Positions 1 to 37,515 of a stretch of DNA of 37,515 bases are shown here, in pieces (the first letter of the stretch is position 1; the number at the start of each line of letters is the position of its first letter). Both the position numbers and the translations under genes were made by a program. The notes under the pieces are model-generated. The model made no database searches, had not been told where the DNA came from, and saw only the letters and a program-made list of their open reading frames with translations. The DNA is from Spirochaetota bacterium (GTDB lineage Bacteria > Spirochaetota > B62-G9 > DRHN01). The stretch is taken from assembly GCA_011049595.1 (NCBI GenBank), contig DRHN01000122.1:1-37515 (forward strand). The letters run 5' to 3'.

Positions 1-1418
1 ACCGGAAAAGTGAGCCATGGGTTTTCGATCATCATAAACCTTAATTTTGTTGAATCTATTCTGTATGTGCGGAACAGTCTATCTCCCGGAACACCGTCTT
101 TATCGGCAAAAAAGTCGACCCATATGTTCCCCTCATCACTAAATTTTATCAGGGGAAGCCTTATTTCTGTTACTGTTATTGGAAACTTAAGGGTGAACTT
201 TTGCGCGTATACTTTGTTTCTAGTCGCAACAATGTCAAGGCTTTGCGTAAGAGTGCTGTTGTCAAATAATATTCCGATAACTCCGGTTTCCAGCTCCACC
301 GGTATATTCTCCAGTTGAAGCCCCTCAATTTCCAGGCTGGGTTCCTGCGGGGTTTCATCACCGACGGAGACTACGGGACTCAAAACAATCTTATCGAAAT
401 TATTTTTTTTAAAACTTTGAAATTCAAGATTTGAAAAATCAGATTTAATGTCGTATATATAATCTCCCTGAGTATCCGCATTTTCCGCAGATACGCCCCA
501 GCCACCGGAAACATAATCAGAATCGGGGCCGGCGGAGAATTTTACGAGGTGCGATGTAACTCCAAAATGCATGCCCCGCGGATCATAAGAAACCCATCCG
601 ATATCGGGAAAATATATTTCGATCCAGTATCGATTATTATTTGAATGATCAAAAATGTATTTCTGCTTATCAATGTTTATTGTTATCTCTTTCTGAAATG
701 AAACACCTTTGACGACCCTGACAGGTATCCCTATGCCCTTTAAAAGTGCAGCCGCTAAATTGCAAACTCCTTTATCTCCACCTTCCCGTTTTTGCAATAC
801 AGAAAGCGCGTCACCCGATGAGCTGTTTTCAGGTAAGTTTGAGAGTCGAATGTTCTTATCGAGCCATATAAAGATACTGTTAACGACATCGATCTGACGG
901 TTAAGATTATAAGATAGCGCCCGCCCTATATAATTAATGTAAAAATCATCAGCTGGAGACAGCTCTGTTGAGGTTAAGTATTTACTGTCCCCGTCACTCA
1001 AAGTAACAGGAAAAGGGGATTCGCTTGACAGGGTCGTAAAGTTCACGAAGGTTTCTGCATTAAATTGCAGATCAATTTGTATGATATGGACATTTTTGTT
1101 CCAGGTAAGTTCAACCACGTTATTGCCGAAATCATCTTTAAATTCATTGATAGTTGCAGGGGGCGGGCCATAGGATTTTCTGAGCCAGGATATTTTTTGC
1201 GCGTTTAAAGTTTCTGTGTAGGATTCAGGAATAAACATTTTGTATGTAACGTCGTTTTCCAAACCGCTGCTTGAAAGTCTTTGTGTTATATATGCGGTAA
1301 CGGTGCTTCTCATTTCGCCTTCGACCTGAATTGTATCCGCGCCTGTATAATTAAAAAATAAAAAAAATGCAAAGATGATCCCGGCCATACAAGTTTTTAA
1401 TTTTCTCATAATTGTCAT
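1..1418 (-). CDS. Transglutaminase-like domain protein, secreted (C-terminus truncated by the window edge)
   Basis: Manual reverse-strand translation is open from ATG at 1418 to base 1 (MTIMRKLKTCMAGIIFAFFLFFNYTGADT...GGDKGVCNLAAALLKGIGIPVRVVKG...NNNRYWIEIYFPDIGWVSYDPRG...). Signal peptide at the N-terminus and transglutaminase core motifs. Not in the ORF track because it runs off the window. Confidence 0.85.
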   Translation of the reverse strand, partial: MTIMRKLKTCMAGIIFAFFLFFNYTGADTIQVEGEMRSTVTAYITQRLSSSGLENDVTYKMFIPESYTETLNAQKISWLRKSYGPPPATINEFKDDFGNNVVELTWNKNVHIIQIDLQFNAETFVNFTTLSSESPFPVTLSDGDSKYLTSTELSPADDFYINYIGRALSYNLNRQIDVVNSIFIWLDKNIRLSNLPENSSSGDALSVLQKREGGDKGVCNLAAALLKGIGIPVRVVKGVSFQKEITINIDKQKYIFDHSNNNRYWIEIYFPDIGWVSYDPRGMHFGVTSHLVKFSAGPDSDYVSGGWGVSAENADTQGDYIYDIKSDFSNLEFQSFKKNNFDKIVLSPVVSVGDETPQEPSLEIEGLQLENIPVELETGVIGILFDNSTLTQSLDIVATRNKVYAQKFTLKFPITVTEIRLPLIKFSDEGNIWVDFFADKDGVPGDRLFRTYRIDSTKLRFMMIENPWLTFP

Positions 1419-1522
1419 TTTTTCATCCGAAAATAGGAGTGATTGGAACTTTATTTTAACAGTATTACCGCTTAAAATCAATAGAAATAAAAATGCTCTA
1501 AACCCACAGGAAAAACGGTTCA

Positions 1523-3487
1523 ATGATCAATCAAAAAATAATTATCGGTCTTTTGGCAGCTGTATTCGTATCAGGTTTTACAATCCCGGTTGCCCCTGCA
1601 GAAGAAAGGATTTACGACGAGGTTGTCGGGATTGATAAGTACGGCAATGTTGAAAGCCTAATAATGGAGAAACCTAAAGTAGGATTGTCTAAACATGAGA
1701 TATATCATTACGACATATTGACAGTTCATTTTTACAATATAAATAATCTTGATGCTGATTCATTGTACATGCGTGTCTACAAAAACGGAAAAGTTTATCT
1801 CTCTTTTGGTATGGTCGCCGATATTCCATTTCTGCAGGATCAGGAAAATGAAAATATATTAAAAGCAGTATATCTCCCGGATTGGAATGAAAGTGCCGGT
1901 TATTATGAGATCAAATTATTTTACAGGGGCAAACGGCTTGAAACCGATGGTAAAATCATTTTCAGTTTGAAAAGAAGAGTTTTGCCTGAAATTAAAAAAG
2001 GTATTTCTATTGTAGATCTGGAGACAAATAACAGCATAAAAAACAAAAAATTTACCGGACCGTCGGGGTTGGAAACGGACTATTCGGCAATAATCAGCTG
2101 GGCTAAATTTATGAAGGCGGACGCGCTCTGGATACTCTCGGGTGAAACGACTTCCTTCAAAAGGAGGGGCAAAGATGATTTCCCATGGGACCCGGGGCCT
2201 CTCGAAAATCTTGATCTGCTGAAAAAACTCGCGGCCCGGGAAGAATTGGATATTGGGGCTTATGTGATGTCTTTTTATGTCCCCGGTAAATTGGGTGTGC
2301 CTGAAAGATACGAGCCGGGATTGGGTTACAACAGTGAGAAAGATTATTTATTCCGGTCAAGACATATTTCACTTGGTTCTGAAAAAAGGATAAGTGACAT
2401 AATAGATCTTGTAAAAAGTTTCCAGAATGACCCTGAGATAAAATATATAGGTTTGGATTTTATTCGAACCGGGCGGGCTGACGGTTATGAGCTGGCCGGA
2501 TCGGTGATAGATGAAACTAATATAGTAACACCGGTTGACTGGAATAAATACTCAACAGAAGATAAAATAAAGTGGTTCGCGAACAAGATAGAAGTTGAAA
2601 AGGATTCCATTATTATTGAAAAATGGAGATGGTGGAGGGCCCGCAAGGTCGCTTTGATCACTAAAAGAATAATAAGGGAGGCGCATATTACAAAACCTGT
2701 ATGGGTTTTTACATTAGCGTGGAACCATGGAAAAGAGCACGGCCAGGACCCTGTTATGTTTTTTGATGCGGGCGTATCGATAGACGCGGTAATGCTGTAC
2801 GAGGCGAACAGCCAGCAGTTCTCCCGTCTGCTAAAACACTGGAAAAATTATATCAGTGATGGAGAGGGCAACATAATTATTGGAAACAGCATTGACTATA
2901 AACTCTTAGACTCCGATACATTGAATCCGCCCCAGGAGCTTTTCAGGAGAAATATTGCCGGTTATAAAAACATCATAAGGGGCGGGAATGCTACTGGTAT
3001 TTTTATCCACGATCTGGCAAGAGCATTCTGGGGAAGAAGAGGGGGCTTTTCGATTGAAGATTACGCGGTCGCGCACATCTCCAGTGTGTACAGCCTCAAA
3101 AAAGATCTTCAAGTAGAGGATTTTGTGTTTGATATTTATGTTAACAGCATAGAAGAACATGAGTACGGAACACTTGAAACCAGGGGCTTCATTGATATAA
3201 AATACACTGGGAAAGTTCCGATAAACAGAATACAGGTGGAGCTTTTCAGCCCCAGAGACCAGACATCGATCACATATTTTATGGATGATCCGCCTAAATA
3301 CTCAAGTGAGTGTAAAATCGATAAACTGGAACCCTCAGAAAGTAAAAAGATCGGGTTTTCGATGATCACAGACAACAACATTCCGTATGAAAGCATAAGG
3401 TTTAAGATTGAAATCGGGGATGATAGGGAGTATTATACTACAAAATTGTTAAAATTAATAGGCCTGGAAAAAATAGTGAAAAAATAA
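1523..3487 (+). CDS. Secreted protein, putative glycoside-hydrolase-like TIM barrel
   Basis: 654 aa ORF with N-terminal signal peptide; segments such as 'EIKYIGLDFIRTGRADGYE' and 'PVWVFTLAWNHGKEHGQDPVMFFDAGVSIDAVMLYEAN' resemble barrel strands of GH-like families. Function unassigned. Confidence 0.75.
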   Translation: MINQKIIIGLLAAVFVSGFTIPVAPAEERIYDEVVGIDKYGNVESLIMEKPKVGLSKHEIYHYDILTVHFYNINNLDADSLYMRVYKNGKVYLSFGMVADIPFLQDQENENILKAVYLPDWNESAGYYEIKLFYRGKRLETDGKIIFSLKRRVLPEIKKGISIVDLETNNSIKNKKFTGPSGLETDYSAIISWAKFMKADALWILSGETTSFKRRGKDDFPWDPGPLENLDLLKKLAAREELDIGAYVMSFYVPGKLGVPERYEPGLGYNSEKDYLFRSRHISLGSEKRISDIIDLVKSFQNDPEIKYIGLDFIRTGRADGYELAGSVIDETNIVTPVDWNKYSTEDKIKWFANKIEVEKDSIIIEKWRWWRARKVALITKRIIREAHITKPVWVFTLAWNHGKEHGQDPVMFFDAGVSIDAVMLYEANSQQFSRLLKHWKNYISDGEGNIIIGNSIDYKLLDSDTLNPPQELFRRNIAGYKNIIRGGNATGIFIHDLARAFWGRRGGFSIEDYAVAHISSVYSLKKDLQVEDFVFDIYVNSIEEHEYGTLETRGFIDIKYTGKVPINRIQVELFSPRDQTSITYFMDDPPKYSSECKIDKLEPSESKKIGFSMITDNNIPYESIRFKIEIGDDREYYTTKLLKLIGLEKIVKK

Positions 3488-3525
3488 CAGACAGTGAAAA
3501 ATTTGACAGAAAAAAAAATCTGAAT

Positions 3526-3990
3526 ATGACCAGTATCAATACTTTCAGAATAATCATTGTTATAGCAATCATCTTCTCGACTACATTATCGTGCTCCCGG
3601 AACAGGGAAAAAGAGAAAACAGAACAAAAGCTGCCCGCGGAAAAAGAGACAGAGGATGACGAACTGATCGACAGCAGTCTTGATGAACAGTATTATGAAA
3701 ATGAGTTTGAAAAAATTGTAAACGATGTCGGAAAAATCCAAAAATTTACCCCTGAGACATTTGTGACAATAACGATCCTCTACAGAAAAATGACCAGGAA
3801 GTGGCTGGATGAGGCAATGGCATTACCTACTGAAGAACAAAAGAATTACCTTGATGAGGAAAATGTGTCCTTTTTTAATGCTTTCGGAATAACCGAGGAG
3901 CAGTTCATTAAATACAGTCAGGCAAATATTGATGAATTAAATAAATACATGGAGGAGCATCCGGAACTAATATCCGAACTGCAGGAATAA
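3526..3990 (+). CDS. Putative small lipoprotein
   Basis: 154 aa; hydrophobic N-terminus followed by a lipobox-like TTLSC then a charged region. Confidence 0.65.
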   Translation: MTSINTFRIIIVIAIIFSTTLSCSRNREKEKTEQKLPAEKETEDDELIDSSLDEQYYENEFEKIVNDVGKIQKFTPETFVTITILYRKMTRKWLDEAMALPTEEQKNYLDEENVSFFNAFGITEEQFIKYSQANIDELNKYMEEHPELISELQE

Positions 3991-4014
3991 TAGTACGATA
4001 GCCGGGTTTGATGG

Positions 4015-4938
4015 CTATATAATCTGGAATGTTTCACCTTCTCTTGTGTAAAAAAGTTTGTCGAACTGTTTTTTGTATTTTGAATTGTATTCATCAAGCT
4101 GTTTATCTAAAGATGCAGGGTCATGATGGGTGATCGCGAGGTTTTTAACTTCGGCAGCTTTCGCGACTTCAATAGCCATCTCGGGTGTGCTGTGGCCGAA
4201 TCCCTGTCTCGGTACCGGTAATGAAGTGTACTGTTCTTTACTGTATTGCGCATCATGTATCAAAAGGTCGGCACCCTTTGCGAAATTAATAAGCTTGGAG
4301 TCACCGTAGAGATACCCCTCCACATCGGTACAGAAAACTACGGATTTTCCGCCATATTCGATCCTGTAAATATAGATTCCGTTTGAGGGATGAGAAAAGC
4401 CATTCATAATTCTAATTAAAATTGAAGTGTTTTTTATTTCAGGTTTGTTATGAAATATATTGATGTTCTGTGGTTTTTTGTCATCAGTATCAAGTAAAAT
4501 TACACTGTTTTCTTTTACAGTATTGATGTTCTTAACAGAACTGGACGAATCAAAATCTATCGGAAAATTGGGTGGAGCCATCGATTTTTCAAGGACCTTG
4601 TGAAGTTCTTCGTTAAAGTTTAAAGGCCCGAAAAAGTTTAGTATCGATTGTCCAAGATAATAAGGTACAAAGAAAGGAAGCCCCTGCGTGTGATCTTGGT
4701 GAAGATGGGTGAAAAGCAGTGTCAACTCCAGCGGGGGTTTACCCCCTTTGCTGAAAAAATCCGCCACGATCCTGTTTCCCAGGTTGATTATCCCTGTCCC
4801 GGCATCAATTATTATTGTGACGCTGTCAATCGATACTTCAAGACAGGTTGTGTTCCCGCCGAATTTTAAAGTGTTTTTGCCGGGAACCGGATGACTGCCT
4901 CTAACCCCCCAGAATGTAACTTTAAAGTCCTTTTTCAT
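4015..4938 (-). CDS. MBL-fold metallo-hydrolase
   Basis: N-terminal 'FWGVRGSHPVPGKNTLKFGGNTTCLEV' and HLHQDH metal-binding motif, typical of the beta-lactamase-fold hydrolase superfamily. Confidence 0.88.
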   Translation of the reverse strand: MKKDFKVTFWGVRGSHPVPGKNTLKFGGNTTCLEVSIDSVTIIIDAGTGIINLGNRIVADFFSKGGKPPLELTLLFTHLHQDHTQGLPFFVPYYLGQSILNFFGPLNFNEELHKVLEKSMAPPNFPIDFDSSSSVKNINTVKENSVILLDTDDKKPQNINIFHNKPEIKNTSILIRIMNGFSHPSNGIYIYRIEYGGKSVVFCTDVEGYLYGDSKLINFAKGADLLIHDAQYSKEQYTSLPVPRQGFGHSTPEMAIEVAKAAEVKNLAITHHDPASLDKQLDEYNSKYKKQFDKLFYTREGETFQII

Positions 4939-4945
4939 GTCATAA

Positions 4946-5512
4946 TTATCCTGTATTTTTTACGCATTTCTCAGTTATTAAATAATCGACAGGTATATCA
5001 TGATCCTTAACCGGTAAAAAATCAAGGATAAGCCTGTCATAGGTCAGAGCACAGACAGGGATATCACTGTGCTTTCCCATAAATTTATCGTAGTAACCTC
5101 CACCGTACCCAAGCCTGGACCCGCTTTTTGTAAAGCCGAGCCCCGGGGCGATTATTAGATCGATTTTTGAATGATCAGCTTCTATACAAATGTCTGAAGG
5201 CTCCATTATGCCGTATTCTCCCGGTCTCAAGTCTTTATCAAAATTTTTAACTATATAAGTTTTCATCAAACCTGATCGAGAATCGACTTTCGGCACCGTA
5301 ACTGTTTTACCTTCAGTTATGGCGGTTTTCAATATTTTTGATGTGTTTATTTCGCTTCTGAAGCTTACAAAACAAAAAAAATACACGGCATTCTTATATA
5401 AAGGCCATGAAAAGAGATTGTTGATTATCATTTCATCAAGCATTTTTTTCTCTTCCGGTCCGATACTGTTTCTGATCCCCTCCGCCATGGCCCTGATTTC
5501 TTTTTTTGTCAT
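4946..5512 (-). CDS. 5-formyltetrahydrofolate cyclo-ligase
   Basis: Contains 'DLIIAPGLGFTKSGSRLGYGGGYYDKFM' family signature. Confidence 0.92.
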   Translation of the reverse strand: MTKKEIRAMAEGIRNSIGPEEKKMLDEMIINNLFSWPLYKNAVYFFCFVSFRSEINTSKILKTAITEGKTVTVPKVDSRSGLMKTYIVKNFDKDLRPGEYGIMEPSDICIEADHSKIDLIIAPGLGFTKSGSRLGYGGGYYDKFMGKHSDIPVCALTYDRLILDFLPVKDHDIPVDYLITEKCVKNTG

Positions 5513-6772
5513 TTAACCTGTCTCCCGTGATCTCATTTGTTTAAAGAATTCAAGCCGTTTTTTTAATTCCTTTTCATTACCCAGTTCGCCCGGGTCGTAG
5601 AATTGAACCTTTTTACCAACATAATCCTGTATTACATAGTGATACTTATGATCATGAGGATATCTGTAATTTTTATTCTCAGGATGCGTTGATCTCAGAT
5701 AAGCGGGCACTTCCAGGTTTTCATGTGTCCTTATATATTCCAATGCTTTATCAACCGCCTTATAACCGGAGTTGCTTTTTGGCTGAAGGGTGAGGTATAT
5801 TGTAAGGTGCGAAAGTATTATCCTTGCCTCCGGCATGCCTATGTTGTCCACTGCCTCATACGCTGACTGGGCGAGGACAAGAGATTGAGGGTCTGCCAGA
5901 CCTATATCTTCACATGACAGGATGATCAGGCGTCTCGCTATGAACAGTGGATCTTCCCCGCCCTCGATCATAAGAGCCAGCCAGTAAAGCGCGGCGTCAG
6001 GGTCTGAACCGCGAACCGATTTGATAAAAGCGGATATAACATCATAATGGTAATTTTCGTCTCGATCATAAAGAACAGGCTGCTTTTTTATCAATTTTTC
6101 AAAAGAATCAACGGATATCCTGTCAGATTTTGATACGATTACCGCAGCTTCAAGGAGATTAAGCATCCTTCTGGCATCTCCGTTGGCAAATTTTTTCAGA
6201 TATTTTCGTGCGTCATCATCTATAGTCAATGATTCCTTTGCTGCAGCATTCATCAAAATTTTTTCAAGTGCCTGTAAAGGCAGCTTCTCAAACTCAAAAA
6301 GAAGGACCCTGGACCTGAGGGGAGGTATCAGGGAAAAATAAGGATTTTTTGTTGTTGTTCCTATTAAGATTACCGTCCCCTCTTCAAGAGCCGGTAAAAG
6401 ACCGTCCTGCTGCATCTTATTGAACCTGTGTATTTCATCGATAAACAGGATAGTGTTTGTTCCGGTCATCCGGTTTTGAACGGCGCGTTTGAGCGCTGCC
6501 CGAAGGTCGTCTATTTTCGCTGTTACAGCATTGAGCCGGACGAAATCGCTTTTTGTCATGCGGGCCATGATTCTGGCAAGAGCAGTTTTTCCACTGCCGG
6601 GAGGGCCGTGAAATATGCAGGAGATCAATTTATCATTCTCTATAAATTTCCGGACAGCTCCGTTGGTCCCAATGATTTTCTCCTGCCCAAAAAAATCATC
6701 GATACTTCCGGGGGCAAGCCTCTTTGCCAGCGGCTCATCGTTTTCAAAACTGTCACTAAAAAGACTGCTCAT
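5513..6772 (-). CDS. rarA: Replication-associated recombination protein A (RarA/MgsA AAA+ ATPase)
   Basis: AAA+ Walker A 'GPPGSGKTALARIMA', Walker B 'ILFIDEIHRFNKMQQDGLLPALEEG', C-terminal 'YRYPHDHKYHYVIQDYVG'. Confidence 0.95.
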   Translation of the reverse strand: MSSLFSDSFENDEPLAKRLAPGSIDDFFGQEKIIGTNGAVRKFIENDKLISCIFHGPPGSGKTALARIMARMTKSDFVRLNAVTAKIDDLRAALKRAVQNRMTGTNTILFIDEIHRFNKMQQDGLLPALEEGTVILIGTTTKNPYFSLIPPLRSRVLLFEFEKLPLQALEKILMNAAAKESLTIDDDARKYLKKFANGDARRMLNLLEAAVIVSKSDRISVDSFEKLIKKQPVLYDRDENYHYDVISAFIKSVRGSDPDAALYWLALMIEGGEDPLFIARRLIILSCEDIGLADPQSLVLAQSAYEAVDNIGMPEARIILSHLTIYLTLQPKSNSGYKAVDKALEYIRTHENLEVPAYLRSTHPENKNYRYPHDHKYHYVIQDYVGKKVQFYDPGELGNEKELKKRLEFFKQMRSRETG

Positions 6773-6816
6773 GCAATATTCACCTGTGATATGTCAAAGG
6801 AAAATGAAAGTTATAA

Positions 6817-8205
6817 CTAATTATCAACTAAAGTTTTACCGATTTTGATCAGCTCCTCAGCTCTATCTGCGCTCGACGATTCAGACATTATTCTGACTAC
6901 AGGCTCGGTATTGGAAAACCTTATTTGAAGCCACTCAGATCCATTAGATATTTTTATTCCATCCAGGGTGTCAACAGTATACCCGGGAAAATGATTTTCA
7001 ACACTTTCAAAGAGGTTTTTATAAAATTCGTCTTTCGTTATTATTCCTGCAGGCACTTTTACTTTTTTCATCGTGTAGGAGGGGAATCCTTCAACCAGAC
7101 CGGACACTGTGGCCTTTGTTGCAGCAAGAAGTTCCAGTATCAAACCCATTGCTGTAATACTGTCCCTGCACGGGTTTATTTCAGGTACAATTACCCCTCC
7201 ATTTCCTTCACCGCCGAAGGAAATCTTATTTTCCAGAAGTCTTGCTGTAACGTTCATTTCACCTATTTTTGTCCTAAAAACATCCACGCTGTAGCGTTTA
7301 GCCAGGTCGTCTATCATCATTGAAGTAGATAAATTACAGGCAATGTTCGTTCTGTGTTTGCGCAGATATGCATCTCCCGCAAGGACCAGCGTATATTCTT
7401 CGCCGATCGCTACACCTGATTCAGAAACAACTGCAAGCCTGTCACCGTCCGGGTCCTGAGCAAAACCGATATCGGCTTTACTTGAAATAACAAGATCACA
7501 TAATTTGGACAGATTTTCCGGAACAGGTTCAGGTCCCCTTGGGAAAACAGGCATCGATTTTTCATTGATACCAATTACGGTACAGCCCAATTTTTCCAGA
7601 AAGGGCCTGCTTATAACGCAACCCGCGCCTCCTGCCGGGTCGATTGCGATTTTAAATTTTTTTTCAGAGATATGATCATGATCTATGTGTTTTAAAACAT
7701 CTTCGATGTGCACAAGACTGGCTTCCTTTTCTTGATAAGGGGTCCCGAGAGTTTTAAAACCGCTCCAGCAATCATCAGGGGATTCCGTGCGGAACACTCT
7801 GTTCCTTATTTTTTCAACATCCTTTTCAACCAGAAAAAGGCCTTTTTCATCACAGAACTTTAGAGCGTTCCATTGCAATGGATTGTGACTGGCAGTGATC
7901 GCGATACCGCCGGAGCAATTCAATTTACGCGTTAAAAGAAGGACCGTCGGAGTGGCTGCTATTCCTATATTTATAACATCATGCCCGAGGGCAATTATCG
8001 AGCCTTCAACTATATTTTCAATAAAGTTGCCGCTTTTTCTTGTATCGCGGCCTATCAGAATTTTACCTGCCGGATTCCCCAGAGTGTGAATGAAAGATTC
8101 AACGAATTTAATTATAACAGGAGGAGTGAGATCTTCTCCAATGATCCCGCGGACTCCGGACACGCTTACCATGAGAGGCATAAGAAATCCTGGTTCTTTT
8201 TCCAT
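6817..8205 (-). CDS. Phosphoglucosamine mutase / phosphohexomutase family protein
   Basis: 'VSGVRGIIGEDLTP', 'ITASHNPLQWNALKF', 'DPDGDRLAVV', 'GGEGNGGVI', C-terminal 'RFSNTEPVVRIMSES': alpha-D-phosphohexomutase signatures. Confidence 0.9.
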   Translation of the reverse strand: MEKEPGFLMPLMVSVSGVRGIIGEDLTPPVIIKFVESFIHTLGNPAGKILIGRDTRKSGNFIENIVEGSIIALGHDVINIGIAATPTVLLLTRKLNCSGGIAITASHNPLQWNALKFCDEKGLFLVEKDVEKIRNRVFRTESPDDCWSGFKTLGTPYQEKEASLVHIEDVLKHIDHDHISEKKFKIAIDPAGGAGCVISRPFLEKLGCTVIGINEKSMPVFPRGPEPVPENLSKLCDLVISSKADIGFAQDPDGDRLAVVSESGVAIGEEYTLVLAGDAYLRKHRTNIACNLSTSMMIDDLAKRYSVDVFRTKIGEMNVTARLLENKISFGGEGNGGVIVPEINPCRDSITAMGLILELLAATKATVSGLVEGFPSYTMKKVKVPAGIITKDEFYKNLFESVENHFPGYTVDTLDGIKISNGSEWLQIRFSNTEPVVRIMSESSSADRAEELIKIGKTLVDN

Positions 8206-8256
8206 GATTGTAAGGTCAAAGAGTAAAAAAGTAAATATAATGTTTTAGGACCATAA

Positions 8257-8328
8257 TATCAATTTTCTTGTTTTTTTTGGCAAGAAAATTCATTTAATAA
8301 AGAATGCGGCTTGTCCGCATTAGGGATG
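8257..8328 (+). repeat. Two-hairpin dispersed repeat, copy 1
   Basis: AATTTTCTTG(8261-8270)/CAAGAAAATT(8281-8290) hairpin, AATAAAG linker, AATGCGG(8303-8309)/CCGCATT(8315-8321) hairpin, then AGGG. Near-identical to 27484-27554; structurally matches 10557-10620. Confidence 0.85.
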
Positions 8329-8420
8329 AAAAGAAATAACCTTTGTTATTTCCGAAATAATATCATATAGTTTTATAAAGTATTGGACCGGAAAATTTAT
8401 TTACCGTTTTTTAACAATAA

Positions 8421-10535
8421 GTGTGCATGGAAAGCTATATGGAAAAAAAGATTTTTATTGCTTCAACAGAGAAGCGAAGCGGGAAAAGCCTGGTAACTGT
8501 AGGTTTGATCAACGCTCTTCAGGGGATAGTACCAAATGTCGGTTACATGAAACCGATCGGTCAGCGGTTTGTGCACGAAAGCGCTGTTGATGAAGACGCT
8601 GTGATTATTAAAAAGATATTCAAATTGACCGATGAGCTCAACGATATCAATCCCGGTACAATGGATAACGCACAAAACGACAGGGATCTGCTGTTTGAAA
8701 AGATATTCGACTCCTATGAAAGAATAGCCCCCTGCAGGGATGTTATTGTTTTTGAAGGTACCGATTATACAAGCACAATTTCAGCCCTTGAGTTCGATAT
8801 AAACGCGGAACTGGCAAAAAACCTTGCAGCGCCGGTCCTCCTGATCGCAAAAGGATCAGGTAAAACTATAAAGGAGATAGTTCAGACAATAAGTGAATGC
8901 ACGGATTCTTTCCGGGAAATGGGGTGCAATTTCCTTGGTGTTGTGATAAACCGTTTTGAATCCCGGGCATATGATAAAGATACTGAAAAGTTAAAAAAAC
9001 TACTTGAAAGAAAAAAAATACCATTTTTCGGTGTTATACGCTCAGATCCATTACTGTCCGGGCCAAGACTAAGCCAGATCGCAGAAAGGCTTGGCGCCAA
9101 AATTGTTTACAAAGGAGATGATCTTTCAAAAGTCGTTACCGACGCGAAAGTTCTCGCCATGGCACCGGAAAACGCTCTCAAGCATATAAAAGATAAAGAT
9201 GGATATCTCCTCATAACACCCGGGGATCGCGTGGATCTTATTTTCACGGCATTGATCGCTCAAAAATCCATCTGTTACCCTAATTTTTCCGGTATTTTAC
9301 TTACAGGAGGCCTGGTTCCCGGGGAAAATGTAAAGACACTGATGTCCGGACTTGCGGAAGCGGGCTTGACCATTCTTTCCGTTCAGCAGGATACATACAA
9401 CACTGCTTTAGAGGTCAATAAAATAAAAGGGGAAATAACTGCCGAAGACACGGAAAAGATAGACCTTGTGAACCAGCTCGTTGAAAATTACGTAGATGTA
9501 AGCAGTATTTACACCCATTTGGGTTACATTGTCACAAATACTACCACTCCAAGAATGTTTCAATACAGAATCCTTGAAATGGCAAAAGCAGAAAAAAAAC
9601 ACATAGTGCTTCCTGAAGGTAATGATGAGCGGATAATACGTGCAGCGGCCGAGATACTGTACCGAGGGACCTGTGATATAACACTGCTTGGCGGGAAAGA
9701 AAAAATCATTGAACTAGGTAATAAAATCGGCGCTAATTTAGAAAAAGCGAATATTTTAGATCCATCACAGGCGAGCGACGATCTGGTTGCGGATTATACC
9801 GAGACTTACTATCAGTTGAGAAAGCACAAAGGTGTTACAAAAGAAATGGCCAGGGATATGATGCTTGATCCCACGGCTTTCGGTGTTATGATGGTCCACA
9901 AGGGGCACGCAGACGGCTTTGTTTCAGGTGCAGTACATTCAACAGCGGACACCCTGCGACCTGTACTTCGGGTGATAAGGACAAGAAGCGATGTTTCTCT
10001 TGCATCCAGCATTTTTTTTATGTGCATGCCGGATGAAGTTCTTGTGTACGGAGATTGTGCCCTTGTCGAAGACCCGGATGCTGAACAGCTTGCCGTTATA
10101 GCCATAACAAGTGCAGAAACTGCGAAGTCGTTCGGTATTGAACCTTTTGTTGCAATGCTTTCGTATTCCACAGGGGACTCGGGGAAGGGGAAAGACGTCG
10201 ATAAGGTCAGGGAAGCCACATCTATCGTAAAGACAAAAAGACCTGACATTCCGATAGAGGGGCCGATTCAGTACGATGCGGCGATTTCCGAAGAAGTTGC
10301 AAAAATGAAGCTGCAAAACAGTGAGGTGGCAGGCAAGGCTACAGTGTATATATTTCCGGATCTAAACGCAGGAAACACAGCCTATAAGGCTGTGCAGAGA
10401 ACAGCGCAGGTACCGGCAATAGGTCCTGTGGTGCAGGGTTTGAATAAACCCGCAAACGACCTCAGCAGGGGGGCTCTGTTCAAGGATATTGTCTATACTA
10501 TAGCCATAACTGCGATACAGGCACAGCAAATTTGA
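8421..10535 (+). CDS. pta: Phosphate acetyltransferase, long form (BioD-like/DRTGG N-terminus)
   Basis: N-terminal P-loop-like 'IASTEKRSGKSLVTVGL' and C-terminal PTA domain 'HIVLPEGNDERIIRAAAEI...GKGKDVDKVREAT...YIFPDLNAGNTAYKAVQR'. Confidence 0.95.
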   Translation: MCMESYMEKKIFIASTEKRSGKSLVTVGLINALQGIVPNVGYMKPIGQRFVHESAVDEDAVIIKKIFKLTDELNDINPGTMDNAQNDRDLLFEKIFDSYERIAPCRDVIVFEGTDYTSTISALEFDINAELAKNLAAPVLLIAKGSGKTIKEIVQTISECTDSFREMGCNFLGVVINRFESRAYDKDTEKLKKLLERKKIPFFGVIRSDPLLSGPRLSQIAERLGAKIVYKGDDLSKVVTDAKVLAMAPENALKHIKDKDGYLLITPGDRVDLIFTALIAQKSICYPNFSGILLTGGLVPGENVKTLMSGLAEAGLTILSVQQDTYNTALEVNKIKGEITAEDTEKIDLVNQLVENYVDVSSIYTHLGYIVTNTTTPRMFQYRILEMAKAEKKHIVLPEGNDERIIRAAAEILYRGTCDITLLGGKEKIIELGNKIGANLEKANILDPSQASDDLVADYTETYYQLRKHKGVTKEMARDMMLDPTAFGVMMVHKGHADGFVSGAVHSTADTLRPVLRVIRTRSDVSLASSIFFMCMPDEVLVYGDCALVEDPDAEQLAVIAITSAETAKSFGIEPFVAMLSYSTGDSGKGKDVDKVREATSIVKTKRPDIPIEGPIQYDAAISEEVAKMKLQNSEVAGKATVYIFPDLNAGNTAYKAVQRTAQVPAIGPVVQGLNKPANDLSRGALFKDIVYTIAITAIQAQQI

Positions 10536-10556
10536 CTGGTTTAGTACCCAGGTATA

Positions 10557-10620
10557 AATATTCTTGCGCATTTGGCAAGAATATTCTTTTATAAAGAAAG
10601 TGGCTGCCGCTTTAGGGGTC
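10557..10620 (+). repeat. Two-hairpin dispersed repeat, copy 3 (diverged)
   Basis: AATATTCTTG(10557-10566)/CAAGAATATT(10576-10585), AATAAAG-like linker, AAAGTGG(10597-10603)/CCGCTTT(10607-10613), AGGGGTC. Stem differences from copies 1 and 2 are compensatory. Confidence 0.8.
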
Positions 10621-11814
10621 CAGAATAATTATCTCGACCCGCCTGTTTTTCTTTCTGCCTTCCTCTGTTTCATTGTCTGCTATGGGTTTATTCTCTCCCA
10701 TTCCCATATAGGTGATTCTGCCGTAAAGCTCGGGCAGTATTTTTTTAAGCTCCACGACCGTTTTTTTTGCCCTCCTCAATGACAGAGATCGATTGTAATC
10801 CTGGGGTCCTCTGCTGTCAGTATGTCCTATGACCCTGATGTTTCGATCAGAAAACTCTTTTAACACTTCAACAATATTAGCCAGATCTTCTGTCGCACCC
10901 TCTACAAGCTCATCTGAGTCAAATTTAAAGATTATCTCCCCAATATTTATCACTATTCCCTGGTCGGTTTTCGTTACCTCTACGGATGGGATCTTGTCCT
11001 GCAGTTTGTCCATGATCTGTTCGGCGTTTTTCAAAGATACACGAGGCTCTTGGGTAACAGAGAGTGTTGCGTTCGCTTTACCTGTGTATTCTACCGTTTC
11101 ACCATTAGACATTATAAAAACGTAATCGAAGTTTTCTTTATATGAATGGGGTAATCCTTTATCTAAATTCCAAAGAAAAAGCTGGTTAAAATAGCCAATT
11201 ATGCGGTAGGGCATTGGAATATCGGAACCGGGATCATTGCTGTATTTCAAAGTATAGTTTATTACATAGTTGATCGATATTTTTGCAATTTTTTCACCGC
11301 CGATCTCAGTATTTCCAATATATTGATAGGATACAGCCGCCGGAAGTAAAACAGGTTTAAGTATACCGTAAAGCTGTCTAAAATCGTGAGCTTCATACGC
11401 ACGCGAAGACCACTGGTCTCCGATTTCGACTTCGGTTTCCGGAAATGTCGGGACACCTCTTACAACAGGCATGAAATACATTTCCGATATTTCGTAGTTC
11501 CCGTATATATCCCTGTAAAACTTGGAAGGGTATTCATCCACGAGAATGTAATCACCGGAGATCTCTTCTCCGGTATAATACCTGTATACACCTTCGTGAA
11601 AAGCGCGGTCATCTTTTACCTCAGTCACAAGCAGGTCGCCCGTGTTTTTGATGCTTATTCTTTTAATGAATATATCATTTCTATACAGATCTTCATTAAC
11701 AAAACCTTCAATAAAAAACCTTTGACCAGGTTTGTAATTGAATTGAAAAATTTCCCCAGCGTACGCAGCAGTACAGGCAATTAGAAAAAAAATAAGAGTT
11801 ATGATTTTTTTCAT
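10612..11814 (-). CDS. OmpA-family protein (C-terminal peptidoglycan-binding domain)
   Basis: Signal peptide; C-terminal 'IRVIGHTDSRGPQDYNRSLSLRRAKKTVVELKK...GMGENKPIADNETEEGRKKNRRVEIIILDP'. Confidence 0.93.
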   Translation of the reverse strand: MKKIITLIFFLIACTAAYAGEIFQFNYKPGQRFFIEGFVNEDLYRNDIFIKRISIKNTGDLLVTEVKDDRAFHEGVYRYYTGEEISGDYILVDEYPSKFYRDIYGNYEISEMYFMPVVRGVPTFPETEVEIGDQWSSRAYEAHDFRQLYGILKPVLLPAAVSYQYIGNTEIGGEKIAKISINYVINYTLKYSNDPGSDIPMPYRIIGYFNQLFLWNLDKGLPHSYKENFDYVFIMSNGETVEYTGKANATLSVTQEPRVSLKNAEQIMDKLQDKIPSVEVTKTDQGIVINIGEIIFKFDSDELVEGATEDLANIVEVLKEFSDRNIRVIGHTDSRGPQDYNRSLSLRRAKKTVVELKKILPELYGRITYMGMGENKPIADNETEEGRKKNRRVEIIILDP

Positions 11815-11848
11815 CTTGTTTTCTGTCTCCCTTTTGTGAAAAAATGTC

Positions 11849-12688
11849 TCAACCCTCTTTAAGACCTGTCAAAGTAATACCTTTTATAAACTGTTTCTGG
11901 GCAATTAAGAAAAGAACCAGTATCGGTATGGTTGCGATTGTCGTCCCTGCCATAAGCTGACCCCAGTTTAGCCCGCCCTCTTCTTTGAACATGGCGAGAC
12001 CGTACTGGAGAGTCCGAATTTCAATCCTGTTTGTAACGATGAGAGGCCAAAGATAGTTGTTCCAGCTCCACATAAAAGTAAAAATAGCGAGCGTGGCCAG
12101 GATGGGGCGCGCAAGCGGTATCATGATCCTGAAAAGAAAATTAAAATGGTTACACCCGTCGAGTGTAGCAGCTTCTTCCAGCTCCTTCGGGATAGTAAGA
12201 AAAAATTGCCTCAGGAGAAAGGTGCCGAATGCGCTTGAAATAAAAGGTACGATCATCGCCGCGTAAGTATCAATTAATCTGAAAAAATTCAGTATGATAT
12301 ATACCGGTATCATTATAACGTGCTGAGGGATCATCATGGTGCCAAGCAGGATGTAAAAAAGACCATCCCGGAAAGGAAATTTCAACCGTGAAAAAGCATA
12401 AGCGGAAAGGGAGCAGGTGATCAACTGACTTACTGTAATACTAACAGAAACGATCAGACTGTTTATGAAAAACCTGACTATTGGTATGGATTTTATCACG
12501 TTTTTATAATTTACAAAGGTGATCTGCCTCGGGACCAGGTTAAATGGGTCTGAAAGCACCTCCCGCATATCTTTTAATGAAGTGGATATTCCCCATATAA
12601 AAGGAAATATCATTACAACAGCGCCTGTAATCAAGATAACGTGCAGAATAGTGTGTTTTATATATACCTTGACAGCCTGTTTTTTCAA
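11849..12688 (-). CDS. Carbohydrate ABC transporter permease (MalG-type)
   Basis: Multi-TM; EAA-loop-like 'IPKELEEAATLDGCNHFNFLFRIMIPLARPILATLAIFTFMWSWNNYLWPL'. Confidence 0.94.
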   Translation of the reverse strand: MKKQAVKVYIKHTILHVILITGAVVMIFPFIWGISTSLKDMREVLSDPFNLVPRQITFVNYKNVIKSIPIVRFFINSLIVSVSITVSQLITCSLSAYAFSRLKFPFRDGLFYILLGTMMIPQHVIMIPVYIILNFFRLIDTYAAMIVPFISSAFGTFLLRQFFLTIPKELEEAATLDGCNHFNFLFRIMIPLARPILATLAIFTFMWSWNNYLWPLIVTNRIEIRTLQYGLAMFKEEGGLNWGQLMAGTTIATIPILVLFLIAQKQFIKGITLTGLKEG

Positions 12689-13644
12689 TAATGGATCCTC
12701 CCGCCAAGGATCTTCACCTGAAAATAGGTAAGAATAATAACGATCGCGAACAGAATAAACGCGGCAGACGAAGCAAAACCAACCTCAAGAAATCTGAACG
12801 CTCTTTCATATATAAAATATACAAGGACAAGAGAAGCGTTCAACGGGCCGCCCTTGGTGGTAACAGCGATCTGTTCAAAAACTTGAAAAGAAACGATAAC
12901 CGACATTATCAGAACAAAAAAAGTTGTCGGGCTCAGGATCGGCAAAGTAATAGCAAAAAAACGCTTGACCGGTCCCGCACCATCTATCTCGGCGGCTTCA
13001 TAATAGCTTTTTGGAATATTCTGAAGGCCGGCAAGAATAATTATCATGTAATATCCTGTATTTTTCCAGATACTCATGATACTGATGGCCACAAGGGTCA
13101 CACTCGGGCCGCCTAAAAAATCAGGGAGCTTTACGCCGATATAATCGAATATAACGGAAAATATTCCTTTTGGTTCGTTCAGCCAGGAAAGAGGCCCAAA
13201 CCCAAAAAATCCCATTATGTAGTTTAATATGCCGTTATGGGACTGGAAAATCCACTGCCAGATAAAAGCGCTTGCAACAACAGAGGTCATCACGGGCATA
13301 AAGTATGCGGCCCTGTAAAAAGCGATGCCTTTGATCTTTGAATTCAATAAAAGTGCAAGAAACAGGGACAAACAAATACCAATAGGGACAGTGATAAATG
13401 TATAGTAAAAGGTATTTGTCAGAGCTGTCCAGAACTCTTCCATCTGGAAAAGTTTTTTATAATTTGTAATACCGGTAAATTTTATGTTTCCGAGAAGGTT
13501 CCATTTGTTAAAGCTGAGATAGAAAGCGAAAAAAATAGGCACTATGATAAAAATGGACAGGATCAGATAAGTAGGAAGAATATAGAGAAGGGATTTTACA
13601 ACTTCCCGGTTCCTGTATTTATGAGTCAAAGGCTGTATTTTCAT
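12685..13644 (-). CDS. Sugar ABC transporter permease (MalF-type)
   Basis: Multi-TM; 'IPKSYYEAAEIDGAGPVKRFFAITLPILSPTTFFVLIM' EAA loop; 4-nt overlap with the next gene. Confidence 0.94.
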   Translation of the reverse strand: MKIQPLTHKYRNREVVKSLLYILPTYLILSIFIIVPIFFAFYLSFNKWNLLGNIKFTGITNYKKLFQMEEFWTALTNTFYYTFITVPIGICLSLFLALLLNSKIKGIAFYRAAYFMPVMTSVVASAFIWQWIFQSHNGILNYIMGFFGFGPLSWLNEPKGIFSVIFDYIGVKLPDFLGGPSVTLVAISIMSIWKNTGYYMIIILAGLQNIPKSYYEAAEIDGAGPVKRFFAITLPILSPTTFFVLIMSVIVSFQVFEQIAVTTKGGPLNASLVLVYFIYERAFRFLEVGFASSAAFILFAIVIILTYFQVKILGGRIHY

Positions 13645-13647
13645 CTA

Positions 13648-14790
13648 TTATAATCTCTTCTGAAAATTCAGCATAATACCCTTTCCAAATGCAATCTCCA
13701 TTATAAAGGGGTCCAGGAACCTGGTGTACCAATGCAGACCGATCCCCCCTCCGATGAGAAACTGAAGACTATCTTTCCCAATTACATTTGTATCAACAAA
13801 AGGTACTATAATTAAATCATTATTCCAGGGAAGCGGAACACTGAGATCATTTGAAAGTGATATCCGTTTGTTCCCCTGGTACAAATCAAAATGGGTTCCC
13901 CTGACGTTTGATTTCAAGATGAGATTATCAGGGACATTCCCTCCCTGAAGATTAACATCGACATTTAACGAATATACTATTTTAAAAAAAAGGTCCCTGT
14001 ACAGATGAAACCCTGAATCTATGCCGTACATTGATGTGCCATTAAAATTATAACCGTAGTAGGGCGTAATTGAAGTAAAGTACCAGGTCTTAATTTTTGA
14101 CGATCGTCTATCCCTGGTACCGATCTCGATATATGGGGAAAAAAGGGCAGTATTGAAATCGTGATGGTTGATAGCCAGCCTGGCGCCTGCATTAAGGTCC
14201 TCTTTGATCCTGTATCCCGCACCTGGGGACAAAGAAAACCAGGTTTCACCGTCCCTTAAAGAATAGAGATACTTGAAATCGATCATATAAAATATTTTAT
14301 TATTAAAGGAACCCGAATAATTGAAAAAAAGACCTGCATTTTCGTAAACCGGCACATAAACGGAAATAATATCAGAAATACCGAACATATTTATGTAAGA
14401 CAGATAAAGTAAATTGTTAAAATAAAAAACTTTGTCCTCGTAAATAAAATATCCTTCAGGTCCGAAAAGCAGGTAGTTTTTTTCTCTCAACTGAACAGTG
14501 AGGATTAAATTGTTTGCGTCATCCAGCTCATCGTCAAAAAATATATTGGTGAACAACTCAGTGTGTTCAAGTTTTGACCTGCTTTCATTTATCTTCTCGA
14601 TAATTGTGTCAAGATCATAGGTTTTTCCTTCCTCCAGGGTAATAAAAGATCGGATATAGGTTTCACGGGTAACTTTATTGCCTTTTATTGTCAGTTGTTT
14701 GAGAAAAATGATATCATCTTCAGCAATTAAGCTGGAAAAGGCCAATAAAAAGATTATAACAAGAATGATATGAGCTTTCCAGTTCATCAA
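13648..14790 (-). CDS. Single-POTRA Omp85/TamA-like outer-membrane beta-barrel protein
   Basis: Signal peptide, N-terminal POTRA-like 'LKQLTIKGNKVTRETYIRSFITLEEGKTYDLDTIIEKINESRSKLEHTELFTNIFF', then alternating amphipathic strands and a 'VRGTHFDLYQGNKRISLSNDLSVPL' segment resembling the Omp85 VRGF/Y region. Confidence 0.75.
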   Translation of the reverse strand: MMNWKAHIILVIIFLLAFSSLIAEDDIIFLKQLTIKGNKVTRETYIRSFITLEEGKTYDLDTIIEKINESRSKLEHTELFTNIFFDDELDDANNLILTVQLREKNYLLFGPEGYFIYEDKVFYFNNLLYLSYINMFGISDIISVYVPVYENAGLFFNYSGSFNNKIFYMIDFKYLYSLRDGETWFSLSPGAGYRIKEDLNAGARLAINHHDFNTALFSPYIEIGTRDRRSSKIKTWYFTSITPYYGYNFNGTSMYGIDSGFHLYRDLFFKIVYSLNVDVNLQGGNVPDNLILKSNVRGTHFDLYQGNKRISLSNDLSVPLPWNNDLIIVPFVDTNVIGKDSLQFLIGGGIGLHWYTRFLDPFIMEIAFGKGIMLNFQKRL

Positions 14791-16067
14791 TATTCCTTTT
14801 CTTTAAGCAGCTCATTGACTTTTTCCGCGGCATTGTTAAGGACCATTTCAGGGTCTTTTCTGTTTATCATTATATCTTCAATCGCGTAGCGCACGATTTG
14901 ATCGATCTGGGGAAGATAGGGAGTAAAATCCGGAGGTCTGGAATAGGAAAGCTGTTCCACGGGGACTTTGTAGTTCGGGTTTAACCTGTGAAAACCCTGC
15001 AGCTCAAAACTGTCGATTGCGGATCTCCTGATCGGCAGGTATCCTGTTTCCTTGTGCCACCTGATACTGTTTTCTTTATTTGTCAGCCAGTTTATAAAAC
15101 TCATTGCTGCCTTTCTTTTGGACGATGATTTTGCAAATGTGACAATACCGGCACCGCCAAGGAGAACAGATTTATTTTCAATGTATGGTAGAGGAGCAAT
15201 TCCCAGTGTCCATGGAAGGTTTTCTTCCGCAAACTTGATCCCGGCGCACGTAATAGGCCCCATAGCGATTTTTCCCTGAAGAAAAGCGTTAGTGCCTTCA
15301 AAAAGTGTCCAATTGGACGGCATTATTTTATACTTGTAGGCCATATCCATGACGAGCTTCATAACTTTGACACCCTCAAGGCTGTTGAACGTGGCCCTGG
15401 TGCGGCTGTTATTTAAAAATTCACCGCCGACCTGTCTTATAAGAGGTGTAAACCCGAACACCCCCTCAAGGGAGATTAACACCCCCCATTGATCGATGGT
15501 CCCATCCTGGTCGAAATCTTTGGTAAGTTTTTTGCCGTAATCGATAACATCGTCCCAGGTTTTTGGCGGTTTTTCGGGATCAAGGCCCGCCTTTTTAAAT
15601 GCATCTTTATTGTAATAAAGCACCTGGACACTTTGATTAAAGGGAATAGCATATATTTCTCTCTCCCGGGAAACCCCGTTCCAGAATTGACCTAGAATGT
15701 CATTTTTGTCGTCATCTGAAATATCGTCGGTGATCGGTTCTATTTTATTTTCTTCAATAAAAATATCAAGGTACTCGATGGCTACCTGGGCAAGGTCCGG
15801 TAGATCTCCTGTTTTTACAGAATTAATCAATTTTGTTTTCATGTCATCATAAAGACCCTGAAAGACTAATTTAACCTTTATATCTTTATTTATCTGATTA
15901 TACTCTTCGATGAGCTTTTCCAGTGTGTCGCCCTGGTATATACTCATACTGTGCCAGAACGTTAATTCGATATTTCTCTTTCTTATCCCTCCGGCGTCCA
16001 AAAGTCCTGGAGATGCAGCAAGCAACAAAAGTATGCAGGAGATAATTACCGGCAAAAATTTTTTCAT
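14787..16067 (-). CDS. ABC transporter extracellular sugar-binding protein
   Basis: Signal peptide without an obvious lipobox, 'ELTFWHSMSIYQGDTLEKLIEEYNQINKDIKVKLVFQG', 'PKTWDDVIDYGKKLTKDFDQDGTIDQWG'. Confidence 0.94.
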   Translation of the reverse strand: MKKFLPVIISCILLLLAASPGLLDAGGIRKRNIELTFWHSMSIYQGDTLEKLIEEYNQINKDIKVKLVFQGLYDDMKTKLINSVKTGDLPDLAQVAIEYLDIFIEENKIEPITDDISDDDKNDILGQFWNGVSREREIYAIPFNQSVQVLYYNKDAFKKAGLDPEKPPKTWDDVIDYGKKLTKDFDQDGTIDQWGVLISLEGVFGFTPLIRQVGGEFLNNSRTRATFNSLEGVKVMKLVMDMAYKYKIMPSNWTLFEGTNAFLQGKIAMGPITCAGIKFAEENLPWTLGIAPLPYIENKSVLLGGAGIVTFAKSSSKRKAAMSFINWLTNKENSIRWHKETGYLPIRRSAIDSFELQGFHRLNPNYKVPVEQLSYSRPPDFTPYLPQIDQIVRYAIEDIMINRKDPEMVLNNAAEKVNELLKEKEY

Positions 16068-16145
16068 TTTTTTTCCGATTATATTTAATTGATCGAAAGA
16101 TTCTTAGATCTGTATAATATTTTGATTTATGATTTTCAAGCTTTT

Positions 16146-17504
16146 TTAAGGTGCATTTGATTGATCTATTATTCTATTGATTTCAATAATATACCAATGA
16201 TCAAGATATTCTTTAAGATAAAGTGTTTCTTTAATAGAGTATACGGTAATTTCTTCTCCCGTATTTAAAACTTTTGTGTACTTTACAAAAAATATTGAGG
16301 TTTCATTATCCCCTGATTCGCTGATTTCGAAATCTTTAAGATAGTATGTTTTTTCACTTTGAGATTCATCATTCCCACTATTTAATTCTTCTGCAACAGC
16401 TGGACCTTGACCGTAAATTTGTCTCATTTTTAGAATGACATACAGTGAGCCCAGCTCATTTTTTATTTTTCTTCCCGCCCTTTTGTAAAAAACATAGTCT
16501 ACTATTTCCAGATCAAGATCATTAACTGCTTTATAATAAAGCTCGACGACCTGACCGGCATTTAAGCCTGCGGTATAATCGATTTTTCTGTTTTCGGAAA
16601 GATAACCGCGAAACATGTAGGCTGCGATGCCTGTTAAAATAATAGCCAGTATTATGAGTTTTTTCCTTCTCTCAAAAAGTTCACTCAATGAACTGAAAAA
16701 AATTATCAATGAACTGTTTCTGAAAATTTTTTTCCATACAGGAAATCCGGATTGTCCCTCAGAATATTTACCGCCAAGGGTTTCGTCGATAAGCTTGACT
16801 ATCCTGTTAAGCCCGGTATTTTTTCCACGCATGACCTCCCACAATACATCCGAGAAAAAACAGGGGACATCATCGATCAGGTCCGAAAGATAAAATACCG
16901 GTTCGGGCCGCAAGGAGCCCTTTTTATCTTTCCGCATTTTAATAAAATGCATATAAACCAGCCGGGCCAAAGACTCCGAAAACACGCTTTCGTCAGAGGT
17001 CAGCATATCGGGTTTGTGTTCAAAACAAAAATATAAAATGCTCTGCAGGTCAGGATCCCGATACTTGTTGAGAAAGTCAATTAGCTTTATAGGAAGAAAG
17101 ATAAATGTATTGTTCTCTGTATTATAAAGGATACTGTTCAGGATCAAAGGGTGATATAAACCGGTTTTGCTTAGGAGTACCTCTTCCGCTTTGATTAATT
17201 CTCTGAAAATATGGAAATACTTTGTAACACTGCCGGATAAAAATGTATTTGCTTGAAAATCCTGATAAAGCTCATAAAGAGAACTCCCCTTAATTTCAGG
17301 GCCGGATAAATAAAGCCCGCCGTCTCTGTTTACAACGTCGTTAAACGTTGAGATCGATAATTCAGGGCCCGTAACCGTATATATTTTTTCATCCAGGTGT
17401 GTCTTTAAACCGGATATTACCGAAATCATGGTCTGTTTGGAGCTGCCGATCTCACGAATTCCAGTGAAGTACATCCGGTATGGTTCTGATTTTTTCATAT
17501 GCAA
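16146..17504 (-). CDS. Membrane-anchored protein with possible degenerate protein-kinase-like N-terminal region
   Basis: 452 aa with one TM near 'LIILAIILTGIAAYMF'; 'GLYHPLILNSILYNTENNTFIFLPI' weakly recalls an eroded kinase catalytic loop. ORF well supported, function speculative. Confidence 0.6.
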   Translation of the reverse strand: MHMKKSEPYRMYFTGIREIGSSKQTMISVISGLKTHLDEKIYTVTGPELSISTFNDVVNRDGGLYLSGPEIKGSSLYELYQDFQANTFLSGSVTKYFHIFRELIKAEEVLLSKTGLYHPLILNSILYNTENNTFIFLPIKLIDFLNKYRDPDLQSILYFCFEHKPDMLTSDESVFSESLARLVYMHFIKMRKDKKGSLRPEPVFYLSDLIDDVPCFFSDVLWEVMRGKNTGLNRIVKLIDETLGGKYSEGQSGFPVWKKIFRNSSLIIFFSSLSELFERRKKLIILAIILTGIAAYMFRGYLSENRKIDYTAGLNAGQVVELYYKAVNDLDLEIVDYVFYKRAGRKIKNELGSLYVILKMRQIYGQGPAVAEELNSGNDESQSEKTYYLKDFEISESGDNETSIFFVKYTKVLNTGEEITVYSIKETLYLKEYLDHWYIIEINRIIDQSNAP

Positions 17505-17581
17505 TTAGCCTAAATTAAAATATTTTATAATAGTATTTCTGTCAAGATATTAAAAGAGTTTATTTTTTGGTAAGAGAAAAT

Positions 17582-18517
17582 ATGTACGTTCGTGAGGCTG
17601 AAAATAAGGGAAAATTTATAAAACCGTGCCCGGGAACACCAAGGTATCTGTGCTGCGGATACAAAATAATCGATTTCGCTCACGGTTGCAATTTAGGGTG
17701 CAGCTACTGCATTTTGAGCAGCTATCTCGGTAACGAACCTCCTACTATCTACAAAAACACAGATAAATTATTTTCTGAGCTTGGACCCTACCTTGGTAAA
17801 CAGAGGGGAATAAACAGGTTCGGCACCGGTGAATTCACAGACAGCCTGTTATCGGAGCAGGCCCTTGGGTTTTACAATGCTTTGATACCCATGTTCTCAC
17901 GCAGTAAAAATGCAGTGCTTGAATTAAAAACAAAGACAGCAAACATAAACGGGTTAATAAAGATCAGAGATCACGATAACACGATTGTATCATGGTCTTT
18001 AAACAGCAATTATACAGCCCGTAGAGATGAAAAAAAAGCCCCCGGTATAGAAGACAGGATAAAAGCGGCTTACAGAGCGCAGGAAGCCGGATTTAAACTG
18101 GCATTTCACTTTGACCCGATAATAATTCATGAATCCTGGGAAGATGGGTACAGGAGAACTATTGATCTGATCTTCGAGAAAATCCACACCGAAAATGTAG
18201 TTTACATTAGCATGGGGACGTTGAGGTTTTTGCCGAAAATGAAAAATGTTATGCGAAAAATCAGCAAAGGTAATAATGAATGGGAATTTATAAAGGGGTT
18301 GGACAACAAAATAAGATATTTCAGGCCGATCAGAACCGTTGTCTACCAAAGGATCAAGTCATATCTACAATGTTTCGTGGAAGAGGACATACTTTATATG
18401 TGCATGGAAAATCCAACTGTCTGGGAGGATGTATTTAAAATCAGGCACATGACTACGAAAAAATTGACCGATAGACTCGATAAAGCCTGTTTTGACAAAT
18501 TTGATTTAAAACAGTAG
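17582..18517 (+). CDS. SPL-family radical SAM protein (spore photoproduct lyase-like)
   Basis: 'FAHGCNLGCSYCILSSYLGNEPP' gives CX3CX2C; 'INRFGTGEFTDSLLSEQ', 'FHFDPIIIHESWEDGYRRTIDLIF'. ORF track begins at TTG 17567; ATG at 17582 is also plausible. Confidence 0.85.
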   Translation: MYVREAENKGKFIKPCPGTPRYLCCGYKIIDFAHGCNLGCSYCILSSYLGNEPPTIYKNTDKLFSELGPYLGKQRGINRFGTGEFTDSLLSEQALGFYNALIPMFSRSKNAVLELKTKTANINGLIKIRDHDNTIVSWSLNSNYTARRDEKKAPGIEDRIKAAYRAQEAGFKLAFHFDPIIIHESWEDGYRRTIDLIFEKIHTENVVYISMGTLRFLPKMKNVMRKISKGNNEWEFIKGLDNKIRYFRPIRTVVYQRIKSYLQCFVEEDILYMCMENPTVWEDVFKIRHMTTKKLTDRLDKACFDKFDLKQ

Positions 18518-18539
18518 TTGTTTAGTTCTTTTTGTTCTC

Positions 18540-18568
18540 TTGACATTAATAAAAAGATTCTATATATT
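18540..18568 (+). promoter_or_regulatory. Sigma-70-like promoter of the tRNA gene
   Basis: TTGACA (18540-18545), 17 bp spacer, TATATT (18563-18568), upstream of the tRNA at 18624. Confidence 0.7.
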
Positions 18569-18623
18569 CAATTATGTCTTAATGCGGGGAACACCCTGCA
18601 AAAGTGTGAGTATGTGTAGTCAG

Positions 18624-18697
18624 CGGGCTGTGGCGCAGTTGGGTAGCGTACATGTCTGGGGGACATGGGGTCGCCAGTTCAAGTCTGGCCAGCCCGA
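18624..18697 (+). tRNA. tRNA-Pro (anticodon GGG)
   Basis: Hand fold: acceptor CGGGCTG/CAGCCCG, D-arm GCGC..GCGT, anticodon arm CATGT-CTGGGGG-ACATG (GGG), T-arm GCCAG-TTCAAGT-CTGGC, discriminator A, CCA not encoded. C1:G72 fits bacterial tRNA-Pro. Confidence 0.93.
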
Positions 18698-18701
18698 ATA
18701 A

Positions 18702-18890
18702 TTAGTTCTTGGTGACAATTCCAGGTGTTTATCTGGCTATTTAGTGTTTTAATTTAACAAAGTGTTCTAAATATTATTAATTGTGAAAATATAAACAGTT
18801 AAATAGAACTAATTAGTCGCGGTGAAACGGCTCAATGAAGTGAGTTGGTGCTACTTCGGGCTTTGCCCGACTTTATTCACCAAGAACTAT
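18702..18890 (-). repeat. MITE-like mosaic repeat, copy A
   Basis: Terminal inverted repeats AGTTCTTGGTGA (18704-18715)/TCACCAAGAACT (18877-18888). Roughly half its length matches copy B in inverted orientation. Confidence 0.88.
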
Positions 18891-18902
18891 CTAAGTTGTT
18901 AA

Positions 18903-19688
18903 TTAATACGATTTTTCTTCAATATCTTCATCAATCCAGGCAGCCACTGCCGGTGGGAAAATGTCAGCTACGTCACCTTCGATCCGAAGGCTTACAGCCT
19001 GGACACCATCATGATCTGTTCTGCCCCTGTTGATAATAATATAGGGTACGCCTCGTTCAGCAGCCTGTAAAGGCACTGAAGAGGCCGGAGTTACAGACAA
19101 AGTCGTGCCAAGAGCGATCACAAGATCTGCTTTCATGGCGGCGCTGAAAGCCCGGTTGAGATCAATCTCCCTTAAATTTTGACCAAAACTGATCGTTGCG
19201 GGTTTCAAATATCCGCCGCAGGTGCAGATCGGAGCTTTTTTTTCTTTTTTAAAATAAATAAAATGTGGGTCAGGGGCAGTTAGTTCATGGCACTTCTGGC
19301 ATTCAACATATCTCATGGTCCCGTGGACTTCTACAAGGCGTTCTTCTGATAGGCCTGCCAGCCTGTGCAGACCGTCCGTGTTCTGGGTAACAACCATTAA
19401 TAATTTCCGGGCCCTTTCAAGCTCAACGATAGCTTTATGAACTTCGTTTGGGACAGCGTTTTTAAAGCTGTCCCAGCTTTCCAATTTGTACTCCCAGTAA
19501 TCTACACGCGCATCTTCAGAAGACATAAAATCCCTGTAATAGACAGGTTTTCTTTTTTTCCATATCCCCTGCGGGCCGCGAAAATCGGCTATACCGCTGC
19601 CGGTTGAAACACCGGCGCCTGTAAAAATAAGAATGTTTTTTGACTTTATCAAATATAATATGAGTTCTTTTTCGGGACTTTTGTTCAT
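18903..19688 (-). CDS. cobB: NAD-dependent protein deacylase, Sir2 family
   Basis: 'GAGVSTGSGIADFRGPQGIW', 'TQNTDGLHRLAG', 'VEVHGTM', zinc cysteines CQKC/CTCGG, 'ALGTTLSVTPASSVP'. Confidence 0.95.
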   Translation of the reverse strand: MNKSPEKELILYLIKSKNILIFTGAGVSTGSGIADFRGPQGIWKKRKPVYYRDFMSSEDARVDYWEYKLESWDSFKNAVPNEVHKAIVELERARKLLMVVTQNTDGLHRLAGLSEERLVEVHGTMRYVECQKCHELTAPDPHFIYFKKEKKAPICTCGGYLKPATISFGQNLREIDLNRAFSAAMKADLVIALGTTLSVTPASSVPLQAAERGVPYIIINRGRTDHDGVQAVSLRIEGDVADIFPPAVAAWIDEDIEEKSY

Positions 19689-19733
19689 TTTATCCCTAAA
19701 ATTAATAAATTTTATTTATGAAAGCCACTGATA

Positions 19734-19902
19734 AGTTCTTGGTGAATAAAGTCGGGCAAAGCCCGAAGTAGCACCAACTCACTTCATTGAGCCGTTTCAC
19801 CGCGACTAATTAGTTCTATTTAACTCTTTATGTTAAATTAGTTAATAATTTTGAATATACTAATATTAATAAAAAACGAATTGTTCACCAAGAACTAATT
19901 AG
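19734..19902 (+). repeat. MITE-like mosaic repeat, copy B
   Basis: AGTTCTTGGTGA (19734-19745)/TCACCAAGAACT (19885-19896); first ~90 bp match the reverse complement of copy A almost exactly; remainder diverged. Confidence 0.88.
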
Positions 19903-20029
19903 TGTATAAATAGTTTTAAATCAGGCTGCCGCGGGAATAATATTCTGTGAATAAATAATGTCATTATATTCTAAATAGTTTATTATGTGTATATACCGAC
20001 ACAGAAGAAAGATGGGCAGGGGGTTGTAA

Positions 20030-20682
20030 TGGGGATTTACATCCATAAAAAAGAAAAACATATAGTCGAGAACATAAAAAAACACGCCGATCTGGTATTG
20101 GAAACGGTCAAGGAATTCCTGCTGGCCCTTAACTGTTGTATGGATGGGGACATGGAAAAAACCAAACATTATACAAAACTCACGCATAAACGAGAGAAGG
20201 AAGCGGACCAATATTTAAGGGAAATCAATAAAGAGATGTTTGAAGGTGCATTTATGCCGTCTATCAGGGAAGTCCTGTTCATTGCCCTTGATTTTATTGA
20301 CAAGGTGGCGAATGAGGCTGAAAAGGGAGGAGATTTTCTGACTTTGATCGAGCCGGGTATTCCGGACCTGATAAAAGATAACATTAGAAAAATGTCCAAA
20401 ATAACCGGGCTCTGCGCTGAAAAATTAAAAGACGCAATTTACAATCTTTTCGAAAAGGCTGGCACTGTATTTGAAGACACAAAAGAGATCGAGCACCTGG
20501 AAGGCGAGGTTGACAAGTATATATGGAAGTCTATTGAAGCTGTTTTTAAAAAAATTGACGGTTTAAAATTCTCTGAAAAAATGATGCTTCGTGAGTTGAT
20601 ACTAAGAGTTAACTCGATAACAAATAGAATGGAGGACGCGTCAGATCGTCTTGATCTCGTCGTCCTGAAATTACGGCCGTGA
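20030..20682 (+). CDS. DUF47 family protein (PhoU-like, putative phosphate transport regulator)
   Basis: All-helical 'KHADLVLETVKEFLLAL...KREKEADQYLREINKEMFEGAFMPSIREVLFIALDFIDKVANEAE...LEGEVDKYIW'. ORF track begins at 19987; ATG at 20030 after GGGGG is a better start. Confidence 0.85.
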
Positions 20683-20749
20683 TCATTTAACAGACATCAA
20701 AAAACTCATTAATCCCCTTTAATTTTCAGATGATTTTCCGGATTGTATA

Positions 20750-22120
20750 ATGGATAAACCCGATAATTTAATATACATGAGATCACTTGGATGCAATAAA
20801 AACACCGTTGACTCGGAAGTGATTCTGACTCTTTTAAAAGAAAGGGGACACATAATTACGGATGATCCGGGTGAGGCGTCAAACATAATTATTAACACAT
20901 GCGCCTTTATCGATGAGGCCAAAGAGGAAGCTATCGAAACTATCTGTGAACTATCCAGGTACAGAAAAGCCGGGGCTTCAATCATTGTAACAGGCTGCTT
21001 TTCACAGATGTATCACAAAGAAATTATAAAAAAGCTGCCCGAAGTTGATGCTGTGATCGGAATTGGAGACCTAAAGGCAGTGATCGACGCGGTCAAAACA
21101 CCGGACCACAAAAAAGATTTCTTCAAAAGCCGGATTATAGGTGACGCATACAGGGAATACCCTGCCAGGGACGAACTCCTCACAATGCCCGGGTATGCTT
21201 ATTTAAAAATAGCCGACGGATGCAGCAGAAAATGCGCTTTCTGTCTGATTCCTTTGATAAGAGGGCAGCAGAGAAGCAGGGATCCAGACAGGATCGTTGA
21301 GGAAGCAAGGAATCTTGAAAAAAAAGGTGTCAAAGAGATCGTTCTGGTTTCCCAGGATACTTTATCTTATGGAAGTGACCTGAACATCAACAGAGGTTTA
21401 AAGCTTCTAATTGAGAGCCTGTTAAAAAAAACAGGGATCAGGTTTTTCAGGCTGCTTTATCTCAGACCGGACCCCGAACTAAAAGAAAACCTTGATGTTT
21501 TTGAAAACGACCGGGTGCTTCCTTATTTCGATGTGCCTGTACAGCACGCATCTGAAAAGATCCTGAAAAGCATGAACAGAGCCGGCAGCCCTTTATCATA
21601 CTCTGACATAATAAGTACGATTAGAGACCGTTTCCATAAGGCTGTTTTGAGAACATCTATCATAACAGGATATCCCGGAGAAACTGAAAAGGATTTCAAT
21701 ATACTTCTCGATTTTATAAAAAAAATCAGGTTCGATCACTTAGGTGTTTTCAGTTTTTCACCCCAGAAAGAAACCCGGGCTTTTGAATTGAAAGGAAGGG
21801 TGAAGACCGCTGTAATCGAGGAAAGGAAAAAAAAATTAATGGAGCTGCAGAGAGGGATATCGGGAAAACAATTAAAGAAAAACATCGGGCAGAGCTGCGA
21901 TGTTCTAATTGAGGAGAAGATCCTTGACCGAAACCTGTATTTAGGAAGGAGCTTTCATTTTGCTCCTGAAGTGGATGGTGTTTTTCTCGTCAAATCTAAA
22001 AGGATTTTAAAACCGGGCAGTCTGATCAAGGCAAAAGTTACAAGGGCCGATGATTATGATCTGCATGGGGTTGAAATTAGTGCGTTTTCTCACTCATTGA
22101 ATGATAAAAAGGACTATTAA
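20750..22120 (+). CDS. rimO: Ribosomal protein S12 methylthiotransferase RimO
   Basis: 'MRSLGCNKNTVDSEVIL', 'IINTCAFIDEAKEEAIETI', radical SAM 'CSRKCAFCLIP', C-terminal TRAM-like domain. Confidence 0.95.
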   Translation: MDKPDNLIYMRSLGCNKNTVDSEVILTLLKERGHIITDDPGEASNIIINTCAFIDEAKEEAIETICELSRYRKAGASIIVTGCFSQMYHKEIIKKLPEVDAVIGIGDLKAVIDAVKTPDHKKDFFKSRIIGDAYREYPARDELLTMPGYAYLKIADGCSRKCAFCLIPLIRGQQRSRDPDRIVEEARNLEKKGVKEIVLVSQDTLSYGSDLNINRGLKLLIESLLKKTGIRFFRLLYLRPDPELKENLDVFENDRVLPYFDVPVQHASEKILKSMNRAGSPLSYSDIISTIRDRFHKAVLRTSIITGYPGETEKDFNILLDFIKKIRFDHLGVFSFSPQKETRAFELKGRVKTAVIEERKKKLMELQRGISGKQLKKNIGQSCDVLIEEKILDRNLYLGRSFHFAPEVDGVFLVKSKRILKPGSLIKAKVTRADDYDLHGVEISAFSHSLNDKKDY

Positions 22121-22269
22121 TACTATAGTAATACATTACAATTTCAAGCACAGAATGCAGTAAAAAGTGAGAAAACCACAAAACCCCGCATTCAATGAAT
22201 TTATGGATATTTGTGAGAAATGGGGGTTAGCGATCAGACTTGATACGGTCTTAAATTTCAATTCGACAG

Positions 22270-23256
22270 CTATCTTGCGATATTTACAACATCATATTGT
22301 TCAAACAGCCATTTATCAGCGTAAAGGTGCAGGTAGTAGGTATATTTCTTTTTTTCTATAAGATTTATGTATTTAAAAGTTTCAATAACAGTCACCTGAG
22401 CGTCTGTTTTTTCAATTACGGTTTTTACGATCTCAAAATCAACGGGGACCGTGTCTGAATAGGGTACGCTTTCAAGCGTGTTTTCCGCTTTAATATAATT
22501 TTTCAATTCCTCGATCACTGACGGTTTGTCAATATCTTTGGCGCCGACGTATTTTCTTTCTGCATTATTAAATTGGTGAATAAATTTTTCGAAGTTTATA
22601 TGAAGAAAATATTTTTCAAAATCTCCTGCCATGAGTGCATTTAACATCAACTCAACAACTTTGTATGGCGGAAATTTTTCGGTTTTTAATCTCAAGATCT
22701 CTTTTTCTCTTTGCTGCTCTCTGACAATTTCTGTATACGGGGGATTTAAATTAAGATAAAGTTCTTTTTCGGTTACAATTACGTTTCCGGATTCTGTAAT
22801 CAGGTTAGGATATAAAATACCTTTAATGACAAATTCCCCGCTCTCCTTAAAATCGAACCACTCTCCGATGTTGATCCGCACACCGTAAACTTCATTCCGT
22901 TTTAATATTATTTCATCATTGAATATCGGTTCATATTTTCTGCGCTCGATCATGTAGCTGTTCGAGTGCATAACTTTTTTTTTGGTCATTGAGGAAATAT
23001 CAAAATCAAAAGTGAATATTTTTTTAAAAGAAGTAATAAAAAGATAAGGGTCACGGCCGTTGTTCACGATTTGAAACTCTACTATTATGGGATCGCCTAA
23101 ATAGTATATTTGTTTGTCATAAAAACGGATAGACACTTCAATGGAGGAATATTTATCCAATTGTTTTGTGTTATTTTGAGAATAGCCGATACTTATACAG
23201 AAAATGAGAATGAATAACGCGGATAAGAATAATTTTTTTAAAGATGATTTACACAT
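22270..23256 (-). CDS. Secreted protein of unknown function
   Basis: 328 aa, signal peptide 'LKKLFLSALFILIFCISIGYSQ', no recognised motif. Confidence 0.7.
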   Translation of the reverse strand: MCKSSLKKLFLSALFILIFCISIGYSQNNTKQLDKYSSIEVSIRFYDKQIYYLGDPIIVEFQIVNNGRDPYLFITSFKKIFTFDFDISSMTKKKVMHSNSYMIERRKYEPIFNDEIILKRNEVYGVRINIGEWFDFKESGEFVIKGILYPNLITESGNVIVTEKELYLNLNPPYTEIVREQQREKEILRLKTEKFPPYKVVELMLNALMAGDFEKYFLHINFEKFIHQFNNAERKYVGAKDIDKPSVIEELKNYIKAENTLESVPYSDTVPVDFEIVKTVIEKTDAQVTVIETFKYINLIEKKKYTYYLHLYADKWLFEQYDVVNIAR

Positions 23257-23378
23257 AATAAAAATATAATCTCGAGTCGTGTATTTTGTTTTATCATCGG
23301 ATTTTGAATAAAAAACTTAAAATATTAAGGTAAAAGTACTATTAAGATAAAAAGTAATTTTGGGTCAAAGGATGATTT

Positions 23379-24218
23379 ATGACAATTACAAACGCGATGT
23401 TCCTTGCAGTTTTACAGGGCGTTACAGAGTTTCTGCCGATCAGCAGCTCCGGTCATCTGGTATTATTACAGAATATTATGAACATGAGAGATGTTCCTAT
23501 CCTTTTCGATCTGATACTGCATCTGGGTACGGTTTCAGCTACAATCATACTATACAGAAAAATAATAGGATCCATACTGGCAGATATGTTCCTGGTGATA
23601 ATCAGCGATAAAAAGGAAAGAAAAACAATTTATCAACGAGGAAATATTAAACTTTTATACCATATCGCTCTCTCTACATTAATTACCGCTGTCCTTGCTT
23701 ACGGATTTAAAGATATATTGAGATCTTTTTTTTACCAGCCCGATTTTATACCCTTCTTTTTTATCGTTACGGGCATTGTCCTTCTTATTACGAAATTTGT
23801 CACGGAAGGAGAAAAGGGGATATCTCAGACCCGAATTCTTTTTCCTTCGGTTGTTGGTTTCACACAGGCCGTTTCTATGCTGCCGGGGATCTCCAGATCA
23901 GGCTCAACAATTGCGGCCGGTCTGTTTCTGGGTGGTACGCGGGAATTTTCCGGGACCTATTCCTTTTTGCTGTCAATACCATCGGTTTTCGGCGCTTCTC
24001 TTTTTGAGTTTGCCCTTTCAAGGCACACGATCCAGGGTTTCACAAGCTCACGTATATATATATTCGCTTTCGTTTTATCTTTTCTTACAGGCTTTGCTGC
24101 TTTAAAAATCCTGTTAAAGTTTCTCGGTAAAGGAAAGTTGTATTTTTTTTCAGTGTATTGTTTTTCAGCAGGTATTGCAGGGTTTATAATAAAAAATTTT
24201 AATATGCTTTCCGGCTGA
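23379..24218 (+). CDS. uppP: Undecaprenyl-diphosphatase
   Basis: 'GVTEFLPISSSGHLVLLQ' and 'MLPGISRSGSTIAAGLFLG' BacA/UppP signatures. Confidence 0.96.
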   Translation: MTITNAMFLAVLQGVTEFLPISSSGHLVLLQNIMNMRDVPILFDLILHLGTVSATIILYRKIIGSILADMFLVIISDKKERKTIYQRGNIKLLYHIALSTLITAVLAYGFKDILRSFFYQPDFIPFFFIVTGIVLLITKFVTEGEKGISQTRILFPSVVGFTQAVSMLPGISRSGSTIAAGLFLGGTREFSGTYSFLLSIPSVFGASLFEFALSRHTIQGFTSSRIYIFAFVLSFLTGFAALKILLKFLGKGKLYFFSVYCFSAGIAGFIIKNFNMLSG

Positions 24219-24264
24219 ATATAAAAAATATTTTAATTAGAGTCGGACGAAGTAAAATAAGATA

Positions 24265-26604
24265 ATGAAAAATAAGCAATCAGAAAATAATATCAGGCCC
24301 GGTGCTTTTGCAGTATTTATCGGGATCATTTTTATGATTACAGGTTTTTTCTTGATCCCGGTATTGATCGGATTCAATCCTGAAGATTCTCTCTACTTCA
24401 GTACACAGTTAAACACAGAGGTTAACCATTTTCTTGGTAAACCAGGGACCGGCATCTCCTCGTTTTTATTTTATTACACAGGGAGAGGTGCTTTTGTTTT
24501 TACTTATTTTTTAATATACTTAGGATTCGTTTTTCTAAAAAGGATCACTCCCGGTAAAAAAACAGGGCATTTACTTTTGTGTATAATAGCTTTAGCATCA
24601 TCTTTGGTGTTTTTTTCGCGGCTTTATGGTGAAGATCTACAAAAGGGTGGGGGATTGCTGGGCAATATTGTTGTAGAGCGACTTAGTACACAAACAAGAC
24701 AGGACCTGACTGTAATTTTGTTTTCTGCAGTATTTATAGGAATAACGCTTTTGACTTTAATATTTCCTGTTAAAAAGATTGTTTTCATGATCATGGGAGG
24801 CAGATCTCCTGTGAGAGGTCACGAGGAGACAAAACCGCAGGAGGCCGCTCCCCGTAAGGAAGTTCCTTTTATAGAAAACGGTAAAATATTGAACAAGAAA
24901 AATAATGACCGTAGACGTGACAGTTATTTTTTTCGTTCCGGAGGTACGGAAAAACCGGCAAAGAACAGTGAAAAAATAAAAATCAACAGGAAAAAACCCC
25001 CTCTCATAAAGAAGGTGTTTTACAACGAGGATGACCCTTTTGTTGATCAGGTCCCGAAAGTGCTTCGTGTCAAAGTCGAAGAAGCCTCAATCCTGACAAA
25101 TACCGATCTTGAAGATTCAGATATTGGAGACTCAGATCGAGCCGAATCACCTCTTGAGGAAAAGAACGGTCAGTATTTATTACCGCGGAGCCCGTCCGGC
25201 AAAGACAGGACTGATTCCAAAGATCTCAATAAAAAGGCTTATCCGGACGTTTCGTTATTGGCAAAATCAAAATCGGTTAATAAAAAAGAAAGGGAAAACG
25301 AGACTTTAAATACGGCACAGGAGCTTGAAAGAACGCTTGGCGAGTTTGGAATTGAAGCGAAAGTAACAGGTATTGTACGAGGTCCAGTGATCACGCGGTA
25401 TGAGCTGCAGCCTGCACCGGGTGTAAAATTAAGCAGGATCGTGAATTTGAGCGACAACATAGCTTTAAGCCTTTCTGCGAGCGGTGTCAGGATTGAGGCT
25501 CCCATCCCGGGAAGAGCAGCAGTCGGAATAGAGATTCCCAATAAAGTGAGGGAAATCGTTACTCTTGGAGACATATTTGAGGAAGCCCGCGTGGAGGGTG
25601 AGCTGCCTTTGATACTTGGTAAAGAGGTCTCAGGAAAAATTATAGTATCTGACCTGACAGAGATGCCTCATCTTCTTATAGCAGGCGCCACGGGATCGGG
25701 AAAAAGTGTGTGTGTTAATTCTCTTATCGTGAGCCTCCTTTTCCAGAAAAGTAAAGAGCATGTGCGATTCATGATGATCGATCCTAAAATGGTAGAACTT
25801 AAAATTTATAACGGGATACCACACCTGCTTACCGAGGTAATAACTGATCCGCGGGAAGCTTCAAAAGCCCTGCGGTGGGTAATATATGAAATGGAAAACA
25901 GGTACAGATTGCTGGACGAAATGTTTGTGAGGGATATAAAAACTTATAATCAAAAGGTCAAAGAAGAACTGCCTTATATAGTCGTCATCATCGATGAATT
26001 CGCGAATTTGATGGCCATTGCACAAAAAGAAATAGAAGACACGGTAGTTCGGTTGGCAGCCATGTCGAGGGCTGTTGGTATACATCTTATAATGGCAACG
26101 CAGCGCCCAAGTGTAGATGTTATAACAGGTTTGATAAAAGCCAACTTTCCGTACAGGATCGCCTTCCAGGTCGCGAGTAAAATAGATTCAAGAACAATAA
26201 TGGATTCGATGGGAGCTGAAAAACTCCTTGGCAGGGGTGATATGTTATTTGCCCCTGCCGGGAGTATGAATGTCAAAAGGATCCAGGGAGCGTACATACA
26301 TGAAGATGAAGTCTTCAGATTGGTAAGAGAAATAAAAAAGAACAGCTCTCCTGATTATAATGACGAGATTCTTTCTTTTGAAAAAACCGAAGGCCACGGT
26401 ATCGATGACAACGATCCAATATTTGATGAAGCAGTTGAAACTGTTTTGAGAACCAAACGCGCATCCGCATCTTTTTTACAGAGACGGCTGAAAATAGGTT
26501 ATAACAGGGCTGCCCGGTTAATAGAGCATATGGAGGACAAAGGAATTATAGGCCCCCCCAGAGGGAGTAAACCCAGAGAAATCTATCTTGAAGGAGGAGA
26601 GTGA
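24265..26604 (+). CDS. ftsK: DNA translocase FtsK/SpoIIIE
   Basis: N-terminal TMs, 'PHLLIAGATGSGKSVCVNSLIVSLLF', 'VVIIDEFANLMA', 'GIHLIMATQRPSVDVITGLIKANFPYRIAFQVASKIDSRTI', C-terminal gamma domain. Confidence 0.97.
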   Translation: MKNKQSENNIRPGAFAVFIGIIFMITGFFLIPVLIGFNPEDSLYFSTQLNTEVNHFLGKPGTGISSFLFYYTGRGAFVFTYFLIYLGFVFLKRITPGKKTGHLLLCIIALASSLVFFSRLYGEDLQKGGGLLGNIVVERLSTQTRQDLTVILFSAVFIGITLLTLIFPVKKIVFMIMGGRSPVRGHEETKPQEAAPRKEVPFIENGKILNKKNNDRRRDSYFFRSGGTEKPAKNSEKIKINRKKPPLIKKVFYNEDDPFVDQVPKVLRVKVEEASILTNTDLEDSDIGDSDRAESPLEEKNGQYLLPRSPSGKDRTDSKDLNKKAYPDVSLLAKSKSVNKKERENETLNTAQELERTLGEFGIEAKVTGIVRGPVITRYELQPAPGVKLSRIVNLSDNIALSLSASGVRIEAPIPGRAAVGIEIPNKVREIVTLGDIFEEARVEGELPLILGKEVSGKIIVSDLTEMPHLLIAGATGSGKSVCVNSLIVSLLFQKSKEHVRFMMIDPKMVELKIYNGIPHLLTEVITDPREASKALRWVIYEMENRYRLLDEMFVRDIKTYNQKVKEELPYIVVIIDEFANLMAIAQKEIEDTVVRLAAMSRAVGIHLIMATQRPSVDVITGLIKANFPYRIAFQVASKIDSRTIMDSMGAEKLLGRGDMLFAPAGSMNVKRIQGAYIHEDEVFRLVREIKKNSSPDYNDEILSFEKTEGHGIDDNDPIFDEAVETVLRTKRASASFLQRRLKIGYNRAARLIEHMEDKGIIGPPRGSKPREIYLEGGE

Positions 26605-26751
26605 CAATCGGCAAAGCTAAAAAGTATTTTAACATTCTTAATAGAAAATATTTCAGTCTTGAATAATTAGGGGATAAAATTATATCCGGTTTGCATATTT
26701 TTTATTACTTTTAGGTGGCACACCTATTTACTGACATTAGCGGGAGAGTTT

Positions 26752-27450
26752 TTGTTGAGTAAAATCCTATTAATTGCACTTGCGATCCTATTGCTTGTTA
26801 GTACAATATTGTTCGCGCAGGATACGGATGAAAAGATTAACATTGTTTCCATAAACGATATCAAAAAAATGATGGCGGAAAAATTTGCATTAATTGAGGA
26901 TTATTCGGCCGATTTTGAATGGGTAAACGGTAATGTAAATTATTACGGGAGAATACAGTACAAAAAACCCGGCAAGATTCTTCTCAATTTTGAAGAGCCG
27001 GAGGAACAGGTAATTGTTTCAAACGAGTCGACACTTTATATCTATCTGCCGAAATTGAAAATCGTCGCGCAACAAGCACTCAACGAGGACGCAGAGTCAA
27101 CGATATTAGCAGCCGCATCTGAAAGCGGTCTCGCAAAGCTTATAGATGAATATTCATTTTCCTTTTATGATACCAGTTCACTACAATATTTTAAAAAGAC
27201 GATGGCTTATCATTTAACTCTGAATCAAAAAAAAGCAAAGGTGGGGTTTAAAAAAATGGATATCTGGGTATCGGATACCGGCCTGATTCTTCAATCCAAC
27301 GGCAGTTCTCAAAGCGGTATAAATGTCAGTTTAACTTTTTTGAATATTAAACTAAACACGGAGCTTCCCGATTACATCTTTGATTTTGAAATTCCGACGG
27401 ATGCTCAGATCATTCGGAATATTATAATCCCTTTTTCCGATAAATATTAA
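26752..27450 (+). CDS. LolA-like outer-membrane lipoprotein carrier protein
   Basis: Signal peptide; 'YSADFEWVNGNVNYYGRIQYKKPGKILLNFEEPEEQVIVSNESTLYIYLPKLKIV' is LolA-like. Start is TTG. Confidence 0.82.
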   Translation: MLSKILLIALAILLLVSTILFAQDTDEKINIVSINDIKKMMAEKFALIEDYSADFEWVNGNVNYYGRIQYKKPGKILLNFEEPEEQVIVSNESTLYIYLPKLKIVAQQALNEDAESTILAAASESGLAKLIDEYSFSFYDTSSLQYFKKTMAYHLTLNQKKAKVGFKKMDIWVSDTGLILQSNGSSQSGINVSLTFLNIKLNTELPDYIFDFEIPTDAQIIRNIIIPFSDKY

Positions 27451-27483
27451 ATTTTTCTAAAAATTCCGCCGTAAGGACATTAA

Positions 27484-27554
27484 TACCAATTTTCTTGTTT
27501 TTTTGGCAAGAAAATTCTTCAAATAAAGAATGCGGCTTGTCCGCATTAGGGGTC
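27484..27554 (+). repeat. Two-hairpin dispersed repeat, copy 2
   Basis: AATTTTCTTG(27488-27497)/CAAGAAAATT(27507-27516); AATGCGG(27529-27535)/CCGCATT(27541-27547); AGGGGTC at 27548-27554, just upstream of ATG 27559. Confidence 0.87.
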
Positions 27555-27558
27555 TAAA

Positions 27559-28731
27559 ATGAATCAGATAGGATCTGTTTTCAAGGAAGCAAGAAAGAAA
27601 GCGGATAAAAGTATCGAAGATGCTTCTAAAGAAACAAAGATCGCAAAAAAATATCTAATTGCCATCGAAAACGAAAATTTCGAGATCTTTCCCGGTGAGA
27701 CCTACCTTGTAGGGTTTTTACGAAACTACGCTCAATTCCTGGGACTTGACTCCGATGAGATAATACTTAAATATAAAGATTTTAAGATCCAGGAACATCC
27801 AGCACCTATTGAACAGTTAATAGCAAGGCCGAAGAGTGCTAAAAGTATCCTCCTGATCAGCATAATCATCGTAATTGCTATATCGGTTTCGCTCTACATT
27901 TATTTAACAAGGAAAAGGGGAGAGCGGCCTTTAAGCAGAATGATGAGAGAGAAAGAAAGGGAAAAACAGTCCGAACAAATAAAAGCCCCCCCTGTTCAAA
28001 TTGATGAAAATGTAATTGTGTTTGAAGAAGAGGAAATAATCAAAAATTTTGAGAAGAACGATATAATCGTATTTTTGCAACGAAATAAAAAATATACAAT
28101 ATCGATTGATTCTATAAATGAGAATCTGGGGTTTTCAATCGGTGATATACCTTTTTCACTTTCGACAGGTGAAAGGGTAGAGATCGATTTTGACAGGGAC
28201 GGGAGAAAGGATATTCTCATACGGGCCAACAGACTTGGCGAAGGTTCGGTAAATCTAACACTTAAAAAACTTTATAAATCAGAGGTTTTAGGTTCGGAAA
28301 TAAGCATATCGGAGGAAGTGGAGACATCTGAAAAAACCTACAGGCCTCCGGAAGTTGTGATAATAAGAGAAGACGACATCCTCTCAAAAATACCGGTAGC
28401 TCCAAAAACAGGTTTTACCATTATTTCAAGTTATGAAAAAACTGTTATAAATGCTCTTGTTAAGGCAAACGCAACAGCCTATTTTGCCTATGTAGTCGAT
28501 GAAAAAAATAAAGCGGAAGTACTTTTAAAAAACAGCGAAGAATTGACCATCATCTCAAAAGAGGCCTTACGCATTATGGCAGCAAATGCGAAAGGAATCG
28601 AACTTGAAATAAATAATATTCCGGTAACTCTCGGAAGAGGCGGAGAGATTGTCGCAAAAGTTATCAGATGGTATCGTGACGCTGAAAACAGCGACCTTTA
28701 TCATTTAATAATTGATGACTTGGAGAAATAA
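27559..28731 (+). CDS. rodZ: RodZ-like HTH membrane protein
   Basis: N-terminal HTH 'GSVFKEARKKADKSIEDASKETKIAKKYLIAIENENFEIFPGETYLVGFLRNYAQFLGLD', one TM, C-terminal DUF4115-like domain. Confidence 0.82.
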   Translation: MNQIGSVFKEARKKADKSIEDASKETKIAKKYLIAIENENFEIFPGETYLVGFLRNYAQFLGLDSDEIILKYKDFKIQEHPAPIEQLIARPKSAKSILLISIIIVIAISVSLYIYLTRKRGERPLSRMMREKEREKQSEQIKAPPVQIDENVIVFEEEEIIKNFEKNDIIVFLQRNKKYTISIDSINENLGFSIGDIPFSLSTGERVEIDFDRDGRKDILIRANRLGEGSVNLTLKKLYKSEVLGSEISISEEVETSEKTYRPPEVVIIREDDILSKIPVAPKTGFTIISSYEKTVINALVKANATAYFAYVVDEKNKAEVLLKNSEELTIISKEALRIMAANAKGIELEINNIPVTLGRGGEIVAKVIRWYRDAENSDLYHLIIDDLEK

Positions 28732-28800
28732 TCTGTATACACCCAGCCTTTGTTTATATGATGGGCTTTGAAATTAAAGACTCGCCAGCGTGAACAAAAT

Positions 28801-29433
28801 CTATTTCATCAACTTTTCCAGCTCGTTTCTACTCTCAATTATCTTCGAGACAAGTTTGTAATCTACTGCCTCTTTTGCCGTCAGCCAGAAATCTCTGTTT
28901 GCGTCTTTTGTTATTTTTTTTACATCATTTCCGGTTTCATTTGCAATAATACTGTTGAACTGGTCCCTTATTTTTAATATCTGGTTGGCTGTAATCTCCA
29001 GGTCCGAAGCAGGACCAACAGCACTTGTGGAAGGCTGGTGAAGCAGAAACCGCGCGTTTGGAAGCGCAAACCGTTTCCCTTTATCGCCCGCAAGATAAAT
29101 TATAATTGCGGCGCTCGCGCATAATCCGGCTGTGATGGTAACTATTGGAGGTTTAATAAATTTCAGCATATCGTATATTCCGAACCCCGAATCGGCGCTG
29201 CCTCCCTGAGAATTAATAATTACGATAATGGGTTTTTCAATATCATCTTTTTCCAGAAGTATCAGCATTGAATACAGGTTTTTTACGAGCTGTGCATCGA
29301 TTCCCTGGGAAATGATCAGTGTTCTTGTTTGGAGCAGCTCTTTAACCATGAAACCCGATTTATCCTGCTCCCCATTCTTTTCCGGTGTTTCATCATCTAA
29401 AAAGAAATTTCCAATATTTTCTGTATTTTTCAT
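28801..29433 (-). CDS. ClpP-like serine protease
   Basis: Ser region 'TITAGLCASAAIIIYLAG', His region 'ARFLLHQPS', Asp region 'DANRDFWLTAKEAVDYKLVSKI'. ORF track start at 29703 is probably too long; ATG at 29433 gives MKNTENIGNFF. Confidence 0.85.
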   Translation of the reverse strand: MKNTENIGNFFLDDETPEKNGEQDKSGFMVKELLQTRTLIISQGIDAQLVKNLYSMLILLEKDDIEKPIIVIINSQGGSADSGFGIYDMLKFIKPPIVTITAGLCASAAIIIYLAGDKGKRFALPNARFLLHQPSTSAVGPASDLEITANQILKIRDQFNSIIANETGNDVKKITKDANRDFWLTAKEAVDYKLVSKIIESRNELEKLMK

Positions 29434-29574
29434 TAAAAACTCCGAAAATAATAATATATACCAAATATAGTTAATCCGGAGGCCATATTCAATTGAAATG
29501 CTCCTTTTTATTGAAAAACTATTTTTTGGACAAATAAATTTGCATAATACCCATTGTATGTTAGAATTATAATT

Positions 29575-30759
29575 ATGGTAGAAGTCCTTCTTAAAACATT
29601 TAAAGTCGGTAAAGTAATTGACCACTACACATACATACCTGAAAATTTTATTGTTTTTGCCAAATACCAAACCCTGAATAACCGTGACGTTGAAAGAGCA
29701 CAAAAGTATTATCTTGACGAACTCTTTTATGATGAGGAAAAGCCCCCGGAATTTATAGCCCCGGAAAATACTATAGAAACTGAAGAAAAGGAATTACCCG
29801 TACAGGAAGAAAAGACCCAGTTAAAAAATAAAGAACCACAGCAAAATATGCAGCAGACAGCCGTAGAAAATAAAAAAATGGAAGTTGCGGATAAACAAAA
29901 ACAACAGATGGCCGAGACTTCGATTTATGGGAACGCGGTAGCTTTAATCCATAAGCAGTTTTTAATGGTTTCCCGCGGTGATAAAATAAAAATCGAAAGT
30001 GTTTATAAACTTTCTTCTATTATTCAAGAATATGTTTTAAAAAACCAGGTAGAAGCTCTTTTGCATGTCTCACGCGGTAGTGATAAATTCAGGATAGAGG
30101 TACACGCGTTAAATACAGCGATTTTAACGACTCTTACATCATATTATTTAAATATACGAGGAGGGGATTTAGTAAATCTGATAGCTGCGGCTCTTTTGCA
30201 CGATGTCGGGGTCCTTTTTATAAAAGATGTGAATAATACTGAAGATATTAAAAAACACACCATTTATGGATTCCAGCATCTCAAGACGATCAAAGATGTG
30301 GCTCCGTCGATAGTAATGACTGCTCTTCAGCATCATGAAAAAATCTCTGGCGACGGATATCCAAATAAAATAGCGTCAAACAACATCGAATTATCAAGTA
30401 GAATTATTTCCATCTGCGACCGGACTGACAATCAGATAAGTTATATCAAATACGGCACAGATATATCCATCCATCTCACAAAAGAAGAGTTTCTTGCGTG
30501 GAAAAAAGAAGATTTTGACCAAAATATTTTAGCGACTCTCTTTTCCTCGGTAAGCAATGTTTTTCGGCAGGAATCACTTGTACAGCTGAATAACGGTTGC
30601 CTGGCTTTAATAAAAAAATTGAATGTTAGATTTCCATTAAATCCTGTAGTTCAGGTGATAACGGACCAGTCAAGGAACAAATTAGGAGAACCTAAAATCG
30701 TCGATTTGATCAGGATCAGGAACATATGGATAAAAGGGTTTCTGAAAAGAAACGCTTAA
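29575..30759 (+). CDS. HD-GYP domain protein
   Basis: 'VHALNTAIL', 'LLHDVGVLF', 'YGFQHLK', 'HHEKISGDGYP', 'IISICDRTDN'. ATG 29575 likely start. Confidence 0.85.
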   Translation: MVEVLLKTFKVGKVIDHYTYIPENFIVFAKYQTLNNRDVERAQKYYLDELFYDEEKPPEFIAPENTIETEEKELPVQEEKTQLKNKEPQQNMQQTAVENKKMEVADKQKQQMAETSIYGNAVALIHKQFLMVSRGDKIKIESVYKLSSIIQEYVLKNQVEALLHVSRGSDKFRIEVHALNTAILTTLTSYYLNIRGGDLVNLIAAALLHDVGVLFIKDVNNTEDIKKHTIYGFQHLKTIKDVAPSIVMTALQHHEKISGDGYPNKIASNNIELSSRIISICDRTDNQISYIKYGTDISIHLTKEEFLAWKKEDFDQNILATLFSSVSNVFRQESLVQLNNGCLALIKKLNVRFPLNPVVQVITDQSRNKLGEPKIVDLIRIRNIWIKGFLKRNA

Positions 30760-30764
30760 CAGGT

Positions 30765-31736
30765 TTATATAACATCCAAAAACCACAGAACTATAAGTGC
30801 CACAAGAATTAAAAAGACAAGCCCGCCCGTTATAATTGCAATGAGCGGAAAAGATACTTCTTTTTCATGGGCCCCTTGTTGTTTCACGTCATCAACATCA
30901 GATCGGGTAGTAACTATTTCTTCATAGGTTTTCAGTTTAACACGTTCGGTTTCGATAGTTTTTCCGAAGACTCCATCCTTGAGTTTGCACAGTATCATAT
31001 ATTCATTTTGCGGGTTCTTTTTTACCTGAAGTACTTCTGCCTTAAGGGGAATAATATTTTCATCGATACGCAACCCATAGCTTTCGATGTGATAACTGGC
31101 CTTTTCGGAGTTATCTACAATTCTCACCATTATCCGATCACCTTCTTTTAATTTATAGATAGGAATACCGCTGACAGGAGCCAGAACCAGGTCAATATCA
31201 ACAATATCTCCTTTGACTGTCCGTTTCTGTTCTTGAGGAAGTTTCTTTTCTTTAGGTTCTTTTCTGTCTTTTATTATTTTATCATAATCCTGCTTAGAAA
31301 TATTCTCAGCCGCAACCTCTACAATCATATTTTTGTCCGAGAGGGGTTTGAGAAAAATTGATTGTATCAGCGAATTTACTTTAGTATGATCGTTGTGCTT
31401 CAGGTATGTTAACAGTTCATTTCCTCTATCTTTTTCCAGTGACTGCGCCAGGGTAGTCCGCAGATCAGCTGTAATATGTGCAGAAACATCTCCTTTCAAT
31501 TTAAGGTTATTCAGGTTTTCATCAAAAATATACCAGGGAACACCCGGGCTTATATCACTTATTACGCTGAAGCGTGAAGCTACGGCGCTGACATTTTCTA
31601 TTACCCTTTTTTCCTCATTCATAACAATAATGAACAGCGAGTTTATTTTAGTCTGAATTGCTTTAACCGTGCCTTTTATGATCAGATAGTTGCTATTATC
31701 TCCAGCCAAATCAGAATCGCTGTTAGGGTCCGACAT
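30765..31736 (-). CDS. Tail-anchored protein of unknown function
   Basis: 323 aa, no N-terminal signal, C-terminal TM 'FPLIAIITGGLVFLILVALIVLWFLDVI'. Confidence 0.7.
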   Translation of the reverse strand: MSDPNSDSDLAGDNSNYLIIKGTVKAIQTKINSLFIIVMNEEKRVIENVSAVASRFSVISDISPGVPWYIFDENLNNLKLKGDVSAHITADLRTTLAQSLEKDRGNELLTYLKHNDHTKVNSLIQSIFLKPLSDKNMIVEVAAENISKQDYDKIIKDRKEPKEKKLPQEQKRTVKGDIVDIDLVLAPVSGIPIYKLKEGDRIMVRIVDNSEKASYHIESYGLRIDENIIPLKAEVLQVKKNPQNEYMILCKLKDGVFGKTIETERVKLKTYEEIVTTRSDVDDVKQQGAHEKEVSFPLIAIITGGLVFLILVALIVLWFLDVI

Positions 31737-31796
31737 GATGTATCCCTCTTTTAAATCTTTCGAGAATTATGTATATTATTCCGTGAATTTTTAAGT

Positions 31797-32039
31797 AGTT
31801 CTTGGTGACAACTTCGGCCACGACTAAGTCGGGCAAGCCCGACAACTCCGGTTAAAAACCGGCGTAGTCACCAATTCACTTCATTGAGCCGTTTCACCGC
31901 GACTAATTAGTTCTATTTAACTCGTTATATTCAACTAGCTAATAACTCTGAAGTTACTTATATTATTAAAAAGCACGAATTAAGCCGGGCAAGCCCGGCA
32001 ACTCCGTGTTTTATACGGCGTGGCACGAAGAACTAATTA
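31797..32039 (+). repeat. MITE-like mosaic repeat, copy C (expanded)
   Basis: Left end AGTTCTTGGTGA (31797-31808), right end CACGAAGAACTAATTA; shares 'TTCACTTCATTGAGCCGTTTCACCGCGACTAATTAGTTCTATTTAACT' with copies A and B; two extra GC-rich two-hairpin modules. Confidence 0.85.
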
Positions 32040-32081
32040 CATTATACGAGTAAATTATCAGATTAAGGTACAATACAAATC

Positions 32082-33377
32082 ATGAAAATAAAAACATTGT
32101 TATACTTTGCAAAAAAATATCTTACGGCAAAGTGGTCTTTGATGTCAACGTTATCGATATTAATGATTTCTTTTGGCGTAATTACATTAATAGCAGTCCT
32201 GTCAATTATGAACGGGTTTCATAACACCTTTCGTACGAAAATACTCGAGACAAATACTTATCATATAATAATTCAACCAAGTTTAAGTGATCAATTTTCG
32301 TTAACTAATATTAAATCAGTTCTTAAAAAAAATAAAGATATTATTTCAGTCATTCCGTATTTTGACGGTGAGGGAATCATTAAAAGCAGATGGAGTACGA
32401 GAGGGATAATAATAAAAGCATTTCCTGAGGATGTACTCCAACAGGACAGTGGGTTTAAAAATGAAATAAAAGTTCCAAAGGGAGAGTTTGACCTCAGCGA
32501 AGATGATCACATACTGCTTGGTGAGGAACTGGCCAGAGAAATGGGTGTTTTCGTTGGAGATTTTGTATCAGTGCTGACGTTTCGCGGGGAAGATATATCT
32601 TTTTCACAGCCGGCTTTTAAAGTTTTCGAAGTTGTAGGCTATTTTAAGACAGGATACTGGGAATACGACAAAAACATGGCGTATATTTCCATCAACACTG
32701 CCTACGGTCTGTTCGGGATAGAAAAAAAAGACCTGGCTATTGGTGTAAAAATCAATAACATATCGCGGGTAGATAAAGTAGTGAACTGGATGAAAAATAA
32801 CGGGCTTGACAATTTATATATTCTCACATGGGTTGACATGAACAGGGTATTGTTTGAAGCGCTTCAAAATGAAAAGGTCGGTATAGGATTTGTTGTTATG
32901 CTGATTATTGTGAGCGGTGCTTTTAATATAATTGGATCTCTAGTTATGACCGTGATGGAGAAGCGAAAGGAAATCGGTATACTCAGGGCCCTGGGAGCAA
33001 TCCCAGCGGATATAACCAGAATATTTGTCATAGACGGCTTTTATATTGGAATATTGGGGTCAGCAACAGGTGTGTTTGTGGGCTTTTTTCTTACCTTGAA
33101 TATTGAAAAAATATTTTCTATATTCGAATCAATAGTAAACGGAATAAAAAATTTGGTATATGTGCTGTACCTCATGCCTAAAAACGCGTCTCCTTTGCCC
33201 AGGTTCGAAATTCTGTCGGACTCAATTTACTACCTCGAAGGGGTCCCGGTTGAAATACATTTCTGGGATGTTTTTATCATATCAATACTTTCAATTTTTA
33301 TCAGTATTATTGCGGCATACTATCCGGCCAAAAAAGCATCTTTAACAAAGCCGATCGATACAATAAGGTACGAATAA
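32082..33377 (+). CDS. Lipoprotein-releasing ABC transporter permease (LolC/LolE family)
   Basis: 'FAKKYLTAKWSLMSTLSILMISFGVITLIAVLSIMNGFHNTFRTKIL', 'MTVMEKRKEIGILRALGAIPADITRIFVIDGFYIGILGS'. Confidence 0.93.
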   Translation: MKIKTLLYFAKKYLTAKWSLMSTLSILMISFGVITLIAVLSIMNGFHNTFRTKILETNTYHIIIQPSLSDQFSLTNIKSVLKKNKDIISVIPYFDGEGIIKSRWSTRGIIIKAFPEDVLQQDSGFKNEIKVPKGEFDLSEDDHILLGEELAREMGVFVGDFVSVLTFRGEDISFSQPAFKVFEVVGYFKTGYWEYDKNMAYISINTAYGLFGIEKKDLAIGVKINNISRVDKVVNWMKNNGLDNLYILTWVDMNRVLFEALQNEKVGIGFVVMLIIVSGAFNIIGSLVMTVMEKRKEIGILRALGAIPADITRIFVIDGFYIGILGSATGVFVGFFLTLNIEKIFSIFESIVNGIKNLVYVLYLMPKNASPLPRFEILSDSIYYLEGVPVEIHFWDVFIISILSIFISIIAAYYPAKKASLTKPIDTIRYE

Positions 33378-33395
33378 GGAGAGTTAGCAGGTATA

Positions 33396-34100
33396 ATGGT
33401 CAATACTAATGAAATCGTTGTGAAAGTAGAAAATTTAAAAAAAATATTTCAAACAGGTGATACACATTTCACCGTGTTAAAAAACTTAAATTTAAGCGTA
33501 AAAAAAGGCGAAATAGTCACCATTGTTGGAAGAAGCGGTTCCGGCAAAAGTACATTGTTGAATTTACTAGGGGGGCTGGATAAACCAACAGAAGGAAGTA
33601 TTATCATTAAAGGAACCCGGATTGAAAACAGCGATGAAACCGCGCTATCGGAATTCAGGAACAAGCATGTTGGGTTTATATTCCAATTTCATCATTTATT
33701 GCCGGAATTTACAGTTCTTGAAAATGTAATGATGCCGTATATAATCGGAAGATCAACCAGGAGTGGCGTTCATGATAAATCTTTGGAATTATTGCGATTA
33801 ATGCGAATCTTTGAAAAAAAGGACCTGAAACCAAATAAATTGTCCGGCGGGGAAAGTCAACGTGTCGCGATAGCGCGGGCTCTGATAAATGACCCTGAAA
33901 TAATCCTGGCAGATGAACCTACAGGAAATCTTGATCTGGAGACTGCAGAGATAATAAAAGGGCTCCTGTTTGATATAGTAAAAAAATTCGATCATACCAT
34001 GATTATCGTCACACATAACGATACAATTGTAAAGGATGCCGATTCGGTTTATCAGCTCAAGTACGGGGCGTTAAATAACTTGATTGATCATGTTAATTAG
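33396..34100 (+). CDS. lolD: LolD-like ABC transporter ATP-binding protein
   Basis: Walker A 'GRSGSGKSTLLNLLGGLDKPTEGS', signature 'KLSGGESQRVAIARAL', 'ILADEPTGNLD'. Confidence 0.94.
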   Translation: MVNTNEIVVKVENLKKIFQTGDTHFTVLKNLNLSVKKGEIVTIVGRSGSGKSTLLNLLGGLDKPTEGSIIIKGTRIENSDETALSEFRNKHVGFIFQFHHLLPEFTVLENVMMPYIIGRSTRSGVHDKSLELLRLMRIFEKKDLKPNKLSGGESQRVAIARALINDPEIILADEPTGNLDLETAEIIKGLLFDIVKKFDHTMIIVTHNDTIVKDADSVYQLKYGALNNLIDHVN

Positions 34101-34135
34101 ATTATATTTAGTGAAGGTATTAGGAATTGGATCCG

Positions 34136-34630
34136 ATGATCTGTCAGGAATGTCAAAAAAAAGATGCTCTGTTTCACATCCCCAAGATAATCAACAGCGA
34201 AATTGGGTATATTCATCTATGTAAAGTTTGTGCCAATAAAAATAATTTACATGAAATAGCGAACGGATTAGATGATAAACTGAATTTCTTGCTTGAAGGC
34301 CTCCTTACATCCCGTAAAGGTAATAAAAAAGGTACTTCACCCGGTTTAAAATGCACTGTCTGTAAAACAACTCTAAAGGATTTTCAAAAGGATAAAATAT
34401 TGGGCTGTTCGAGTTGTTACGAGGTTTTTTCAGATTACCTTTTAAAAAACGCTGACAGTGGCGGGGCGGTTTACACAAGACAGCAACCGGATGTTGAGCT
34501 GCCGAAACGATTGAACCTTTATAAAAAAGAATTAAATAAAGCAGTTGAAAAAGAAGATTTTGAAAAAGCTGCAGTATTAAGGGATAAAATTAATAAATGT
34601 GAAAATGAGGGAATCTTCCGTGACAATTGA
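34136..34630 (+). CDS. mcsA: McsA-like zinc-finger/UVR-motif protein
   Basis: CQEC...CKVC and CTVC...CSSC zinc-finger pairs; C-terminal UVR '[29 protein letters not shown]'; followed by mcsB and clpC. Confidence 0.88.
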   Translation: MICQECQKKDALFHIPKIINSEIGYIHLCKVCANKNNLHEIANGLDDKLNFLLEGLLTSRKGNKKGTSPGLKCTVCKTTLKDFQKDKILGCSSCYEVFSDYLLKNADSGGAVYTRQQPDVELPKRLNLYKKELNKAVEKEDFEKAAVLRDKINKCENEGIFRDN

Positions 34631-35648
34631 GGAACTTGCACAGAGTGAAGGAATCTGGAATTCCATGACAAAAGACAATTCTAATATTGTTCTAAAAAGC
34701 AGTTTAAAATTTTTCAGAAACGTGGAAGGGTACTCTTTTTCTCATAAATTAATAAAAAAGGATAAGGAAAAAGTTTGTAAAACCATTCTGGAAAACCTTG
34801 TGGGTAATGACAACCTGACGGACCTTTCTATTTACAGGCTAAAAGAGATTTCCTCTTTTGATAAAAATATCTTTGTGGAAAGAAATATTTTAACAAAGGA
34901 TAAAGACGATAACAGCACACTTGTTCTGTCTCATGATCAATACAATTATTTCATTCTGTGTGACAAAGACCATATAGAATATGTCACCCATAAATCCGGT
35001 TTACACTTTAACGACATTTATATGGATGGAAAAAAAGTTATCTTAGATATAGAAAATAGGATCAAGTTTTCCTTCTCGAGAGCATTCGGGTATCTTACGG
35101 CAAATCCTGACAATTCCGGCTCCGGTCTGGAAATGATCCTGACGGTGCATTTACCCGGCTTGATCTTTTCAAGCAAAATAAATGAGGTGATATTCGAGCT
35201 TGAGAAGCAGGGTATGGGTGTGAGAAGCAGCTGGGTTGACGGGTATTACGAGATTTTTAATAAATATTCAAAAGGCCTGGTTGAAAAGGATGTTTTTAAA
35301 CATTCTCTGGACAGTTTTAAGCAGGTAATTCGGTATGAAAGAGAAAACAGGGAAAATGAATATGCTTTGAACAGGAGCCTGATTGAGGATAAAGTGTGGA
35401 GAAGCTACGGCATATTACTGTCTTCAAGGCTAATTTCGATATATGAAGCCTTTGATCTGCTGTCATATCTCCGGCTCGGAATAGGTCTTGGGACCATTAA
35501 TTATCTTAAAATAAAGGATATCAACCTTCTGCTCTTTTTTATACAGGATTTTCACCTGAAAAAAAGATATAATATAGATAACGAAAACCAGAATTTGGAA
35601 GAAGTCAGGGCGCAATACTTAAGAGACTATCTAAAAGAGGTAATGTGA
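34599..35648 (+). CDS. mcsB: McsB-like phosphagen kinase family protein, catalytic motifs degenerate (putative pseudokinase)
   Basis: Scaffold conserved ('[36 protein letters not shown]', '[38 protein letters not shown]'), position between mcsA and clpC; catalytic motifs altered (see findings). Confidence 0.87.
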
Positions 35649-37515
35649 TGTTCAAGGGATTAACGGAAAGAGCGCAAAGAGTAATAAATATACTTGCACA
35701 GGAAGAAGCAAAAAAACTGAATCATGATAAACTTCTTCCAGAGCACATTCTTCTTGGTTTAATAAGGGAAGGGGAGGGGGTCGCTGTAAAAGCGCTCATT
35801 AATCTAGGTCTGGACTTAAAAACTCTAAGGGAGGAAACTATAGCGAGCACTAAAAGAACGGGTGGGATCCTCCTCCTGGGTGATGTCCCGCCGTCGACAA
35901 GAGCCCAGCGGGTTCTCGAGCTCAGCGCTGATGAAGCCCGCAATATGGGCCATAACTATATCGGGACCGAGCATCTCCTGCTTGGTCTGTTAAGAGAAGG
36001 CGACAGCGGAATTCTGGGAGCTTTTGACAAGCAGGGAATCAAGATATCCAATGTGAGGGAGGAAATAAACAGGCTGCTCGGGACAAATAGAACTGAAATT
36101 AAAAAGAAAATAGACCGAAGAACACCTACATTGGATGAGTTTGGAAGAGACTTGACCATTCTAGCCAAAGGTAAAAAGCTGGACCCAGTTATCGGCAGAG
36201 AAAAAGAGATCAAACGAGTGATACAGATATTATGTCGGAGAACAAAGAACAACCCGGTCCTTATCGGAGAGCCGGGGGTTGGTAAAACCGCAATAGTCGA
36301 GGGTCTCGCTCAAAATATTGTGCTTGGGAGAGTCCCTGAAACCCTTGTAAACAAGCGGGTATTAACACTTGATCTTGCGTCTTTGGTCGCCGGGACCAAG
36401 TACAGAGGTGAATTTGAGGAAAGATTAAAAAAGGTAATGTTTGAGATCAGAAGGGCAGGAAATGTCATCCTGTTCATTGATGAACTTCACACTATTATCG
36501 GTGCCGGAGGAGCTGAAGGGGCGATCGATGCCGCCAATATGCTAAAACCGGCCCTTTCAAGAGGTGAGCTGCAATGTATCGGAGCGACCACGCTGAATGA
36601 ATATAAAAAGTATATTGAACGGGACGCAGCTTTGGAGCGCAGATTTCAACCTATAATTGTGGATGAGTCCACCGTAAATGAAACTGTTGAAATACTGAAT
36701 GGGATCAAATTTAAATACGAAGAGCACCACAAAATCCTGTACACTGATAATGCGCTCAGCGCTGCCGCGAATCTCTCCTTCAGATATATAACCGATAGAT
36801 ATCTTCCTGATAAGGCAATCGATCTTATCGATGAGGCGGGGTCCAAGATAAGGCTGGAAAACACCATGATCCCGGAGAACTTTAAAGAAATTGAGCAGGA
36901 GATTGAACGTCTAAGGGAGGAAAAAACCCATCTTGTGGAAGTACAGGATTATGAAAAAGCCGCGAAGGTGAGAGATAAGATGAACACCCTGCGGGAAAAG
37001 CTTGAAGTAATGAAGGATGAGTGGAAAAAGGACCTTAGTAATGAAAAACCGGTTGTAGATGAAGATGAAATCTACCAGATAACCAGTGAATTAACAGGTA
37101 TACCTCTTGTAAGAATATTGGAAAGCGAGTCACAAAAACTTTTACGAATGGAAGATGAGCTTCACAAGAAAATTATGGGCCAGGATGTAGCAATAGAAGC
37201 CGTCAGCCGGGCCGTAAGAAGATCAAGGACCGGATTGAAATCTCCAAAAAGACCGACGGGTTCTTTTATATTCCTGGGCCCCACCGGTGTCGGTAAAACA
37301 TACCTTGCAAAAGCCCTGGCTGATTTTCTTTTCGGCACTGAGGAAGCCCTGATAAGAATAGATATGAGTGAATTCATGGAAAAGCACAACATGTCCAGGC
37401 TTGTCGGTGCACCGCCCGGATATGTAGGATATCAGGAGGGCGGCGAATTAACCGAGAAGATCCGCCGGAAACCCTACAGTGTGATTCTATTTGATGAAAT
37501 AGAAAAGGCCCATCC
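35648..37515 (+). CDS. clpC: ClpC AAA+ unfoldase (C-terminus truncated by the window edge)
   Basis: Manual translation [44 protein letters not shown]..., two Clp-N repeats, D1 Walker A '[16 protein letters not shown]', UVR '[17 protein letters not shown]', D2 Walker A '[15 protein letters not shown]'. Start overlaps the mcsB stop (TGATG). Not in the ORF track. Confidence 0.97.

Follow-up and report, generated by a model that had tools for sequence, protein, structure and literature searches.

In the window (the whole 37,515-nucleotide stretch that was analysed), a short Omp85 gene is embedded among the genes of a Ugp-like CUT1 importer. On the evidence of the gene junctions, this barrel gene is translationally coupled between the gene for the solute-binding protein (SBP) and those for two CUT1 permeases, and the arrangement recurs in other genomes of the same order, a group of uncultured spirochaetes. 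Together these observations suggest that the importer has its own outer membrane partner, from a class of protein that has so far had no known link to solute uptake.

The importer operon and its flanking genes

The four open reading frames listed by the initial annotation were all found at their coordinates on the minus strand, in the order SBP, barrel, MalF-type permease, MalG-type permease (Table 1). Of the two 4-nt overlaps that it had claimed, that between the permease genes stands (TTGA, with a TTG start), and its gap of about 3 nt between the barrel and MalF-type genes is exactly 3 nt (TAATAGATG). The SBP/barrel junction reads TGATG and gives a 1-nt overlap with an ATG start; the claimed 4-nt overlap requires a TTG one codon earlier. 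The ATG falls in a Met column that is invariant among the orthologues and is the likelier start.

Table 1. Features of the importer operon and its neighbours in the window
Feature	Position	Strand	Basis or remark
OmpA-family peptidoglycan-binding protein, 34 nt downstream	10612..11814	-	PF00691, 5e-17
MalG/UgpE-type permease, EAA motif EAATLDGCN	11849..12688	-	BPD_transp_1
MalF/UgpA-type permease, EAA motif EAAEIDGAG	12685..13644	-	BPD_transp_1
Mini-Omp85: signal peptide, one POTRA, predicted 16-strand barrel	13648..14787	-	ATG start 14787; TTG alternative 14790
Loop L6 region with VRGT	13870..13938	-	Residues 285-307 (TTG numbering); R297 and G298 invariant
POTRA domain, matches BamA POTRA5	14482..14700	-	PF07244, 27.3 bits on DNA; hhalign to spirochaete BamA
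Ugp-type CUT1 solute-binding protein, 426 aa, signal peptide, no lipobox	14787..16067	-	SBP_bac_8, 1.9e-41; UgpB 4aq4
Protein-kinase-like domain + TM helix + NTF2-like domain protein, upstream	16146..17504	-	Predicted structure model

The SBP belongs to the Pfam families SBP_bac_8/SBP_bac_1 (E-value: 1.9e-41) and its nearest PDB entry is E. coli UgpB (4aq4, E-value: 8e-49); its orthologues in seven other genomes are 68-80% identical. Both permeases have the Pfam domain BPD_transp_1 with EAA motifs, and the SBP and the permeases thus have the features of a CUT1 importer. In NCBIfam the three proteins match UgpB, UgpA and UgpE best, but none of the scores reaches the equivalog cut-off. The initial description as a sugar importer is corrected in that the closest system is UgpB/A/E, no demonstrated sugar system; sugar is at most a putative ligand. 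Cys11 of the SBP lies inside the hydrophobic stretch with no convincing lipobox, and in six of seven relatives cysteine is lacking around the signal-peptide end (the exception is that of L013). On this check of the window SBP and its seven relatives a lipoprotein was rejected, in agreement with the soluble periplasmic protein initially proposed.

The ligand-binding residues of UgpB are Tyr64, Glu88, Ser143, Trp188, Trp191, Ser266, Gly303, Tyr342 and Arg393 (PMC12718374). The SBP retains both phosphate Tyr residues, Trp188, Gly303 and one Ser, while Glu88 is replaced by Ile/Val, Trp191 by Leu, and the Arg393 segment is deleted. As the pocket is only partly conserved, the SBP was rejected as a true UgpB, and these changes at Glu88, Trp191 and the Arg393 segment leave glycerol-3-phosphate unsupported as the ligand. 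The tested pocket positions show little or no variation across the eight genomes that have the operon, so these probably share one ligand. SBP paralogues (39-43% identity) are orphan SBPs, several of them followed by an MscS-like or other membrane gene; none of those inspected for a second barrel operon is followed by permeases or a barrel.

No ATPase is encoded within the SBP-barrel-MalF-MalG run, and the initial annotation had predicted one elsewhere. An orphan MalK/UgpC-type gene was indeed found (G000:C109:4439-5551). It adjoins a LacI-type regulator gene and pheS, has no permease or SBP gene beside it, and is present in six of the eight genomes, the orthologues in the five further genomes being 77-82% identical. 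We infer that this candidate powers the barrel-containing importer. The window's genome contains at least 14 OB_MalK domains.

The initial annotation had described a run of four genes. These are coupled as described, but the operon often reaches upstream to a gene for a pseudokinase-like protein with a TM helix plus an NTF2-like domain; in three relatives this gene shares 4 nt with the SBP gene. When the protein sequence is read by eye, none of the catalytic motifs usual in kinases can be recognised; its structure model has a mean pLDDT of 72, with low confidence in the NTF2-like part. The gene is full length in five of the eight genomes (the window and four others); G002 and G003 lack it, and in G005 it is broken. 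Because distant relatives are widespread in Spirochaetota, several of them adjoining HflK/HflC-like genes, the protein is not specific to the importer. On the downstream side, four genomes of the window's family have the OmpA-family gene at this position, and it is probably associated with the importer run.

Domains and predicted structure of the barrel protein

The barrel protein has a POTRA domain (PF07244, Pfam) at 24.1 bits, above the curated cut-off of 21.3, and the same domain is matched in all eight orthologues (best E-value: 8.8e-10), as expected from the single POTRA-like domain noted initially. Its AF2 model was built from an alignment of the eight orthologues only, and the top model is well above the other four (mean pLDDT 85 vs. 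60-71; pTM 0.69). It consists of a signal helix, POTRA strands and helices at residues 27-103, and 16 strands at residues 107-378. The Omp85-type barrel of the initial annotation is thereby upheld, although its compact mini-barrel is corrected to a full predicted 16-strand Omp85 barrel. VRGT (residues 296-299), which had been likened to the Omp85 VRGF/Y segment, falls in the loop that joins strands 11 and 12, which has the position of L6 and is the sole long extracellular loop of the model. The RG motif is invariant in 8/8 orthologues (followed by T in the window's family and by Y in the other), and the model indicates that L6 probably occupies the barrel lumen. In strand 13, F331 and D333 of an FxD motif are invariant in the eight orthologues and align with the FFD of spirochaete BamA. 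Strands 15 and 16 are short in the model, as at the BamA lateral gate.

Both the structure prediction and the profile comparison with Omp85 proteins, proposed earlier as checks, agree with this assignment. In a Foldseek search of the PDB with the model, TamA and BamA rank first (E-values: 1e-13 to 1e-12), TamA 4c00 being the best match (E-value: 1.3e-13); a PDB search with the single barrel sequence gave chance matches only. An hhalign comparison with eleven spirochaete BamA proteins (probability 98.7, E-value: 1.6e-16) pairs the POTRA with the last POTRA of BamA and continues in the barrel through RGx and FxD. With an N-terminal POTRA, a predicted 16-strand barrel, the L6 RG motif and the strand-13 FxD, the product of 13648-14790 is, by profile and model, an Omp85 protein, for which mini-BamA is the most apt description.

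The only genes of this genome above the POTRA cut-off encode BamA (contig C330) and the mini-Omp85; another candidate POTRA, on contig C518, was rejected as a weak match inside the frame of a sugar-ABC ATPase. TamB (PF04357) was not found in any of the six genomes of the window's family and was found in one of the two sister-family genomes, most of the genomes being incomplete.

Conservation across Spirochaetota

The sample comprised 296 Spirochaetota genomes, eight of one order (six from the window's family and two from a sister family, in seven genera) and 288 others. The barrel protein is present in 8/296, all of this order. A contig scan with the single barrel protein matched nothing, whereas a scan with an alignment gave seven relatives. 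The SBP orthologue is confined to the same eight genomes, and both proteins are absent from the 288 others, in which a phylum-wide profile search gave no further full-length barrel relative. Matches beyond the order are POTRA pieces, mostly in BamA-like frames of 800-1000 aa, plus a few short Omp85 genes. The window's genome has a single match to the barrel, that is, no second copy, and no plasmid homologue was found.

As far as the contigs reach (those of G005 and G031 stop inside the run), the SBP-barrel-MalF-MalG order is intact in 8/8 genomes, and in most of them neighbouring genes overlap or are separated by very few nucleotides; the order is hence not unique to the window, which the initial annotation had considered as a possible refutation. 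This conservation stems from one clade and probably from a single acquisition. Mean pairwise identity across the eight genomes is 77% for MalF, 71% for the SBP and 41% for the barrel. Within the barrel protein, change is slowest in the POTRA and strands 13-16, where identity averages 54% compared with 31% in strands 1-10; a periplasmic face with a conserved partner would be expected to show this pattern. Pairwise distances of the barrel correlate with those of MalF (r = 0.80) and the SBP (r = 0.76) and less with those of a neighbouring radical-SAM gene (0.50); these correlations rest on eight taxa, for which interaction and shared descent are inseparable.

Proposed role of the barrel and comparison with known systems

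The proposed model is as follows. A soluble periplasmic SBP and the MalF/MalG pair would form the inner membrane part of the importer, powered by the separately encoded MalK/UgpC-type ATPase. The mini-BamA, with its one POTRA and predicted 16-strand barrel, would sit in the outer membrane and serve this importer, most likely in ligand entry or gating, with the POTRA facing or docking the SBP. The link between barrel and importer is drawn from the embedding of the gene, its conservation and the conserved putative periplasmic face. Such a CUT1 (Ugp-like) importer with a dedicated Omp85 component is the reading that we tentatively favour over a role in assembly or lipid handling. It is supported by the co-occurrence of barrel and SBP within the sample, by the maintained and tightly spaced gene order, and by barrel distances that follow those of MalF and the SBP more closely than those of the radical-SAM gene. 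It is also supported by the mini-Omp85 being the sole POTRA gene apart from BamA in a family where TamB was not found, by the near-invariant SBP pocket, and by the conservation of the orphan ATPase.

Several observations weaken this reading. Known Omp85 proteins insert or translocate proteins, and to our knowledge none is a small-solute importer. The number of MalK-type ATPase domains indicates many such systems without an Omp85 protein of their own, and general porins must exist. L6 probably fills the lumen, the short final strands resemble those at a lateral gate, and the conservation is that of one clade, probably with one acquisition. The more specific proposal, an envelope-spanning CUT1 importer in which the ligand enters by a barrel derived from BamA and the lone POTRA of that barrel passes it on to, or is gated by, the SBP, is possible but doubtful, and a pore or gate step of the barrel is a supposition. 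The initial annotation went further in proposing that an Omp85 pore takes the place of a TonB receptor or classical porin. Simple porin replacement is disfavoured, since the genome has many barrel-less sugar-type ABC systems as well as TonB-dependent receptors (one or two genes in each of the eight genomes).

Three other explanations were weighed. As the main rival, the mini-Omp85 may have kept an ancestral role as an assembly factor or translocase (a BamA/TamA-like insertase or lipid-handling protein) that shares the operon through one envelope or nutrient response and carries no ligand. Its profile homology to BamA POTRA5 and barrel, its best fold matches (TamA and BamA, all insertases), the complete L6 RG and strand-13 FxD motifs and the short last strands are what such a protein would display, and short Omp85 genes lie by exporters both elsewhere in Spirochaetota (single-POTRA genes by ABC-2 genes) and in Borrelia (BBJ25, by a MacB-type transporter; PMC13078400). 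However, the barrel gene is inside the importer genes rather than beside them in all eight genomes, the operon has no substrate barrel, BamA is already present and TamB was not found in the family; this explanation is considered rather unlikely.

That the genes came together by accident when the operon formed and then stayed so, with barrel and importer functionally unlinked, would suit an order known from one clade only, in which clade-specific operons can persist by descent. It is improbable, as two families and seven genera keep the order despite rearranged surroundings, in which the OmpA-family and pseudokinase genes come and go. Quite improbable, too, is an accessory or regulatory barrel with no ligand path, whose POTRA tethers the SBP to the outer membrane or signals the periplasmic state to the pseudokinase-TM-NTF2 protein. 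That several relatives have the pseudokinase-like gene coupled to the SBP gene on its upstream side agrees with this explanation, but three of the eight genomes lack the pseudokinase-like gene or have it broken and still keep the barrel, and several of its relatives elsewhere adjoin HflK/HflC-like genes.

All parts of the dedicated-partner system come from known families. An Omp85 protein combined with an SBP/ABC importer has not turned up in the open-access literature searched, in which no paper on it was found; the genomic scope of the comparison is Spirochaetota. If a whole order keeps an Omp85 protein fixed among the genes of an importer, this would suggest either that the fold is used in solute uptake or that an importer needs its own assembly factor. 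If true, the envelope-spanning proposal would place an Omp85 protein in small-solute import without TonB. The question bears on outer membrane solute entry in those spirochaetes whose ABC importers are many but whose TonB receptors are few.

Compared with BamA, the mini-Omp85 shares the POTRA and barrel profile alignment through RGx/FxD, the 16 predicted strands and the Foldseek matches, but it has one POTRA rather than five, is 380 aa long rather than about 845, is encoded in an importer operon and coexists with a separate BamA. Identity with BamA was also rejected on the NCBIfam model TIGR03303 (25.1 bits vs. a cut-off of 297). TamA supplies the top PDB fold match (4c00), but TamA identity was rejected because there is one POTRA rather than three and no TamB was found in the window's family. 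UgpBAEC (CUT1) gives the best NCBIfam and PDB matches and shares the two Tyr, the Ser, the Gly and one Trp of the pocket; the window system differs in scores below the cut-offs, pocket changes, an ATPase encoded elsewhere and an Omp85 gene inside the operon. In other Spirochaetota (L111 and L110), short single-POTRA Omp85 genes adjoin ABC-2 genes. These resemble the mini-Omp85 in a POTRA with a short C-terminal part and in ABC transporter neighbours, but the neighbours are of exporter type and the profile similarity is mainly over the POTRA. The closest published case is the cluster of Borrelia BBJ25, a POTRA-less short Omp85 protein encoded with a MacB/Lol-type transporter and LolA-like and chaperone proteins and proposed to act in an exporter (PMC13078400). 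Both are spirochaete systems in which a short Omp85 protein is encoded with an ABC transporter, but the window protein has a POTRA and is encoded within a CUT1 importer with an SBP.

ABC importers, gated receptors and orphan binding proteins

ABC importers are numerous in G000, the genome that carries the window, and gated receptors are scarce there and in its order. G000 encodes at least 14 MalK-type ATPase domains, whereas the order yields few matches to Plug (TonB receptor), with a single match in seven of its eight genomes (in G000, on contig C206). Orphan SBPs with 39-43% identity to the window SBP are present in all relatives checked (L048-L056). No permeases adjoin these orphan genes, and several are followed by an MscS-like membrane gene. 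The MalF/MalG pair of the window importer may be common to these SBPs.

Genes upstream of the importer operon

The protein encoded at the 5' side of the importer is covered by no Pfam family. Distant relatives occur in about 40 other Spirochaetota genomes, where HflK/HflC-like genes adjoin several of them. The radical SAM gene, which scores below the family-specific NCBIfam cut-offs, is kept by relatives at the same divergent site.

Genes near the importer and short Omp85 genes elsewhere
Location	Strand	Feature	Context
16146-17504	-	kinase-like fold, TM helix, C-terminal NTF2-like domain	upstream of importer; relatives L127-L156
17567-18517	+	spore photoproduct lyase-related radical SAM gene	divergently upstream of importer operon
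L111:6904-8865		short single-POTRA Omp85 gene	directly adjoins ABC-2 ATPase/permease genes
L110:3983-7518		short single-POTRA Omp85 gene	directly adjoins ABC-2 ATPase/permease genes

Short Omp85 proteins and ABC transporters

Loop L6 of the barrel in the relative G005 (L014:178-1389) carries SSVRGTY in tandem copy, with approximately 13 residues between. L111 and L110 represent two Spirochaetota genomes other than that of the window. Together with BBJ25, a short Omp85 protein in a Borrelia cluster with a proposed MacB-type exporter (PMC13078400), these two cases suggest that ABC transporter genes in spirochaetes repeatedly have short Omp85 proteins as neighbours.
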